From NCBI RefSeq assembly GCF_000009905.1, contig NC_006177.1, positions 1,054,001 through 1,118,000 of the forward strand: a stretch of 64,000 nucleotides of DNA, written 5' to 3'. Position numbers and translations under genes: made by a program. Source of the DNA: Symbiobacterium thermophilum IAM 14863. Its GTDB lineage: Bacteria > Bacillota > Sulfobacillia > Symbiobacteriales > Symbiobacteriaceae. The notes under the pieces are model-generated. The model had not been told where the DNA came from, ran no database searches, and worked only from the letters and a program-made list of their open reading frames with translations. Shown here in pieces: positions 1 through 64,000 of this stretch; the stretch's first letter is position 1, and each line of letters starts with the position of its first letter.

Positions 1-630
1 CGAGTGGCCGGTCGCGTTGGAGATGATCTCGTAGAGCGCCTTGGGGTCGACACCGGCCTTGGTGCCCAGCACGAAGGCCTCGGCCATGGCCGCCGTGTGG
101 ATGCCCACCAGGAGGTTGTTGCAGAGCTTGGCCACGGAGCCCGCGCCCACCGGTCCCAGGTGGTGGATTGCCTTGCCCTCGACCTGAAGGTAGGGGAGCA
201 CCGCCTCGAAGGCCGCCCGGTCGCCGCCGCACATGATGGTGAGCGTCCCGGCCTCCGCGCCCCAGGGGCCGCCCGAGACCGGGGCGTCGATGAACTGGAC
301 GCCCTTCTCCGCGCACATCGCGGCGATGCGCTTGGCGTCCCGCACGCCGATGGTCGAGTGGTCGACGAAGATGTCGCCGGGCTGCGCGCCCTCCAGCGCC
401 TGACGCAGGATGCTCTCGACCACGTCGGGCGTGGTGAGGCAGGTGAAGAGCACGCGGGCGTCCCGCGCCACCTCCGCGGGGCCCGCCGCCCGCCGGCCGC
501 CTTCGGCCACGAGTTCATCGACGACCGCCTGGCTGCGGTTGTAGAGGGTGACGGTGTGTCCGGCCCTGATCAGGTTGCGCGCCATGTGCCGGCCCATGCG
601 TCCGAGTCCGATGAATCCGAGGTTGGCCAT
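1..630 (-). CDS. 3-hydroxyisobutyrate dehydrogenase-like NAD(P)-binding protein (3' end cut by window)
   Basis: The protein belongs to the beta-hydroxyacid dehydrogenase family, which oxidises 3-hydroxy acids with NAD(P)+ in the cytoplasm. The N-terminus has the Rossmann motif GFIGLGRMG directly after the start. It is followed by the family patterns FIDAPVSGG, around residue 94, and GSVAKLCNN, whose lysine is the usual catalytic residue. The ATG at 630 is preceded by a perfect AGGAGG, which fixes the start. Only the first 210 codons lie in the window; the rest of the C-terminal helical domain is missing. The true substrate (3-hydroxyisobutyrate, tartronate semialdehyde or another) cannot be decided. 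It is transcribed divergently from the cysteine-cluster gene at 774. Confidence 0.9.
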   Translation of the reverse strand, partial: MANLGFIGLGRMGRHMARNLIRAGHTVTLYNRSQAVVDELVAEGGRRAAGPAEVARDARVLFTCLTTPDVVESILRQALEGAQPGDIFVDHSTIGVRDAKRIAAMCAEKGVQFIDAPVSGGPWGAEAGTLTIMCGGDRAAFEAVLPYLQVEGKAIHHLGPVGAGSVAKLCNNLLVGIHTAAMAEAFVLGTKAGVDPKALYEIISNATGHS

Positions 631-773
631 CACGGCATCCTCCTCTGCCAGGATTGCAAGTCCATCCTACCATATCCGGGGCGATGCCGGGCGGCGGATC
701 CGGCACGTTCCAGACATGCAGGGCGACGCAGGGCGCAGAATGTGGTACAGTGCAGGTGAACGGGGGGATATCT

Positions 774-1358
774 GTGGGCGTTGACCTGCGCCTGATCGCC
801 GAGGCCCGCCGGCTCCTGGCCGACGAGACGCCGCTGCCCTTCGACTGCGGCACGCTCTGCGGCCACCGCTGCTGCACCGACTTCGGCCCCGACGAAGGCA
901 TCTACCTGATCCCCGGCGAGCTGCCGCTGTTCGACGGCACCGAGGACTTCACCCGATGGCAGTTCCACTCCACCCGCGAGTACGAGTTCGCCCCGTCGTG
1001 GGAGGAGCGGTTCGACGCGGTCCCGTTCCTGCAGTGCACGCGGCTGTGCGACCGGACCAAGCGCCCGTTCGAATGCCGCACCTATCCGCTGCTGCCGTAC
1101 CTGCGCCCCGACGGGGAGTTGGAGATGCGCTACTCCTTCCTCGCCCGGGGGCTCTGCCCCCTTCCGGAGCGCTACCGGCTGGACGAGCTGGACCCGGCCT
1201 TCGTGGAGGCCGCCCGCCGGGCCTGGGCGTTGCTGATGGAGGACGAGGCCATGCGGGAGCATGTGGAGTGGCTGACGGCGCAGTTCGACGCGCTGGAGCT
1301 GCCGGGGCTGGACGAGGAGGGCCCCTGCGGCGCCCGGGGCGGGGGTGAGCCGTCGTGA
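774..1358 (+). CDS. YkgJ-family cysteine-cluster protein
   Basis: This 194-residue protein has a cysteine cluster beginning CGTLCGHRCC, followed by CTRLC, a FEC-R-TYP segment and LCP. That is the pattern of the YkgJ/UPF0153 zinc- or iron-chelating domain. Family members are thought to bind a metal or an Fe-S cluster, and no reaction is established. I chose the GTG at 774, which sits behind a G-rich SD and gives the N-terminus VGVDLRLIAEARRLL. Upstream in-frame starts would add residues unlike the family. The stop overlaps the next gene (Mug-like) by four bases, suggesting co-translation. Confidence 0.8.
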   Translation: MGVDLRLIAEARRLLADETPLPFDCGTLCGHRCCTDFGPDEGIYLIPGELPLFDGTEDFTRWQFHSTREYEFAPSWEERFDAVPFLQCTRLCDRTKRPFECRTYPLLPYLRPDGELEMRYSFLARGLCPLPERYRLDELDPAFVEAARRAWALLMEDEAMREHVEWLTAQFDALELPGLDEEGPCGARGGGEPS

Positions 1359-1888
1359 CCCGGGCCCTGCCGGACTACCTGGCCCCGGGGCTGCGCGTGG
1401 TCTTCGTCGGTTTCAACCCCGGGGAGACGTCGGCCCGGGAGGGGCACTACTATGCCTATCCGGGTAACCGGTTTTACTGGCTCCTCTGGCAGGCCGGGCT
1501 CACGGAGCGGCGCTACGCCCCGCACGAGGATGCCCGGCTCCTGGAGATCGGCTATGGGCTGACGGATCTGGTGGGCCGCTCCACCCGCTCCAGCGGCGAC
1601 CTTTCGGCTGCGGAGCTGCGGTCCGGACGGGAGGAGCTGCTGGCCAAGCTGGCCCGGTACCGGCCGCGAGTGGCCTGTTACAACGGCAAGGGCATCTACG
1701 CGGCGCTGACCGGCCGCCGGCGGGTGGCGTACGGCCTGCAGCCGGAGTCGGTGATCCCCGGGGTGCTGGATTTTGTGGCGGCCTCTCCCAGCGGGCGGAG
1801 CCGGGAGCCCCTGGCGGAGAAGCTGCGGCTCTACCGGGAACTGCGCGCGCTGATCGCGGAGGGGGATGAGGGTGAGCGACTGGGGTGA
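1355..1888 (+). CDS. mug: Mismatch-specific uracil/thymine DNA glycosylase (Mug/TDG type)
   Basis: The 177-residue protein fits uracil-DNA glycosylase family 2, which excises U or T from G mispairs to start base-excision repair. Motif 1 reads GFNPGETSAREGHYYA and runs into PGNRFYWLL; the Asn of the NPG segment is the catalytic residue of this family. The second active-site loop appears as ASPSGRS near the C-terminus. The GTG start overlaps the upstream stop by four bases. The methyltransferase gene downstream starts 23 bases before this gene ends, so 774-2714 looks like one transcription unit. Confidence 0.87.
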   Translation: MTRALPDYLAPGLRVVFVGFNPGETSAREGHYYAYPGNRFYWLLWQAGLTERRYAPHEDARLLEIGYGLTDLVGRSTRSSGDLSAAELRSGREELLAKLARYRPRVACYNGKGIYAALTGRRRVAYGLQPESVIPGVLDFVAASPSGRSREPLAEKLRLYRELRALIAEGDEGERLG

Positions 1889-2714
1889 GTACGTGCACGG
1901 CATTGCCGCACAGATGGCCCTCTACCGGGAATCCGCCCGGCGGCTGTGCGAGCTGGCCGGGCTGCGGCCGGGGATGGCCGTCGTCGACCTGGGGGCCGGC
2001 ACGGGGCTTGCCGGCCTGGCGGCGCTGGAGCTGGTACCCGAAGGGCTGGAACTTGTGGTGGTCGAGCCGAACCCCTCGCTGCTGGCCGCCGCGCGCGCCC
2101 GGATCGGCGACCGGGCCGGGGCGTATCATACCGTCGACCCCGTCGCCGCCGCCGACCTGGTCCCCGGCAAGGTGGACCGGGTGATCTGCAACCTGGCCCT
2201 TCTCTCCTTCCGCGACCCCGAGGGCGTGCTCCGGGCGTGGCGGAACCGGATCAAGCCCACCGGGCGGTTCTGCTTTTCCCTGTCCGGCACCTACTTCAAC
2301 GTCCTGCGGGACCAGGTGACGCCCCAGTACGTGTTCATCCAGGAGCTGCACCGGCAGGGGCTGCTGCCCCGGGGGCTCCCGAGCGTCGAACGGCTGCCCA
2401 ACCAGCGGTCCGTGGAAGGGACGCTGAAAGGGGCCGGCTACAAGCCGGCCCGCTACGAGGTGCAGGAGATCCCGACCGCGCGTCCCGAGACGGAGCCGGG
2501 CGGCGAACTGTACAACCTGATGCGGATCCACCCCGCCCTGCCCGGCAAGGACCACCGGGATGCGGTGGAGCGGACGCTGGCGGCCCTGCCGGCCGCCGCT
2601 CCGGCCATCGCCTCCCGGGGCGCCCGGTGGCAGGTGGTGCACTTCGTCGCCCAGCCGGCCCTGACGCCGGAAGAGCTTCTGCTGGAGCGCTTCGGGGGAG
2701 GGCCTCCGGGTTAG
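1866..2714 (+). CDS. Class I SAM-dependent methyltransferase
   Basis: This 282-residue protein carries motif I as VVDLGAGTG (about residues 39-47) and a motif II acidic end at VVEPNPSLL, the SAM-binding pattern of class I methyltransferases. A motif IV-like segment follows as DRVICNLALLSF. The C-terminal half resembles no substrate domain I recognise, so the methyl acceptor (small molecule, protein or nucleic acid) is unknown. The start overlaps the glycosylase gene by 23 bases. The GTG at 1872, six bases downstream of the ATG, is an alternative start. Confidence 0.78.
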   Translation: MRVSDWGEYVHGIAAQMALYRESARRLCELAGLRPGMAVVDLGAGTGLAGLAALELVPEGLELVVVEPNPSLLAAARARIGDRAGAYHTVDPVAAADLVPGKVDRVICNLALLSFRDPEGVLRAWRNRIKPTGRFCFSLSGTYFNVLRDQVTPQYVFIQELHRQGLLPRGLPSVERLPNQRSVEGTLKGAGYKPARYEVQEIPTARPETEPGGELYNLMRIHPALPGKDHRDAVERTLAALPAAAPAIASRGARWQVVHFVAQPALTPEELLLERFGGGPPG

Positions 2715-2726
2715 CGGCCGGATCGG

Positions 2727-3497
2727 TCAGGAGGGCGGCTGCGCCGCGATTGCGTACCGCTCCCTCAGGAGCCGGTCCAGCTCGGCCGCGGAGCGGGCCA
2801 TGCCTTCGTCCCAGCCCGCCGCCGGGCCCCCGCGGCGGACCGCCAGCGCCGCGTCGACCACCGGGTGCCATCGGGGCTCCAGGTGTCGGCGCGCCCATTC
2901 GGCGCCCTGCGCCTTGGTGGTCGGTTTTCCCGTCTCCAGGGCGCACAGGGAGCGGAGCAGGTCCAGCAGCTCGTCCGCCTGCTCCTCGGGCCGCTGCGCG
3001 GGCTTCGGCGCCTCCGCCAGCATCGCCCGGACGGCCGCCCTCACCTGGTCGGGGCTGACCGGCGGGAGCACTTCGGCCGGCGGGGGCCCGTAGAAGGCGA
3101 TACCGTTCTCCCGCATGTTGCAGATGTTGTCGGCGGAGAGCATCACCTGGTCCACCTCCGGCACGAAGGCTCCCCGCTTGCACCGGGGCACCGGGACCGT
3201 CGTGCCCTCGGGGATGATGCACTCCCGCGGCGCGTAGTCCCCCTCCAGCCGGCCTGCGGAGGGGTGGGCCGTCAGGAACTCCCGGTGGAAGACCGCCAGG
3301 GCGTCCAGGTCCGCCGGGGAGAGGCGCCCGTCGGTGACCACCAGGAAGTCCAGGTCGCTGCTCCCGGCGCAGTAATCCCCGAGCGAGACCGACCCGCCCA
3401 GGTAGACGCCCACCAGCTTCTCGCCGAGCACCCGTCTGAGGCCTGAGGCGAAGCTCTGCATGAGTTCGGCGACATCAGGGGGCAGGGACATGTCCAT
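2727..3497 (-). CDS. Aminoglycoside adenylyltransferase-like nucleotidyltransferase (ANT(3'')/DUF4111 type)
   Basis: The N-terminal domain carries the nucleotidyltransferase signature GGSVSLGD at residues 34-41, followed by SSDLDFLVV with the metal-binding Asp48 and Asp50. A C-terminal helical region follows, as in AadA/Spw-type enzymes that adenylylate streptomycin or spectinomycin. The 256-residue length suits that family. The ATG at 3497 has a perfect AGGAGG six bases upstream, so the longer 270-codon frame is not used. The gene is convergent with the methyltransferase gene. It may confer aminoglycoside resistance or modify an unknown substrate; sequence alone cannot tell. Confidence 0.78.
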   Translation of the reverse strand: MDMSLPPDVAELMQSFASGLRRVLGEKLVGVYLGGSVSLGDYCAGSSDLDFLVVTDGRLSPADLDALAVFHREFLTAHPSAGRLEGDYAPRECIIPEGTTVPVPRCKRGAFVPEVDQVMLSADNICNMRENGIAFYGPPPAEVLPPVSPDQVRAAVRAMLAEAPKPAQRPEEQADELLDLLRSLCALETGKPTTKAQGAEWARRHLEPRWHPVVDAALAVRRGGPAAGWDEGMARSAAELDRLLRERYAIAAQPPS

Positions 3498-3621
3498 GTA
3501 CGTCCTCCTTGAATGTCGTAGTTGCCAGGCGGGGCTCATCCGAATTGGACGGAGAGGGTCCGGCCACCCGTTTCGACCGGCGGCCGGGGAGGCCCGCTGG
3601 CCTCGTCGCCGTGCGGCGGGT

Positions 3622-3627
3622 TATAAT
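3622..3627 (+). promoter_or_regulatory. Candidate -10 box of the class III aminotransferase gene
   Basis: A perfect TATAAT lies 38 bases before the ATG at 3665. No convincing -35 hexamer sits 16-18 bases upstream, so this is only a partial promoter call. Confidence 0.35.
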
Positions 3628-3664
3628 CGGTCCCGGTGCCGGGTTTCGTACAGGAGGAGATCAT

Positions 3665-5020
3665 ATGAACCTGAAAGAGCTGGACCTGCGCCACCTCATC
3701 CATAACGAGGTCCGCTTCCGGGAACTGGCCCGGAAGGGCACGACGGTCATCACCCGCGCCGAGGGGTCGACCATCTGGGACATCGACGGCCGGGCCTACC
3801 TGGACGCGCAGGCGGGCATGGTGCTGGTCAACGTCGGCTACGGCCGGCGCGAGCTGGGCGCCGTGGCCGCGGCCCAGATGGAGCGGCTGATGTACTACCA
3901 CACCTACTTCCAGTACTCTAACGAGCCGGCGGTGCGGCTGGCCGCGAAGCTGGCATCCCTGGCGCCGGAGGGGCTGGGGAAGGTGTTCTTCACCCTGGGC
4001 GGGGCCGAATCGGTGGAGACCGCTGTGAAGATCGCCCGGCTGTACCAGCGGGCGCGGGGGCGGGCAGACGGCCACAAGATCATCTGCCTGGACCTGGGCT
4101 ACCACGGCAACAGCCTCGGCGCCCTCTCCGCGACGGCCTTCGAGGCGCACCGGGCCTACTACGGGCCGCTGGTTCCGGGGTTCGTCCACATCCCCTCGCC
4201 GGACACCTTCGAGGGGCCTTTCCGGGCCGACGACCCGGAGGCGGGGCGCAAGTACGCCGCCCTGCTGGAGGAGCGGATCCTCGCCGAGGGGCCGGAGACG
4301 GTCGCGGCCTTCCTGGCCGAACCGATCCTGGGGGTGGGCGGCATCATCGTGCCGCCGGACGACTACCTGAAGCACGTCCGGCGGATCTGCGACAAGTACG
4401 GTGTGCTTCTCATCCTGGACGAGGTGATGACCGGCTTCGGCCGTGCGGGCACCATGTGGGCCTGCGGGCAGTTCGGCGTCGTGCCGGACCTGATGTGCAC
4501 CGCGAAGGGGCTCACCAGCGGTTACCTGCCGCTGGGGGCGGTCCTGGTGGGCGACCACGTCATTGAGGCGATCGCCGAGGCCGACTTCCCCTTCGAGCAC
4601 GGGTTCACCTATGCCGGCCATCCGGTCTCCTGCGCCGTGGCGATGGAGAACATCGCCATCCTCGAGCGGGAGGGGCTGGCCGAGCGGGCCGCCCGCATGG
4701 GCGAACGGCTGAAGGAGGCGCTCCTCGCCCGGGACAACCCCTACATCGCCGAGGTGCGCGGCCGGGGCCTCATGGTGGCCGCGGAGCTGGTGCGCGACCG
4801 GGAGACCCGGGAGCGGTTCCCGGAGGGGAACCGGGCCTTCCGGTTTGACGTCGAGGCCGGGTGCCTCCGGGAGGGCGTCATCACCGGTATCGCCCCGTAC
4901 CGGGACACGCTGATGATCACTCCGCCGCTGGTGATCACGGAGGCGGAGATCGACCGGCTGGTGGACGTCTACGACCGCGTGATCCGGCAGGAGGGCGACC
5001 GGCGCAGGAAGCAGGGGTAG
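3665..5020 (+). CDS. Class III PLP-dependent aminotransferase
   Basis: The 451-residue protein belongs to the acetylornithine/omega-amino-acid aminotransferase fold. Visible family marks are the LGGAESVETAVK phosphate-binding turn, LDLGYHGNSLGALS, the Asp of LILDEVMTGFGRAG that contacts the pyridine nitrogen, and CTAKGLTSGYLPLG with the Schiff-base lysine at residue 281. The ATG has the SD GGAGGAG upstream. Length and the FEHGFTYAGHPVSCA segment fit the beta-alanine/GABA/adenosylmethionine-type subgroup. The substrate cannot be assigned, and the gene stands alone between terminator-like hairpins. Confidence 0.88.
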   Translation: MNLKELDLRHLIHNEVRFRELARKGTTVITRAEGSTIWDIDGRAYLDAQAGMVLVNVGYGRRELGAVAAAQMERLMYYHTYFQYSNEPAVRLAAKLASLAPEGLGKVFFTLGGAESVETAVKIARLYQRARGRADGHKIICLDLGYHGNSLGALSATAFEAHRAYYGPLVPGFVHIPSPDTFEGPFRADDPEAGRKYAALLEERILAEGPETVAAFLAEPILGVGGIIVPPDDYLKHVRRICDKYGVLLILDEVMTGFGRAGTMWACGQFGVVPDLMCTAKGLTSGYLPLGAVLVGDHVIEAIAEADFPFEHGFTYAGHPVSCAVAMENIAILEREGLAERAARMGERLKEALLARDNPYIAEVRGRGLMVAAELVRDRETRERFPEGNRAFRFDVEAGCLREGVITGIAPYRDTLMITPPLVITEAEIDRLVDVYDRVIRQEGDRRRKQG

Positions 5021-5063
5021 GGCGACCGAGTCGTGCGCGAGTCGTGCGTCCGCTGCGATGACA

Positions 5064-5102
5064 AGACCAACCGACCCTCTGTCTGGAAGGGTCGGTTGGT
5101 CT
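5064..5102. terminator. Bidirectional terminator hairpin
   Basis: A perfect 15-bp inverted repeat (5064-5078 with 5088-5102) has a 9-base loop. It lies between the convergent aminotransferase and DCC genes and can serve both. Confidence 0.75.
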
Positions 5103-5126
5103 GCTTGAGCGACCTTTCCTTACCGA

Positions 5127-5516
5127 TCACCCCTGGCCCGGCAGCGGGCAGCCGGTCTCGTCGCACTGTCCGACCGGCACGATCGCCCGCCGACGGGCGA
5201 TGAAGTCGTAGAGGGGCTGCCCCAGCCCGGTGACCCCGGCCAGGGCCAGCAACGGCCAGAGCGGCCAGAGGAGGGGGAGGCGCGCGGCGATCGCGGCGAC
5301 CGCCCAGATGCCCTCCGCCCAGCGTCCCGTGCGGGGGGTGTGGACGTGCAGCCGGGCTGCGAGCCGCTCCGGCGCCACACCGGCTCGCTCGGCCACGCCC
5401 GGGTCCCGGATGGAGACGAACTCCAGCCGCCCCAGCCAGTCCAGCCGGGCCAGCCGCTGCCGGGCCGCTGTGCAGAGCGGGCACCATCCGTCGTAGAACA
5501 CCGTGATCGGCTGCAC
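5127..5516 (-). CDS. DCC-family thiol-disulfide oxidoreductase-like protein (DUF393)
   Basis: The 129-residue protein starts with the family hallmark FYDGWCPLC (C12 and C15 form a CxxC pair). It ends with a typical amphipathic/hydrophobic region PLLWPLWPLLALAG and a YDFIARRR segment. DCC proteins are predicted thioredoxin-fold redox proteins without an established partner. The start is a GTG at 5516, read from the minus strand, with a G-rich SD region just upstream. The upstream side of the gene is the repeat array at 5606-6290, so its promoter must lie within or near that array. Confidence 0.82.
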   Translation of the reverse strand: MQPITVFYDGWCPLCTAARQRLARLDWLGRLEFVSIRDPGVAERAGVAPERLAARLHVHTPRTGRWAEGIWAVAAIAARLPLLWPLWPLLALAGVTGLGQPLYDFIARRRAIVPVGQCDETGCPLPGQG

Positions 5517-5605
5517 CCGACATCACCCCTTCGACTGATATCCCTTCTGCCATTGTACAACGCGCCGGCCGGGGCGGGCCAGTCGCGTGGGGCCGCGCTG
5601 TCGTC

Positions 5606-6290
5606 CAAGTGAGACGGATTGGCACTTCGTCCACAGGCGACGTGAAAATCTGTCGCAATTGGTGTCCTGGGACCGACTCCTTCACCTATCAACGGTTCGG
5701 CGTGGGTCAGAGGCGCAGCCCAAGTGAGACAGATTTTCACTTGGTCCGTATGCGAAGTGGAAACTTGTCGCAGTTCCCGTTCCCGAAACCGACTCCTTTA
5801 CCTATCAACTGTTTGGCGTGGGGCAGAGGCGCAGCCCAAGTGAGACAGATTTTCACTTGGTCCGTATGCGAAGTGGAAATTTGTCGCAGTTCCCGTTCCC
5901 GAAACCGACTCCTTTACCTATCAACTGTTTGGCGTGGGGCAGGGGCGCAACCCAAGTGAGACAGATTTGCACTTCGTCCGCAGGCGAAGTGAAAATCCGT
6001 CGCAGTTCCCGTTCCCGAAACCGACTCCTTCACCTATCAACTGTTTGGCGTGGGGCAGAGGCGCAGCCCAAGTGAGACAGATTTGCACTTCGTCCGTAGG
6101 TGAAGTGAAAATCCGTCGCAGTTCCCATTCCCGAAACCGACTCCTTCACCTATCAACTGTTTGGCGTGGGGCAGGGGCGCAACCCAAGTGAGACAGATTT
6201 GCACTTCGTCCGCAGGCGAAGTGCAAATTCGTCGCAGCTCGTGCCCTGGGACCGACTCCTTACTCCTCAACGACCCAGGCTGGGGCTGGG
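5606..6290. repeat. Tandem array of six 116-bp hairpin-containing repeats
   Basis: Six head-to-tail copies begin with CAAGTGAGAC at 5606, 5721, 5837, 5953, 6069 and 6185, giving spacings of 115, 116, 116, 116 and 116 bases. The first and last copies differ from the middle four in the second half: a CCTGGGACCGACTCC segment replaces CCCGAAACCGACTCC. Each unit carries inverted AAGTG/CACTT elements. In copies 2-3 CCAAGTGA pairs with TCACTTGG; in copies 4-6 ATTTGCACTTCG or a close variant pairs with the downstream CGAAGTG element. The period is not a multiple of three and no ribosome-binding signal fits, so it is judged non-coding. It fills most of the 875-bp space between two divergent genes. Confidence 0.93.
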
Positions 6291-6391
6291 GTGCCAGACC
6301 ACAACGATCTGCCGCGGGGTGAAAGGAATCTGCACCAGCGGAACTCGCCCGCTGCGCCGAATCGTCCAACCTTTCAGAAGGGGTGATCGCG

Positions 6392-7741
6392 ATGCGGCGG
6401 TGGTTGGCGGGTTGCCTGGTTGGCTTCATGACCGTCATGGCCGGATGCGCGCCGAGGGAGGGCGGCGCGCCCCGGCCGACGGGTCAGGAACCGCCGGCCG
6501 TTGCGGGTCAGGAACCGCAGGCGGCTCAGGGCCCGGCCAGGGCGGAGGTTCCGGGCGGTCCGGGGGCGCCGGTGCGGGAGGAGATCCCCGGCGGCTTCCG
6601 GCTGGGCCCGTTCGACGAGTCAGGGAGCGCGTGGTGGTTGAGCCCGGACGCGGTCTGGGTTTACGCCAAGGTCGGGGGCGCGGCGCGCTACGGGGCGGTG
6701 TCGCTCGCGGGAGGCGGCCTGGAGCCCGGTCCGGGCCACGATCCGGAAGATCTGCCGTACTGGGACCGCTGGCACCTGCTGCTGAGTCCTGACGCCGGGC
6801 GCGCCGTGGTGTACTCCTTCCACGGTTTCGACCGCACCTTCGTCGACCGGGAGACCGGGGCCGTATCGGAGCCGCAGGCGCCGAACTTCGGCGGCAGTCA
6901 TATGTTCGATTCCTGGTCCCCGGACGGCAGCCGCTTCCTGGTCCAGTCCGTCCGCACCGACCCGGTGCCGGGGTTCTATTTCCTGGACCGGGACGGCAAC
7001 CCGGCAGGTACCTTCGCCGAGCCCGGCTACTACAGCCACCGGGGCGTCTGGTCGCCGGACGGGAAGCGCCTGGCGTTCCTTTCGGTGCCGGCGGACCTCT
7101 TCTACCCGCGCATCCCGGAGGAGTGGGAGGAGCCGCCCTACGGGGAGCGGGTGGGAGTGCTGGACCCGGAGACCGGCCGGGTGACCTACTTCGCCATAGA
7201 CGGGCTCACGTTCTACGCGCACCCGGTGTGGTCGCCGGACGGTGAGCGGCTGGCGGTCGTCTGCGGCGAGCGGACCACCGTCCGGCTGGACGGTCCGTGG
7301 GAGGGGTATGAGACGACCCGGCTCCGCGGGCCCCGGCCCTGCCTGATCGACCCGGAGGCGGGCACGATTGCGCCCATGGGCGACCCCGCGGAGGGGGACG
7401 TGACCATCGTGATTCTGGGCCTCGCGGATGAGGCGGCGCTGGTGGCCTGGGCGCGGCCGTCGGACGGCGCGGGCTACGGCTGGGTCCCCCTGGGCGGCGG
7501 TGCTCTGGTGGATCTGGGCGGGACGTGGTCGGTGGAGGGCGCACAGTTGGTGGCCGGTGGACGGGCCGCCCTGACGGGGCAGTTGCTGCCCAACAAGCTG
7601 GTTCTGTTCAACCAGCGGGGCGAGGTGGAGCGCATCCTGGCTGAGGGTGCCATCCAGGGGCTGACCGCGAGCCCCGACGGCCGGCACGTGGCCTTCTTCG
7701 ACGGCGGGTACCTGACGGTGCTGCGGGTGCCGGAGGAATAG
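6392..7741 (+). CDS. Secreted lipoprotein with TolB/WD40-like beta-propeller
   Basis: The 449-residue protein has a lipoprotein signal peptide (MRRWLAGCLVGF then VMAGC, lipid-modified Cys about residue 18). A Pro/Gly/Ala/Glu-rich linker of about 45 residues follows. The rest repeats SWSPDG-type blades: DSWSPDGSR, GVWSPDGKR, PVWSPDGER and TASPDGRH. That pattern marks a TolB/PD40 propeller, used for binding proteins or peptides outside the membrane. The ATG at 6392 is preceded by AAGGGG eight bases upstream. No enzymatic domain is attached, so the ligand is unknown. The gene lies immediately downstream of the repeat array. Confidence 0.8.
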   Translation: MRRWLAGCLVGFMTVMAGCAPREGGAPRPTGQEPPAVAGQEPQAAQGPARAEVPGGPGAPVREEIPGGFRLGPFDESGSAWWLSPDAVWVYAKVGGAARYGAVSLAGGGLEPGPGHDPEDLPYWDRWHLLLSPDAGRAVVYSFHGFDRTFVDRETGAVSEPQAPNFGGSHMFDSWSPDGSRFLVQSVRTDPVPGFYFLDRDGNPAGTFAEPGYYSHRGVWSPDGKRLAFLSVPADLFYPRIPEEWEEPPYGERVGVLDPETGRVTYFAIDGLTFYAHPVWSPDGERLAVVCGERTTVRLDGPWEGYETTRLRGPRPCLIDPEAGTIAPMGDPAEGDVTIVILGLADEAALVAWARPSDGAGYGWVPLGGGALVDLGGTWSVEGAQLVAGGRAALTGQLLPNKLVLFNQRGEVERILAEGAIQGLTASPDGRHVAFFDGGYLTVLRVPEE

Positions 7742-7746
7742 AAATC

Positions 7747-7773
7747 GGCCCGCCCCCGCGGAGGGGGCGGGCC
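7747..7773. terminator. GC-rich terminator hairpin
   Basis: An 11-bp perfect stem (7747-7757 with 7763-7773) has a 5-base loop. It follows the lipoprotein stop and faces the end of the convergent hsp20 gene. There is no T tract. Confidence 0.6.
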
Positions 7774-7806
7774 GGTGCGGTCCGGGATCCGGGATCTGCA
7801 GGCGGG

Positions 7807-8235
7807 TCACGCCAGGTCGATGGGGATCTGCCGGCCGCCCTGGCCCTGGGTCCGCGGCAGCCGGATCTCCAGCACCCCGTGGTGGTAGCGGGCGGTGATC
7901 TTGTCGGCGTCGACGCTGGGCGGCAGCGTGAAGGACCGCTGGTAGGTGGCCACGCCCTGCGCACCGCCTTCCTCACCGCCCATCGGGATGGCGCGGTGAA
8001 CGGCGCGGATGGTGAGCATGTTGCCGTCGACGGTTACGGACAGGTCCTCGGGGCTGATGCCCGGCACCTCAATCCGGATCACGGCGTCCTGGTCGCCCTG
8101 CTGTACGTCCATCTGGTCCAGCGAGGGAAGAGAGGGTACGGCAGGCCAGAAGCTACCCAGGACGTGCTGCCACTGGGAAAGCATCCGGTCGAACAGGTCG
8201 AACGGGTTCCACTGACGCATCGGGTAGTACATCAT
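7807..8235 (-). CDS. hsp20: Small heat-shock protein Hsp20 (alpha-crystallin family)
   Basis: This 142-residue ATP-independent holdase starts with the typical WNPFDLFDRM segment. An alpha-crystallin domain follows at roughly residues 45-135, with EVPGISPEDLSVTVDGNMLTI and a final GVLEIRLPR carrying the beta-9 core, then a short tail. Three in-frame ATGs are clustered at the start. The one at 8235 lies seven bases after AAAGGGG and is preferred over 8241. A sigma-A promoter overlapped by a CtsR-like box lies upstream, so heat-inducible repression is expected. Confidence 0.9.
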   Translation of the reverse strand: MMYYPMRQWNPFDLFDRMLSQWQHVLGSFWPAVPSLPSLDQMDVQQGDQDAVIRIEVPGISPEDLSVTVDGNMLTIRAVHRAIPMGGEEGGAQGVATYQRSFTLPPSVDADKITARYHHGVLEIRLPRTQGQGGRQIPIDLA

Positions 8236-8302
8236 GGCCATACCCCTTTCTCTTGTGTAGTTGGGGCCCGGGGTGGGAGTCCTTCCCTCCGGTGCCAGCA
8301 CC

Positions 8303-8332
8303 ATTCTAGCACCAAAGATCAAAGAAAGTCAA
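8303..8332 (-). promoter_or_regulatory. Sigma-A promoter of hsp20
   Basis: On the minus strand the -35 box TTGACT (8327-8332) and the -10 box TAGAAT (8303-8308) are separated by 18 bases. Both are five-of-six or better matches in the leading positions. Confidence 0.7.
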
Positions 8333-8333
8333 G
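8317..8333 (+). promoter_or_regulatory. CtsR-like operator overlapping the hsp20 promoter
   Basis: The sequence GATCAAA-GAA-AGTCAAG matches the CtsR heptad direct repeat (R)GTCAAA-NAN-(R)GTCAAA with one mismatch per heptad. It covers the -35 region of hsp20. A further GGTCAA lies immediately downstream. CtsR itself is not in the window, so repression by CtsR is an inference from the known consensus. Confidence 0.65.
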
Positions 8334-8425
8334 GTCAATCCGCGCGGAAGACGAATGGCCGGTCTTGCCCTTGGCAAAGGCACCGAGCCCGAAGGGCATA
8401 CACTGCACCAGGAGGTGAGCCGGGC

Positions 8426-8782
8426 ATGGCGAGGGCCAGGGAAAGGGCGAACGCACATCAGCCCATGGTGACCCACGGCGACGTGATCGTGGTGAGATCG
8501 TGGGACGGAGTCAGCAGGCCGGCCGGCGGCGGGGCGGTTTCGGACGAAGGCGCCCGGGCCTTGGAGACCCTGCGCGTGGGCCCTTCGGATCGGGGCGGTG
8601 CGCCCGACAGGGAAGCCACCGGTTCGGAGACCGTCCCGGCCGCTTCTGCCGACGGCGCGGGCGAAGGGGGAGCCCCTGCCGGGGAGGCGGTGAGCGGCGG
8701 GGACCCACAATCCATACCCGACGCCGACCCGCCGGTGCCGCAGTACGAGTTCGGCACCTGGCGGCTGGTCCGATACGGCTGA
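8426..8782 (+). CDS. Hypothetical low-complexity protein
   Basis: The 118-residue frame starts at an ATG behind AGGAGG (about ten bases upstream) and ends before a strong terminator, so it is probably real. The N-terminus holds MVTHGDVIVVRSWDG and the C-terminus YEFGTWRLVRYG. The middle is rich in Gly, Ala, Glu, Pro and Ser and is likely disordered. There is no signal peptide, membrane segment or recognisable domain, and no function can be proposed. It is divergent from hsp20; the shared 190-bp intergenic region holds the CtsR-like box. Confidence 0.55.
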   Translation: MARARERANAHQPMVTHGDVIVVRSWDGVSRPAGGGAVSDEGARALETLRVGPSDRGGAPDREATGSETVPAASADGAGEGGAPAGEAVSGGDPQSIPDADPPVPQYEFGTWRLVRYG

Positions 8783-8831
8783 CGACATCGGGCTGAGGTA
8801 CCGTGAGGGGAGTGCCGGTGCGGCAAGGCAG

Positions 8832-8868
8832 AAGGCGGGAACGGCAGCGTACGCCGTTCCCGCCTTTT
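8832..8868. terminator. Bidirectional terminator
   Basis: A 14-bp perfect stem (8832-8845 with 8853-8866) has a 7-base loop and a TTTT run at its 3' edge. It lies between convergent genes. Confidence 0.8.
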
Positions 8869-8879
8869 GCACAGTCCGG

Positions 8880-10748
8880 TTAGATCCTGAACCGCCCCAC
8901 CTGCTCCCGCATCTCTTCCGCGGTCTCCGCCAGCCGCTGCGCAGCCTCCGCGACCCGCTCGGCGGATTCGTTCATCGCCTCCACCGAGGAGGCCACCTCC
9001 TGGGCGACGGCGGCATTCTCCTGGGATACCTGGGCGATGCGGTCCACCGCGGCGGTCACCTGCGCCGCCCCCGCAATCAGCTCCCCGGTCGCCTCGTTGT
9101 TGGCCCGGACCGTCTCGGATACGACCTGGAAGGTGGCCATCACCTCGCCGGCCATCGCCTTGCTCTTCTCCACGTCCACGGCCACGTCGTCCATGTCCGC
9201 CGCGGCCTTGTGCACGGCGTCCAGGATCACCGCCAGGGAGTTGCCGGCCTCGCCTGCCAGCTTGGTTCCGGCGGCAAGCCGCTGTGTCCCCGCTTCCATG
9301 GCGGCGACGGCCTCCGCCGTGCCCTCCTGGATGTTCCGGATGAGCGTCGTGATCTCCTCGGCCGAAGTGGACGACCGCTCCGCCAGCTTCCGCACCTCGT
9401 CGGCCACCACCGCGAACCCTCGGCCGTGATCCCCGGCCCGGGCCGCCTCGATGGCCGCGTTCAGGGCCAGCAGGTTGGTCTGGTCGGCGATCTCCATGAT
9501 GGTCTCACTGATCGTGCCGATCTGGCCCAGGAGCCGCTCCAGCTCCCGCATGCGCCCTGCTGCGTGGGCCACCACCTCGTCGGTGGCCACCATTTCGTCC
9601 AGCGTCCGCTCGATGACGTCCGCGCCGGACCGCGCCTGCTCCATCGCCTGAGCCGCCCGCTCTGCGGTACTCCATACCCGCTGGGCCATCTGGTCCAGGC
9701 TTTCGGTCATGTGTTTCAGCAGTTCCGTGGCCTGTCGGATGTCCTCCGCCGACCGGGCGGCACCTTCGGCGATGGAGCCGATGATCTCCTGCAGCCGCCC
9801 GACCGTGATGTTGACCTCGGAGGTCTCGTGGGCCTGCTGCGACGCCCCCGACGCCACGTGGCCGATGGCCTCGGCGGTCGATGCGGCCGCCTCCGCCGAC
9901 GACCGGGCGAACCCGGTCAGCTCGACCGAGGCCGCTCTCACCGCCTCGGCGCTGCGGCTGACCCGCTGCAGCACGTCGTGCAGGTTCCGGGCCATCTCGT
10001 TGAACGCCCGGATGGTGTTGCCGACCTCATCCTGCGAGGTGACGGTCACCTCCTGAGCGGACAGGTTGCCGGCCGCGATCGCCGCCGCGGCTTCCGACAG
10101 GTTCCGGATCGGCCGGAGCAGCCGGCGGGACATGACCAGGGCCACCGCCAGGCCGAGGACCACGGCGGCGAACGAGGCGGCGATCACGCCCACGTCCAGG
10201 ACGCCCGCCAGGTTCCGGCTGCCGGTGAGATCGGCCGAAGTCCCCGACGTCAGCGACTCCACCAGGCTGTCCACGGCCGCGGTCATCTCCCGGAGGGTCG
10301 GGACGGCCTCCGTCTGCATGAGGAGGATGGCCTGGGACTGGCGCTGGCTGCGCAGGTGGTTCCGAATCCTGTCCACGGCGTCGGTGTAGGCGCCGTGCTT
10401 CTCCTGGATGTCCAGCAACTGCTGACGGACCGTTTCGTCCTCGGCGATCTCCAGCAGCTGTTGCAACGTCTCCGGCACCCGTGTACCGGCGGCCTGGTAG
10501 TCGGCGATGTCACGGGAGTCGGCGTACAGCACGTAGTTGGCGATGCCGGTGGCCTCACGCAGCAGGTCGGCCTGGAGCTTCTGGGCCCCGATGGCCAGCG
10601 CGTAGCTCCGGTCGATGCCTTCGAGTTCCCGCAGCAGCGTCTGGGTCGCGAGCCGGCTGACGAAGCCCACGGCGATCAGGAGCGCGATGAGAACCAGGGG
10701 AGAGGCGAGCAGTTTCCACGCGATTCCGGATCGGACCTGCCTGCGCAT
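8880..10748 (-). CDS. Methyl-accepting chemotaxis protein
   Basis: The 622-residue membrane chemoreceptor has TM1 at about residues 11-30 and an all-helical extracellular four-helix-bundle-like sensor at about 32-185. TM2 follows at about 187-207, then a HAMP domain ([20 protein letters not shown]) and a cytoplasmic coiled-coil signalling domain. The hairpin tip is clear: [20 protein letters not shown], followed by [18 protein letters not shown], where CheA/CheW bind. The ATG at 10748 has GGAGG upstream and an extra upstream ATG is rejected. The ligand is unknown, and no che genes lie nearby. Confidence 0.93.
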
Positions 10749-10890
10749 TGGGGCTACCTCCAGATACCGAGATGCCAAGATGATGCTTTTCTCCCATTAT
10801 GCCACGAGACGTTAATAGTTTGAGTACGTAATGTTGGTCGTGCTTTCCTTTAGCCTTGCGAGGACAGATCTCCTGCCGGCCACCCGGTCC

Positions 10891-11628
10891 TCACCGCGCC
10901 AGCCGTACGGGAAGCTCCCCGCCCAGGACGGCGCCCTCCGGGGTCACGTGCGTGACGAAGGCCCGGATCTCCACCCCGGCCCGAGCCACTTTGCGCAGGG
11001 TTTCACCGAAGAACGGATCGATCTCGTCCCACGGGCCGAAGGCCTGGGCGTCGTCCCGCTGCGTGATGAAGCAGACGGCCGCCCTGTACCCTTCCCGCAC
11101 GGCCCCGGCCAGTTCGTCCAGGTGGCGGGCGCCGCGGGCCGTCGGCGCGTCCGGGAACCGCGCCACGCGGGCGCCGTCCGCGTCCGGCAGCACGGAGGTG
11201 ACGGACTTCACCTCCACCAGGCACGGGGGCAGGTCCGGCGCGGTCAGCAGGAAATCGATGCGGCTGCCGCCGTACCGGTACTCGGGACGTACCTCGGTGT
11301 ACCCGGCGAAGGGAGCGCAGCTCCCCGCGACCACCGCCTGGTGGAAGAGCTTCCCGGGCAAGGATGTATCCACCGAGACCCAGGTGGACCCGGTACGGAC
11401 CATGAGCAGCCTGCCGGCGGTCTTCCGGCCCCCGAACGGCCGGGTTGGCTGCGCAGACGCGTCGCCTTGCAGCGTCACGATCACCGGCGCACCGGGCACC
11501 AGAAGCTCCTTCATACGGCCCGATGAGGCCACGTGCACCGGCACCTCCCGGCCGTCCTCCAGGCGGACCCGGGCGACGAAGCGGTTGGGGCGTTCGAGAA
11601 AGGTGGCCCGCAGACGAAGTTCAGCCAA
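10891..11628 (-). CDS. sfsA: SfsA-family protein
   Basis: The 245-residue protein is full length for SfsA (sugar fermentation stimulation protein A). Characteristic segments are ATFLERPNRFVARV near the start, SSGRMKELLVPG, the nuclease-like YRYGGSRIDFLL with Asp, CLVEVKSVT with Glu and Lys, and FPDAPTARGARHLDEL. The (D/E)-(E)VK arrangement fits a PD-(D/E)XK-like fold, and the exact role is still debated in the family. A TTG at 11628 behind AAAGGAG is the best start; GTG at 11649 would bury that SD. It is transcribed away from the PTS regulator gene. Confidence 0.88.
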   Translation of the reverse strand: MAELRLRATFLERPNRFVARVRLEDGREVPVHVASSGRMKELLVPGAPVIVTLQGDASAQPTRPFGGRKTAGRLLMVRTGSTWVSVDTSLPGKLFHQAVVAGSCAPFAGYTEVRPEYRYGGSRIDFLLTAPDLPPCLVEVKSVTSVLPDADGARVARFPDAPTARGARHLDELAGAVREGYRAAVCFITQRDDAQAFGPWDEIDPFFGETLRKVARAGVEIRAFVTHVTPEGAVLGGELPVRLAR

Positions 11629-11682
11629 CGGTTCTGCTCCTTTCACCACGTGCGGAGTCCAACCCCTGTGGACCGCCTTTCC

Positions 11683-11711
11683 TTGACCGTTCGGGGTGGC
11701 TCGCCTATGCT
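11683..11711 (+). promoter_or_regulatory. Sigma-A promoter of the PRD regulator gene
   Basis: TTGACC (11683-11688) and TATGCT (11706-11711) are separated by 17 bases, about 95 bases upstream of the ATG at 11806. Confidence 0.6.
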
Positions 11712-11805
11712 AAAGATTACAGGCTTTTCGTGTCTGCAAGTAATCAGAGGTCTGCCGCTCTCAGAGACAGATTCGCAACCACAGAAGCAGTCGGGGGTTG
11801 GCGCG

Positions 11806-13734
11806 ATGGGCAACAAAAGCGATCTGATCGGCATCCTGCGGAGGCAGGAAGACTGGGTCCCGGCTTCGACTCTGGCCAGAATGCTCCAGGTATCGACCCG
11901 CACCATTCGCAACTACGTCGTGGCGATCAACGGGGGGCGTGACGAACCACTCATCCTGTCGAGCTACAAGGGATACCGGTACAACCGGTCAGCCGCTGTC
12001 ATCCCAGAGCCCCACAGGAGCCGTGACGACCTGAAGCCCGAAGATCGCGTCAGCCTGATCGCCAGGCGCCTGGTCTCCTCGCGGGGGAGCGTGAACTTCT
12101 ACGACCTGGCTGAAGAGCTGTGCGTCAGCGATGCTACGCTGGAGCGCGACCTGACCAAGGTGCGCGAAGCCCTCCGGCCGTTCGCCCTGAAGGTCTTCCG
12201 GGAGTCGGACCAGATCCTGATCGCGGGGATGGAGAGGCAGAAGCGGAAGTACATCAGCCACCTGCTTTCCAGCGATCAGCAGAGCGTCCTGTCGGTGGCG
12301 TTGGACGAGTTTTTCGAGGGCACCGTCGACCGGTACACGGAGTTTGAGCGGTACGCCCGCGGACTGCTGAAGCGGTTTGGCATCTACGCCGACGACTACG
12401 GGTTCCGGAACATCGTCATCCATCTGGTCGTGACGCTGGAGCGCGTCGCCAACGGAGAGAGCATTACCGAAAATGTTCCGCTGAGTACCCTCCGCGACCG
12501 CAAGGAGTACGAGGTCGCCCTCTGCATCGGGGAGTACGTCCGGGAGAACTACGGCGTCGTGCTCACCGACGCCGAACTGTACTATGTCGCCCTTACCATT
12601 TCCACCAACAGCAATCTGCTGAAGTACAAGCTAATTACACCCACCAATATTCGCGAGTACATCGAGGAGAAGTACATCCTGCTCGCCAAGATGGCCCTGC
12701 GGCGCTTGGAGGACACCTTCTACCTGGAGCCGTTCGACGATGATTTTGTCATCCAGTTTACCATACACATCCGCAACCTGATCCAAAGGGCATTGACCGG
12801 CTCTCACGTCAAGAATCCCCTCGTCGGGAAGTTCAAGACGACATACCCCTTGATCTATGACATGGCTGTGCTCGTCGCCAATCAGCTCCGGGAGATCGAG
12901 GGGATCCACGTCCCCGACGACGAGATTGTCTTCATCGCGTTCCACATCGGGGCCTATCTGGAGCAGAACAAGGCCGACCGCGGGCGGATCAACACCCTGT
13001 TTGTCTACGCCGACTACCACAACATGCACGAACCGGTGCTGACCAAGATCCAACAGGCTCTTGACCAGGACCTGAACATCGTCGCGGCCGTGCCGGTGCG
13101 GGAGTTTGCCTTCGCACCCTACGATTGCCAGTTGATCATCTCCACCGTGCCCGAGACCGTGGTCGAAGGGTTGCCCGTGGTATACGTCAACGTCTTTCCC
13201 ACCGAAGCCGACCTGAAGGTCATCCGCAGGAAGATTGAGGAGATCCGGCTGGACATGCGGGCGGCCTCCGTCCGGGACCATATCCAGCGCTTTGCCGTGC
13301 CGGCCCTGTTCAGGCGGAACGTCTATGCTGAGGACGAGTTCGCAATGATCCGCATACTGACGCAGGAGTGCGCCCACCTGGGATTGTGTCCGCCTTCCTT
13401 CGAGCAAGAGGTGTTGGATCGTGAGGCGATGTCGTCCACCGCTTTTCCGAACCAGGTTGCGATCCCGCACTCCCTGCAGCACAGCGCAACCCGTTCCTTC
13501 TTGTCGATCGTTGTCAACGAGCGGCCGATGCGGTGGGGGAACTTCGACGTACGGATCATCATCTTGATCGGCGTGTGCAAGGACGATCGCAACACGTTTC
13601 AGGAGTTCTTCAGTGACCTCGTCTCGGTTCTCTGCAACGAGATCGCAACCCGTCAGCTGATTCAGTGCGACAGCTACGAGGCCTTCCTCCAGACCCTGAC
13701 GCGGTTTCTGTTGGATCAGCAGTTTATCTCGTGA
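11806..13734 (+). CDS. BglG/LicR-type PRD transcriptional activator with EIIB- and EIIA-like domains
   Basis: The 642-residue regulator has an N-terminal HTH (LARMLQVSTRTIRNYV), a second HTH-like segment (YDLAEELCVSDATLERDL) and PRD1 at about 163-270 with His206. PRD2 lies at about 280-390 with His321 and His380, an EIIB-like region at about 395-485, and a fructose/mannitol-type EIIA domain at about 505-642 with active His555 in VAIPHS. Such proteins activate PTS operons and are switched by EII/HPr phosphorylation. The EIIB-like region lacks the usual cysteine, and PRD1 shows Thr where a second His is common. The genes directly downstream encode the cognate PTS. ATG 11806 has a GGGGG SD. Confidence 0.87.
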   Translation: MGNKSDLIGILRRQEDWVPASTLARMLQVSTRTIRNYVVAINGGRDEPLILSSYKGYRYNRSAAVIPEPHRSRDDLKPEDRVSLIARRLVSSRGSVNFYDLAEELCVSDATLERDLTKVREALRPFALKVFRESDQILIAGMERQKRKYISHLLSSDQQSVLSVALDEFFEGTVDRYTEFERYARGLLKRFGIYADDYGFRNIVIHLVVTLERVANGESITENVPLSTLRDRKEYEVALCIGEYVRENYGVVLTDAELYYVALTISTNSNLLKYKLITPTNIREYIEEKYILLAKMALRRLEDTFYLEPFDDDFVIQFTIHIRNLIQRALTGSHVKNPLVGKFKTTYPLIYDMAVLVANQLREIEGIHVPDDEIVFIAFHIGAYLEQNKADRGRINTLFVYADYHNMHEPVLTKIQQALDQDLNIVAAVPVREFAFAPYDCQLIISTVPETVVEGLPVVYVNVFPTEADLKVIRRKIEEIRLDMRAASVRDHIQRFAVPALFRRNVYAEDEFAMIRILTQECAHLGLCPPSFEQEVLDREAMSSTAFPNQVAIPHSLQHSATRSFLSIVVNERPMRWGNFDVRIIILIGVCKDDRNTFQEFFSDLVSVLCNEIATRQLIQCDSYEAFLQTLTRFLLDQQFIS

Positions 13735-13752
13735 CCCCACGACAAGCGAGAT

Positions 13753-13780
13753 GCCTACCCAGATCTGGGTAGGCTCTTTT
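13753..13780 (+). terminator. Intrinsic terminator after the PRD regulator
   Basis: A 22-bp perfect palindrome (13753-13774) is followed by TCTTTT. It separates the regulator gene from the PTS operon. Confidence 0.75.
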
Positions 13781-13825
13781 GCTTGGGAACGTACACGCTT
13801 TTCCGCAGGCTAGGAAGTTCGTTGA

Positions 13826-13839
13826 TTTGAAGGTTCAAA
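13826..13839. promoter_or_regulatory. Candidate operator palindrome upstream of the PTS operon
   Basis: TTTGAA-GG-TTCAAA is a perfect 14-bp inverted repeat about 90 bases before the EIIB start. It is a plausible binding site for the PRD activator; this is inference only. Confidence 0.4.
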
Positions 13840-13930
13840 CACAGCGCCAGAACACTGAGCCTGGGACCACGGCCCGGACTCCGTCATGACGGACCACCGA
13901 CGGCGGGCTGAGAAAGGGGAGTTGCACGCG

Positions 13931-14233
13931 GTGTTCATCCTGTTGGCCTGCGGGATGGGTGCATCCAGTGGCTTTCTTGCACAGAGCATGCGAAAGGCGG
14001 CGAAAAGCCGGGGAATCGAGGCGACCATCAAGGCCGTCAGCGACACGCAGATTGATGATTATCTGAATGACATTGATGTCCTCCTCATCGGTCCTCACTT
14101 GAAGCATCGTTTCCGTGACATCGAGAGCAAGGCGGCCCCGTACCAGGTGAAGGTCGTCCTGGTTGATGAGCGCAGCTACGCGATGTTGGACGGAGAATCC
14201 GTTCTGAACCAGATCCTGGGCAGCAGCACCTAG
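13931..14233 (+). CDS. PTS lactose/cellobiose-family EIIB component
   Basis: The 100-residue cytoplasmic protein carries the phosphorylated cysteine at residue 7 in LLACGMGASSGFLA, the hallmark of the lactose/cellobiose EIIB family. It ends with the usual VLNQIL segment. It passes phosphate from EIIA to the sugar bound by EIIC. The GTG at 13931 lies nine bases after GGGGAG and is preferred over a TTG that would overlap the SD. It is the first gene of the operon EIIB-EIIC-EIIA-glucosidase-HPr. Confidence 0.9.
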   Translation: MFILLACGMGASSGFLAQSMRKAAKSRGIEATIKAVSDTQIDDYLNDIDVLLIGPHLKHRFRDIESKAAPYQVKVVLVDERSYAMLDGESVLNQILGSST

Positions 14234-14251
14234 AGGAGGGAGTCGACCCCC

Positions 14252-15493
14252 ATGAGCTTCATGCAGCGGTTCATGGACTGGATGCAGAATTCGGTCGGAC
14301 CGGCTACCGAGAAAGTGGCGAACAACGCTTGGATCTCTGGCTTGCAGAAGGCCATTCTCAAGGCCCTTCCCATGGTTCTGGTGGGATCGCTCATCACGAT
14401 CTACAACGTCGTCCGCAACTTCGCGCCCAGCCTGCCGGACCTGAGGCCCATCAGCACCTACACCTTCGGGCTCATCTCCCTGTTCATGGTGTTCTGCGTG
14501 CCGTACTACATCCTCGAGCTCAAGAACGTCCATAAGACGAAGTTTGTCGCCGGCTTCACCGGTATCGCCCTGTTCTTTATCATGCTGAACCCTACGGTCA
14601 CGGACCAGGGCTACGTGTTCAACTTCTCGGGCTTCGGCGCCGGCGGCATGTTCGTCGCCATCGTGGCGGGGCTCTTCACCGCCGCCGTCATGCTGCTGTT
14701 CCGGCGACTCACGTTCTTCAAGGAAGACAGCGTGATGCCGGACTTCGTCAAAGAGTGGTTCGACTCGATGCTCCCCATCTTCGTCGTGGTGTTCGTTGGC
14801 TGGCTGGTCGTCATCCGCTGGGGCTTTGACATCTACAGCGCGATCGTCGCCCTGTTCACGCCGCTGATGAGCATCGCCCAGTCGCTGCCGGGCATGATCC
14901 TCCTGTACCTGATTCCCACCGTCTTCTACTCCATGGGCATCAGCGGCTGGGTCTTCCAGCCCATCCTGAACCCCGTGCAGCTCTTCGCCATCAACGCGAA
15001 CGCCGAGGCGGCGGCAGCCGGCGCTGTGGCGCAGTACCCGTTCACGGCGGAAACCACGTACGCGTTTTTGAGCCTCGGCGGCCGTGGCGCCACGCTCTCG
15101 CTGGTGCTGCTCCTCCTGTTTGCGCACTCCAAGCGCCTGAAGGCCCTGGGCCGGGCGTCCTCGGTACCGGCAGTGCTCAACATCAACGAGCCGGTCGTGT
15201 TCGGCACCGTCGCCTGGAACCCGATCCTCATGATCCCCATGTGGCTCAACGGCCTGATTCTCCCGTTGATCACCTACTTCGCCCTGAAGACCGGGCTGGT
15301 CCCCATCCCCACCGAGGTCTTCACCATGTGGTACGTCCCGATCGGCATCTCCAGCTGGCTCGTGACCAAGAGCGTTTCGGGCCTCATCCTGACCGCCGTC
15401 AACTTCTTGGTCTCCCTGGCCATCTGGTTCCCCTTCTTCAAGCTGTACGACAGCCAGGAAGCGGCGAAGGAAGCTCAGGCAGCGGCCGATTAG
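14252..15493 (+). CDS. PTS lactose/cellobiose-family EIIC permease
   Basis: The 413-residue membrane permease has about ten hydrophobic segments. The family motifs LSLGGRGATLSLVL and NINEPVVFGTV mark the sugar-binding core of cellobiose/lactose EIIC proteins. It translocates the sugar while EIIB phosphorylates it. An excellent SD (GAGGAGGGAG) sits before ATG 14252, only 18 bases after the EIIB stop. Pairing with a GH1 6-phosphoglucosidase points to cellobiose, arbutin/salicin or another beta-glucoside. Confidence 0.93.
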   Translation: MSFMQRFMDWMQNSVGPATEKVANNAWISGLQKAILKALPMVLVGSLITIYNVVRNFAPSLPDLRPISTYTFGLISLFMVFCVPYYILELKNVHKTKFVAGFTGIALFFIMLNPTVTDQGYVFNFSGFGAGGMFVAIVAGLFTAAVMLLFRRLTFFKEDSVMPDFVKEWFDSMLPIFVVVFVGWLVVIRWGFDIYSAIVALFTPLMSIAQSLPGMILLYLIPTVFYSMGISGWVFQPILNPVQLFAINANAEAAAAGAVAQYPFTAETTYAFLSLGGRGATLSLVLLLLFAHSKRLKALGRASSVPAVLNINEPVVFGTVAWNPILMIPMWLNGLILPLITYFALKTGLVPIPTEVFTMWYVPIGISSWLVTKSVSGLILTAVNFLVSLAIWFPFFKLYDSQEAAKEAQAAAD

Positions 15494-15569
15494 CGTTTCG
15501 TCCGGGAAAGGGGGCGGCACGTGCTGCCGCCCCGTTCCTTAATCACCGTCTGGGGGGATTCCGTTCTAT

Positions 15570-17353
<1,784 letters not shown>

Positions 17354-17423
17354 CACGGAGGCTCATTCTGTGCAGAGGCTCCTCCGGGAGGACGTCCGCA
17401 GACCATCATCAGGAGGCAGCGGG

Positions 17424-17681
17424 ATGCAACAGTTTACCCACACAATTCGCGACGAGCTTGGTCTCCATGCCCGTCCGGCCGCCCTGCTGGTTCGTCTCAG
17501 CACGCAGTACAAGTCCAGGATTACGCTCACAAAGGGCGAAAAGGTGGCGGACGCGAAGGGGATCTTTGCCGTCATGACGCTGGGCGTCAAGTGCGGGGAC
17601 ACCCTGACGGTGACCGTGGAGGGCGAGGACGAGCTTGAGGCGGCGGAGGCCCTCCGGGAGTTCTTCCAGCGGCAGCTGTGA
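17424..17681 (+). CDS. HPr-like phosphocarrier lacking the Ser46 regulatory site
   Basis: The 85-residue protein aligns over its full length with HPr. The phosphorylated His15 is present in LGLHARPAA. At the Ser46 position of Bacillus HPr (KSIMGVMSL) this protein reads KGIFAVMTL, so the residue modified by HPr kinase is Gly. It can thus probably carry phosphate but not take part in CcpA-type catabolite repression. AGGAGG precedes ATG 17424. It is the last gene of the PTS operon, which suggests a carrier dedicated to this sugar system. Confidence 0.9.
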   Translation: MQQFTHTIRDELGLHARPAALLVRLSTQYKSRITLTKGEKVADAKGIFAVMTLGVKCGDTLTVTVEGEDELEAAEALREFFQRQL

Positions 17682-17808
17682 GCTCCTCGCCGGCCCCCCA
17701 TGCGGCGCCCGGTGCTCCCACCGCTTTTCCCTCCCCATGAGGGGGGAGGTGTAGCCACCCCCTATGTCTAAGAATGCGAGGGAGTTCTCGACAAAGGAGG
17801 ACGCGCCC

Positions 17809-19983
17809 TTGTCAGCATCGAAGCGCCGCCTGATTCCCGAAGACCTGTACAGATTCGTGACCGTGAGCGACCCGCAGATCTCGCCCGACGGCGAGGTCGT
17901 CGCCTTCGTGCGTACGCACATCGACCCGGAGTCGAAGGAGCCGCGCTCCCGCATCTGGATGGCGCCGGCGGCAGGGGGCGAACCCGTGCCCTTCACCCAG
18001 GGGCCGAAGAACGACACGTCGCCCCGCTGGTCCCCCGACGGCCGCACCCTGGCCTTCGTGTCCGACCGGGGAGGCGATCGCCAGATCTGGCTGATCGACC
18101 GGCACGGCGGCGAGGCCCGGCAGCTTACCCAGATGCGCCACGGGGCGGGCGATCCGGTCTGGTCGCCCGACGGCCGGTACATCGCCTTCACCTCCGCCGT
18201 GGGGCCGGAGGACCGGCGGGAGCTGCTGACCCGGGCCAAGACCGACGCCGACAAGAAGGCCGAGGAGAAGAAGGCGAAGGACGAGGCCCGCACCTTCACC
18301 ATCATGCGCTGGCGCAGCGACGCAGCCGGCATCCGGCCCGAGCGCTGGCAGCAGATCTGGGTGGTGCCGGTGCCTCGCCACGGGGAGCCCATGCCCAAGC
18401 CGGTCCAGGTGACCTGGGGCAACTACGACCACGGCGGCGCCACCTGGTCGCCGGACGGCCGGTACATCGCCTTCGGCGCCAACCGGACCGAGGACGAGTC
18501 CCTCCGCCTCCGCGACATCTTCATCACCCCGGTGCCGGGCGAGGATTCCCCCGCGGCCCGGGCCTCCGTGGCCCCGCCCGAACCCGGGGCGGCCGAGCCC
18601 GGCGAGGAGGAGGCGAAGGCGCTGGCGGAGCAGCTGCGGAAGGCCGCCGAGGAGGCGGAGGCCGCCTTCCGGCCGCGGAACGTCACCGGCGGCATCGGCG
18701 CCTTCCGCGCCGCCCGGTTCTCGCCGGACGGGAAGACCCTGGCGGCGATCGGCCACCAGAATGAGTACCAGAACGCCACCCTGCCCAGGATCTACCTCTA
18801 CCCGGTGGAGGGCGGGGAGCCCCGGATCCTGGACCACCGGGACCTGGAGATCGGCAACAGCGTGGGCGCCGACGTCCGTCCGGCCGGCCCGGGCGTGGAG
18901 GTCACCTGGTCGCCGGACGGCGGCCGGATCTGCGTGCCGGTGGTGCACCGCGGGGCCTGCGCGGTCTACACCTTCCCGGTCAGCGGCGACCCGCCGCAGC
19001 TCCTGGTGGGCGGCGAGCGGGAGATCTACGGCGGCACCTTCGACCGCAGCGGCCGCCGGCTGGCCTTCGCAGCCGGGTCGATCTCCGAGATCGGCGACAT
19101 TTACGTCCACGACCTCACCACGGGGGAGGAGCGGCGGCTCACGGCGGTGAACGCGGCGCTCTTCGCGGAGATCGAGTGGCCGGAGGTCGAGGAGCTCAAC
19201 TTCAAGGCCCGGGACGGCTGGGACCTGCACGGCTGGGTGATGAAGCCGGTGGGCTTTGAGGAGGGGAAGAAGTACCCGCTGGTGCTGGAGATTCACGGCG
19301 GCCCGCACACCTGCTACGGCCACGCCTTCTACCAGGAGATGCAGCTGCTCGCCGCGGCCGGCTACGGCGTGCTCTTCATCAACCCCCGGGGCTCCACCGG
19401 CTACGGGCAGGCGTTCGTGGATGCGGTTCGGGGCGACTACGGCAACCGGGACTACCATGACCTGATGGACGCGGTGGACCACGCGCTCACCTTCGGCTGG
19501 GTGGACGAGAAGCGGCTGGCGGTCACCGGCGGCTCCTACGGCGGCTTCATGACCAACTGGATCGTGACCCAGACGGACCGGTTCGCCGCGGCCATCACCC
19601 ACCGCTCGATCTCCAACTGGGTCTCCTTCAGCGGTACCCCCGACTTCGGGCCGTTCTTCAACCAGATCCAGCACAAGGTGGAGGACCCCTGGTCCCCCGA
19701 GGGCGTGCAGGCGCTCTGGCGGATTTCGCCGCTGGCCTACGTGAAGAACGTGAAGACGCCCATCTGCATCATGCACTCGGAGTTCGACTACCGCTGCCCC
19801 ATCGAGCAGGCTGAGCAGTTCTACATGGCGATCAAGTTTTACGGGCAGGCGCCCACCGAGCTGGTGCGCCACCCCCGGTCCAACCACGACCTGACCCGGC
19901 AGGGGCCGCCCGTCCTGCGGGTCGACCGGTTCCATAAGATCCTGCGCTGGTTCGGGAAGTACTGTCCGCCCAACGAGGGGTAG
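17809..19983 (+). CDS. S9-family prolyl oligopeptidase/acylaminoacyl peptidase
   Basis: The 724-residue cytoplasmic serine peptidase has an N-terminal propeller with repeated WSPDGR blades, including an extended charged linker around residues 145-165 and an Ala/Glu-rich stretch around 245-285. A C-terminal alpha/beta-hydrolase domain follows. The triad is Ser576 in GGSYGGF, Asp660 in HSEFDYRCP and His693 in SNHDLTR. It releases N-terminal residues or dipeptides from short peptides. TTG at 17809 lies eight bases after AAAGGAGG and is preferred to the ATG at 17764, which lacks such an SD. It is a separate unit from the PTS operon. Confidence 0.92.
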   Translation: MSASKRRLIPEDLYRFVTVSDPQISPDGEVVAFVRTHIDPESKEPRSRIWMAPAAGGEPVPFTQGPKNDTSPRWSPDGRTLAFVSDRGGDRQIWLIDRHGGEARQLTQMRHGAGDPVWSPDGRYIAFTSAVGPEDRRELLTRAKTDADKKAEEKKAKDEARTFTIMRWRSDAAGIRPERWQQIWVVPVPRHGEPMPKPVQVTWGNYDHGGATWSPDGRYIAFGANRTEDESLRLRDIFITPVPGEDSPAARASVAPPEPGAAEPGEEEAKALAEQLRKAAEEAEAAFRPRNVTGGIGAFRAARFSPDGKTLAAIGHQNEYQNATLPRIYLYPVEGGEPRILDHRDLEIGNSVGADVRPAGPGVEVTWSPDGGRICVPVVHRGACAVYTFPVSGDPPQLLVGGEREIYGGTFDRSGRRLAFAAGSISEIGDIYVHDLTTGEERRLTAVNAALFAEIEWPEVEELNFKARDGWDLHGWVMKPVGFEEGKKYPLVLEIHGGPHTCYGHAFYQEMQLLAAAGYGVLFINPRGSTGYGQAFVDAVRGDYGNRDYHDLMDAVDHALTFGWVDEKRLAVTGGSYGGFMTNWIVTQTDRFAAAITHRSISNWVSFSGTPDFGPFFNQIQHKVEDPWSPEGVQALWRISPLAYVKNVKTPICIMHSEFDYRCPIEQAEQFYMAIKFYGQAPTELVRHPRSNHDLTRQGPPVLRVDRFHKILRWFGKYCPPNEG

Positions 19984-20029
19984 TTCCCTCCGGCGTGGAC
20001 GAATGCCCGGGCAAGGATGATGAAGTGAA

Positions 20030-20053
20030 GGCGGGGCCGACTGCGGCCCCGCC
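20030..20053 (+). terminator. Terminator-like hairpin after the S9 peptidase
   Basis: A perfect 10-bp GC stem (20030-20039 with 20044-20053) has a 4-base loop. No T tract follows. Confidence 0.5.
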
Positions 20054-20244
20054 TGCGCTGCTGTATGGAACCGTCCGGACGCGGGCCCTGCGCATAGCGG
20101 CCGTGTGCGCCGGTGACACTGTTCCCGGACGGCCCGGGCTCCGCCTGACAGGCGGGGCACAGGCCCGCCCCGAACCGCGCGGGGCGCGCCGCGCCGGGAG
20201 CCCGAACCGACCGCCTCACGAGAACGCACGCAGGAGGCAAGAAC

Positions 20245-20829
20245 GTGGTCAGAATCGGGATCATCATCGGCAGCACCCGGCCCGGTCGCAACGGGGAGGC
20301 CGTGGCCCGCTGGGTTTACGAGCACGCTCGGAAGCGGACCGACGCCGAGTTTGAACTGGTGGACCTGAAGGACTTCAACCTGCCCGTGTACGACGAGCCG
20401 GTGCCGCCGTCGTACGGGAAGAACTACCAGCACGAGCACACCCGGCGCTGGTCGGCGAAGATCGACTCCTTTGACGGCTTCATCTTCGTGACGCCGGAGT
20501 ACAACCACGCCACCTCCGGCGCCCTGAAGAACGCCATCGACTACCTCTACCTGGAGTGGAACAACAAGGCCGCAGGCCTGGTGGGTTACGGCAGCCTGGG
20601 CGGCGCGCGGGCGATCGAGAACCTGCGCGCCATCCTGTCCGAGGTGCAGATCGCCCACGTGCGGCAGCAGGTGTCGTTCTCCCTCTTTACCGACTTCGAG
20701 GACTTCAAGGTGTTCAAGCCCAACGAAGAGGTGCACCTTCCGGCCCTGAACGTCATGCTGGACCAGCTGATCGCCTGGAGCGCCGCCCTGAAGCGGGTGC
20801 GCCAGGAGGCCGCCGCGGCCGGATCGTAG
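20245..20829 (+). CDS. NADPH-dependent FMN reductase-family protein
   Basis: The 194-residue flavodoxin-fold protein starts with IGIIIGSTRPGRNGE, the FMN phosphate-binding loop of the azoreductase/YwqN-type family. It continues with FVTPEYNHATSGALKNAIDYL and LVGYGSLGGARA, both flavin contacts. It is likely to reduce FMN, quinones or related acceptors with NAD(P)H. The GTG start has AGGAGG upstream. The CNNM/CorC gene begins 19 bases after the stop and may be co-transcribed, though the functions do not obviously link. Confidence 0.88.
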   Translation: MVRIGIIIGSTRPGRNGEAVARWVYEHARKRTDAEFELVDLKDFNLPVYDEPVPPSYGKNYQHEHTRRWSAKIDSFDGFIFVTPEYNHATSGALKNAIDYLYLEWNNKAAGLVGYGSLGGARAIENLRAILSEVQIAHVRQQVSFSLFTDFEDFKVFKPNEEVHLPALNVMLDQLIAWSAALKRVRQEAAAAGS

Positions 20830-20848
20830 CCGTCCGGGGGGGACCGTC

Positions 20849-22207
20849 GTGCAGCACTGGCGGGCGCTGGGGCTCATCCTCGGCCTGGTCCTCATCAACG
20901 CGTTCTTCGCGGCCGGCGAGATCGCCGTGGTCTCTGCCCGACCGGTGCGGATCCGGCAACTGGCCGAGCAGGGGAACCCGTCCGCCTGGGCCCTGCTTCA
21001 GCTGATGAAGGACCAGAGCCGCTTCCTTGCGACCATCCAGGTGGGCATCACCCTGGCGGGCTTCCTGGCCAGCGCCTCCGCCGCGGTGGGCCTTTCGGCC
21101 GGCCTGGGAGCGGCGCTGCAGCGGCTGGGCGTCTCACCGGCCGTGGCCGGCAGCGCCGCCGTGGTCGCCGTGACGCTGCTCCTCTCCTACCTGACGCTCG
21201 TGCTGGGGGAGCTGGTGCCGAAGCGCATCGCGCTGCAGTCGCCCGAGCGGGTCGCCTTGCTGGTGGCCCGCCCGGTGCTGTTGATCGCCCGCCTGACCCG
21301 GCCGTTCGTCGCGCTCCTCACCGCGTCCACCAACCTGGTCGTGCGCCTGCTGGGCGGCCAGGCGCAGCCGGCCGAGCCGGGCATCTCGGAGGAGGAGCTG
21401 CGGCTGTACGTCGCCGAGAACACGGGGCTGCAGGAGGCGGAGAAGCGGATGATCGCCGGCGTCTTCTCCTTCGGCGACCGCAGCGTCCGCCAGGTGATGG
21501 TCCCCCGCACCGAGATGGCCTGCCTGCACCAGGACGCGCCGCTGCCGGAGGCGCTGGCGGAGGTGCGCCGCCACGGGTTCTGGCGCTATCCGGTCTACCG
21601 GGAGGACTACGACGACATCGTCGGGATGGTCACCGTGAAGGACCTGCTGCGCCACGCCGACCCACAGGCCGGTCTCCGCACGGTCGCGGACGTCATGCGC
21701 CCCGCCTGGTTCGTCCCGGAGTCCAAGCAGGCCCTGAGCCTCCTGAAGGAGATGCAGGCGGCCGACGAGCAGCTGGCCGTGGTCGTCGACGAGTACGGCG
21801 GCGTGTCCGGGCTGGTCACCATGGAGGACCTTCTCGAGGAGATCATCGGCGAGATCGCGGAGGAGCCTTCGCCGCCGTCGGCAGAGCCGCGGGAGCTGGA
21901 GCTGGACGGCGGCGAGCCGGTGGATGAGGTGGCTGAGCAGTTGCACATCCCCATTCCCCGCAGCCCCCACTACGAGACTCTGGCGGGGTACATCCTGCAC
22001 CACCTGGGCGCCATCCCGTCCGAGGGCGACGAGCTGGCCGTCAGCGGGTGGCGGCTGCGGGTGGTGCGCATGGACGGGCACCGCATCGACCGGGTGAGGG
22101 CGGTGCCGGATGCGCCGGACGCTCCCGGGGCGTCGGACCGGCCGGAGCCGCCCGAGCGGCAGGGGATGCGGGACCGGGCTTCGCCCTCCGGACCGCCAGC
22201 CTCCTGA
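20849..22207 (+). CDS. CNNM/CorC-family (hemolysin C-like) membrane protein
   Basis: The 452-residue protein has an N-terminal DUF21 transmembrane domain (four hydrophobic segments within residues 1-160) and a linker with ISEEELRLYVAENTG. A CBS pair follows (VMVPRTEM and VVVDEYGGVSGLVTMEDLLEEIIG), then a C-terminal CorC/HlyC domain. Such proteins act in magnesium/cobalt efflux or homeostasis. The GTG start at 20849 follows a G-rich SD. The tail is Pro/Asp-rich and probably disordered. Older annotation as a hemolysin is not supported by function. Confidence 0.9.
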   Translation: MQHWRALGLILGLVLINAFFAAGEIAVVSARPVRIRQLAEQGNPSAWALLQLMKDQSRFLATIQVGITLAGFLASASAAVGLSAGLGAALQRLGVSPAVAGSAAVVAVTLLLSYLTLVLGELVPKRIALQSPERVALLVARPVLLIARLTRPFVALLTASTNLVVRLLGGQAQPAEPGISEEELRLYVAENTGLQEAEKRMIAGVFSFGDRSVRQVMVPRTEMACLHQDAPLPEALAEVRRHGFWRYPVYREDYDDIVGMVTVKDLLRHADPQAGLRTVADVMRPAWFVPESKQALSLLKEMQAADEQLAVVVDEYGGVSGLVTMEDLLEEIIGEIAEEPSPPSAEPRELELDGGEPVDEVAEQLHIPIPRSPHYETLAGYILHHLGAIPSEGDELAVSGWRLRVVRMDGHRIDRVRAVPDAPDAPGASDRPEPPERQGMRDRASPSGPPAS

Positions 22208-22300
22208 GCGATCTGCAGCCGGTCTCCGCCACCGCGCGTCTAACCCCGGGGACGAGCGGCATAGACAGGGGTAGAGTCGACTGCCCGGGAGGTGCCGCCC

Positions 22301-23542
22301 GTGCGCGAGCCCACCCTGCCCCTGAAAGGGTTCTGGACCCTGCTGCTCGCCGTCGGCATGGGGCTGATCCTGCTGCTCCTGTTCGCCACCCTGGAACCCC
22401 GCCCGCTGGACGCGGATGCCCTTAACTACTTCCCCGCTTCCCTGGTGGAGGAGGGGCGGCGCTTCGCCCGGGAGGCCCGGGTGGCGGCCAGCCTCAGGGC
22501 GCTGGCGTCCCTGGGCGCGCTGGCGTGGCTCTGCTTCCACCCGGCGGGGGCCCGGCTGCTCGCCCGACTGGAGGCGCGCGGCGGGGACCGGTGGTGGCGG
22601 CAGGTCGCCTGGGTGGCGGTGGGGATCGGGCTCGTCACCGCCGCGGTGGAACTGCCCTTCGCCTATTACCTGGGCCATGTCCACGAGCGCGCCTACGGCC
22701 TCACCCGCCGGAGCGGCTTGAGCTGGCTGGGCGACCACCTCCTGGGGCTGGCCCTGGACACCGTCGTCTCGACGCTGCTCTGGCTGGCGCTCTACGCCCT
22801 CATCCGGCGCAGCCCCCGCCGCTGGTGGGCGGGGGCCGGCCTGATCACGGCGGCCTACAGCCTGCTGCTGGCGGTGCTGTATCCCGTGCTGCTCCTGCCC
22901 CTTTTCCACCAGGTGCGCCCCGTGTACGATCCCCAGGTCCTGGGGATGATCCGGGCCCTGGCGGAGCGGGCCGGCGTGCGGGTGGAGAAGGTGGCGGAGG
23001 TGCGGGTGGGGCACGAGTCCAGCCGGATCAACGCGATGGTGGCCGGGATCGGCCCCACCAAGCAGGTGCTGCTTTACGACACCCTGCTTCGGGAGCTGAC
23101 GCCCGCGGAGGTGGAGGCCGTGCTGGCGCACGAGCTCTCCCACGCCGTGCATGGGGACCTCTTCCGGGGATGGGCCCTGCAGGCGGCACTGGACGCCGCG
23201 TCCATGGGGCTGGCGGCCTGGATGCTGTGCGCGATGCGAGGGGTCGCCCCGCTGGGGCTGCCGGGCCCGCACGCGCCGCGGGGCATCGCGCTGCTCATGC
23301 TCTTCTTCAGCCTCTGCAACGTCGCAGGCGGGCCGGCGCAGGCGGCGCTCTCCCGCCGCGCCGAGGTGCGGGCAGACAGGTACGCCCTGGAGCTCACGCA
23401 GAACCCCAGGGCGCTGGTGCAGAGTTTCCAGAAGCTGGCCCGGGCCAATCCCGGGGACGTGGCGCCGCCGCCCCTGGTGGAGTTCCTCAGCTACTCCCAC
23501 CCGTCGATCATGCGGCGCATCCGGGCGGCGGAGGGGCGGTAG
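22301..23542 (+). CDS. M48-family (Ste24/HtpX-like) membrane zinc peptidase
   Basis: The 413-residue integral membrane metallopeptidase has the zinc motif HELSH at residues 277-281 and a third-ligand Glu region in RRAEVRADRYALE. Several TM segments precede it, and SRINAMVAGIGPTKQVLLYDTLL is typical of CAAX-protease-like Ste24 homologues. In bacteria these take part in membrane-protein quality control. GTG at 22301 is chosen because GGGAGG lies eight bases upstream; an earlier GTG at 22292 falls inside that SD. It runs into a hairpin shared with the convergent fabF gene. Confidence 0.9.
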   Translation: MREPTLPLKGFWTLLLAVGMGLILLLLFATLEPRPLDADALNYFPASLVEEGRRFAREARVAASLRALASLGALAWLCFHPAGARLLARLEARGGDRWWRQVAWVAVGIGLVTAAVELPFAYYLGHVHERAYGLTRRSGLSWLGDHLLGLALDTVVSTLLWLALYALIRRSPRRWWAGAGLITAAYSLLLAVLYPVLLLPLFHQVRPVYDPQVLGMIRALAERAGVRVEKVAEVRVGHESSRINAMVAGIGPTKQVLLYDTLLRELTPAEVEAVLAHELSHAVHGDLFRGWALQAALDAASMGLAAWMLCAMRGVAPLGLPGPHAPRGIALLMLFFSLCNVAGGPAQAALSRRAEVRADRYALELTQNPRALVQSFQKLARANPGDVAPPPLVEFLSYSHPSIMRRIRAAEGR

Positions 23543-23548
23543 GCTGAA

Positions 23549-23576
23549 CGGCGCCGGGCGTGACGGCGCCCGGCGC
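23549..23576. terminator. Bidirectional GC-rich terminator hairpin
   Basis: A 10-bp stem (23549-23558 with 23567-23576), extendable by one pair, lies between convergent genes. Confidence 0.6.
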
Positions 23577-23583
23577 CGAGGCG

Positions 23584-24825
23584 CTAGACAAAGCGGCGGA
23601 ACGCGAGCGACACGTTGGTGCCGCCGAAGCCGAAGTTGTTACAGAGGGCAGCCTCCACACCGCGGACCTCCCGGGCCGTGTGGGGCACGTAGTCCAAGCG
23701 GCACTCCGGGTCGGGCCTGTGCAGGTTGATGGTCGGCAGCAGCACCTGGTGGTACAGCGAGAGCACGGTCAGGATCGCCTCGATGGCCCCCGCCGCCCCC
23801 AGGAGGTGGCCGTGCATCGACTTGGTGCCGGAGACGGCCAGCTTCCGGGCGTGATCGCCGAAGACCTGCTCGATCGCCAGGCTCTCCTGCACGTCGCCCA
23901 GGTCGGTGGAGGTGGCGTGCGCGTTGATGTAGCCCACGTCCTCCGGGTTCAGCCGGGCGCTGCGCAGGGCGCCCTTCATCGCCAGGACCGCGCCCCGGCC
24001 CTCCGGGTGCGGCGCGGTGATGTGGTACGCATCCCCCGACATGCCGGCGCCGGCCAGTTCGGCGTAGATCCGGGCGCCCCGCCGCCTGGCGTGCTCCAGC
24101 TCCTCCAGCACCAGGCAGCCCGCGCCCTCGCTCATGACAAAGCCGTCCCGGTCCGCGTCAAACGGGCGGGAGGCGCCCTGGGGGTCGTCGTTCCGGGTGG
24201 AGAGCGCCTTGGCGGAGCTGAAGCCGGCAAACGCCAGCTCCGTGATGGTCGCCTCGCTGCCGCCGGTGATCATGACGTCGGCGTCGCCGCGACGGATGAT
24301 GTGCATCGCGTCGGCGATGGCGTGGCCCGCCGAGGCACAGGCGGACACCGTCCCGTAGTTGGGCCCATGCACGCCGTACTTCATCGAGATCAGGCCGGCG
24401 GCGCTGTTGATGATGCAGCGCGGGACGAAGAACGGCGAGATCCGCCGGGGGCCCCGCTCCTGCAGGATCAGGGCGTTCTCCACGATGCCCTCCAGACCGC
24501 CCATGCCGCTGCCGAACACGACGCCGGTGCGCTCGGCCAGCTCGCCCTCGAAGGTGAGGCCCGCGTCCTCCACCGCCTCCGCGGCCGCGGCCAGGGCGTA
24601 GTGGATGAAGGGATCGTACCGCCGGACCTCCTTGGGGTCCATCACCGTCGCGGGGTCGAAGTCGCGCACCTCGCCGGCGAACCGGGTCGGCAGGCGGGAG
24701 GCGTCGAAGCGGGTGATCGGGCCGATGCCTGAGCGGCCCGCCACCGCCGCCTCCCAGTTGGCCCGGACGCTGTTGCCCAGGGGCGAGATCAGCCCCATGC
24801 CGGTGACCACTACCCGTCGCTCCAT
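23584..24825 (-). CDS. fabF: Beta-ketoacyl-ACP synthase II
   Basis: The 413-residue condensing enzyme elongates acyl-ACP with malonyl-ACP. The thiolase-fold triad is at canonical positions: Cys163 (SACAS), His303 (NAHATSTDLGD) and His340 (KSMHGHLLGAAG). The length equals E. coli FabF. ATG 24825 is eight bases after AAGGAG. The gene is five bases downstream of a TetR regulator gene in the same direction, so it is probably controlled by that regulator. No other fab genes are adjacent, which suggests an extra FabF paralogue rather than the main fatty-acid cluster. Confidence 0.94.
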   Translation of the reverse strand: MERRVVVTGMGLISPLGNSVRANWEAAVAGRSGIGPITRFDASRLPTRFAGEVRDFDPATVMDPKEVRRYDPFIHYALAAAAEAVEDAGLTFEGELAERTGVVFGSGMGGLEGIVENALILQERGPRRISPFFVPRCIINSAAGLISMKYGVHGPNYGTVSACASAGHAIADAMHIIRRGDADVMITGGSEATITELAFAGFSSAKALSTRNDDPQGASRPFDADRDGFVMSEGAGCLVLEELEHARRRGARIYAELAGAGMSGDAYHITAPHPEGRGAVLAMKGALRSARLNPEDVGYINAHATSTDLGDVQESLAIEQVFGDHARKLAVSGTKSMHGHLLGAAGAIEAILTVLSLYHQVLLPTINLHRPDPECRLDYVPHTAREVRGVEAALCNNFGFGGTNVSLAFRRFV

Positions 24826-24830
24826 ACGGT

Positions 24831-25454
24831 TCACTCCTTCAATAGAGGTTCAGGAAGCAGATAGGAACGGAGCATCGCCACCAGGCTCTGCCCCATGGCG
24901 TTCAGTTCCAGGTCCGGCGCGCCGGTCACCCAGTAGACCGCCACCCCGTCGGCCATGGACAGCAGCAGCGCGGCCACGGTGCGGGGGTCGACGTCCGGCC
25001 GGAAGCGGCCCCGGGCGACGCCCTCGGCGATGATGCCCGCGACGTAGTCCGCCAGCCCGGCGAACCGGTCGTGAAGTCCCCGGCGCACCTCGCCGTTCTG
25101 CACCGCCTCCGCCATGGTCACCAGGAGCAGCCGCCCGGTGCCCGGGTGGCGCACCCGGAGGGCGGCGGTGAACAGTTCGACGCATCGCACCAGCCGCTCC
25201 CACGGATCCTCCACGCGGGCCGTCAGCCTGGCGAAGAGCGCGGGCGCCCGGCCCAGCCGCTCGCGCACCAGCGCGAGCATCAGGTCGGCCTTGGTGGGAA
25301 AGTACCGGTAGATCGCGCCGACGCTGAGCCCGGCCTGCTGGGCGATGTCGCCCACGGTGGCCACCTGATAGCCCTTGGCGATGAACACCTCCATGGCGGC
25401 GTTGAGGATGGCCTCGCGCCGCCGCTCCATGTGCGCCGGACTCACCCTGGGCAC
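24831..25454 (-). CDS. TetR-family transcriptional regulator
   Basis: The 207-residue regulator has an N-terminal HTH (MERRREAILNAAMEVF, then IAQQAGLSVGAIYRYFPTKADL) and a helical ligand-binding domain. The GTG at 25454 has AAGGAG upstream, while longer frames run into the operator. It is five bases upstream of fabF, so a role in controlling fatty-acid synthesis is a natural guess, with an acyl ligand possible. A palindrome overlaps its own promoter, suggesting autoregulation. Confidence 0.88.
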   Translation of the reverse strand: MPRVSPAHMERRREAILNAAMEVFIAKGYQVATVGDIAQQAGLSVGAIYRYFPTKADLMLALVRERLGRAPALFARLTARVEDPWERLVRCVELFTAALRVRHPGTGRLLLVTMAEAVQNGEVRRGLHDRFAGLADYVAGIIAEGVARGRFRPDVDPRTVAALLLSMADGVAVYWVTGAPDLELNAMGQSLVAMLRSYLLPEPLLKE

Positions 25455-25558
25455 GGGGATCCACTCCTTCAGAACCGCGGCCCAGCGGGCGAAGCCCTCC
25501 CGGGGGACGGAGGGGCCCACAGGCCGGGGAGGGGGCAGCCCCTCAACCGCGAATAAAA

Positions 25559-25576
25559 AATGAGCGCTCACTCATT
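25559..25576. promoter_or_regulatory. Palindromic operator of the TetR-fabF operon
   Basis: AATGAG-CGCTCA-CTCATT is an inverted repeat with an inner TGAGCGCTCA palindrome. It resembles operators of TetR acyl-responsive regulators and sits just downstream of the -10 box. Confidence 0.6.
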
Positions 25577-25604
25577 TATACCACGGCCCGGGCTCGGCCC
25601 GCAA
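25575..25604 (-). promoter_or_regulatory. Promoter of the TetR-fabF operon
   Basis: On the minus strand a weak TTGCGG (25599-25604) and TATAAA (25575-25580) are 18 bases apart and abut the palindrome. Confidence 0.45.
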
Positions 25605-25613
25605 GCGCGCAGA

Positions 25614-25642
25614 GGCACCGGCTGCTGGTTGCAGCCGGTGCC
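25614..25642 (-). terminator. Terminator of the spore-protein-like gene
   Basis: A perfect 12-bp stem (25614-25625 with 25631-25642) has a 5-base loop. The position, directly before the stop of 25657-25920 on its downstream side, fits a terminator for that gene. Confidence 0.55.
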
Positions 25643-25656
25643 CCGCGCGGTTCCCG

Positions 25657-25920
25657 TTACTGGTCCGCCTTCTGGGCCGCACGCTGCATGGAGGCGTTGT
25701 TGCGCTTGGCGGCATGCTGGGCCCCGCTCACGCCGGTGATGTTGTTCCCCGAGAGCTGGGCGCCAGACTGCTGGCCGGTGCCCATCGAGCCGAACTCATA
25801 ATTGGCCTGGCCGGCCTTCCCGGCCGCCCGCTGCATCGACGCCGCGTTCTGCTTTGCGCCGTGCTGCGCGCCGCTCACGCCCGTGATGTTGTTCCCGCTC
25901 AGCTGCGTACCCTTGGCCAT
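25657..25920 (-). CDS. Small duplicated protein resembling gamma-type acid-soluble spore protein
   Basis: The 87-residue hydrophilic protein consists of two near-identical 34-residue halves (5-38 and 54-87), each holding QLSGNNITGVSGAQH, a short Ala/Lys/Asn run and ASMQRAA. A linker with YEFGSMGTGQQSG joins them. Internal duplication, high Gln/Asn/Ala and an EFG linker recall gamma-type SASP, the spore amino-acid reserve proteins cut by the GPR protease. The match is by style rather than proven identity. The SD GGGGGAG precedes the ATG, and a terminator follows. Confidence 0.6.
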   Translation of the reverse strand: MAKGTQLSGNNITGVSGAQHGAKQNAASMQRAAGKAGQANYEFGSMGTGQQSGAQLSGNNITGVSGAQHAAKRNNASMQRAAQKADQ

Positions 25921-26101
25921 TCGGAAACTCCCCCTCACAAGCGATGTGTGGAGTCTCGCCGGGACCGGTCTTAGTGTGGGCCGTCGGCGACGCCGGCACT
26001 CTGGGAGTTGGCTGGGATAGCTGGCGAAATGTGCACGGCGGGCGCGGCGCGCCGACGTGGGCAACACTATGGGGAGAGCATCGGGCTGAGGAGTGCGGAC
26101 G

Positions 26102-27340
26102 TTGAGCGAACCAACCGTGGATTCGAGGGTGCGGGTGGTCGTGCTGGGGGCCGGGTACGCGGGGCTGACGTGCTTTCTGGAGCTGCAGGACCGGCTGGCG
26201 CGGGGGCACGACCTGGTGCTGGTGAGCCGCGACCGCCATCACTGGTTTACCACCGAACTGCACACGTACGCGGCCGGCCACGACGCCGACGCGGTCCGCA
26301 TCCCCCTGCGGCGGCTGGTCCGCCCGCCGGGGCGGCTGATCATCGACCACGTGTCGGCGCTTCGCCCTGCGGCGCGGCAGGTGGAGCTGAAGCTGTCCGG
26401 CACGCTGGCGTACGACCTGCTGGTGTTCGCCCTGGGAAGCGAGCCCGAGTATTTTGGACTGCCCGGCATCCCCCGCCACGCGCTGACCATCGGCAGCCCG
26501 CCGGCCGCCCGGGAGGTGCGGGAGAGGGTCCGGGCCCTGGCGGCGCGGGAGGGGCCGCCCGGGCACGTCCTGGTGGTGGGCGGCGGGCTGACCGGCGTCG
26601 AGCTGGCCGCCGAGCTGGCCGACGAGTACCCCGGGCGGTTGCGGGTGACCATCCTGGAGGCGGCGCCGGAGATCATGGCCGGCTTTCCCCCGGATCTGGT
26701 GCAGGTGGCCCGGCGGATCCTGGAGGGGAAGGGCATCCGGATCCTCGCGGGCAGCCCCATCGTCACCGCCGATGCGTCCTGCGTCCACCTGCAGGGCGGC
26801 GGCGAGGTCCCCTACGACCTGCTGGTGTGGGCAGGCGGCGTGCGGGGCCACTCGCTGCTCGCCCGGGCGGGGCTGGCGCTGGGCGGCCGCGGCCGGGCCA
26901 GGGTCGACGCCTTCCTGCGGAGCGTGATTGACGACCGCATCTACGTGATCGGCGACTCGGCCGCCTTCGCGGACCCCGCCTCGGGCCGGGAGATTCCGCC
27001 GACGGGGCAGGCGGCGGTGCAGATGGGCCGGGCGGCGGCCGAGAACATCCTGCGCCGGCTGGGCGGACGGCCGGAACGGCCCTTCGCCTTCCGCATGCGG
27101 GGGCAGTTCGCCTCCCTGGGGCACCACGAAGGGGTGGGCGTGCTGGGCGAGGCGCCCATGGCGGGCCTGCCCGCCATGGCCGTCAAGCACTTCGTCGAGG
27201 GGCTCCACGCCTGGGAGGTGGGCGGCGGCGTGATGCCCCTGGTGCGGCGGCTCGTGGCCGCACCGGTGGGCTACCTGCGGGGGCGGCGGCTGCGCACCTT
27301 CACACGGCAGCCCCGGCCGGTCAGTGAGCAGCCGCCTTGA
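26102..27340 (+). CDS. Type II NADH dehydrogenase (NDH-2)-like flavoprotein
   Basis: The 412-residue FAD enzyme has the FAD dinucleotide fold VVVLGAGYAGL at about residues 12-22 and the NAD(P)H fold VLVVGGGLTGVELAAEL at about 160-176. A second FAD segment with YVIGDSAAF lies near residue 284. NDH-2 transfers electrons from NADH to quinone on the membrane without proton pumping. TTG at 26102, after AGGAG, is the chosen start. Its 3' end overlaps the convergent truD gene by 20 bases. The redox neighbour 28634-29656 suggests a local electron-transfer theme, but there is no operon. Confidence 0.86.
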   Translation: MSEPTVDSRVRVVVLGAGYAGLTCFLELQDRLARGHDLVLVSRDRHHWFTTELHTYAAGHDADAVRIPLRRLVRPPGRLIIDHVSALRPAARQVELKLSGTLAYDLLVFALGSEPEYFGLPGIPRHALTIGSPPAAREVRERVRALAAREGPPGHVLVVGGGLTGVELAAELADEYPGRLRVTILEAAPEIMAGFPPDLVQVARRILEGKGIRILAGSPIVTADASCVHLQGGGEVPYDLLVWAGGVRGHSLLARAGLALGGRGRARVDAFLRSVIDDRIYVIGDSAAFADPASGREIPPTGQAAVQMGRAAAENILRRLGGRPERPFAFRMRGQFASLGHHEGVGVLGEAPMAGLPAMAVKHFVEGLHAWEVGGGVMPLVRRLVAAPVGYLRGRRLRTFTRQPRPVSEQPP

Positions 27341-28475
27341 TCAACATGGTGGCGTAGGCGCCCCGGGGCAGCGTGAAGCGGAGGCTGACCCGCTCAAAGC
27401 CGGGGTAGCGCTCATCCGGCTGCGGCGGGTCCACGCGCACCGACCGTGGCATCACCCAGGCCTCCCGGGGCGAACTCCTGAGCCAGAGGCCGGGCAGCAG
27501 CTCGGCCTCCAGCTGCGCCGGGCGCAGCCTGCGCTCCCGGAGCACGTCCTCCAGGATCAGGCCGGCCCTGGGGTCCGAAAAGCGCATGCCCCGCCCCGGC
27601 AGAGGGATCACCATCTGCTGCAGCTCCGGCGTCGATCGGGCGAAACGGTACGGCCCCGCGACCCCCGCCGCCTCCGCCGGCGGTTCGTCGCCTCCGGCCG
27701 CCGCGGCGACCAGGCGGCGCAGCACCTCGTTCCACAGGAAGGCCTGCCAGGCCGAGAGCCACATCTCCTGCTCCTCCCGCCGGGCCGTGGCCAGGGCCGC
27801 CCGGAACCCGCCCGGCTGCTCCGCCAGCAAGGCGAAGCAGCGCCGCTCGAAGGCGGTCTCCGCCAGGTCCAGGCAGGTCGCCCAGTCGCCCCAGGCCTCC
27901 AGCAGCCGGCGCTTGCGGGCTTTCGCCCTGCTCTTCTCCCCGGGGTAGACGTGGGTCAGTGCGATCTGGAGGGCCTGCTCCCACCGGCCCTGCGCCATCT
28001 GCTCGGCGATGAACCCGCGCCGGGGGTCGAAGCTGCCGAACCGCTGGTCGTCGAAGTAATTGGGGAAACCCGCGGCGGCCACGCGCCGGACGCCGTCCAC
28101 GAGGCGCGCGGCCTCCTCGGGGCGGAGCTCGCGCACGGTCACTTCAAAGTGATTGGCCAGCACCCGGCCGGGCGCCATGGGTTCGGTGGCGTAGCCCACC
28201 GCCTTCAGCCGGTAGTAGGGCGTGGACAGCGAGTGATCAGCCGGGTGGTCGATGGTCACGTACTGGAACGTGTGGGCGTGCCGGTCCTTCTTCCCGCCGT
28301 ACTGGATGCGGCCGGGCGGCAGCCGCCGGGCCCGCGCGATGGCGGCGACCGCGTCGGCGGTGTTCCAGCCTTTCTTCTCCAGCAGGTAGACCCGGTACCG
28401 GGCCGGCTTCTGGCGGATGTGCAGGTCCACGGCCTCCCGCACCACAAAGTCCTCGGGCGTCGTCTTCAGTCGCAC
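27321..28475 (-). CDS. truD: tRNA pseudouridine(13) synthase
   Basis: The 384-residue RNA-modifying enzyme isomerises U13 of tRNA. The TruD signature GGKKDRHAHTFQ carries the catalytic Asp, and the insertion domain contains NYFDDQRFG and WQAFLWNEVLRR. A GTG at 28475 is the likely start, giving an N-terminus VRLKTTPEDFVVRE like other TruDs, although its AAAGGA lies about 13 bases upstream. Longer frames would pass through the upstream terminator. Confidence 0.9.
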   Translation of the reverse strand: MRLKTTPEDFVVREAVDLHIRQKPARYRVYLLEKKGWNTADAVAAIARARRLPPGRIQYGGKKDRHAHTFQYVTIDHPADHSLSTPYYRLKAVGYATEPMAPGRVLANHFEVTVRELRPEEAARLVDGVRRVAAAGFPNYFDDQRFGSFDPRRGFIAEQMAQGRWEQALQIALTHVYPGEKSRAKARKRRLLEAWGDWATCLDLAETAFERRCFALLAEQPGGFRAALATARREEQEMWLSAWQAFLWNEVLRRLVAAAAGGDEPPAEAAGVAGPYRFARSTPELQQMVIPLPGRGMRFSDPRAGLILEDVLRERRLRPAQLEAELLPGLWLRSSPREAWVMPRSVRVDPPQPDERYPGFERVSLRFTLPRGAYATMLIKAAAH

Positions 28476-28572
28476 GTCGTGTCCAACATCCTTTCCTGGC
28501 GGTTCCGCCGTTAGGGTACCCTCCGCGGGGAACGGAAGCAAGCGGTGACGCGCGTTCCGCCCCAGGCACAGG

Positions 28573-28606
28573 CGCAGGCTCCCTACCCGTCCGTAGGGAG
28601 CCTGCG
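28573..28606 (-). terminator. Terminator after the ferredoxin-NADP reductase gene
   Basis: A perfect 14-bp stem (28573-28586 with 28593-28606) has a 6-base loop. It separates the reductase gene from truD. Confidence 0.7.
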
Positions 28607-28633
28607 TCCTCGGTCGACCGGGCGTCAGCCCGG

Positions 28634-29656
28634 TTACTTGTTCCGCTGTTCGGAGCTGTGGCCGGGGAAGGCGGCCGAGCCGGGATCGATGAAGGCCTTG
28701 GCGTTGTTGACCGCGGTGGCCACCTCGCCGAAGCCCGTCGCGATCAGCCGGATCTTGCCCGGGTACCAGCAGATGTCGCCTGCGGCGTAGACGCCGGGAA
28801 TGTTGGTCTCGCCCTTGGAGTTGACGACGATCTGACGCTTGTTCTCGATCTCCAGACCCCACTCCAGCATGCTGCCCAGCGAGGCCTTGAACCCGGTGCC
28901 GATGATGACGCAGTCGACGTCGATCGTCGTCTCCTCGCCGGTGCGGTTGTCGAAGATGGTGGCCTTCTTCACCCAGTTGCCGTCGCCCTCGACCCTGCGC
29001 AGCTCGTAAAAGACCTTCACGTGCACCCGGGAGGCCGCCAGCTTCTTCAGCGACTCCTCGTGGGCCCGGAACCCGTCGCGCCGGTGGATGAGGGTGACCT
29101 CAGCGGCGATGGGCTCGACCATCAGCGCGTAGTCCACGGCGGAATCACCGCCGCCGATGACCAGCACGCGCTTGCCTTCAAACTGGGGCAGGTTCGTCAC
29201 GCTGTAGAAGACGCCTTTCCCCTCATACTGGCGGGCGGACTCGTTGGGGATGCGGTTGGGCTCGAACGCGCCGATCCCGGCGGTGATGATGACGGCCTTG
29301 CTGTAGTGCCGTTCGCCGGTGTGGGTGACCAGCTCGAACGTGCCATCCTCCAGCCTGTTCAGCTTATCCACCCGCTGGTTGAACACGTAGGTCGCGTCCG
29401 GATTGGCGCTGTCGGCCTGTTCCTTGCACTGCTCCACCAAACGCTTGGCGCTGATCCTGGGGAAGCCTGCGACGTCGAAGATGTCCTTTTCGGGGTACAG
29501 GGCGGCCAGCTGACCGCCCACCTCGGGCAGAGCCTCGATGACCTTGGTCTTCATGCCGCGCATGCCTGCGTAGAACACGCCGAACAGGCCTGTCGGCCCT
29601 GCGCCGATCAGGGTCACGTCGTAAAGCTCTTTCGTGCCGGACACGGTTGCCGTCAT
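28634..29656 (-). CDS. Ferredoxin/flavodoxin-NADP+ reductase (YumC type)
   Basis: The 340-residue flavoprotein has an FAD site VTLIGAGPTGLFG at residues 14-26, EALPEVGGQLAALYP, an NADP site VLVIGGGDSAVDYAL and a C-terminal GVYAAGDICWYPGK. There is no CxxC redox pair, which distinguishes it from thioredoxin reductase and matches the TrxR-like FNR of Bacillus YumC. It would exchange electrons between NADPH and ferredoxin. The ATG at 29656 follows GGGGG directly, so a start at GTG 29644 is possible. Confidence 0.9.
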   Translation of the reverse strand: MTATVSGTKELYDVTLIGAGPTGLFGVFYAGMRGMKTKVIEALPEVGGQLAALYPEKDIFDVAGFPRISAKRLVEQCKEQADSANPDATYVFNQRVDKLNRLEDGTFELVTHTGERHYSKAVIITAGIGAFEPNRIPNESARQYEGKGVFYSVTNLPQFEGKRVLVIGGGDSAVDYALMVEPIAAEVTLIHRRDGFRAHEESLKKLAASRVHVKVFYELRRVEGDGNWVKKATIFDNRTGEETTIDVDCVIIGTGFKASLGSMLEWGLEIENKRQIVVNSKGETNIPGVYAAGDICWYPGKIRLIATGFGEVATAVNNAKAFIDPGSAAFPGHSSEQRNK

Positions 29657-29728
29657 CCCCCTATCTGCCTAATCACTTGATGACTTGCCATGGTTCTGGA
29701 ACAGGACCTTCGTATACACCCACAAAGG

Positions 29729-29737
29729 AGTATACCA
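29729..29737 (-). promoter_or_regulatory. Extended -10 promoter of the reductase gene
   Basis: On the minus strand, TG-G-TATACT matches the extended -10 pattern about 75 bases upstream of the ATG. No clear -35 box is present. Confidence 0.4.
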
Positions 29738-29818
29738 TAGCGGAAGCCGAGTTGGGCAGACAGTTCAGGGGTGGACGCGATAACTCCTTTAATAGTTTGC
29801 ATTCTCCGGCACAGGGGG

Positions 29819-30220
29819 TCACCCGCCGGAGGCCATGGCCCTTCCGAGCCAGTCGGCCAGCCGGCGCAACAGGGGATGGTCCGGGCGCATCTCCTCGTCG
29901 GGCAGATTGTGCTTGTCGACGATGAGGTAGACCGCGCCCTCGGGCGTCTCGACGACGATCAGCTGGAACTCGCTGCCCCCCAGCTCGTCCAGGGTGTCGG
30001 CGATGCGGGGGAAGTGGGGGTGGTTGAAATCCAGGCTCACCTGGAGCAGGACATAACGGTACCCCTTGATCTCGGTCAGGTCGGACAGCCGGACCACGGC
30101 GTCAAACGGCGTGCCCTGCAGCGCGGACAGGCAGGCCACCACGTCCTCGGCACGCTGCCGGTCGACCACGGCGGCGGTGGCCCCCCACTTGGAGGGGCGC
30201 TGATCCGGACGGAAGCGCAC
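29819..30220 (-). CDS. Hypothetical protein
   Basis: The 133-residue soluble protein starts at a GTG with GGGAG upstream and ends with WLGRAMASGG. It contains a predicted alpha/beta segment with ADTLDELGGSEFQLIVVE, then AVYLIVDKHNLPDEEMRPDHP. There is no signal peptide or known motif. It is transcribed divergently from the HAD-like gene across a 108-bp gap. Confidence 0.55.
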   Translation of the reverse strand: MRFRPDQRPSKWGATAAVVDRQRAEDVVACLSALQGTPFDAVVRLSDLTEIKGYRYVLLQVSLDFNHPHFPRIADTLDELGGSEFQLIVVETPEGAVYLIVDKHNLPDEEMRPDHPLLRRLADWLGRAMASGG

Positions 30221-30328
30221 GTGCTCACTCTCCCTTCCCGATTCGGGTTCGGGCCGGCCACGGTCGGTTCCTGCAGGGCGGGTCCTCCCCGGCGTGGAAA
30301 GCATACGTGAGAGGAGGTTCTGCTGTAG

Positions 30329-31027
30329 GTGATCAAGGCGTTGTTCTTCGCTCCGCAGGCCCTGGCCTACGGGCCTGACGAGCCGGATCTTCTGGCCGGC
30401 ATCCTGCAGGCGGAAGGGTATGCCGTCGACCGGGAGCGGGTGGAGAAGGCCCTGGCGGCGCTGCCCGCTGCCGTGCGGGAGGCGGGGCGGGCGGTGCGCA
30501 CGCCGGAGGAGGAGAGGGCGTACCACCGGATGCTGTGGTCCGCGCTGCTGCCCCTGGTCGGCCATCCGGCCCCGGATCCGGCCCTGGTGAGCCGCCTGGG
30601 CGCGGCCCGGGACGATTACGCCGCGTGGTGGTCGCTCCACCCGGAGACGCTCCCGGTCCTGAACGAACTGCACCGGCGCGGCTTTTTCCTGGGCGCGGTG
30701 GGCCGGTGGGCGCCGTCGCTCTCCCGGTTTCTCGCCGAGTTCGAGATTGCGGGCTTCTTCCAGTGGATCCGCGCCTCCGCCGCCGCGGGCGTCGCGTGGC
30801 CGGATCCGCAGCTGCTCCGGGAGGCGGTGGCCGGGGCGGGGTGCGGTCCGGCCGAAGCGCTCTACTGCGCCGCCTCCGTGCGGGACGACGTCTCCTGCGC
30901 GCAGGCCGCGGGCGTGACGCCGGTGTGGGTCAACCGCACGGGCATCGTCACCGGACACGAGGTGATCGCCGTCAGCGACCTGCGGGGGCTCCTGGTGCTG
31001 CTGGGCGACGGGGGTGAGGGCCGGTGA
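30329..31027 (+). CDS. HAD-superfamily-like protein lacking the nucleophile motif
   Basis: The 232-residue protein aligns in layout with YjjG/phosphoglycolate-phosphatase-like HAD hydrolases. The cap helices come after residue 15, and motif IV appears as SVRDDVSCAQAAGV, followed by VWVNR. Motif I, normally DxDGTL, reads MIKALFFAPQALAYG, so the nucleophilic and general-acid aspartates are absent, and motif II GAVGRWAPS lacks a clear Thr/Ser. It is thus probably not a phosphatase. GTG 30329 is 12 bases after GGAGG. The SDR gene overlaps it by four bases. Confidence 0.65.
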   Translation: MIKALFFAPQALAYGPDEPDLLAGILQAEGYAVDRERVEKALAALPAAVREAGRAVRTPEEERAYHRMLWSALLPLVGHPAPDPALVSRLGAARDDYAAWWSLHPETLPVLNELHRRGFFLGAVGRWAPSLSRFLAEFEIAGFFQWIRASAAAGVAWPDPQLLREAVAGAGCGPAEALYCAASVRDDVSCAQAAGVTPVWVNRTGIVTGHEVIAVSDLRGLLVLLGDGGEGR

Positions 31028-31770
31028 GGGAACTGTCCGGCCAGGCGGCCCTGGTGACCGGGGCGTCCCGGGGGATCGGGCGGGCGGTCGCCCTGGAGCT
31101 CGCGGCCGCGGGCGCCGCGGTGGTGGTGGGGTACCACCGGCAGCGGGAGCAGGCGGAGGCGGTGGCCGCCGCCATCCGGGCCGCCGGCGGGGCGGCGGAG
31201 CCGCTGCAGGTGGACGTGCGGGACCCGGCCGCCTGCGAGGCCGCGGTGTCCGGGACGGTCGACCGCTTCGGCCGGATCGACATCCTGGTGAACAACGCCG
31301 GCACGGCCCTGGAGAAGCTGCTGGTGGACACCACGCCGGCGGAGTGGAACGATCTGGTGGCGGTCCACCTCACGGGCATGTACGCGTGCACCCGGGCGGC
31401 GCTGCCCCACATGCTGTCCCGACGGTACGGCCGCATCATCACGATCTCGTCCATCTGGGGCATCACAGGGGCCGCGGGCGAGGTGGCGTATTCAGCGGTG
31501 AAGGCCGGCCAGAACGGCTTCACCCGCGCGCTCGCGCAGGAGGTCGGCCCGTTCGGCGTCACGGTGAACGCGGTGGCGCCGGGCGCCATCGACACGGAGA
31601 TGAACAGCTTCCTGCAAGGGGAGGAGCTGCGGGAGTGGCTGAGCCGGGTGCCCGTGGGCCGGCTGGGCACGCCGGAAGAGGTGGCCGCACTGGTGCGCTT
31701 CCTCGCGGGGCCGCAGGCAGGCTTCATCACCGGCCAGGTGATCTCGCCCAACGGCGGCGTGGTGGTCTGA
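31024..31770 (+). CDS. SDR-family oxidoreductase (FabG-like)
   Basis: The 248-residue short-chain dehydrogenase has the cofactor motif TGASRGIG at residues 13-20, NNAG, a catalytic Ser in ISSIWG and the YSAVK Tyr-Lys pair. The C-terminus FITGQVISPNGGVVV is typical of 3-oxoacyl-ACP reductase-type enzymes. The Arg after TGAS favours NADPH. Translation is coupled to the HAD-like gene by a GTGA overlap. The real substrate is unknown. Confidence 0.88.
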   Translation: MRELSGQAALVTGASRGIGRAVALELAAAGAAVVVGYHRQREQAEAVAAAIRAAGGAAEPLQVDVRDPAACEAAVSGTVDRFGRIDILVNNAGTALEKLLVDTTPAEWNDLVAVHLTGMYACTRAALPHMLSRRYGRIITISSIWGITGAAGEVAYSAVKAGQNGFTRALAQEVGPFGVTVNAVAPGAIDTEMNSFLQGEELREWLSRVPVGRLGTPEEVAALVRFLAGPQAGFITGQVISPNGGVVV

Positions 31771-31877
31771 GTCCGGGTCGGCCCGGCGGCGGCTGTGCCC
31801 GTTAGTACATCTTGCCAATGGTGCGGTTGCGCAAACGGTGGGATGGGACAGACCGTCATGTGGACGAGGGGGTCTGC

Positions 31878-33413
31878 ATGACGATGACGACGCCGAGACG
31901 CACCGACATAACCCACCGGGCGCTGAAGCGCGCCGTCGCGGCCGTCGCGCTCGCGGCCGCGCTGGCCCTGGCAGCGCCGCCCGTGACCCACGGTGCCGCG
32001 CTGTGGGACACCGCCGGCCACTGGGCCCGGGCGGAGATCGCCGCCGGCGTGGCCGCCGGGTACATCAGCGGCTTCCCGGACGGCAGCTTCCGGCCGGACC
32101 AGCCGATGACCCGGGCGGAGTTCTACACCCTGCTGACCGGCGCCCTGGGGCTGGCGCCGCGACCCGGCGACAGCGCCCCGTACGCCGCGGGCCACTGGGC
32201 GGCGCGGCAGGGCCGCCTTCAGGCCGCCGCGGCCGCGGGGCTCCTGGATCCCGCCGACTACGGCGGCTGGCTGGCGCCGGACGAACCGGTCACGCGCCGG
32301 GAGATCGTCCTCGCCGGGGTGCGCGCGCTGGGCCGCGCGCACCTGGTCGGCGGGCGCGCCCTGGCGTCCGCGGACGCGGCTTCTTATCCGGACTGGTTGC
32401 AGGCCTGGGCGGCCGAGGCCGTCCACCTGGGTATCCTGCAAGGCTACGCGGACGGGGCGCTGGGCCTCGATCGCACCGCGACCCGCGCCGAGGCCCTGGT
32501 GATGGTGCAGCGCATCCGGTACGCCCTGCTGGCGGAGGTGGCCGAAACGGACGAGGACGCCGTGCCGGGCGCGCGGCGGTATCCCGCGCCGGGCGAGCCG
32601 ACCTGGACCGTGGACAGCGGTTCGCCCGCCCGGCCGGTCTTCTCCGACGGGCGGCAAGGCTATGCGCTGAATGCCGCGGTCGCGGGCTACACGCTGCTGC
32701 CTGCGCCCGGCCGTGCGGCCTGGCTGAGCACCGTCGACGGCGGCGGGACCTACCGGCTGTACTGGCTGGCGGACGGCCGGGCGGCGGAAGTTGCCCGGGG
32801 CGCCGAGCCCATCGCCGCCCTGGCCGTGGCGGAGGACGGGCGGCTCTGGTTCAGCCGGGGCCGCGAGATCCTGGCCGCCGCGGAGGGAGGCATCGTGGAG
32901 CGGCATACGCTGGCGGGTCAGGCAACCTTCGGCGCCCTGGACGGAGCGGGCGCGCTCTGGGCCGTGGACAGCACCAACCTCTATCGCGTCGCAGGCGGCA
33001 AGGCGGATCGCTACCTGCTGCCGTCGCCGCTGCTGGCCCGGGTCCGGTACGTGGCGCCGGCCGCGGACGGTTCCGTGTGGCTCCTTCTGCGGTCCGAAGA
33101 GATGGGCGGGGGCGTGGAGGCGGTACGCATCCGCGGCGGCAGGGTCGCGCAGGAGGTTTCCCTGATAGGAGGCGGGCCGCAAGCCCGGACCGCCCACGTC
33201 CAGGCCGCGGTGCTCGCCCGCCGGGGCGACGACCTGCTGATCCTGGTCACGGCGCCGGAACGGGCCGTGATCCGGTTCGACCTGGCCGAGGGAGCCGCCG
33301 CCCGCCTGGTGCTGCCGCCGGAGGTGGGTGAGGGCGCTCAGGTGGTGCCCGCCGCGGACGGCGGTGCGCTGGTGCTGGGCCGGCAGGGGCGCCGGTGGCG
33401 CATCGTGGATTAG
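31878..33413 (+). CDS. S-layer-homology-domain surface protein
   Basis: The 511-residue exported protein has an N-terminal signal peptide (Arg/Lys, then an Ala/Leu-rich core, cleaved near residue 40). Three SLH domains follow: WARAEIAAGVAAGYISGFPDG with MTRAEFYTLL, a more divergent one at WLAPDEPVTRREIVL, and LGILQGYADGALGLD with ATRAEALVMV. These bind wall polymers. The C-terminal half is a beta-rich domain with repeats like ALAVAEDGRLWFSRG and APAADGSVWLLL, suggesting a propeller. ATG 31878 is 5-6 bases after GAGGGGG. Confidence 0.83.
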   Translation: MTMTTPRRTDITHRALKRAVAAVALAAALALAAPPVTHGAALWDTAGHWARAEIAAGVAAGYISGFPDGSFRPDQPMTRAEFYTLLTGALGLAPRPGDSAPYAAGHWAARQGRLQAAAAAGLLDPADYGGWLAPDEPVTRREIVLAGVRALGRAHLVGGRALASADAASYPDWLQAWAAEAVHLGILQGYADGALGLDRTATRAEALVMVQRIRYALLAEVAETDEDAVPGARRYPAPGEPTWTVDSGSPARPVFSDGRQGYALNAAVAGYTLLPAPGRAAWLSTVDGGGTYRLYWLADGRAAEVARGAEPIAALAVAEDGRLWFSRGREILAAAEGGIVERHTLAGQATFGALDGAGALWAVDSTNLYRVAGGKADRYLLPSPLLARVRYVAPAADGSVWLLLRSEEMGGGVEAVRIRGGRVAQEVSLIGGGPQARTAHVQAAVLARRGDDLLILVTAPERAVIRFDLAEGAAARLVLPPEVGEGAQVVPAADGGALVLGRQGRRWRIVD

Positions 33414-33522
33414 CGGCAGAGCAGGAATATTCTGGGATCAGGGTGTGTGGTGCTCCGGGCGACATAAGATGGGGATGGCTGCAGTTCTGTCAAGTCGTCC
33501 GGAGGTGTCGCGCGAGGTGTCC

Positions 33523-34140
33523 ATGCCCATGCCCACGGGAGGCCCGGTGCGGCTCCCCGCACAGGTGGCCGGTTCCATGTCCCGCATGCAGGGGCTGCTG
33601 CAGGCGGCGCAGCCCGAGATCCAGTCCGCCTACGCCGCGCACTGGCTCGCCGCCCGCCAGGCCGCGGGGAGGCCGTACTTCCAGGATCTGAGCCAGCACA
33701 TGATGATGGGGCTGTACGGCACCACCGCGCTGGGCGGTCTGCTGCGCTACGCGCTGTCGGGCCGGGCCACGCCGGAGGTGGTCGGCGGGATCATCGACCA
33801 GGTGCAGCTCATCCGGCAGAGCTACGAGGGCGCCCAGCAGGCGCTGGAGCGGTTCCTGGAGGACGAGGAGGTGCGGTCGCTCAGCGGCGTCCAGCTGATG
33901 AGCCGGACCCTGCCGCACCTGGACCGCTTCTACCAGCAGATGGAGCAGCCCGGTCAGGCGGTACTCAACGGGATTGAATGGCAGCCCTCCGAGGAGGTTC
34001 AGGGCTGGCCGGTGCGGCGGGCGGAGGTGGGCGGCCCCGCCCGCGGGTGGCAGCCGCCGCTGCCCCGCTGGGAGTCCCCCGGCGAACTGGACCGGACGGG
34101 CGACGTGAGCGAGCTGCCTCCGCCGGAGGCGGAGGCTTAA
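33523..34140 (+). CDS. Hypothetical protein
   Basis: The 205-residue soluble, mostly helical protein begins MPMPTGGPVRLPAQV (start uncertain; another ATG lies at 33469). It has Gln-rich helices (MQGLLQAAQPEIQSAY), a central QDLSQHMMMGLYGTTALGGLL, and a Pro-rich tail with WQPPLPRWESPGELDR. No family was recognised. It ends before a GC hairpin at 34163-34185. Confidence 0.5.
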   Translation: MPMPTGGPVRLPAQVAGSMSRMQGLLQAAQPEIQSAYAAHWLAARQAAGRPYFQDLSQHMMMGLYGTTALGGLLRYALSGRATPEVVGGIIDQVQLIRQSYEGAQQALERFLEDEEVRSLSGVQLMSRTLPHLDRFYQQMEQPGQAVLNGIEWQPSEEVQGWPVRRAEVGGPARGWQPPLPRWESPGELDRTGDVSELPPPEAEA

Positions 34141-34162
34141 CCGGAGAACGTCTGCGGCGGGA

Positions 34163-34185
34163 GGCCCGGGACGCGTTCCCGGGCC
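34163..34185 (+). terminator. GC hairpin after the hypothetical gene
   Basis: A 9-bp perfect stem (34163-34171 with 34177-34185) has a 5-base loop and no T tract. Confidence 0.4.
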
Positions 34186-34267
34186 CCTGCGCGCGCCCGG
34201 AGGCCGGGAAAGAGGGACTGCGGCCGGGCGCGGCGAACCTGATGACCCAGCACCGGGGAGGGATGGG

Positions 34268-34675
34268 ATGCAGATGGACCGGACACCGTACACGGACGGC
34301 ACGCTGCTCGACGCACTGGGCATCGTGCTGGAGGAGGTCTCACCCGAGCGCGTGGTGGCCACCATGCCGGTGGACCACCGGACACGCCAGCCGATGGGGA
34401 TCCTGCACGGCGGCGCGTCGGTGGCGCTGGCGGAGACGGTGGCCAGCATCGGCGCGGCGATGCACGCCGGCGAGGGGCGCACCGCCGTGGGAATGGAGAT
34501 CAACGCCAACCACATCCGCCCCAAGCGGGAGGGGACCGTGCGGGCGGAGGCCACGCCGGTCCACGTCGGCCGCCGGAGCAGCGTCTGGGAGATCCGCATC
34601 ACCGACGAGGACGGGCGGCTCGTCTGCCTCTCCCGCTGCACGCTGGCCTTCGTGAAGCTGGACCGGGACGGGTGA
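34268..34675 (+). CDS. Hotdog-fold thioesterase (PaaI/MenI type)
   Basis: The 135-residue protein matches the PaaI/MenI acyl-CoA thioesterase family. QPMGILHGGASVALAET holds the conserved HGG and the catalytic Glu, and the central helix and VGRRSSVWEIRI strand follow. It hydrolyses a thioester such as phenylacetyl-CoA or 1,4-dihydroxy-2-naphthoyl-CoA. The SD GGGAGGG lies before ATG 34268. A hairpin terminator follows. The acyl substrate is not clear from context. Confidence 0.88.
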   Translation: MQMDRTPYTDGTLLDALGIVLEEVSPERVVATMPVDHRTRQPMGILHGGASVALAETVASIGAAMHAGEGRTAVGMEINANHIRPKREGTVRAEATPVHVGRRSSVWEIRITDEDGRLVCLSRCTLAFVKLDRDG

Positions 34676-34695
34676 CGGCTGGCAGGAACGAAAGA

Positions 34696-34726
34696 GGAGG
34701 CTGGGGAGCTGTGCTCCTCAGCCTCC
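34696..34726. terminator. Terminator between thioesterase and DUF169 genes
   Basis: A 13-bp stem (34696-34708 with 34714-34726) with one G-T wobble lies between convergent genes. Confidence 0.6.
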
Positions 34727-34771
34727 GCCGTCTTCTCGCAGACCGCGCGGCCGCCCCGCGGAGCCGGCAGG

Positions 34772-35575
34772 CTACGTCGTCTCCCCCTCGTCCCAGCGGC
34801 GCTGGAGCTCCTGATACGTCGCCGGGAACGCGGGGGTGTACCGCAGGAACGCGGGAATCGGGTAGCGCACGCCGCCCCTGTGGGTGCCCTCCAGCCCCTC
34901 CAGCAGGTCGGGCACCTGGGACCAGGGGATGGTGAAGGCCATTTCGTGGTCCTGGGTCTGGCCGAAGATGCGGTCGCCCAGGCAGGGCAGGATGAACTGC
35001 GGCCGGCCCTCCCGGGCGGTGCGGATGACGATGTCGGCGCAGTCCGCCCGGCCCGTGGTGGTGGAGGTGAGCGCCCCGCCGGTCTTCCACAGCGCGCCGG
35101 TGACCGCCCGCATCACCTGTGCGGAGTTGCCGTAGATGAGCAGGGTCTCGGGCTCGAAAGTGCACCGGGCCAGCGGCGCCACCACCACCGTGCCCGCCTC
35201 CTCCGGCGCGAACTTCGGCACCTCCTGTTCCGTGAGGGCGCCCGCCCCGCAGGTCTCCACGTACATGCCGGCGGCCAGGTTCCCCTCGGTGTAATACGGG
35301 ATCGCCGGCTTGAACCCGAAGGCCACCTGCGCGATGGGGCAGCTCAGGTCCTCGGGGCCCATGGCCACGGCCCACCCGTACCGGCGGGCCATGCCAATGC
35401 CCTGGCAGATGGCGATCTTGATCCCCATGTCCCGCCACGGCCGCCGCACCCGCTCCGGCAGCGGCTCATCCCCCCGAAACACCCGGATGCCCAGCGGGAA
35501 GGTGTCGGTCCGAAGGTGCCTGTCCAGGACCCGGGCCACCTCCCGGCAGTCCGGCGTCCGCGTCGCGTCTCCCAT
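34772..35575 (-). CDS. DUF169-family protein
   Basis: The 267-residue protein has a DUF169 layout: PLGIRVFRGDEPLPE near the start and IAICQGIGMARRYGWAVAMG, then the conserved DLSCPIAQVAFGF. Also seen are FEPETLLIYGNSAQVMRAV and the central ADCADIVIRTAREGRPQFILPCLGDRIF. Conserved Cys residues (C57, C79, C109 region) are suggestive, but no biochemical role is established in the family. ATG 35575 follows GAGGGGGG. It is divergent from the small membrane protein gene at 35719. Confidence 0.75.
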   Translation of the reverse strand: MGDATRTPDCREVARVLDRHLRTDTFPLGIRVFRGDEPLPERVRRPWRDMGIKIAICQGIGMARRYGWAVAMGPEDLSCPIAQVAFGFKPAIPYYTEGNLAAGMYVETCGAGALTEQEVPKFAPEEAGTVVVAPLARCTFEPETLLIYGNSAQVMRAVTGALWKTGGALTSTTTGRADCADIVIRTAREGRPQFILPCLGDRIFGQTQDHEMAFTIPWSQVPDLLEGLEGTHRGGVRYPIPAFLRYTPAFPATYQELQRRWDEGETT

Positions 35576-35718
35576 GACAATTCCCCCCTCTGCTCGGCCA
35601 GGTTTTCTCCATACTTATTCGAAATCCCTGCACAATGGTAGAATGGTGGGGGATCCGACAGGGATTGAAGATGAGATGAGAGAAGAAAAGGAATGAAAAA
35701 GTAGAGGGAGGTTACTCC

Positions 35719-36093
35719 ATGTACTGGTTGATTATGGCGCATAATGTGATGCGCTGGGTGATCCTGGTTGCCGCGGTGGCGACGCTGGCCGGGGCGTTGG
35801 CAGCCGGCAAGAAGGCCGCTGACGGCTGGGCCGGCCGGGCGGCCCAGGCCTACACCGTCGCCCTGGACGTTCAGGTGCTGATCGGGCTGGTCATCTGGCT
35901 CCTGCGATCCGGGTGGAACCACGACGCCTTCCTGGCCTTCATCCACCCGGGCACCATGATCCTGGCCATGCTGGTGGCCCACTTCGGGCGCACCCTGCAG
36001 AAGCGCTCCGTGCCGGTGGGCGGGTTCGTGGCCTTCCTGGTTTCGCTGGTCCTGGTGATCGCCGCCATCCCCCGCTGGGCCTGGCCCGTCTGA
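35719..36093 (+). CDS. Small four-helix membrane protein
   Basis: The 124-residue protein has four hydrophobic segments: residues about 5-25, 43-62, 70-90 and 101-121. Histidines (His8, His76, His87) and aromatic residues lie near the membrane, as in heme-binding membrane proteins, but no motif proves this. ATG 35719 has GGGAGG seven bases upstream. A strong terminator follows, so it is monocistronic. Confidence 0.65.
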   Translation: MYWLIMAHNVMRWVILVAAVATLAGALAAGKKAADGWAGRAAQAYTVALDVQVLIGLVIWLLRSGWNHDAFLAFIHPGTMILAMLVAHFGRTLQKRSVPVGGFVAFLVSLVLVIAAIPRWAWPV

Positions 36094-36100
36094 CCCAGCC

Positions 36101-36127
36101 AACCCCTTCCTCCGTGAAGGGGTTTTT
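36101..36127 (+). terminator. Intrinsic terminator
   Basis: A perfect 9-bp stem (36101-36109 with 36116-36124) is followed by a TTTTT run (36123-36127). Confidence 0.85.
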
Positions 36128-36275
36128 CAGTTGGTCAACGTCTAAGTACAGGGGCTGCGGGAAGGACGGGTCTACCTCCTCGCAGAACCATTTGCGCCCG
36201 CTGAGCGGTCTCATCAAGGGAAAGGCCTGGGGAAACCTGTTCCGAATTCTGGACGTCGAATAGGAGGTTGACACT

Positions 36276-37004
36276 GTGAGCGAACCCGTGCTGAACCACG
36301 GCGACGGGCGGCGCGTCTCGCCATGGGCGGCGGTGCTGCGCGTCCTTACGGATCCGGCGGAGACGTTCCGGGCGATGGCTGCGCATCCGCCGGTCCTGGT
36401 TCCTTACCTGGTCCACACGCTCGTGGGACTGGCCGTCTTCGCCCTCACCTACGGCCCGACGGTGGACCTGGCCATGGAGGCCGCCGTCGCCTCGCTGCCG
36501 CCGGGGCAGGAAGTGGACTTCCAGATGATGCAGTCGGTCATGCGCTGGAGCGCGGTGGGGACGCTGGCCGCCGGTTCGGTGATCGGTCCCTGGCTCACCG
36601 GGTTCGTCCTGGCGTTGGTGGCCACCTTCTTCGGCCAGTTCCAGGGCGGCGGTGTGCCGCTGGCTTCCTACATGGGCATGATCGGCTACGCGCGCCTGCC
36701 CGTGGCGATCAGCAACCTGCTGGCGGGTATCCTCATGGCGGTCACCGGCCGGCCGGTCAACCTGACCCCCGCCGTGCTGCTGCCGGACACGGCCGGCCCC
36801 GTCCTGGCGGCCGTGCTCAGCGCCTTCAACCCGCTCCACCTGTGGTACTACGTCCTGCTGGGCATCGGCTTCGCCGCCCTCTTCGGCCGCGAGCCCCGCA
36901 AGGGGTGGGCGCTGCCGCTGGCGCTTTTCGTGATGACCACCCTCTTCACCGCAGCGTCCGCAGGACTCAGCAGCGCACTGACTTCGTCGATGACGTTGAA
37001 CTAA
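36276..37004 (+). CDS. Yip1-domain membrane protein
   Basis: The 242-residue protein begins with a cytoplasmic segment (PWAAVLRVLTDPAETFRAMA) typical of Yip1/YIF1-like bacterial proteins. Five hydrophobic segments follow. GTG 36276 has GGAGG upstream. The HlyD gene starts 12 bases after its stop, making this the first gene of the exporter operon 36276-42844. Its function there is unknown; Yip1 proteins often accompany exporters and may help assemble the membrane complex. Confidence 0.78.
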   Translation: MSEPVLNHGDGRRVSPWAAVLRVLTDPAETFRAMAAHPPVLVPYLVHTLVGLAVFALTYGPTVDLAMEAAVASLPPGQEVDFQMMQSVMRWSAVGTLAAGSVIGPWLTGFVLALVATFFGQFQGGGVPLASYMGMIGYARLPVAISNLLAGILMAVTGRPVNLTPAVLLPDTAGPVLAAVLSAFNPLHLWYYVLLGIGFAALFGREPRKGWALPLALFVMTTLFTAASAGLSSALTSSMTLN

Positions 37005-37016
37005 GGAGGAGCCGCT

Positions 37017-38582
37017 GTGAAGCGAAAGGTGTTGATCGCGGCCGCACTGATTGTTGCGGTGGCCGTGCTTGTGGTGGCCAACCTGAGGAATCAGCCCGCG
37101 TCGGGGGCGGCAACTCAGGGTCCCAAGGGCGCCCCGGAGGTGCGGGTGCAGGCCGTGCGGCGGGGCAGCCTCCGGCAGGAGGTCATCGCCCCCGGCGTCC
37201 TCGAGGCCACGGGAGTCCATGAGGTCCGGGCGCCCTTCACCACCAAGGCGGTGACGCTGAAGGTGGGCATCGGCGAGCGGGTGACCGCCGGCCAGGTGCT
37301 GGCGGTGCTGGACGATGCGGATCTCGCCCTGCAGGTGTCGGCGCAGGAGGCCCAGGTGGCCCGGATGGAGTCCACGCTGGCTTCGCTGCGGCTGCAGCAG
37401 CAGGAGGCGCCGCTGCAGCTGGATCAGCGGCTGGCCCAGGCCCGGGCGCAGCTGCTGCAGGCCGAAGACCAGCTGGCTTCGGTGATGCGGCAGGACGACG
37501 CGCTGCGCACCCGCCTCGAGCAGGCGCGGGTCAACCTGACGACCCTGCAGAACCGCAGCGCGGAGGGCGCGGAGCGGGTGGCTGCGGCCAGGGCCGCGCT
37601 GCTGGAGGCGGAGGAGGCATATAAGGCCGACCCCGGAAACCCCGCCCTGCGAGCGAAGTATGAGCAGGCCCGGTCCGCCTACGACGAGGCGCTCCGGCAG
37701 AGCCAGCAGGCGGCCGAGCAGGCCGCCGCGCAGCTGCGGGCGGCCTACGACGAGCTGGCCGCTGCCGAGGCCGACTACGCCCGGGTGAGCGGCGACAACC
37801 CGGTGGCCGTGCAGCTGGCCGCCAGCCAGGTGGAGGCGGCCCGCATCGCCCTGCAGCTGGCGGAGATGGAAGCCGAGAGCGGCGGCGCCCTGGCCGAGCA
37901 GGTGCGGGCGGCCGAGATCGAACTGGCGGCGGCGCGCACCAGCCTGGCGGCCATGCGGGAGAAGCTGGCCCAGGCGCAGCTCACCGCCCCCGTCTCGGGC
38001 ACGGTCCTGGCGGTGGCCGCCCAGGACGGCATGCCGGCACAGGAGACGCAGGTGCTGCTCACCATCGGGAACCTGGACGTCCTGAAGGTCAAGGCCCAGG
38101 TGGACGAGCTCGACATCGGCAAGGTGCGTCCGGAGCAGCCGCTATCCGTGGAGACCAACGGAACGCCCGGGGAGCTGTTCCACGGTCGGGTCACCCGGGT
38201 GGCCGCCCAGGCGACTGCGGCCGGCGGATCGCCGTTCTTCGTGGTCGAGGGGGAGGTGGCCAACCGCGAGGGGCTCCTCCGGGCGGGCCTCAACGCCGAG
38301 GTGACCATCGCGACGGCCGAACGGCAGGACGCGATTGTCGTTCCCGCGGCGGCGGTGCGCACCCGGGACGGCCAGCCCAGCGTCCTGGTCGTGGACGGGT
38401 TCGCCGTGAAGGTCCGGCCGGTCAGGGTGGGCCTGCGGACCGAGACCGAGGTCGAGATCCTGGAGGGGCTCGAGGAGGGCGAGCGGATCGTCGTCAGCCC
38501 CTTCACGCTGATCAACTCCCTGCAGGAGGGAGATCCGGTGCGGGTGGAGGAGGTGGACGAGAATTGGGGGAAAAGCCAGTAA
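37017..38582 (+). CDS. HlyD/MacA-like periplasmic-adaptor (membrane fusion) protein
   Basis: The 521-residue protein has one N-terminal TM anchor (about residues 5-23) and a biotinyl-lipoyl-like split ([20 protein letters not shown]). A very long Ala/Gln/Glu-rich coiled-coil hairpin follows (about 95-325). It closes with [12 protein letters not shown], a beta-barrel and a C-terminal [13 protein letters not shown] membrane-proximal domain. In monoderms this links an ABC transporter to the outside. GTG 37017 follows AAGGAGGAG. The ABC gene overlaps its end by 19 bases. Confidence 0.9.
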
Positions 38583-39307
38583 TCAAGTTAGTGGATATCA
38601 CGAAGGTCTATAAGATGGGCAGCAGCGAGGTTCACGCCCTGCGGGGCGTGAGCCTCGAGATCCAAGCCGGCGAGCTGGTGGCGATCATGGGCCCTTCCGG
38701 CTCGGGCAAGTCGACCCTGATGAACATCCTGGGTTGCCTGGACCGTCCCACCAGCGGCACCTACGAGCTGGACGGGCGGCAGATCACCGCCCGGGACGAG
38801 TCGGAGCTGGCCCGGGTGCGCAACCGGCAGATCGGGTTCGTCTTCCAGACCTTCAACCTCCTGCCCCGCATGTCGGCCCTGCGCAACGTGGAGCAGCCGC
38901 TGCTCTACGCGGGCGTCGGGGCCCGGGAGCGCCGCCGGCGGGCCCGGGAGGCCCTGGAGCGGGTCGGTCTGGGCGAGCGCATTCACCACCGGCCCAACGA
39001 GCTTTCAGGCGGCCAGCGGCAGCGGGTGGCCATTGCCCGGGCCCTGGTGACCCAGCCGTCGATCATCCTCGCCGACGAGCCCACGGGCAACCTGGACTCC
39101 CGGACGGGTGAGGAGATCCTGGCCCTGTTCCAGGAGCTCCACGCCGAGGGAGCCACGGTGCTCATCGTGACCCACGAGCCCGACGTGGCCCAGCACGTCA
39201 ACCGTGTGATCCGGCTCAGGGACGGGCGGATCGTCAGCGACGAGCCCGTGCCGAACCCGGTCCGGGCGGTGGACCGGCTCGCGGAGATGGGAGGGCCTGA
39301 GGAATGA
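38564..39307 (+). CDS. MacB-type ABC transporter ATP-binding protein
   Basis: The 247-residue ATPase has Walker [11 protein letters not shown]-loop [10 protein letters not shown], signature [15 protein letters not shown], Walker [14 protein letters not shown] and H-loop VTHEP. It belongs to the LolD/MacB family that powers extracytoplasmic work without import. TTG 38564 has AGGAGG ten bases upstream, inside the HlyD gene. The permease starts at a four-base overlap. Together with 37017 and 39304 it forms a MacAB-like exporter. Confidence 0.94.
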
Positions 39308-40506
39308 ATCTCCTCGAGACCCTCCGGGTAGCCTGGGAGGCCCTGGTCGCCAACAAGATGCGGTCGATCCTCACGATGATCGGCATCATCATCGGCGTCG
39401 GGTCGGTGATCGCCGTGGTGGCGATCGGCCGGGGGACCGAGTCGGCGGTGCTGGGCGAACTGCAAGGGTTAGGCGCAGGCGTCTTCTACATCATGCCGGG
39501 TTCCGTCAGCTCCAGCGACGCCCTCAGCCGGATCGAGCCCATCAGTGAGCGGGACATGCAGCAGCTGGAGGCCATGCTCCCCGACGTCGAGGCCGTGATC
39601 AGCGGCGATACGGTGGGCGTCCGGGCGGAGTATCAGAAGGAGACGCTCTCGACGTACGCCTACGCCGTCTCCCCCGGGTTTGACCGGGTGGTGAACGTCA
39701 AGGTCCTGGAAGGCCGGTGGTTCACCGAGGAGGAGATGAAGGGCGGCGCCCGCGTGACGGTCCTCTCCAGGGACGCGGTGACCCGGCTCTTCGGCGACCG
39801 GGACTACAACCCCGTCGGCGAGCGGGTGAAAATCAACGGGCTCACCCATCAGGTGATCGGTACCGTGGAGAACTCGACGGGCGCGCTGTCCCAGGCCATG
39901 GGGGTGCAGGATCCCGCCGTGTACCTGCCGGTGGCGGCGGTGCAGCGCATGACCGGGAGCACCGACTCCTTTCTGGTGCTGGCGAAGGTGCGCCCGGGGG
40001 CCGACGTCGAGAGCGTCATGAACGATGCCGTGGCCCTGCTCGGGCAGCTCAACAACGGGGCCAAGTACATGGGCTACAGCATGGAGCAGATGACGGCGGC
40101 CCTGTCCAGCGTCACCGGCCTCCTGACCGGCCTGATCGCCTCCATCGCGGCCATCTCGCTGCTCGTGGGCGGGGTCGGCATCATGAACATCATGCTGGTC
40201 TCGGTGACCGAGCGCACGCGGGAGATCGGCCTGCGCAAGGCGATCGGCGCCACCTACGGCAATATCATGACGCAGTTCCTGATCGAGTCGGTGGTGATCT
40301 GCCTGGTGGGAGGGGCCGTCGGCGTGGCCTTCGCCACCGTGCCCGTCTGGCTGGTCGGCCGGGCGATGGGGGTCTCCATGCTGATCGATCTTCCGACGGT
40401 CCTTCTGGCCATGGGCTTCTCCGCCGCGGTCGGCGTGCTCTTCGGCGTCTACCCGGCCTCGAAGGCGGCCCGGCTCGATCCCATCGAGGCCCTGCGCTAT
40501 GAATAA
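39304..40506 (+). CDS. MacB/FtsX-type ABC transporter permease
   Basis: The 400-residue permease starts [24 protein letters not shown], the MacB N-terminal helix entering TM1. A large extracellular MacB_PCD domain follows (about 45-260), then three C-terminal TM segments with [21 protein letters not shown] before the last two. It carries substrates out of the membrane or shapes mechanotransmission. ATG overlaps the ATPase stop. Confidence 0.94.
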
Positions 40507-40519
40507 GGAGGCTGAGCGT

Positions 40520-42844
40520 GTGAACCGATATGGTAGGAACCCCGCCGGGACGGTCCGGCGGAAGGCGGTAGCGTGGCTGACCAGTCTGCTCCTCCTGGTC
40601 TCGGTGGTCCTGCCGGCGGCTGCCCAGGAGGCGGCGAATCAGGTGCTGCTGCGGGTGGCGGACGCGACCGGGCGGCCTGTGCCGGCGGCGACGGTGGAGA
40701 TCTACGAGCTGGGCACGGGCCTGGTGGCCGTGCAGTTCACCGGCGAGGATGGCCTGGTGCGGGTTCCTGTTACCCCTGGCCGCACGCGGCTCTGGCAGGC
40801 CCGTGCCACGGCCGCCGGGTACGAGGTGAGGGAGACCGGCTGGTTTGACCCGGCTCAGGGCGGCGTGCGCGCCATCACCCTCGAGCCGGTGGGCGGCGAA
40901 CTGCAGCTCTACGTGCGGGACGCGGACGGCCGCACCGGCGCGAGCGTCACGCTCCTGAACAGCGCCGGCCGGGTGGTGGCCCAGGGGACGGCACAGGCCG
41001 GCCGCTGGGTCGCCCGGGATCTGGCGCCCGGTGTCTACACCGCGCTGGTCTCCGCCGAGGGCAAGGCGCCGGTGCAGAAGAGCGTGTCGGTGGGCCGCGG
41101 CCGCGTGACCGTGGAGGCGATCTCGCTGGCCACGGGCACCATCACCGCCAGCGGCGAGGTGGTGGACGGCGCCACCGGCTCCCCGCTGCGCGGCGCGACC
41201 GTGGAACTGGTGCGGGGCGAGAACGTGGTGGTCGGCTCCGCGCAGACCGGCGCCACCGGCCGCTTCACGATTCGCGCGAGCCTGCCTGAGGATACGTATC
41301 GCCTGCGGGTCAGGATGCCCGGGTACACCCCGGTGGAGACGGACGCGCAGCAGGTGTCTCCGGGCGGCCTGCTGGACCACTCGGGCCTGAACCGCATCAA
41401 GATCTACCGCACCACCGGCACGGTGGAGTCGGTCCTGACGACCATCGGCAACCGGCCGATCCGGACTGCGGAGATCGTGCTGCTTCGCAAGGGGCTCGGC
41501 GAGGTGGCCTCGGCCAAGGTCGACGCCAACGGCGCCGTCCGCTTCGAGAACGTGCCCGCGGGCGAGGGCATCCTGTACCAGCTGGTGGCGTACAACGCGG
41601 TGGACAGCCTGACCGTGGATCACATCGACCTGGCCATTTCCGACTGGTTCACGGTGAACCCCGGAGGCACCGTTCAGATCCCGCTGGTGGCCCAGCAGTT
41701 CAACGATCAGTCGCTGGTCCGGTCCACGGTCACCGGTACGGTGGTCGGGCCCACCGGGCTGCCCATCGAGGGCGCGACCGTGGAGCTGATCCGCCGGTCC
41801 CACGTGATGTACAAGGCGACCACCGATGCGGAGGGCAAGTTCCTCATCGAGAACGTGGACGCGAGCCAGGACGGCGGCTTCGCCCAGTCGCCCTACATGC
41901 TGCGGGTGAGCAAGGAAGGCTACGTGCCCACCCGTGAGGTCGTGGTCTCGGGCACGTCCACCACCACGTTCCACGTGCCCGGCGGCGGCCGCCTGCTCCT
42001 GCAGGCCACGCTGCATCCGGCCATGGCCACCGTCCAGGGCCGCATCGTGGATACCCTCGGCCGCCCGGTGTCCGGCGCGGACGTCAAGATGGTGCTCGCC
42101 GACGGCCGGGAGGCCGGCCGCGACCGCACCGACGACGGCGGCTGGTACCGGCTCGGCTCGATTCCCACGACCACCGGGTGGGCCGCTCTCTCCGTCACCG
42201 CAGAAGGCTACCTGCCCACGGGGTACATCGACATGACGGCCGCGCTGGGCGCGGGCGACGCCCTGCCCACCGTGCGGCTGACGCCCGCTGAGACCACCGT
42301 CGACGGCGTGGTGGTCGACCTGCAGGGCAGGCCCGTGACGGGGGCCAACGTGCAGCTGCACCTGGACGGGGTGAAGGCGGCCGAGGGCCGTTCGGAGAGC
42401 GACGGCTACTTCTCCGTCAAGGTCGACGCGTCGTCCGCCTCCATCGGGCTGCTGGTGGTGGAGGCCGAGGGGTACACCCGGGGCGGCGTGGTGCTCACGG
42501 AGCTCCCTGGTCCGGGTCGGACCCTCACCCAGGCCGTGATGGTCTATGAGCAGAACGCCGTGGTGGAGGGCCGGGTGCTCGATCAGAACGGGCAGGCCGT
42601 GTCCGGCGCCCGGGTGGAGCTGGCGCTGGAGGGCAGCGGGCAGGTCCGGGCGGCGGTGACCGACGCCTCGGGCCGTTACCGGATCGAACAGCCGCTGCCG
42701 GCCGGCGCGACCTGGGCCTGGCTGCGGGTGAAGCCGGAGTCCGGCACCTTTGCCGGTTCCGTCACTCACGGGATGGATATGGCGCCCATCATTCGCCTCA
42801 CGCCGGGGGACACGGTGGCGACCGACCTGCTGGTGAGGCGGTAG
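40520..42844 (+). CDS. Large secreted protein with repeated carboxypeptidase-regulatory-like domains
   Basis: The 774-residue exported protein has a signal peptide ending near VLPAAAQEA and then about seven beta-sandwich repeats. Each repeat has a G-x-V-x(2)-xxGRPVxGAxV-type strand pair, for instance TGTVVGPTGLPIEGATVEL, GRIVDTLGRPVSGADVKM, DGVVVDLQGRPVTGANVQL and EGRVLDQNGQAVSGARVEL. These are carboxypeptidase-regulatory-like/CarboxypepD_reg domains, used for binding or as spacers. No catalytic domain is seen. GTG 40520 lies eight bases after AAGGAGG. It is the last gene of the MacAB-like operon, hence a possible substrate or partner of the exporter. Confidence 0.82.
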   Translation: MNRYGRNPAGTVRRKAVAWLTSLLLLVSVVLPAAAQEAANQVLLRVADATGRPVPAATVEIYELGTGLVAVQFTGEDGLVRVPVTPGRTRLWQARATAAGYEVRETGWFDPAQGGVRAITLEPVGGELQLYVRDADGRTGASVTLLNSAGRVVAQGTAQAGRWVARDLAPGVYTALVSAEGKAPVQKSVSVGRGRVTVEAISLATGTITASGEVVDGATGSPLRGATVELVRGENVVVGSAQTGATGRFTIRASLPEDTYRLRVRMPGYTPVETDAQQVSPGGLLDHSGLNRIKIYRTTGTVESVLTTIGNRPIRTAEIVLLRKGLGEVASAKVDANGAVRFENVPAGEGILYQLVAYNAVDSLTVDHIDLAISDWFTVNPGGTVQIPLVAQQFNDQSLVRSTVTGTVVGPTGLPIEGATVELIRRSHVMYKATTDAEGKFLIENVDASQDGGFAQSPYMLRVSKEGYVPTREVVVSGTSTTTFHVPGGGRLLLQATLHPAMATVQGRIVDTLGRPVSGADVKMVLADGREAGRDRTDDGGWYRLGSIPTTTGWAALSVTAEGYLPTGYIDMTAALGAGDALPTVRLTPAETTVDGVVVDLQGRPVTGANVQLHLDGVKAAEGRSESDGYFSVKVDASSASIGLLVVEAEGYTRGGVVLTELPGPGRTLTQAVMVYEQNAVVEGRVLDQNGQAVSGARVELALEGSGQVRAAVTDASGRYRIEQPLPAGATWAWLRVKPESGTFAGSVTHGMDMAPIIRLTPGDTVATDLLVRR

Positions 42845-42864
42845 CCGGCAACCCAGTCTTGCAG

Positions 42865-42893
42865 GGGCCGCGGGCAGGAGCCCGCGGCCCTTT
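42865..42893 (+). terminator. Terminator of the exporter operon
   Basis: An 11-bp perfect stem (42865-42875 with 42880-42890) has a 4-base loop, followed by TTT. Confidence 0.75.
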
Positions 42894-42971
42894 CTCTGTT
42901 GTGCGTATAACGGAAGAATCTAGAAGTGATGTAGAATGGAGTCAGACGCAGGAGGTGCAGGGGGGAGCCGC

Positions 42972-43475
42972 GTGCCCACGAGCAGGAAAGGGGGGCTGCG
43001 GACAGCGCCAGTGCTGGTGCCGGCGCTGCTGGCGTTCGGCGCGGCCGCGCTGTGTGGGGGCGGCCTGATCGCTTCGGTCGCACCCGCCGCGGGATGTCCG
43101 CCGCTGGCCGGCGCCCAGCCGGTGGCGGTCACGGCCCGGGCGGCGGACGGAGATGCCCACGGTGTGACCGGTTACCTGTTCCGGAACGGCGAGGCGCTGA
43201 TCCCGGTGCGGGGGCTGGTGGAACGCACCGGCCGCATCTACTGGGACGAGTCCGGGCAGACGGTGACCCTGCTGGGCCCGCGGGACGTGCTGTCGGTCCA
43301 TGTTCCCGGCGGGCGCGCGGAGACCCGCATCGCCGTCCTGAACGGCGAGGTGATCGCCGCACACGCCGTGCGGTGCGAAGAGCAGGTCTACCTCCCGGCC
43401 GACCTGGTGGCCACCGTGCTGCACCTGGAGGTCGCTGTTCCGTCCGACGATCGGGGGGAACGGATGTCCCGCTGA
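42972..43475 (+). CDS. Secreted copper-amine-oxidase-N-domain-like protein
   Basis: The 167-residue protein has a signal peptide or anchor (about residues 9-45) and a single stalk-type domain. GEALIPVRGLVERTGRIYWDE and QTVTLLGPRDVLSVHV resemble copper amine oxidase N-terminal repeats, used as wall-facing spacers in Firmicutes. GTG 42972 follows GGGGGGAG. It has no catalytic part and is probably a surface accessory protein. A weak promoter (TTGTGC 16 bases from TAGAAG, 42899-42926) precedes it. Confidence 0.65.
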   Translation: MPTSRKGGLRTAPVLVPALLAFGAAALCGGGLIASVAPAAGCPPLAGAQPVAVTARAADGDAHGVTGYLFRNGEALIPVRGLVERTGRIYWDESGQTVTLLGPRDVLSVHVPGGRAETRIAVLNGEVIAAHAVRCEEQVYLPADLVATVLHLEVAVPSDDRGERMSR

Positions 43476-43516
43476 GCCCGGGAACCGGCAGTCAGCGTGT
43501 CGCCAGGAGAGTGGCC

Positions 43517-43545
43517 TTGAAATTTCGCCTACCCCGGTGTATACC
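43517..43545 (+). promoter_or_regulatory. Sigma-A promoter of the serine hydrolase gene
   Basis: TTGAAA (43517-43522) and TATACC (43540-43545) are separated by 17 bases, 59 bases before ATG 43605. Confidence 0.65.
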
Positions 43546-43604
43546 CAAGGTGGAGTATAAACCGATACGTTGTGTAAGTAATGGTATGAGGATGGGGAAG
43601 GCGT

Positions 43605-45194
43605 ATGGCAGGTCACAAGCCCAGAGGCGTGTTCCGCGCGTTCTGCCTTGTGCTGATCATCGCGGTGGCCGCGGCGTTGCTGGCGGCCGCCGCGGCGGTG
43701 CCGGCGGCGTCGCAGGCGCCGCCGGCTCAGCACGGGGCCCTGCAGGCAGGGTCCGGTCGCCTGCCGGTGTCCGACCAGGACGGGGCGACGGCCGAAGCGC
43801 CCGGCTCGGCGGAGGCGCCCCGGGCACCTGCGGCCGGTTCGCCGGACAGGCCTGAGATCGCCCTGCGGTCGCCGACCCTGCGGTCCCCATCCTTGTCTGA
43901 CGTCGCGCAGACAGCCGAACGGCCCTCCGAGGCGGAGCCTGCCGTGCCGCGTCCGCCCCGGGTGTGCACCGGCGCCATTCCCTTCGGCGGCGCGGCGGCT
44001 GCCGGGGAGGCGCTGCCGTACGGCGGCGGCGCCGCCGCGCTTCCCGCCGACGGCCTTGCCGGGTTGGAGGAGGCCCTCCACGCCTACGTGTCTGCCCTGA
44101 GCGGCACCTATGGGGTGGCCGTGGTGGATCTCTCCACCGGGGCGACGGTGTCGGTGGGGGGCGACCAGGTCTTTGTCGCGGCCTCCACCTTCAAGGTGCC
44201 GCTGGCCATGTACGTCTTCTCCCTGGTCGAGCGGGGCGAGGCCGACCTGGCCGAACCCCTTTACTACGCGCCGGAGGACTGGGAGGGCGGCAGCGGCATC
44301 CTCCACGGGTCGATCGCGGGCGACTGCTACACGGTGGCGGAGCTGGTGCACCTGTCCCTCACCGTCAGCGACAACATCGCCACCAACATGCTGCTGCGCC
44401 GGTTCGGCGAGCAGAACGTGTTCGCCTACATGCGGGAGCTGGGCGGGACGGTGACCAACCTGTCCACCGGCCGGCGGGCGACCACGCCCCGGGACATGGC
44501 CCTGTACATGGAAGTGGCCTATCGCCGGGCCGCGGGGGACGACGGCGGGCTGTACCGCACCCTGCTCGGGCTCCTCACCCAGACGGCCTTTTCCGACCGC
44601 ATCGCGGCCGGGGCGCCGTCGGGGGTTTCGGTCGCGCACAAGATCGGCACACTGCCCGCCATGGTGCACGACGTCGGCATCGTGTTCCTGCAGGATCGGC
44701 CCTTCGCCATCGCGCTCTTCAGCTCGGGGGTCAACGAGTCCGTCGCTGCCGCCAGTCTGGCGGACATCACCCGCCTCGTCAGCGGGTTCCTGCTGACCGG
44801 AACGGTCCCCGCGTGGTCGGTCCCTGGGGGCGCTGGGCCCGACCAGGGCGGCACGCCCCCGCAGGATGCTGCCCGGGAGCCGGCCGAGGCGACGCCGGAT
44901 GGCGCCGCTTCCGACCAGGGCGGTATGCCCCCGCAGGACGCCCCCCGCGAGCCCGCCGAGGCGACGCCGGACGGCGCCGCTTCCGACCAGGGCGATATGC
45001 CCCCGCAGGACGCCCCCCGCGAGCCGGCCGAGGCGACGGCGGACGGCGCCGCTTCCGACCAGGGCGGTATGCCCCCGCAGGACGCCCCCCGCGAGCCGGC
45101 CGAGGCGACGGCGGACGGCGCCGCTTCCGACCAGGGCGGCACGCCCCCGCAGGACGCCCCCCGCGAGCCGGCCGAGGCGACGCCGGGCGGGTAG
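43605..45194 (+). CDS. Secreted beta-lactamase-fold serine hydrolase with C-terminal 24-residue repeats
   Basis: The 529-residue exported protein has an N-terminal signal (about 1-36) and an Ala/Pro-rich linker to about 150. A class A beta-lactamase-like domain follows: S194-x-x-K197 in ASTFK, SDN at 255-257 and KIG at 346-348. The omega-loop Glu of class A enzymes has no counterpart between LGGTVTNLSTGRR and TTPRDMA, so true beta-lactamase activity is doubtful; a transpeptidase/peptidase role is equally possible. The tail (413-529) holds about five 24-residue Asp-Gln-Gly/Pro-Pro-Gln repeats. SD GGGGAAGG precedes ATG. Confidence 0.8.
   Translation: MAGHKPRGVFRAFCLVLIIAVAAALLAAAAAVPAASQAPPAQHGALQAGSGRLPVSDQDGATAEAPGSAEAPRAPAAGSPDRPEIALRSPTLRSPSLSDVAQTAERPSEAEPAVPRPPRVCTGAIPFGGAAAAGEALPYGGGAAALPADGLAGLEEALHAYVSALSGTYGVAVVDLSTGATVSVGGDQVFVAASTFKVPLAMYVFSLVERGEADLAEPLYYAPEDWEGGSGILHGSIAGDCYTVAELVHLSLTVSDNIATNMLLRRFGEQNVFAYMRELGGTVTNLSTGRRATTPRDMALYMEVAYRRAAGDDGGLYRTLLGLLTQTAFSDRIAAGAPSGVSVAHKIGTLPAMVHDVGIVFLQDRPFAIALFSSGVNESVAAASLADITRLVSGFLLTGTVPAWSVPGGAGPDQGGTPPQDAAREPAEATPDGAASDQGGMPPQDAPREPAEATPDGAASDQGDMPPQDAPREPAEATADGAASDQGGMPPQDAPREPAEATADGAASDQGGTPPQDAPREPAEATPGG
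44841..45191 (+). repeat. 72-bp coding tandem repeats (about 5 copies)
   Basis: In-frame repeats of 72 bases encode units like DQGGMPPQDAPREPAEAT plus DGAAS. Copies differ by single substitutions (Pro/Ala, Gly/Asp, Met/Thr), indicating recent expansion. Confidence 0.9.
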
Positions 45195-45307
45195 GGCGCT
45201 GCTTCTGCTGGTCGTCCTGACCGGCGGCCCCACCGGGCCCAGACCGTCGCCGAGGCGGCCTTGCCGATGGCCCGGTACCGACGGGGACGGGAGCGATGCG
45301 AAGAGAT

Positions 45308-45339
45308 CAGGCCCGCCGGGCAGGATCCCGGCGGGCCTG
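45308..45339 (-). terminator. Terminator after the DUF1634 gene
   Basis: A 13-bp perfect stem (45308-45320 with 45327-45339) has a 6-base loop. It can serve both converging units. Confidence 0.65.
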
Positions 45340-45352
45340 TGGCGTCAGGGGC

Positions 45353-45679
45353 CTAGTGTCCTTCGCCGAGCAGCATGCCGGCGAGGACGAAGAGCAGCAC
45401 GGCCAGGCAGATGACGCCGTATACCACGTCCCCCAGCCGCAGGTAGATGACCATGGCCGCCGCCACCCGAAGCAACGGCGTGCAGATGAGGGCGATGATC
45501 CCCGCGGTCACCAGGGTCGGGCCGATCGACACGGACAGCTGGAGGAGGGTGACCGCGAGGCCGGCGGAGATGAGCGCTGCGGCGACGGCGGTGCCGATTC
45601 GCAGCAGGTGGGCGACGGCCAGCTCGACGCGTTCGACATCCCGGGAGACCTCGTGCTGCCGGGTCTGCAGGCTGTCCAC
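45353..45679 (-). CDS. DUF1634-family membrane protein
   Basis: The 108-residue protein has three hydrophobic segments (about 27-47, 52-72, 83-104) and a soluble N-terminus (RDVERVELAVAHLLRIG) as in DUF1634. It starts at a GTG directly abutting the stop of the TauE/SafE-like gene. This family is commonly found next to TauE/SafE-like permeases, so it is presumably an accessory of that transporter. Confidence 0.75.
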   Translation of the reverse strand: MDSLQTRQHEVSRDVERVELAVAHLLRIGTAVAAALISAGLAVTLLQLSVSIGPTLVTAGIIALICTPLLRVAAAMVIYLRLGDVVYGVICLAVLLFVLAGMLLGEGH

Positions 45680-46519
45680 CTAGTAGGTCACCCCTTTCCA
45701 GGCCATCTGAACGGCCACGTACACCAGCAGCGGGACAAAGAGGAGGCGGAGGGTGGATCCCTTCATCCTGACCATCAGCCGGGAGCCCAGGAGCGCCCCG
45801 CACAGCACCCCCAGGGCCACGGGGCCGGCCACCAGCGGCTGCACGTCGCCCCGCACGAAGTAGACCGCTGCGGAGGCGGCGGCCGTGACGCCGATCATGA
45901 AGTTGGACGTGGCCGTCGACACCTTGATCGGCAGCTTCATGACGATGTCCATCGCGGGCACCTTGAACGTGCCGCCCCCGACGCCCAGCAGGCCCGCGAA
46001 CGCGCCCGAGACGTACATGAGGAGGAGGCCAGGAAGAGCGCCCGTGGCGCGGTAGGAGATGGTCCGGCCCAGCGCCTTGTCGTAGTACGCGCCGCGCAGC
46101 TGCAGCCGCTCCGACAGCCGGTCCGGGACCACGTCCTCCCGCAGCTCGGACTTCCGGGCCCGGAACATGGAGAAGGCCGAGTAGGCCATGAGGGCGGCGA
46201 AGAGGAGGAAAAGGAACCGCGCCGGCACGTACCCGGCGATGAAGGCCCCGGACAGCGCGCCGAGGGTGGAGCCGATCTCCAGGAACATGGCGATGCGGGT
46301 GTTGGTGATGTGGTCGCGCAGGTAGGCGACGGCGGCCCCGGTGGAGGTGGCGATGATGGCCACGGCGCTGGCGGCCACCGCGGTGCGGAAATCGTACCCG
46401 AAGAACAGCGTCAGGGCCGGGACGATGATGATGCCGCCGCCCAGCCCCAGCATGGAGCCCACCAGCCCGGCGAGCACCGACGTCAGCAGAATGGCGAGCG
46501 TGAGCGCAACGGGGGTCAT
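45680..46519 (-). CDS. Sulfite exporter TauE/SafE (TSUP)-family permease
   Basis: The 279-residue integral membrane protein has about eight hydrophobic segments and the duplicated TSUP motif. SMLGLGGGIIIVPAL sits near the start, and FAGLLGVGGGTFKVPAM sits in the second half. Family members export sulfite, sulfoacetate or other organosulfur anions. ATG 46519 is preferred over 46525 because it lies about seven bases after GGGAG. Its operon partner is the DUF1634 gene. Confidence 0.88.
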   Translation of the reverse strand: MTPVALTLAILLTSVLAGLVGSMLGLGGGIIIVPALTLFFGYDFRTAVAASAVAIIATSTGAAVAYLRDHITNTRIAMFLEIGSTLGALSGAFIAGYVPARFLFLLFAALMAYSAFSMFRARKSELREDVVPDRLSERLQLRGAYYDKALGRTISYRATGALPGLLLMYVSGAFAGLLGVGGGTFKVPAMDIVMKLPIKVSTATSNFMIGVTAAASAAVYFVRGDVQPLVAGPVALGVLCGALLGSRLMVRMKGSTLRLLFVPLLVYVAVQMAWKGVTY

Positions 46520-46642
46520 GGTCATCTCCCTTGCCGGCGGGTTTTGACAAGCTACCGTTACTATACACCCTCGGCTCTTTCGGGGAAAGCCATCCGCACC
46601 GCCCGGCCGGCGGCGGTCGTCTCAACGGTTGGGGAGGGACTC

Positions 46643-46671
46643 TTGCGATTCGCGGCGAGATGGCATATAGT
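46643..46671 (+). promoter_or_regulatory. Sigma-A promoter of the IscA-like gene
   Basis: TTGCGA (46643-46648) and TATAGT (46666-46671) are separated by 17 bases. Confidence 0.6.
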
Positions 46672-46733
46672 TGAGCCACGGTGGATCAGACGTGGTAAAC
46701 TAGACGTTACGGGAGCAAAGGAGGGAATTCCCT

Positions 46734-47108
46734 GTGAACATCACCCTGACGGAGAAGGCTTCCAACCGGCTGAAGGAGATCATCAAGTCCAAGGGTGAGA
46801 ACCTGGCCCTGCGCGTGCTGGTGCGTCCCGGCGGTTGCTCGGGCTTTGAATACGGCATGGCTCTGGAGCGCAACCCGCGCCCGGACGACAACATCAGCGA
46901 GTTCGACGGCATCAAGGTGGTCATCGATCCGGCCAGCCTGCCGTACCTGGACGGCTCGACCATCGATTACGTGGACAGCCTGATGGGCGGCGGCTTCGCC
47001 ATCAACAACCCGAACGCGGTGACCGGCTGCGCCTGCGGCCAGTCCTTCCGTACGGCCAACGCTGCCGGCGCCCCCAGGTCCTGCGGCAGCGGCGGCTGCG
47101 CACACTAG
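46734..47108 (+). CDS. HesB/IscA-family iron-sulfur cluster assembly protein
   Basis: The 124-residue A-type carrier has the three conserved cysteines: one in PGGCSGFEYGMAL and two in TGCACGQSF. The C-terminal extension ends with CGSGGCAH, adding two more cysteines and a His that could bind metal. It inserts or carries Fe-S clusters. GTG 46734 is preceded by AAAGGAGG. Its terminator is the insertion site of a group II intron. Confidence 0.92.
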   Translation: MNITLTEKASNRLKEIIKSKGENLALRVLVRPGGCSGFEYGMALERNPRPDDNISEFDGIKVVIDPASLPYLDGSTIDYVDSLMGGGFAINNPNAVTGCACGQSFRTANAAGAPRSCGSGGCAH

Positions 47109-47122
47109 AACGGCACGACTTC

Positions 47123-47154
47123 GGGCCGGCGGAACACCCGCCGGCCCGGTTTCG
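47123..47154 (+). terminator. Terminator of the IscA-like gene and intron target
   Basis: A perfect 10-bp stem (47123-47132 with 47138-47147) is followed by GGTTTCG. The group II intron begins immediately after, as class C introns do. Confidence 0.8.
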
Positions 47155-47551
47155 GTGTGCCCGGCATGGGCGCTGACTTGGCGGTGAAAGTCCGCTACGG
47201 GCGAGGCAGCACCAGCCCGTTAGCCAAAGGCAAGGGTGTCTGTCGTGAGGCGGAATCTGAAGGAAGCCCGAGGCAAAGCCACGACCCGAGGAACACGAAC
47301 CCCATAGGAGGCTGTGCCGCTCGGGTGAGCTGGCCGAACACAGCAAAACCCGAAGCTGCCAAAGGGCGGTGCGGTAGATGGGGCGGGTGCGGGGTGAAGG
47401 TCAGCGTCCTTACCCGGGGAGGTCTGCCGGGAACGCCAGCAACGCTGGTAACCTGCGTCGGGAGACGCAGCTGAACCGGCAGAAGTCAGCAAAGGCCATA
47501 GTACCGGCAGGGGGACGCCCCAACCGGGAAGGGCCGAACGTCAGGAAAGGG

Positions 47552-49000
47552 GTGAACCCGTTGCGTTCGAGCAGCCCGCGACAAACGCAGAAGACCCCGA
47601 ACGGGACCTGCTCGCCGGAAGTAGCGGTGAAGCCGCAAGGGACGGCGAGAGGGCGGAGTGGGCAGCCGGCACAAGACGGAACGTCACCCCGCGGGGAGCA
47701 CAGCAACCTGATGGAGCAGGTGGTGGCCAGGGAGAACATGCTGGCCGCCCTGAAACGGGTGGAGCGGAACGGAGGCGCTCCCGGCGTGGACGGTGTCCCC
47801 ACCGAACGGCTGCGGGACCAGATTCGCGTGGAGTGGAGCCGCATCCGTGAGGAACTGCTCCAGGGGACCTACAGACCGCAGCCAGTCCGCCGGGTCGAAA
47901 TCCCGAAACCGGGCGGCGGCAAGCGGATGCTGGGGATTCCCACCGTGATGGACCGCCTGATCCAACAGGCACTCCTGCAAGTACTGACGCCGATCTTTGA
48001 CCCGACATTCTCCGAATCCAGCTACGGCTTTCGGCCGGGGCGGCGGGGTCATGATGCGGTCAGGAAGGCACGTCAGTACGTGGAGGAAGGGTACGACTGG
48101 GTCGTGGACATGGACCTGGAGAAGTTCTTCGACCGGGTCAACCACGACGTGCTGATGGCCCGCGTGGCGCGGCGGGTAACGGATAAGCGTGTGCTGCGGC
48201 TGATCCGGCGGTACTTACAGGCCGGGGTCATGCTGAACGGGGTGGTCGTGGCGACGGAGGAAGGGACGCCGCAGGGCGGTCCGCTGAGTCCGCTGCTGGC
48301 GAACATCCTGCTGGATGACCTCGACAAGGAGCTGGAGCGCCGTGGCCACCACTTTGTCCGGTACGCCGATGACTGCAACATCTACGTCCGCAGCAAGCGG
48401 GCGGGAGAACGGGTCTACAGGAGCGTGCGCCACTTCCTGCAGGAGCGGTTACGGCTGAAGGTCAACGAGGAGAAGAGCGCAGTGGACCGGCCGTGGAAGC
48501 GGCAGTTCCTCGGGTTTAGCTTCTACAAGCACCGGGGAGTGCGCATCCGGCTGGCCCCGAAGAGCCTGAAACGCGTGAAGGACAAGCTCCGCACGCTGAC
48601 GGACCGCAACCGCAGCCAGAGCATGGAGGACCGAATCCGGTGCCTGAATGCCTACTTGCGGGGCTGGGTTGGGTACTATGCGCTCTCCGATGCCAGGTCA
48701 GCCTTTGAAAGACTCGAAGGATGGCTGAAGCGTCGGCTGCGAGCATGCGTATGGAGGCAGTGGAAGCGTGTACGCACGCGCTTTCGGGAGTTGCGCGCCC
48801 TCGGTTTGCCCGAATGGGTAGTCTACCAACTCGCCAACAGCCGCAAAGGCCCGTGGCGGATGGCAGGTGGCCCACTAAACAGCGCCCTGGGCGACGCCTA
48901 CTGGCGTGCCCAGGGGCTGATAAGCCTGACCGAATGCTATGAAGCGACTCGTCAATCCTGGCGAACCGCCGGATGCGGACTCGCATGTCCGGTGGTGTGA
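47552..49000 (+). CDS. Group IIC intron reverse transcriptase/maturase
   Basis: The 482-residue protein has RT domains: the N-terminal GGAPGVDGV (RT1), SSYGFRPGRRGHDAV (RT2-2a), DWVVDMDLEKFFDRVNH (RT3), TPQGGPLSPLLANILLDDLD (RT4) and the active site YADD in HFVRYADDCNIYV (RT5). The maturase X domain at the C-terminus has YLRGWVGYYA. There is no HNH endonuclease. Start candidates are GTG 47552 or TTG 47561, the latter with better SD spacing to AAAGGGG. The stop lies within the ribozyme's 3' core. Confidence 0.9.
   Translation: MNPLRSSSPRQTQKTPNGTCSPEVAVKPQGTARGRSGQPAQDGTSPRGEHSNLMEQVVARENMLAALKRVERNGGAPGVDGVPTERLRDQIRVEWSRIREELLQGTYRPQPVRRVEIPKPGGGKRMLGIPTVMDRLIQQALLQVLTPIFDPTFSESSYGFRPGRRGHDAVRKARQYVEEGYDWVVDMDLEKFFDRVNHDVLMARVARRVTDKRVLRLIRRYLQAGVMLNGVVVATEEGTPQGGPLSPLLANILLDDLDKELERRGHHFVRYADDCNIYVRSKRAGERVYRSVRHFLQERLRLKVNEEKSAVDRPWKRQFLGFSFYKHRGVRIRLAPKSLKRVKDKLRTLTDRNRSQSMEDRIRCLNAYLRGWVGYYALSDARSAFERLEGWLKRRLRACVWRQWKRVRTRFRELRALGLPEWVVYQLANSRKGPWRMAGGPLNSALGDAYWRAQGLISLTECYEATRQSWRTAGCGLACPVV
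48966..48995 (+). ncRNA. Group II intron domain V
   Basis: The catalytic helix has a CCGCCGGA/TCCGGTGG lower stem, a TG bulge and a TGCG/CGCA upper stem capped by GACT. A CGC triad lies in the lower helix as in class C. Confidence 0.85.
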
Positions 49001-49085
49001 GAGGACGGGGGCTAGCCGCCCCCTCCTACTCGATTACACCGCATCGGGCTTCTCCGGGTGGACGCCGGCCGGCGGCGCCCGAAGC

Positions 49086-50081
49086 TCATGCCCGCAGGTA
49101 GCGCATGCCCTCCTTTCGCAGCCGCCCCTCGCGGCAGAGATAGACCAGGTGCGCCAGCGTCTCCGCCATGGCGAAGCGGACCTGGTGCAGCGTCAGGCCG
49201 TCCACCGGGAAGATCCGCCGACAGATCTCCCACGCCGTGGCGCCGCCCGGGGAGGCTGCGGCCGCGTCCGTCACCCTGGCCAGCCTTTCGGCGTGGTGGG
49301 CCAGGATCTCCCGGGCACGCCCGGCCACGTCGCGGATCAGGGCCCGGTGGCCCGGCAGCGCAAGTCGGGCGCCCAGGGCGGCCACCCGCCGGAGCGACGC
49401 CAGGTAGTCGGCCAGCGGGTTCGGGCGGCTGCCGGGCCACACCGACACGTTGGGTGTGATGCCGCTGAGCAGCATATCGTTGGCCAGCAGGATCGAACGC
49501 CGCGCGTCCCAGAAGACCGCCAGCCCGTCGGAGTGGCCCGGCGTCCAGATCACCTCATAGGTGCCGTCGCCCATGGCGATCCGGCTGTCGATTGCCAGCG
49601 GCCGTAGCTCCGGGAGCGGTCGGACCCGCTCCACCTGCTGGAGGTGGTGCCGGCGGAGGGCGCTCGCAGTGGCCTCGTCCATCCCTTCCCCGAGGAAGAG
49701 CGCCTGGAGCCGCTCCGCCATGGCCCCGGTCCCGTCCGCCCAGAACCGGTGGAACTGCTCCATCTCGGTCTCCGGCAGGAAGGCCGGGGCGCCGGTGAGC
49801 TGCTGCAGCCAGCCGGCCGCGCCCACGTGATCCGGGTGGTAGTGAGTCAGCACGATCTGCTTGATGTCCTGCGCGCGAATGGCCAGGTGCGCAAGGGCGC
49901 GGGGCCAGGCGGCCTCGGCCAGGCTGTCGTGGAAGCCGGTGTCGACCAGGGTCCAACCCGAGGGTCCTCGCAACAGGTAGCAGTTGACGTACCGCAGGGG
50001 AATCGGGATGGGGATGGGCACCAGGAAGATGCCGGGGCTCACCTCGGCGGGCGGCTGGTAGGGCGGGGGCTCCGCACGCAC
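49086..50081 (-). CDS. Metallo-beta-lactamase-fold hydrolase
   Basis: The 331-residue protein has the HxHxDH zinc motif in VLTHYHPDHVG, an N-terminal VNCYLLRG strand and a later TPGHSDGL, as in glyoxalase II-like hydrolases. A helical C-terminal part (HHAERL, WEICRRIFPVDG) follows. GTG 50081 has AGGAGG upstream. Its 3' end is about 50 bases from the intron end. The substrate is unknown; N-acyl or thioester hydrolysis is possible. It is transcribed divergently from the lytS-like gene. Confidence 0.88.
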   Translation of the reverse strand: MRAEPPPYQPPAEVSPGIFLVPIPIPIPLRYVNCYLLRGPSGWTLVDTGFHDSLAEAAWPRALAHLAIRAQDIKQIVLTHYHPDHVGAAGWLQQLTGAPAFLPETEMEQFHRFWADGTGAMAERLQALFLGEGMDEATASALRRHHLQQVERVRPLPELRPLAIDSRIAMGDGTYEVIWTPGHSDGLAVFWDARRSILLANDMLLSGITPNVSVWPGSRPNPLADYLASLRRVAALGARLALPGHRALIRDVAGRAREILAHHAERLARVTDAAAASPGGATAWEICRRIFPVDGLTLHQVRFAMAETLAHLVYLCREGRLRKEGMRYLRA

Positions 50082-50246
50082 GGTCTCGGCCTCCTCCTCT
50101 CGCGGATCCGGCAGGCGACGGTGGACCCAGGGAGAATAGAGTCACGTCAAGGTTGTGTCCTTTTCGACGATACACCGCGCCGGAGCGATATCGCCCGGCC
50201 CGGCGCGGCCGGTGGGAGCGGCGGCTTCGCAGTGGGAGGTGTACCC

Positions 50247-51554
50247 GTGGTGAACCGCAGGGCGCGGGCGCTGCTGTTGGCGATGGTGGGCGTCGGCGGG
50301 GCGGCACTGGTCTGGCTGGTGTGGGCCCGACCGCCCCGGGCGGAGATGTGGGCGGCCGCGGTGGTCGTCCTGCAGCTGGTCCTGGCCGCCTGGCTCCTGA
50401 CCAGGCAGGACGACGAGGAGTCCATCTCGCCGGCCGTCCTCGAGTCCATCACCAGCTTCGACACCTCGCTGCGGATCGGCGAGGAGACGATGCCGTACCT
50501 GAAGCAGGGGCTCAACTTCGAGTCGGCGCAGAAGATCTGCGAGATCATCCGGCAGATCACCGAGATGGACGCCGTGGCGATCACCGACGACAAGGTGATC
50601 CTCGGCTTCTCGGGCGTGGGCTGCCGGCGGCACCGGCAGGGGGGGCCGATCCTCACCGGGGCCACCCGCCACGTGCTGGAGACAGGCGAGGCGCGCGTGG
50701 TGAACGACCCGCGGGTGCTTTCCTGCGACGAGCCGGGCTGCCCGCACCCCCTGAAAGCGGCGGTGATCACGCCCCTGAAGTTCCGGGGGAAGGTGGTCGG
50801 CACGTTCAAGCTGTACCGGGCCTCCAACGCGCCCGTGCCTACCTACGTGGTGCGGCTGGCCGCGGGCATTGCGGCGCTGCTGGGCATCCAGATGGAGCTG
50901 GCCGAGTCGGAACGGCAGCGGCAGTTGGTGGTCCGGGCCCGGCTGGAGGCGCTGCAGGCGCAGATCCGGCCGCATTTCCTGTTCAACGTGCTGAACACCA
51001 TCATCATGTTCTCGCGCACCGACCCCGAGCGCTCCCGTGAGCTTCTGGTGAGCCTCGCCCAGTTCTTCCGGCGGTCGCTGACCACCCGGGGCAACATGAA
51101 CACCTTCCAGGACGAGCTGGAGTACATCCATATCTACCTCTCCCTGGAGCAGGCCCGCTTCGGCGAGAAGCTCCGGGTGAAGATGAAGGTGGACCCCCGG
51201 GTCACAGGCGCCATGGTCCCCGTGCTGACCCTGCAGCCGCTGGTGGAGAACGCCGTGGTCCACGGCCTGGCGCCCAAGGAGGACACCGGCGTGGTGGGCA
51301 TCCGGGCGCGACAGGTGGGCAGCCACCTGCATATCCTGATCGCCGACAACGGTGTCGGCATGGACCGGGAGACGCAGCGCCGGGTCTTCGAGGAAGGGTA
51401 CGGCAACAACATGGGGCTGGGCCTCACCAATGTCAACGAGCGGCTGATCTCGCTCTACGGCCCGCAGTACCGGCTGCGCATCCGCAGCACCCCCGGCCGG
51501 GGCACGGCGATCCGGCTGCGCATCCCCCTGCAGCATGCAGCTCAGGGCGATTGA
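50247..51554 (+). CDS. LytS/YehU-type sensor histidine kinase
   Basis: The 435-residue kinase has two N-terminal TM segments (about 9-25 and 34-51) and a GAF-like domain at about 85-215. A His_kinase domain follows with His243 in IRPHFLFNVLN, then HATPase (VENAVVHGL, GVGMD and GYGNNMGLGLTNV). The GAF region holds cysteines C126, C160 and C165 near His129 and His167, a possible metal/redox site. It lacks the 5TM-LYT receptor domain. GTG 50247 follows GGGAGG. Its partner is the LytTR regulator. Confidence 0.88.
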   Translation: MVNRRARALLLAMVGVGGAALVWLVWARPPRAEMWAAAVVVLQLVLAAWLLTRQDDEESISPAVLESITSFDTSLRIGEETMPYLKQGLNFESAQKICEIIRQITEMDAVAITDDKVILGFSGVGCRRHRQGGPILTGATRHVLETGEARVVNDPRVLSCDEPGCPHPLKAAVITPLKFRGKVVGTFKLYRASNAPVPTYVVRLAAGIAALLGIQMELAESERQRQLVVRARLEALQAQIRPHFLFNVLNTIIMFSRTDPERSRELLVSLAQFFRRSLTTRGNMNTFQDELEYIHIYLSLEQARFGEKLRVKMKVDPRVTGAMVPVLTLQPLVENAVVHGLAPKEDTGVVGIRARQVGSHLHILIADNGVGMDRETQRRVFEEGYGNNMGLGLTNVNERLISLYGPQYRLRIRSTPGRGTAIRLRIPLQHAAQGD

Positions 51555-51576
51555 GCTGCGTTTCACGTGACAACTC

Positions 51577-51605
51577 TTGGCGATCCCCGGACCGTCGTCT
51601 ACAAT
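51577..51605 (+). promoter_or_regulatory. Sigma-A promoter of the LytTR regulator gene
   Basis: TTGGCG (51577-51582) and TACAAT (51600-51605) are 17 bases apart, in the gap after lytS. It gives the regulator its own transcription besides any read-through. Confidence 0.6.
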
Positions 51606-51641
51606 GGGTAGGCAAAAGTTCCAGCTGAGAAGGAGCGTAGG

Positions 51642-52421
51642 TTGCCAATGGTGCTGAGGGCCCTGATCGTTGACGATGAATACCCGGCCCGGATGGAGCT
51701 GCGGTATCAGCTCAGCCAGTTCCCCGACGTCGAGGTCATCGGAGAGGCGACCAACGCTCGCGAGGCTATGGCCCTGATCAACGCGCTGGACTACGACGTC
51801 ATCTTTCTCGACGTGCAGATGCCGGGGATGACGGGCATCGAGCTGGCCAAGAGCCTGAAGGGCCGCCCGGTCATGCCCAAGGTCGTCTTCGTCACCGCTT
51901 ACGAGAACTACGCCGTGTCGGCCTTCGAGATCCCGGCGACGGACTACCTGCTGAAGCCGATCGAGGCCGAACGGCTGGGCGAGACGATCCAGCGGCTGCG
52001 GGAGGCGAAGGAGGCCGCGGCGGGAGAGGCCCGGCCGGAGGCGTCTGAGGGCGCAGAGCGGCCTGCGGGCGCGTCCAAGCCGCAGCTGACCTTCCTCATG
52101 TGCGAGAAGGATGACAAGCAGATCCCGCTCCCGCTGAACGAGATCGTCTACATCTTCTCCGAGGGGTACAACGTATACGTCCAGACCTATTCGGAGCGAT
52201 ACCTCACGCGCCACACGCTGCAGGAGCTCACCGAGCGGCTGCCGTCCTCGCAGTTCTTCCGCAGCCACCGCTCCTACCTCGTGAACATCTATCAGGTGAA
52301 GGAGATCAGCCCGTACTTTAATGGTGCGTACATCTTGAAGCTGAAGGATAAGGAGCACTCCGAGGTCATCGTGAGCCGGTCCAATGTGAAGCGCATGAAG
52401 CAGCTCTTCTCGATGGGATGA
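51642..52421 (+). CDS. LytTR-family response regulator
   Basis: The 259-residue regulator has a receiver domain (IVDDEYPAR and the phosphorylated Asp57 in IFLDVQMPGMTG, ending at LLKPI). An Ala/Glu-rich linker follows, then a LytTR DNA-binding domain (about 140-250, with FFRSHRSYLVN). It is the cognate partner of the LytS-like kinase. In other Firmicutes such pairs control murein or holin-like genes; none is adjacent here. The start may be TTG 51642 (SD AAGGAG six bases upstream) or ATG 51648. Confidence 0.92.
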   Translation: MPMVLRALIVDDEYPARMELRYQLSQFPDVEVIGEATNAREAMALINALDYDVIFLDVQMPGMTGIELAKSLKGRPVMPKVVFVTAYENYAVSAFEIPATDYLLKPIEAERLGETIQRLREAKEAAAGEARPEASEGAERPAGASKPQLTFLMCEKDDKQIPLPLNEIVYIFSEGYNVYVQTYSERYLTRHTLQELTERLPSSQFFRSHRSYLVNIYQVKEISPYFNGAYILKLKDKEHSEVIVSRSNVKRMKQLFSMG

Positions 52422-52477
52422 ACGGGCGCATGCGGCTGTTCGGCTTCTTGGCCGCTCTGACCAGCAGGAGGAACGCG

Positions 52478-52540
52478 ATGTTTGGCGAAGAAATGGATGC
52501 CAAGGTCGCGGAGAGGAGGAATGGTCGTGGCCTATTTTGA
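52478..52540 (+). CDS. Candidate 20-residue leader peptide
   Basis: A short frame starts with ATG behind a perfect AGGAGG and ends overlapping the start of the next gene by 14 bases. It is charged and hydrophilic (MFGEEMDAKVAERR). It may couple translation of the downstream gene. No homologue is recognised, and a chance frame cannot be excluded. Confidence 0.35.
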   Translation: MFGEEMDAKVAERRNGRGLF

Positions 52541-52787
52541 GCGCCTCACGCCAACCCGCTGGCCGGCTGACGCGCATATCCAGACGCCCTGTGATCCACT
52601 GGTTGCGGCGGCGGAGTTCAGCTATTCCAACCCTGGATTCGCCGGGCTGCTCGAGGTGAGCGTACAGGGGCTGGTCGGGGGGCGTCCGGTGCTCAAACCC
52701 GTGCTGGTTCAGGTCGATGGACCCGGCCGGTGCAGGTTGGCCCCTCCGGACTCTCGCCTCGCCGTTCCCACCCGCGAGCTGGTCTGA
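52527..52787 (+). CDS. Hypothetical small protein
   Basis: The 86-residue protein starts with VAYFERLTPTRWPADAHI and has a central segment AAAEFSYSNPGFAGLLEVS resembling a beta-sandwich. No motif or membrane segment is present. GTG 52527 has GGAGG seven bases upstream; ATG 52521 would lie too close to that SD. A terminator follows, so it ends the transcription unit downstream of the response regulator. Confidence 0.55.
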   Translation: MAYFERLTPTRWPADAHIQTPCDPLVAAAEFSYSNPGFAGLLEVSVQGLVGGRPVLKPVLVQVDGPGRCRLAPPDSRLAVPTRELV

Positions 52788-52809
52788 ATGGAGAAATGCC
52801 GAACAGAAG

Positions 52810-52843
52810 CCGCCCTCCGGCGCTGCGGAGGGCGGTCGTTTTT
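52810..52843. terminator. Terminator between convergent genes
   Basis: A perfect 10-bp stem (52810-52819 with 52826-52835) is followed by TCG and TTTTT. Confidence 0.8.
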
Positions 52844-52848
52844 CGCGC

Positions 52849-54627
52849 TCATCGGAGGAGCCAGGACTGGTCTGCCAGGACGAAGCCGTGGTCCATCAGA
52901 CTGTACGCCTCGGCGTAGAGCGCGCTGCGGCTCTCGCCGCCCAGCAGGACCAGCATCACCTCGCGGCCGTCCCGCCACGCCGAGGCCACCAGGGTGTACC
53001 CGGCCTTCTCCGTCCACCCGTTCTTGACCCCTGTGGCGCCGGGGTAACGGAGCACGAAGAGGTTGCTGTTGGTCAGCTGCCGGTTGCCCCACAGCCCGGG
53101 GATCGTCGCCTGCGGCAGGTACATGTACGAGCGGAACAGCGGGTTGCGCAGGGAGGCCAGGGAGATGCGGGCCAGATCCTCCGCCGTGGAGTAGGGGTTT
53201 ACGTCGTCGTCGAGCCCGGAGGCCGTGACGAAATACGTGTTCTGCGCGCCCAGTTCCGCGGCCCGCAGGTTCATGCGCCGGGCGAAGGCCTCCTCGCTGC
53301 CGGCCAGGTGCTCGGCGATGGCGACGGCGGCGTCGTTGCCGGAGACCAGCATCAGCCCGTACAGCAGCTCCCGCAGCGTGCGCTGCTCGCCGGCGCGCAG
53401 GTACACGCTGGTGCCCGGCTGGCTGGCGGCGTTGGCGCTCACCGTGACCACCGCGTCGGGATGGCCCTGCTCCACCGCCAGGAGCGCCGTCATGATCTTG
53501 GTGGTCGAGGCGATCGCCCGGGGGGCGCGGGCGTTGTACTCGCTGAGCACCGCTCCCGTGGCCACATCCACCAGGATGTACGCCTGCGCCGCGATGTCGG
53601 GGATGCAGGTGGTGCCCCCGGCCGGGCCGAGGGTCACGGTGCGGGTGGCGTCAGACCAGGAGAGGGTCACCCCCAGGTGGTCCGCCAGGTCGCGCGCGGG
53701 GATCAGCGGCCGGCCGCCGACCAGCAGGGGGGCGGCGGAGAGCGCGACCGCCTGACCGTTCAGGGTCGCGGTCGCCGAGTCGGGCGTGATCAGAAGCTGC
53801 CGGCCGCCCAGCTCCGCGGCGATGGCCGTGCCGTCACCGGCCCGGCGGACCGAACCGCCCAGCGCCTCAACCGCCTCCACCAGCGGGACGTACGTCAGGT
53901 TGTTCACCAGCGGCACGGCCCCGATGCACTGTCCGCCGGCCTGGAGGTAGGCCCGCTGCTCCAGGAGCGCGAGCAGCGGCTGCACCACCGGCTCGCTCCC
54001 CACGGTGCGTGTGTAGCGGTTCGCCACCCAGCCGAGTGTGCCGCCCGGGAGGGCGACCTGCGTCCACTCCGCCCCCGGCTGCTCGCTCACGATGTCCAGC
54101 CGGGTTCCCACCGGCACCGTCGTCAGGATGGGCGCGGTGGTGCTCGGTTCCGCCCGCACGTTCAGGGGCCCGTCGATGACCTCCAGCTGCCCGGGAGGTG
54201 CGGTGACCACCGTCACGGTGCGCGTGGCGCCGTCGTACCCGACCTCGGCTCCGAGCCCCTCGGAGAGGAAGCGGAGGGGGACGTAGGTGCGGTCGGCGAT
54301 GATCTGCGCCGGGACGTCCAGCGGCACCTCACGGCCGTCCACCTGCGCGGTGTACTGGCCGATGCGGAGGGACACCGTGTGTTCGCCCATCCGGGCCGTG
54401 ACCAGGTTGGGCGGCTCCCATCCGACCTCGGCGCCCAGCGATTCGAGGTAGGCCCTCATGGGGACCAGGACCCGGTTTTCCTGGAGGATGGGGGTCTGTG
54501 GCAGATAAAGCTCCCGTCCGTTTACATAAAGGGAGAGCGGTTGCACGTCGGCCGCGAGGGCCGGTGCCCCGCTGACCAGCAGGGTTGTCGCGGCGAGGGC
54601 CGCAGCCAGCTTACGGCGTATTGCCAA
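52849..54627 (-). CDS. Multi-domain D-alanyl-D-alanine carboxypeptidase with stalk and SH3 domains
   Basis: The 592-residue exported protein has a signal peptide (to about 26) and a copper-amine-oxidase-like stalk domain (30-142). An SH3b domain (148-206), a second stalk (235-335) and an S11 peptidase/penicillin-binding domain (345-592) follow. Catalytic motifs are S374-x-x-K377 in ASTTK, SGN at 429-431 and KNG at 535-537, where KTG is usual. It trims wall pentapeptides, anchored by the added binding domains. TTG 54627 follows GAGGTG. A DacF/SpoIID-type sporulation role is possible. Confidence 0.88.
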   Translation of the reverse strand: MAIRRKLAAALAATTLLVSGAPALAADVQPLSLYVNGRELYLPQTPILQENRVLVPMRAYLESLGAEVGWEPPNLVTARMGEHTVSLRIGQYTAQVDGREVPLDVPAQIIADRTYVPLRFLSEGLGAEVGYDGATRTVTVVTAPPGQLEVIDGPLNVRAEPSTTAPILTTVPVGTRLDIVSEQPGAEWTQVALPGGTLGWVANRYTRTVGSEPVVQPLLALLEQRAYLQAGGQCIGAVPLVNNLTYVPLVEAVEALGGSVRRAGDGTAIAAELGGRQLLITPDSATATLNGQAVALSAAPLLVGGRPLIPARDLADHLGVTLSWSDATRTVTLGPAGGTTCIPDIAAQAYILVDVATGAVLSEYNARAPRAIASTTKIMTALLAVEQGHPDAVVTVSANAASQPGTSVYLRAGEQRTLRELLYGLMLVSGNDAAVAIAEHLAGSEEAFARRMNLRAAELGAQNTYFVTASGLDDDVNPYSTAEDLARISLASLRNPLFRSYMYLPQATIPGLWGNRQLTNSNLFVLRYPGATGVKNGWTEKAGYTLVASAWRDGREVMLVLLGGESRSALYAEAYSLMDHGFVLADQSWLLR

Positions 54628-54721
54628 GGTGTGTCACCTCAATAACAATCTAACTATGAGATTGGACGGGGCTTGCCATTACAGGGTTCCACGACTTGCG
54701 GAGGGTCTTGGTGGAAGGAGA

Positions 54722-54753
54722 AAGCCTCCGCAACCCTGGGGTTGCGGAGGCTT
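54722..54753 (-). terminator. Terminator of folE
   Basis: A 14-bp perfect stem (54722-54735 with 54740-54753) has a 4-base loop. It lies at the downstream end of folE. Confidence 0.75.
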
Positions 54754-54755
54754 CG

Positions 54756-55325
54756 CTACCTGACGCCGCGGATGAGGGCCATGGCCTCGGCCCGGGTCGC
54801 CTCGCTGGTCTGGAAGACGCCCCGCACCGCGGAGGTGATGGTGGAGGATCCGGGCTTGCGCACGCCGCGCATGGTCATGCACATGTGCTCGGCTTCCACG
54901 ACCACCAGCACGCCGAGGGGGTTCAGCTTCTCCATCAGCAGGTCGGCGATCTGGGCGGTGAGCCGCTCCTGCAGCTGTGGCCGCCGGGAGAAGTCCTCGA
55001 CCACCCGGGCCAGCTTGGAGAGCCCGACCACCCGGCCGCTGCGGGGGATGTAGGCGACGTGCGCCTTGCCGAAGAAGGGCAGCAGGTGATGCTCGCACAT
55101 GGACTCGAAGGAGATGTCGCGGACGATCACCAGCTCCTCGTGGTCCTCGTTGAAGATCGCGGTGAGCCTTTCAGCCGGGTCCCGGTGGAGCCCGGCGAAC
55201 ACCTCCTCGTAGAAGTCCGCCACGCGGCGGGGCGTCTCCAGCAGCCCCTCGCGGTCCGGATCCTCGCCGACCGCTTCCAGGATCATCCGCACCGCCTGCT
55301 CAATCTTTGCCTTGTCCACGGACAA
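54756..55325 (-). CDS. folE: GTP cyclohydrolase I
   Basis: The 189-residue T-fold enzyme converts GTP to 7,8-dihydroneopterin triphosphate, the first step of folate synthesis. Zinc and GTP sites appear in the segment [20 protein letters not shown], and the second Cys lies in [32 protein letters not shown] also matches. TTG 55325 is the start read by the frame; GTG 55319 is an alternative. It is monocistronic with its own terminator. Confidence 0.95.
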
Positions 55326-55484
55326 CCGTGGTCACCGCCTTTCCGTGTCACGACTTCGCAGCCCGCCGGGGCGCGAGGGGGCGGACCGCCGGGGGTCCAC
55401 CCCTCTTTGGACGGACCGCTCACCCGGACTGGTACTGTTGACTTGAAAGGTTAGCTACCGAGAGGTTCAGGGCGCGCACACCGT

Positions 55485-55514
55485 TTGACTTCTTCCCTTC
55501 GGACTCCGTATAAT
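55485..55514 (+). promoter_or_regulatory. Strong sigma-A promoter
   Basis: TTGACT (55485-55490) and a perfect TATAAT (55509-55514) are separated by 18 bases, upstream of the DUF2203 gene. Confidence 0.8.
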
Positions 55515-55560
55515 GCGCGTAAACAGACCGCGCGATGGCCGTGGGAAGGTGGGGATGAGG

Positions 55561-55998
55561 ATGGCAACCCGCTACTTTACGCCGGCTGAAGTGAACCGTC
55601 TCATTCCCGAACTGGAGCGCATCATCGCCTACCTCAGGCGCCTGGATGCCGAGATTCAGGAGAAGGACTGGCGGCTGAGGCAGCGGAAGGTGGAGGCCCG
55701 GCGGCGGGACGACCCGGTGGACACCTACACCTTTCTGAAGGAGGAGGCCGAGCTGGACTTCCTCCGGATCCTCTCCCGCGGCCAGTGCGACCGCATCCGG
55801 GAGCTTGGGGGCGAGTTGAAGGGCGGCTACCTGGTGGACTTCCCGGCCATCGTGGACGGGCAGGAGGTCCTGCTCTGCTGGCGGCCGGGCGAGCCGGAGG
55901 TGCGCTGGTACCACGGGCTGCACGAGGGCATGATGGGGCGCAAGCCGCTCCCGGAGGCGCCGGGCGATGAGGAAGCGCGGCCCGAGCCGGAGGAATAG
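55561..55998 (+). CDS. DUF2203-family protein
   Basis: The 145-residue soluble protein matches DUF2203: FTPAEVNRLIPELERII at the start, a charged helix, LKGGYLVDFPAIVDGQEVLLCW and then the GEPEVRWYHGLHEG and GRKPL ending. The family is widespread in Firmicutes and has no known function. ATG 55561 follows GTGGGG about six bases upstream. It is followed after 18 bases by a small membrane protein gene, likely co-transcribed. Confidence 0.82.
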   Translation: MATRYFTPAEVNRLIPELERIIAYLRRLDAEIQEKDWRLRQRKVEARRRDDPVDTYTFLKEEAELDFLRILSRGQCDRIRELGGELKGGYLVDFPAIVDGQEVLLCWRPGEPEVRWYHGLHEGMMGRKPLPEAPGDEEARPEPEE

Positions 55999-56016
55999 GC
56001 AAGGGAGGCGTCTGGC

Positions 56017-56529
56017 GTGAGGTCTTTCCTCGTTCTGCTCGGTACGTACCTGCTGGTCTACTTTGTCGCGCCCGGCCTGGTGGGGGCGGTCGTGTGGTCG
56101 CTGCCCATCGAGCGCCCGGAGCGGTACGGCGGACTGGGGTTTCTGGCCATGATCGCCGCGTACGCGTTGCTGCGCCGGGTGTTTGGGAACCGGGTTCCCC
56201 AGGTCTGGCCGGTGCGCGGCGCTTCGGCAGCGGCTGTCTGTCATGCAGGCGAAAGGAGGGCGGTTCCGCCAGGCAAGGCGGAACCGCCCTCTTCGTTTCG
56301 CGTTGCGCTCAGTGACTTCCCCCGGCAGCCGGGGCCTTGCGCATCGCCTCGGCGACCACGTCGGCGATGTGGCGTACCTGCACCCGGTCGGCCAGGCCCG
56401 CCCGCTGGATGCCTTCCAGCATCTCCAGGTGGCAGGGGGTGTTGGCCACCACCAGGGTGGCGGCGCCGGTCTGGGCGACCTTCTGCGCCTTGTCGTCCAG
56501 GATCCGGTCGGAGAGCAGGGCCTGGGTGA
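56017..56529 (+). CDS. Small two-helix membrane protein, probable 3' read-through of its original stop
   Basis: A GTG with GGGAGG upstream opens a frame encoding two hydrophobic segments (residues about 3-27 and 41-56, SLPIERPERYGGLGF between them). After residue 75 the frame runs through the terminator at 56256-56291 and antisense to the glycolate-oxidase gene, giving a low-complexity Arg/Pro/Gly tail. The conserved protein probably ended near residue 70; the stop is missing, so a frameshift or lost stop is likely. Read the start and core as real, the tail as doubtful. Confidence 0.5.
   Translation: MRSFLVLLGTYLLVYFVAPGLVGAVVWSLPIERPERYGGLGFLAMIAAYALLRRVFGNRVPQVWPVRGASAAAVCHAGERRAVPPGKAEPPSSFRVALSDFPRQPGPCASPRRPRRRCGVPAPGRPGPPAGCLPASPGGRGCWPPPGWRRRSGRPSAPCRPGSGRRAGPG
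56256..56291. terminator. Terminator hairpin shared by convergent units
   Basis: A 15-bp perfect stem (56256-56270 with 56277-56291) has a 6-base loop, between 56017 and the glcF-like gene. Confidence 0.75.
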
Positions 56530-57595
56530 TCATGTAGGTGCCCGCGGCGCCACAGCAGCGGTCGGCCTCCGGCAGCTCGACGAAACGGGCGCCGGGCATG
56601 GACTTGAGCAGGTTGCGGGGCGGCGCCGCCACCTTCTGAACGTTGCGCAGGTGGCACGAATCCTGATAGGTGTAGGTGCCGGTCATGTCCCCCATCGGGA
56701 TGGGACCGAGCTGCTCCACCAGTTCGGAGAAGTCCCGGCAGCGGGACGAGAACGCCCGGGCCCGGTCGGCCCACTCCGGGTCGTCGGCCAGCAGCTTGTC
56801 GTACTCCCGCAGGGCCGCGCCGCAGCCGCCGGCCGTGCTCACGATGAAGTCGCAGCCGCTGGTCTCGAAGGCGGCGATGTTCCGCTTGGCCTGCGCAACG
56901 GCCAGCTCGTGCTCGCCGGCGTGGCTGTGCACGGCGCCGCAGCATCCCTGACCCGCGGGGAGCACCACCTCGCACCCGAGCCCCGTGAGGACCTCGATCG
57001 CGTTCTGATTGGTCTCGAAGAACACGATGTCGGAGAGGCATCCCATGAAGAAGGCCACCCGGTACCGGCGGTTCCCGGCGGCGGGGTATGCCGGCTTGCG
57101 GGCGGCGCGCCTGGCCGGCGAGGCGACGGGCGGGATGGCCCGCTCCATATCGGCCAGCCCCTTACCGCCGATCTTCTCCACCAGGTTCAGCCGGTGCGCC
57201 AGCGCGTTCAGGCGGAGCTTCTGGTAAAGCCACAGCGCCCAGGCGGAGAACCGGATGCCACCCGGCGTGCCCAGCAGCCAGCGGTAGGCCCACCGCACGA
57301 CGCCGGGCAGGGGCCTCACCTGGTTGAGCTGGGCCCGCCCCTGCTCCAGGATGGCTCCGTAGGTGACGCCCGCGGGGCAGGCGGGCTCGCAGGCTCGGCA
57401 GCCCAGGCAGGTGTCCAGGGGGCCGGCGATGTCCAGGACGTCCAGCTTGCCCTCCATCACCGCGCGCATGAGCGCGATGCGGCCCCGCGGGCTCGCCGAC
57501 TCCACCTGCTTGTACCGGTAGGTGGGACAGGCGGGCAGGCAGAACCCGCAGCGCATGCAGTTGAGGATCATATCCTCGGAGATCTGCACCTTCAC
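56309..57595 (-). CDS. glcF: Glycolate oxidase iron-sulfur subunit
   Basis: The 428-residue protein has two N-terminal 4Fe-4S motifs (CMRCGFCLPACP and CLGCRACEPACP) and two C-terminal CCG domains (GQGCCGAVHSHAGE; then DSCHLRN, CCGAAG). It transfers electrons from the flavin subunit to a quinone pool. The GTG start overlaps the GlcD stop by four bases. The pair oxidises glycolate or a related 2-hydroxyacid (D-lactate type). Confidence 0.92.
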   Translation of the reverse strand: MKVQISEDMILNCMRCGFCLPACPTYRYKQVESASPRGRIALMRAVMEGKLDVLDIAGPLDTCLGCRACEPACPAGVTYGAILEQGRAQLNQVRPLPGVVRWAYRWLLGTPGGIRFSAWALWLYQKLRLNALAHRLNLVEKIGGKGLADMERAIPPVASPARRAARKPAYPAAGNRRYRVAFFMGCLSDIVFFETNQNAIEVLTGLGCEVVLPAGQGCCGAVHSHAGEHELAVAQAKRNIAAFETSGCDFIVSTAGGCGAALREYDKLLADDPEWADRARAFSSRCRDFSELVEQLGPIPMGDMTGTYTYQDSCHLRNVQKVAAPPRNLLKSMPGARFVELPEADRCCGAAGTYMITQALLSDRILDDKAQKVAQTGAATLVVANTPCHLEMLEGIQRAGLADRVQVRHIADVVAEAMRKAPAAGGSH

Positions 57596-59004
57596 TGGCG
57601 GACCACCACCCGCTTCCGGGTCTCGCCCGCGAAGAGCTTGCCCGGGTTCAGGATGCCGTGGGGATCGAAGGCTTTCTTGATGTTCTTCATGAGCTCGATG
57701 CCGACGGGTCCGACCTTCCACTCCAGGTACGGCGACTTGGCCTCGCCCACCCCGTGCTCGCCGGTGATGGTGCCGCCCAGCTCCAGGGCGGCGGCGAAGA
57801 TCTCTGCAAAGGCCTGCTCGACCCGCTGGATCTCCTCCTTGTTCCGCTCGTCGGTCATGCAGGTGGGGTGGAGGTTGCCGTCGCCGGCGTGGCCGAAGGT
57901 GCAGATGTCCAGGTCGTACTTCTGCGCGATGCGCTGAATCTCCGCCACCATCGGGGCGATCTGGCTGCGGGGCACCGTCGCGTCCTCCAGGATCGTGGTG
58001 GGCCTGCGCCGGGCCAGGGCCGAGAGCGCAAAGCGCCTCGCCTGCATCAGCCGGTCCTGCTCGGCGGGATCGCTGGCGTGTTCCACCCGCGTGGCGCCCT
58101 CTTCCCGGCAGATCTGGGCGATCCGCTGAATGTCGGCGTCGCAGACCGACGCCGGGCCGTCCTGCTGGATGAGCAGCAGGGCCGCGGCGTCTGTGGGCAG
58201 GCCCAGGTGGACGTAGTCCTCCACGGCGCGGATGGTGCCGTTGTCCATGAACTCGAGGGTGCACGGGATGATGCGGGCCGCGATGATCCGGCTGACGGTC
58301 CGCGCGGCCGCCTCCATGTCGTGGAACACCGCCAGGGCCGTGCGCTTGGCCTCGGGCATCGGCAGCAGCTTCAGGATGACCTCGGTGACCACGCAGAGGG
58401 TCCCCTCGGACCCGCAGATCAGCTTCACCAGGTCGTAGCCGGCAACGTCCTTCACGTTCTTGCCGCCGGCCCGGAAGATGCGGCCGTCGGCCGTCACGGC
58501 CGTGAGGCCCATGACGTAGTCCTTGGTCACGCCGTACTTCAGGCCGCGCAGGCCGCCGGCGGACTCCATGACGTTGCCCCCGAGGGTCGAGGAGGTCATG
58601 GAGCCGGGGTCGGGCGGGTAGAACAGGCCCACGGCCTCGACGGCCTTGTGCAGCTCGGCGGTGATGACCCCGGCCTCTGCGGTGGCCGTCAGGTTCTCCT
58701 GGTCGATCTCCAGGATCCGGTTCATGCGGTTCAGGGACAGGACGATGCCGCCGCCTGCGGGCACCGTGCCGGCGGCCAGGTTCGTGCCCGCGCCCCGGGT
58801 AAATACCGGGATGCGATGCGCGTGCGCGATCTGCAGCACCGCGGCCACCTCCTCGGTGGTCCGGGGCAGAACGACGGCGTCGGGGAGCCGCTGGTAAAGC
58901 GGCGTGGCGTCATAGGAGTAGGCCATGAGATCAGCCTTGCTGGTCAGGCACCACTCTTCGCCGACCGCCGCCCGGAGCGCGGCGAGGATTTCCGGCGTGA
59001 GCAT
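57592..59004 (-). CDS. glcD: FAD-linked glycolate/D-lactate oxidase subunit
   Basis: The 470-residue VAO/PCMH-type flavoprotein has an N-terminal FAD-binding domain (VLPRTTEEVAAVLQIA, RGAGTNLAAG, PDPGSMTSSTLGGNV, GGKNVKDVAGYDLVKL). A C-terminal cap domain follows with TFGHAGDGNLHP and GTITGEHGVGEAK. It oxidises a 2-hydroxyacid and passes electrons to GlcF. ATG 59004 follows AAAGGAAGG. With glcF it forms the operon; no glcE-type gene is present. Confidence 0.92.
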   Translation of the reverse strand: MLTPEILAALRAAVGEEWCLTSKADLMAYSYDATPLYQRLPDAVVLPRTTEEVAAVLQIAHAHRIPVFTRGAGTNLAAGTVPAGGGIVLSLNRMNRILEIDQENLTATAEAGVITAELHKAVEAVGLFYPPDPGSMTSSTLGGNVMESAGGLRGLKYGVTKDYVMGLTAVTADGRIFRAGGKNVKDVAGYDLVKLICGSEGTLCVVTEVILKLLPMPEAKRTALAVFHDMEAAARTVSRIIAARIIPCTLEFMDNGTIRAVEDYVHLGLPTDAAALLLIQQDGPASVCDADIQRIAQICREEGATRVEHASDPAEQDRLMQARRFALSALARRRPTTILEDATVPRSQIAPMVAEIQRIAQKYDLDICTFGHAGDGNLHPTCMTDERNKEEIQRVEQAFAEIFAAALELGGTITGEHGVGEAKSPYLEWKVGPVGIELMKNIKKAFDPHGILNPGKLFAGETRKRVVVRQ

Positions 59005-59141
59005 GCTTTCGCCTTCCTTTCGCGAGGTCCTGCGAGTGGTCTGATGGTCGGACCCCTTCACCGCTATCATAACGCATGAAACATGGTCTTGTCCCCACAA
59101 AAAAGACTGGCGAGGAGCGCAGGCTCCTCGTCTTGCGCGGG

Positions 59142-59480
59142 CTATTCGGTCTGGCCCAGGGACTTCTTGGCCAGATACGCGGCCATCATCCTGTCGTAAG
59201 CGGCCTGACTGTACGGGAAGGAGACGACGGTCATGAGGACCACGTCTCCGCCGGAACGGTGCAGGTGCACCGTGTCGCATTGGGATCCGTCGGCCAGGTC
59301 TTCGAGATACGCCTCCATCACCGCCGTCGCCGCTTCCTCGGTGAAGGGCTTCTCCAGCCCCATCTCCTGGCAGATCCGCTTGTATCGCTCCTCCGGAAGC
59401 TTCAGGTCGAGGTACTGCTGAATGTAGACCCGCGGTTTCCCCCGTTCGGTTGTGGCGCCCTTCCAACGATCACCGGCCAC
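59142..59480 (-). CDS. Hypothetical protein
   Basis: The 112-residue soluble protein starts at a GTG with a G-rich SD (GGGGGAAAGGGGG). It contains YIQQYLDLKLPEERYKRI and a C-terminal helical segment with DRMMAAYLAKKSLG. The DTVHLHRSGGDVVLM strand suggests an alpha/beta domain. No function could be assigned. It stands between glcD and the Zn-peptidase-like gene. Confidence 0.5.
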   Translation of the reverse strand: MAGDRWKGATTERGKPRVYIQQYLDLKLPEERYKRICQEMGLEKPFTEEAATAVMEAYLEDLADGSQCDTVHLHRSGGDVVLMTVVSFPYSQAAYDRMMAAYLAKKSLGQTE

Positions 59481-59570
59481 TGCGAAGGACCCCCTTTCCC
59501 CCTCAGTATAGCGGCCTGCCGGACGCATCTCAACCCGGGTTGTGCCCCGGGGAGGCCGGCGGAAGCCGGC

Positions 59571-60416
59571 TCAGCCCAGGCGGCGCAGAATCTCCTCGGA
59601 GGGCAGGCACAGCATCTCCTGCATGGCCCCGGCTCCGTGTCGGTCCAGGTAGCGCCGGCAGAGGGAGTAGCCCACCCAGTAGCCGCTGACGGGTGCGTCC
59701 GCGGCGAAGTAGCGGGCGAAGACGGTGAGACCCCCGGCGTGGAACTCCCGGGCGGCCGCAGCCACCGCTTCCGCGTCGTGCGCGCGGTGCCAGGCCAGCC
59801 GGTCCGGGTCCATGAACGTGGCCAGGGTCTCCCGTCCGAGCAGGAGGTCGGTGAAGAGCAGGGCGGTGCCCTCCAGCATCACCATGTCCAGGAGGGTGAG
59901 GTGCTGGGGCGAAGGGGGCAGGCCCAGGGCCTCCATGCGCGCGACGTGCGCCGCCTCGTGGGGCACCATCTCCTCCACGGCCTCCGGCGGGTACCAGTAC
60001 CGGGGGCCCGGGGGCGGCGCGGGCGAGAAGCGCTCCATCCCCAGGGCGATCGCAGGCCGGCCGCCCACCGCGATCGTCGCGGCCGGGGCGGCGAAGAACA
60101 GCGTGGCCAGCCAGACGTGCGGCATACGCCCGGGAAGCAGCGGCTGAATCCGATCCATGACGGACCGGACCCGCTCCTCCATCCGGTAGCCGGGGGCCGG
60201 CTCCAGCGCCCGGCGCAGGGCCGGCGCCAGCCGGGTGACGATCCCGGGCAGCCCCCCCTGGCCCATCAGCAGCGGCCCGTAAGTGTCGGCGAGGCCGTCG
60301 AAGTAGGCGCGATGGGGCAGGTACGCCATGTGGTAGAAGGCCGGCCACAGGGGCGAGCCCAGCTCAGCCGCCTCCAGGCTGAGCAGTACGTCGCGGTACA
60401 CGGGCGTGATGCGCAC
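59571..60416 (-). CDS. Predicted zinc-dependent protease (DUF2268-like)
   Basis: The 281-residue protein has a HEAAH zinc motif in EMVPHEAAHVARMEA near residue 155, with a downstream Glu in DMVMLEGTALLF as the likely third ligand. This layout fits DUF2268-type predicted proteases. GTG 60416 follows GAGGTG. No secretion signal is present, so it is cytoplasmic. It diverges from the mod operon at a 163-bp gap. Confidence 0.68.
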   Translation of the reverse strand: MRITPVYRDVLLSLEAAELGSPLWPAFYHMAYLPHRAYFDGLADTYGPLLMGQGGLPGIVTRLAPALRRALEPAPGYRMEERVRSVMDRIQPLLPGRMPHVWLATLFFAAPAATIAVGGRPAIALGMERFSPAPPPGPRYWYPPEAVEEMVPHEAAHVARMEALGLPPSPQHLTLLDMVMLEGTALLFTDLLLGRETLATFMDPDRLAWHRAHDAEAVAAAAREFHAGGLTVFARYFAADAPVSGYWVGYSLCRRYLDRHGAGAMQEMLCLPSEEILRRLG

Positions 60417-60579
60417 GGGGACCACCTCGGCCCCAGCCTATGCGGGCGGCGGCAGGGGGTGCGCCGCGCCTCGGTCGGTCGCTCTAGCCGGGGAGTGGCA
60501 CGCTCGGGCGGTGCCGGGGCGGCGCGGGTATGGTATCGTGGCAGGGAGAGACCTTACTCCGGGAGGAAGATGGCGCAAG

Positions 60580-61371
60580 ATGATACGGCGTCTGACGGGC
60601 CTGGTGGCGGTGCTGATTCTGGTCACGGGCTGCGCGCCGCGGGGACCGGGCGGCGGCGGGGCCCCGGGGAACGGGGCCGGGGACGCGGCCCGCCCGCTGA
60701 CGGTCGCCGCGGCCTCCGACCTGCACTTCGCCTTTTCGGAGATCGGGAAGCTGTTCACGGAGGAGACCGGAGTGGAGGTCACCTTCACCTTCGGGGCCAG
60801 CGGCAGCCTGGCCAGGCAGATCGAGAACGGCGCGCCGGTCGATCTGTTCGCGGCCGCGGACACCGCCTACGTCGACCACCTGATCGAGGCGGGGGCGATC
60901 CTGCCCGACAGCCGCAGGGTCTACGCCCTCGGCCACCTGGTCCTGGCCGCGGGCGCCGCCGCGCCCGTGGACGACCTGGAGGACCTGCTCGACCCGGCGA
61001 TCCGGCACCTGGCCGTCGCGAACCCCGACCACGCCCCCTACGGCCGGGCGGCCCGGGAGGCGCTGGAGAGCGCCGGACTCTGGGAGGCGCTGCAGCCCAA
61101 GCTCGTGCTGGCCGAGAACGTCCGGCAGGCCCTGCAGTACGTGGAAACCGGCAACGCGGACGCGGGGCTTGTGCCGCGCTCGCTGGCCGATGTCCCGGAT
61201 ATCACCTTCGTGGCCGTAGATCCGTCGCTCTATGCGCCGCTGGAGCAGACCCTGGGGATCGTGGCGGGCAGCCCGCGGGAGGCGGAGGCCCGCCGCTTCG
61301 CCGAGCTGGTCACCGGGCCGGAGGGCCGGGCGGTGCTGGAGCGTTACGGGTTCGGCCTGCCCGCGGAGTGA
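60580..61371 (+). CDS. modA: Molybdate ABC transporter substrate-binding lipoprotein
   Basis: The 263-residue lipoprotein has the lipobox LVTGC and then the ModA fold: LTVAAASDLHFAFSEIGKLF, FTFGASGSLARQIENGAPVDLF and VVETGNADAG-like QYVETGNADAGLV. It binds molybdate or tungstate outside the membrane. ATG 60580 sits 13 bases after GGGAGG, which is long but the only start that keeps the signal peptide. It is the first gene of modABC. Confidence 0.93.
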   Translation: MIRRLTGLVAVLILVTGCAPRGPGGGGAPGNGAGDAARPLTVAAASDLHFAFSEIGKLFTEETGVEVTFTFGASGSLARQIENGAPVDLFAAADTAYVDHLIEAGAILPDSRRVYALGHLVLAAGAAAPVDDLEDLLDPAIRHLAVANPDHAPYGRAAREALESAGLWEALQPKLVLAENVRQALQYVETGNADAGLVPRSLADVPDITFVAVDPSLYAPLEQTLGIVAGSPREAEARRFAELVTGPEGRAVLERYGFGLPAE

Positions 61372-61376
61372 TGCCC

Positions 61377-62051
61377 ATGTCGGATCTCGGTGCGATCGAC
61401 TGGTTCCCGGTGGTGCTCTCGCTGCGGGTGGCCTTCCTGGCCACCCTGTCCGCCGCGCTCGCCGGCGTGCCCCTGGCCTACGGCCTCGCCCGCCGGCGCC
61501 TCCCCGCCCCGAGGCTCCTCTCGGCCCTGACGACCCTGCCGCTGGTCCTGCCGCCGACGGTGGTGGGGTATTACCTGCTGCTGCTCATCGGCCGTCAGGG
61601 ACCGCTGGGAAGGCTGCTGGAGGGGATGGGCATCCGGCTGGTCTTCACCTGGCACGCCGCCGTGCTGGCTGCGGCGGTGGTGTCGTTCCCGCTGGTGGTG
61701 CGGTCCGCGCAGGCGGCATTCGAGTCAATGGATCCGGCGCTGGAGGCGGCGGCCCGGACCCTGGGCCGGTCGGAGCTCTCGATCTTCTTCACGGTCACGG
61801 CGCCGCTGGCCTGGCGGGGCATCCTGGCCGGCGCCGTGCTGGCCTTCGCCCGCGCCATGGGCGAGTTCGGCGCGACGCTGATGGTCGCGGGCAACATCCC
61901 GGGCCGTACCCAGACGCTCTCGGTGGCCATTTACGACGCGGTCCAGTCCGGCCAGTACGGCCTGGCCAATGCCCTGGTGCTCCTGATCAGCCTGGTGAGC
62001 GTGGGGGTGCTGGTGGTGCTGACGGGCTTCGGCGAAGGGAGGGGGAGGTGA
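61377..62051 (+). CDS. modB: Molybdate ABC transporter permease
   Basis: The 224-residue permease has about five TM segments and the EAA-loop typical of ModB: AARTLGRSELSIFFTVTAPLAWRGI, then EFGATLMVAGNIPGRTQTL. It forms the translocation pore with ModC. ATG 61377 has GGAG eight bases upstream and follows modA by five bases; an ATG at 61371 is an alternative. Confidence 0.94.
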   Translation: MSDLGAIDWFPVVLSLRVAFLATLSAALAGVPLAYGLARRRLPAPRLLSALTTLPLVLPPTVVGYYLLLLIGRQGPLGRLLEGMGIRLVFTWHAAVLAAAVVSFPLVVRSAQAAFESMDPALEAAARTLGRSELSIFFTVTAPLAWRGILAGAVLAFARAMGEFGATLMVAGNIPGRTQTLSVAIYDAVQSGQYGLANALVLLISLVSVGVLVVLTGFGEGRGR

Positions 62052-62052
62052 G

Positions 62053-63132
62053 GTGCTGACCTGCCGGATCGAGAAGCGGCTGGGCGCGTTCCACCTGCAG
62101 GTGGACCTGACCGCGGGCCCGCACATCACCGCCCTGTTCGGTCCCTCGGGTTCCGGCAAGAGCCTGACGCTGCAGGCGATCGCCGGGCTGGTGCGGCCGG
62201 ACCGGGGGGTCATCCGGCTGAACGGCCGGACGCTGTTCGATGGAGAGGCGGGCACCAACCTGCCGCCCCAGGCCCGGCGGGTGGGGTATGTGCCGCAGCA
62301 CTACGCCCTCTTCCCCCACATGACGGTCCTGCAGAACGTCGCCTACGGCCTGCACCGGCTGCCGCGGCGGGAGCGGCGGGAGCGGGCCGCCGCGGCGATC
62401 GCCGCCGTCGGGTTGGCGGGCCTCGAGTCGCGCCGGCCCGGGGAGCTCTCCGGCGGGCAGCAGCAGCGGGTCGCCCTCGCCCGGGCCCTGGTCACCCGGC
62501 CGGAGGTCCTGCTGCTGGACGAGCCCTTCGCGGCCCTGGACGACGCGACGCGGCGGGCGCTGCACGGGGAGCTGCTGGCCGTGCTGGCCGAGCAGCAGAT
62601 CCCGACCCTCCTGGTGACGCACCAGCTGGAGGAGGCGTACGCGCTGAGCCGGACCATCGCGGTGTACGAAGCGGGCCGGGTGGTGCAGTTGGGGCCCCGC
62701 ACGGCGGTCTTCCAGCGGCCCGCCACCTTGGAGGCCGCCGCCCAGATGGGATTTCACAACCGGCTCGAAGGGGTGGTGGCCGCGGTCGACGGCGAGGGCG
62801 CCCGGGTCCGGGTCGGGCCGCACCAACTGCTGGCCCCGGCCGGGGACGCAAGGCCCGGGGAACGGGTGGTCTGCGCCATCCGGCCGGAGCACGTCATGCT
62901 GGTCCGGAAGGACCGGCCGCTCCGGGCCCCCGGGGACACCGTGCTGGCCGGCGAGATCGTGGAGGAGATCGACTACGGCGGAGACGTGCTGCTGCTGTTC
63001 CGTTCGGACCCGCCCGGCGTGGAGCTGCAGGTGAGCCTGCCCGGGTACGTGTACGAGCGGCTCCACGTGGCGGAGGAGAAGCGGTGGGACGTGGTGCTGC
63101 GCCGGGCGTACCTGCGGACGTACCGCGTGTGA
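62053..63132 (+). CDS. modC: Molybdate ABC transporter ATP-binding protein
   Basis: The 359-residue ATPase has Walker [10 protein letters not shown]-loop [10 protein letters not shown], signature [15 protein letters not shown], Walker [12 protein letters not shown] and H-loop VTHQ, plus a C-terminal TOBE-like domain ([16 protein letters not shown] and [11 protein letters not shown]). It drives molybdate import. GTG 62053 begins one base after the modB stop. A hairpin follows. Confidence 0.94.
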
Positions 63133-63158
63133 GCGGAGGGGGCTCGAGCCCCCTCCGC
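63133..63158 (+). terminator. Terminator of modABC
   Basis: An 11-bp perfect stem (63133-63143 with 63148-63158) has a TCGA loop. No T tract follows. Confidence 0.6.
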
Positions 63159-63168
63159 CCGGCCTGAC

Positions 63169-63348
63169 CTATCGGGACGTCTCCCCCGGGTGGTTGGCGT
63201 GGAAATGCTGGGTGACCGGGATCGTCCGGCGGACCTTGGTCATCCGCAGGTTCCCTTCCACCTTCTCCACGTCCACCGGGTTGTACCGCTGCCGGATCTC
63301 CCACTCGTCGATCTTCTGACGGACCTCGGGTGGCAGAATCTCGGACAT
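63169..63348 (-). CDS. Small hypothetical protein
   Basis: The 59-residue protein starts at ATG 63348 behind AGGTG and is charged and helical (PPEVRQKIDEWEIRQRYNPVDV). It ends with HFHANHPGETSR. No domain or membrane segment is visible. The size and good SD support expression, but its function is unknown. Confidence 0.5.
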   Translation of the reverse strand: MSEILPPEVRQKIDEWEIRQRYNPVDVEKVEGNLRMTKVRRTIPVTQHFHANHPGETSR

Positions 63349-63526
63349 GGCTGGCACCTCCCAATAAGCGTGAGGCCACTCCATAGCTTGCCCCAGGGAC
63401 GCCCCCGGCCGCGAGCCGTATCGCGCAGACGGCGACCGGGGCGGACCGCTGCCCGCACAGGAACGGGCGGGCGGCTTGCCGAAGTCACTTCAATACTTAA
63501 TCTTTCGGGATAAGGAGCGAGCCGTC

Positions 63527-64000
63527 ATGGAGAGACCTGCACCCGTTCCCAGCGACCGCGCGGAGACCCTGGCCGCACACGCCGGCGACGACCCGTTCCG
63601 CTTCCTGGGCGCCGCCGCGCCGCCCATCTTCGAGACGTCGACGTTCGTGTTCCGCACCGTGGCCGACGCGCTCGCCGCCTTTGCAGACGAGCAGGAGCAT
63701 TACGTCTACACGCGGCGGCGGAACCCCACCGTCCGGGTGGTGGAGGAGAAACTGGCGGCCCTGGAGGGCGCGGCGGAATGCCGGCTGTTTGCCTCGGGGA
63801 TGGCGGCGATCTCGGCCGCGATCCTCTCCTGCGTGGGGGCCGGCGACCACGTGGTCTGTGTTGACACCGCGTACGGGCCGGCGCGCGCCTTCATCACCGG
63901 TTACCTGAGCCGCTTCGGCATATCGGCCACGCTGGTGGACGGGTGCGACCCTGCCGAGTGGGAGGCGGCGGTGCGACCCAACACGCGCCTCTTCTACCTG
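63527..64000 (+). CDS. Cys/Met metabolism PLP-dependent enzyme (3' end beyond window)
   Basis: The first 158 codons of a trans-sulfuration-family enzyme (cystathionine gamma-synthase, methionine gamma-lyase or O-acetylhomoserine sulfhydrylase). PPIFETSTFVF is the family start, and YTRRRNPTVRVVEEKLAALEG is the YSRxxNPT phosphate-binding region. ASGMAAISAAIL follows. The PLP lysine lies downstream of the window. ATG 63527 has AAGGAG nine bases upstream. The subtype cannot be chosen without the C-terminus. Confidence 0.9.
   Translation, partial: MERPAPVPSDRAETLAAHAGDDPFRFLGAAAPPIFETSTFVFRTVADALAAFADEQEHYVYTRRRNPTVRVVEEKLAALEGAAECRLFASGMAAISAAILSCVGAGDHVVCVDTAYGPARAFITGYLSRFGISATLVDGCDPAEWEAAVRPNTRLFYL

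What the first reader, a model, noticed from the sequence alone, without database searches (positions are those of the whole stretch)
5606..6290. Six 116-bp tandem repeats with two alternative hairpins, between divergent genes
The spacing is 116 bases (115 for the first) and does not match an open reading frame. Two mutually exclusive stems use the same AAGTG/CACTT elements. In copies 2-3, CCAAGTGA pairs with TCACTTGG. In copies 4-6, ATTTGCACTTCG pairs with the downstream CGAAGTG element, perfectly in copy 6. First and last copies share an ending (CCTGGGACCGACTCC) not present in the inner copies, as if the array grew by unequal crossing-over between edge units. Its place between the DCC gene and the propeller lipoprotein gene, in their shared upstream region, hints at a regulatory or structural role.
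Basis: seen in the sequence. Interest (0 to 1): 0.62.

Follow-up and report, generated by a model that had tools for sequence, protein, structure and literature searches.

The report
Dispersed palindrome arrays with partner nuclease
The six tandem repeats are one stray copy of a short palindromic DNA element scattered through the genome between genes; each family of such elements has one matching gene, beside one of its arrays, for a DNA-binding nuclease-like protein that probably recognises and helps spread it, much like the known REPIN/RAYT repeats but with an unrelated enzyme.

Summary
The array is real (TRF 5605-6237, period 116, 5.5 copies) but it is neither local nor, on the evidence, a regulator of its neighbours. 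Its core is a 54-bp imperfect palindrome (21-bp arm, 12-bp centre, 21-bp arm) plus a ~61-bp linker. The same unit recurs in four other arrays (period 114-116) and one solo copy in this genome, and on 22 contigs of a congeneric genome. A third congener has none. The orthologous site of the window array is empty in the relative; two other arrays are shared but differ in copy number. One array per family lies upstream of a gene for a two-winged-helix plus Vsr-like (homing-endonuclease-related) protein. Paralogues carry their own arrays with other palindromes and periods: strong arrays upstream of 10 of 17 genus genes, downstream of 0. Three independent families show gene present = dispersed repeats present, gene absent = none. 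The arms of this family are complementary except at positions 3, 10 and 17, where same-base mismatches are conserved; another family shows the same at positions 3 and 6. The design resembles REPIN/RAYT, but the Y1 transposase is absent. Binding, cleavage and mobilisation by the nuclease are inferred, not shown.

The parts
5604..6299 (+). whole tandem array: six palindrome+linker units (5604-5719, 5720-5835, 5836-5951, 5952-6067, 6068-6183, 6184-6299)
   Evidence: TRF; unit alignment A1
5607..5660 (+). palindrome 1: left arm 5607-5627, centre 5628-5639, right arm 5640-5660
5722..5775 (+). palindrome 2 (arms 5722-5742 and 5755-5775)
5838..5891 (+). palindrome 3
5954..6007 (+). palindrome 4
6070..6123 (+). 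palindrome 5
6186..6239 (+). palindrome 6
6008..6069 (+). example linker (between palindromes 4 and 5) with the short motif GACTCCTTCAnnnnnTCAAC that recurs in other arrays of the family
   Evidence: alignment A1; G003 units
5127..5516 (-). left neighbour, DCC1-like thiol-disulfide oxidoreductase gene; not part of the element
   Evidence: PF04134
6383..7741 (+). right neighbour, lipoprotein-like protein with PD40 propeller repeats; not part of the element
   Evidence: PF07676

Best explanation
The array is an orphan copy of a dispersed, tandemly amplified palindromic DNA element that depends in trans on a dedicated DNA-binding nuclease. Proposed working: the cognate protein (two winged-helix domains plus a Vsr-like nuclease core; gene at G000:C1:3136534, about 2.08 Mb from the window array) binds the 54-bp pseudo-palindrome as a dimer, one monomer per 21-bp arm, and cuts or nicks near the 12-bp centre. 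Repair of such breaks from a neighbouring unit would expand, contract and homogenise the array; occasional repair or capture elsewhere would seed new intergenic copies such as the one in the window. Shown: the dispersed families, the array upstream of the nuclease gene, the co-occurrence of gene and repeats in three families, the empty site, the copy-number change, the conserved arm asymmetry. Inferred: binding, dimerisation, cleavage, and that cleavage drives amplification and spread. My estimate is about 0.75 that gene and repeats form a cognate pair, and about 0.45 that cutting by the nuclease is what spreads or amplifies the repeats.
For: Same unit in 5 arrays and 1 solo copy of the own genome and on 22 contigs of congener G003; none in congener G004 or other genomes of the order. 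The nuclease gene lies next to a 115-bp array in both genomes (L032/L210, L065/L215) and has no orthologue in G004 (tree). Paralogues have their own arrays: strong TRF arrays within 0.5 kb upstream of 10/17 genus genes, downstream 0/17, Fisher p=3e-4. Family 2 (AATGTGCACTTTC): gene in G000 and G003, repeats dispersed there and absent from G004, reversed control 0. Family 3 (AASTGWAACTCCATGAGCCAC): gene in G004, dispersed repeats there, none in G000 and one 3-mismatch hit in G003. Orphan arrays of families 2 and 3 confirmed without a nearby nuclease gene. Invariant D, E, GxQH, R, K residues; PHROG homing-endonuclease hits to 9e-14; AF2 core helix, three strands, helix, strand at good confidence; Foldseek to Vsr 1vsr, prob 1.00. 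The window site is empty in G003. At two orthologous arrays both arms changed in step with the species consensus (GAC/GTC to GGC/GCC).
Against: No direct evidence of binding, cutting or movement. Foldseek E-value for Vsr is only 0.039 and TM-score to the target 0.53; no sequence hit of the nuclease core in the PDB. Two genus genes (L203, L216) show no array and L198 only one degenerate unit. In the own genome an IS (DDE transposase) sits between the 115-bp array and its nuclease gene (L032). No clean target-site duplication could be read at the window site. Outside the genus only some homologues show upstream inverted repeats. Family B (GGAACCGC) in G003 has no partner gene identified. Only three congeneric genomes were available, two of them drafts.
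Confidence: 0.6

Rival explanations
1. Operator arrays: the protein is mainly a transcriptional or nucleoid DNA-binding protein that represses its own gene through the upstream array, and the orphan arrays are its regulon or architectural sites; nuclease activity is lost or irrelevant.
For: Arrays lie 106-467 bp upstream of the genes, always on the 5' side; two winged-helix domains; the 115-bp period is close to 11 helical turns; species-wide coordinated change of arms fits trans recognition.
Against: Orphan arrays sit beside unrelated genes and often between convergent genes; sites come and go between congeners; the proposed catalytic residues are invariant in 25 homologues; other families have periods of 160-250 bp that are not all multiples of the helical turn.
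Confidence: 0.22
2. Passive repeats: a MIRU/VNTR- or BOX-like intergenic repeat that spreads by recombination or by host or IS enzymes; the nuclease genes merely carry copies.
For: Tandem, dispersed, intergenic, variable copy number; nothing shows activity.
Against: Three unrelated repeat families each share the presence pattern of their own nuclease clade; strong arrays are only upstream of the genes, never downstream.
Confidence: 0.13
3. RNA element: the array is transcribed into a chain of hairpin RNAs, for example a type III antitoxin-like RNA upstream of a nuclease toxin gene.
For: Tandem repeats directly upstream of a nuclease-like gene resemble the layout of toxIN (own knowledge); array positions.
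Against: No Rfam match at the array; RNAalifold finds no pair; conserved mismatches, and on the unit strand per-locus A-C mismatches (48) exceed G-T (25); many orphan arrays; DNA-binding winged helices and a Vsr-like fold, not the ToxN fold.
Confidence: 0.04
4. Inert local duplication with no system behind it.
For: None beyond the lack of expression data.
Against: Found in 5 arrays in the own genome and on 22 contigs of a relative.
Confidence: 0.01

Closest known systems
REPIN / RAYT (REP doublets forming hairpins and their Y1 transposase; PMC3116915)
   Same: Short inverted doublets, intergenic, dispersed, partly in ordered tandem clusters with flanks; one single-copy enzyme gene per repeat family with repeats beside it; diverse families in one genome.
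   Different: No Y1_Tnp (PF01797) protein in any of five family genomes including this one; no conserved GTAG/CGTC tag at the ends; arms of 21 bp with conserved mismatches; partner is a two-winged-helix Vsr-like nuclease; strong arrays only upstream of the gene.
EDxHD / Vsr-like free-standing homing endonucleases (I-Bth0305I; described in PMC3943268)
   Same: Related phage homing-endonuclease profiles; Vsr-like core fold; I-Bth0305I dimerises on a target of nearly 60 bp, the same scale as the 54-bp palindrome.
   Different: Not in an intron; two N-terminal winged-helix domains; associated with dispersed palindromic arrays rather than one cognate allele; activity untested.
Type III toxin-antitoxin (ToxIN)
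   Same: Tandem repeat array directly upstream of a nuclease-type gene.
   Different: Repeats of 75-250 bp, dispersed orphans, DNA-binding Vsr-like protein instead of ToxN RNase.
MIRU/VNTR and BOX repeats
   Same: Dispersed intergenic repeats with variable tandem copy number.
   Different: Large palindromic core with fixed mismatch positions and a linked nuclease gene family.
CRISPR arrays
   Same: Palindromic repeat with regular period.
   Different: The stretches between palindromes are themselves repeated within an array, not unique spacers.

Membership tests
REPIN/RAYT | Y1 (HUH) transposase of the RAYT/IS200 type in the genome | tested here: not met
   PF01797: 0 of 5 genomes, controls positive
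REPIN/RAYT | inverted doublet of short repeats able to fold as a hairpin | tested here: met
   21-12-21 palindromes
REPIN/RAYT | GTAG or CGTC tag at one end of each palindrome | tested here: not met
   no such conserved tag at the arm ends (per-position counts); judged by inspection
REPIN/RAYT | dispersed in extragenic DNA | tested here: met
REPIN/RAYT | repeats of each family next to one distinct enzyme gene | tested here: met
   but with a different enzyme
REPIN/RAYT | excision or transposition intermediates | not testable with these tools
   needs sequencing reads
EDxHD / Vsr-like homing endonuclease | Vsr/PD-(D/E)XK-like catalytic fold | tested here: met
   AF2 core; 1vsr prob 1.00, TMt 0.53, but E 0.039
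EDxHD / Vsr-like homing endonuclease | namesake catalytic residues in register | tested here: inconclusive
   invariant D231, E242, GxQH248, R267, K271; register against I-Bth0305I not established, no PDB sequence hit
EDxHD / Vsr-like homing endonuclease | cleaves a long specific DNA target | not testable with these tools
   no assay
Type III toxin-antitoxin | ToxN-family RNase | tested here: not met
   winged-helix plus Vsr-like protein
Type III toxin-antitoxin | tandem repeat array upstream of the gene | tested here: met
CRISPR | unique spacers between repeats | tested here: not met
   linkers are about 90% identical within an array

The most novel reading that the evidence does not exclude
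A so far undescribed class of bacterial selfish DNA: a family of two-winged-helix, Vsr-like nucleases, each paralogue with its own private pseudo-palindrome, which it recognises as a dimer and propagates as tandem arrays through repair of the breaks it makes; the conserved same-base mismatches keep the two arms distinguishable or keep the palindrome from extruding as a cruciform.
Probability: 0.4. Interest if true: 0.88.

Novelty: new variant of a known kind. Interest (0 to 1): 0.76.

Why it matters
REPIN/RAYT is the best-documented bacterial case of tiny palindromic repeats kept by a resident single-copy enzyme. A second, unrelated enzyme that has arrived at the same arrangement would make the open question of how such repeats persist and multiply testable by comparison. 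It also gives a gene family of no known role (matched only by generic winged-helix and phage homing-nuclease models) a predicted DNA target for each member, so binding and cleavage can be tested at once. The conserved mismatches inside a palindrome are an unusual constraint that any mechanism must explain.

Tried and rejected
RNA covariation: RNAalifold on 28 units gave no pairs; sequence-only model R1 used instead. RAYT/IS200: PF01797 absent. Chromosome-domain or parS-like layout: five arrays all on the + strand with a 1.49-Mb gap around the record start, but with so few loci the gap is unremarkable (rough estimate p about 0.4, by hand, not a tool result). Common neighbour gene or regulon: 20 neighbours in Pfam show ordinary unrelated functions. 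Named literature on the repeat or a nuclease-linked palindromic array: none found in the held library. Target-site duplication at the window: flanks too diverged. The I-Bth0305I paper itself is not held.

Full report
Check of the finding. TRF gives 5605-6237, period 116, 5.5 copies, score 972, and the core-to-core steps are 115 then 116 four times. Period 116 is not a multiple of three and Rfam has no match there.

It is a dispersed family. A search of the own genome (3,566,135 bp, one contig; that size is the one I remember for Symbiobacterium thermophilum, an inference) finds four further arrays, at 1555658, 2011673, 2602263 and 3134573, with periods 114-116, and with a model of 28 units also a solo copy at 1588793. 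The palindrome is shared; the linker is diverged between arrays except for a short motif around CTTCAnnCCTCAAC.

History of sites. Downstream of trpD the own genome has six units, G003 has about 1.6 units at the orthologous place and G004 none. The array at 3134573 corresponds to a four-unit array of G003. The window site itself is empty in G003, although the aminotransferase end, the DCC gene and the propeller gene are kept in order. So arrays appear or vanish, and copy number changes at fixed sites. Between the two species both arms changed in step at both shared sites (GAC/GTC to GGC/GCC), as expected if something acting in trans recognises the arms, or if copies convert each other across the genome.

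Conserved mismatches. Over 60 units at 24 loci the arms pair at most positions (often 19-24 of 24 loci), but positions 3, 10 and 17 pair at only 2, 6 and 9 loci, and there the two arms carry the same base on one strand (G and G, or C and C) at 19, 14 and 14 loci; no other position has more than 4. Both polarities occur. Family 3 (below) does the same at position 3 in all 14 units and at position 6 in 13 of 14, in four arrays with both polarities. The mismatches are therefore kept, not decay. I do not know why; two guesses are that the arms must stay distinguishable, or that no stretch long enough for cruciform extrusion may form.

The partner. The array at 3134573 and its G003 counterpart are followed by a gene for a 338-342 aa protein; a different array of 204-bp units at 972 kb is next to a paralogue. 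The family has 7 copies in the own genome, 7 in G003, 6 in G004, and distant members elsewhere in the order and in 28 of 398 genomes sampled from the phylum. In the genus, strong tandem arrays (score at least 500) lie within 0.5 kb upstream of 10 of 17 genes and downstream of none (Fisher p=3e-4). Periods run from 75 to 250 bp and the arrays have their own sequences, several clearly palindromic. Weaker arrays were seen upstream of some of the rest. For the L210 gene of the own genome the array is about 1.3 kb upstream because an IS with a DDE transposase lies between.

Co-occurrence. The 115-bp family: gene clade L210/L215 in the own genome and G003, not in G004 (tree); units likewise. Family 2, AATGTGCACTTTC: gene clade L221/L224 in the own genome and G003; 23 and 37 arm matches there, 0 in G004, G001 and G002, reversed-pattern control 0. 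Family 3, AASTGWAACTCCATGAGCCAC: gene L211 in G004; 29 matches there, 0 in the own genome, 1 weak in G003. The orphan arrays of families 2 and 3 that I fetched have no nuclease gene beside them.

The protein. Pfam sees only winged-helix domains; the C-terminal part matches PHROG homing-endonuclease families (E to 9e-14) and has about 400 relatives in viral contigs. Invariant residues include D231, E242, G245, Q247, H248, T252, R267 and K271. AlphaFold2 (mean pLDDT 71; ten-residue blocks of the core mostly 71-93) gives two winged-helix domains and a helix, three strands, helix, strand core, and Foldseek finds Vsr endonuclease with probability 1.00 but E 0.039. The review PMC3943268 states that the EDxHD enzyme I-Bth0305I dimerises on a target of nearly 60 bp; the 54-bp palindrome is of that size. 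That parallel is suggestive only.

Interpretation. The best reading is a repeat/enzyme pair of the REPIN/RAYT sort with another enzyme. In REPIN/RAYT the repeats are inverted doublets, dispersed, partly in tandem clusters, and linked to single-copy enzyme genes (PMC3116915). Here the Y1 transposase is absent, so membership fails while the resemblance in working holds. That the nuclease binds and cuts the palindrome, and that repair then amplifies and spreads it, is inference; an operator or nucleoid role of the arrays is the main rival.

What remains open: no binding or cleavage data, three congeneric genomes only, no insertion footprint, no explanation of the mismatches, and a fourth repeat family in G003 (GGAACCGC, period about 201-212) without an identified partner.

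Noticed in passing
G003, e.g. L186-L196 and L068 4238-4480: A further palindrome family GGAACCGC[A/C]A[G/C]TTTTnCGCTT in tandem arrays of 201-212 bp, with arms that again differ at fixed positions; no nuclease gene found beside the arrays fetched.
   Followed up: partly
L213 (G002), 640-975 and 2451-2786: A nuclease-family gene flanked on both sides by a 336-bp direct repeat, 94% identical, that contains palindromes.
   Followed up: partly
L204 (G000 around 1022 kb), upstream of the gene: A 37-bp tandem array (7.9 copies) upstream of a paralogue whose G003 orthologue (L209) has a 200-bp array instead.
   Followed up: no
L032 3908-4963: An IS with a DDE transposase sits between the 115-bp array and its nuclease gene in the own genome but not in G003.
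   Followed up: partly
window 47239-49034: A group II intron (Rfam D1-D4 and Intron_gpII matches).
   Followed up: no
window 44839-45190: A 72-bp tandem repeat (4.9 copies); the period is a multiple of three, so perhaps coding.
   Followed up: no
L032 1343-1845: A 59-bp GC-rich tandem repeat (8.5 copies) on the other side of the neighbouring gene.
   Followed up: no
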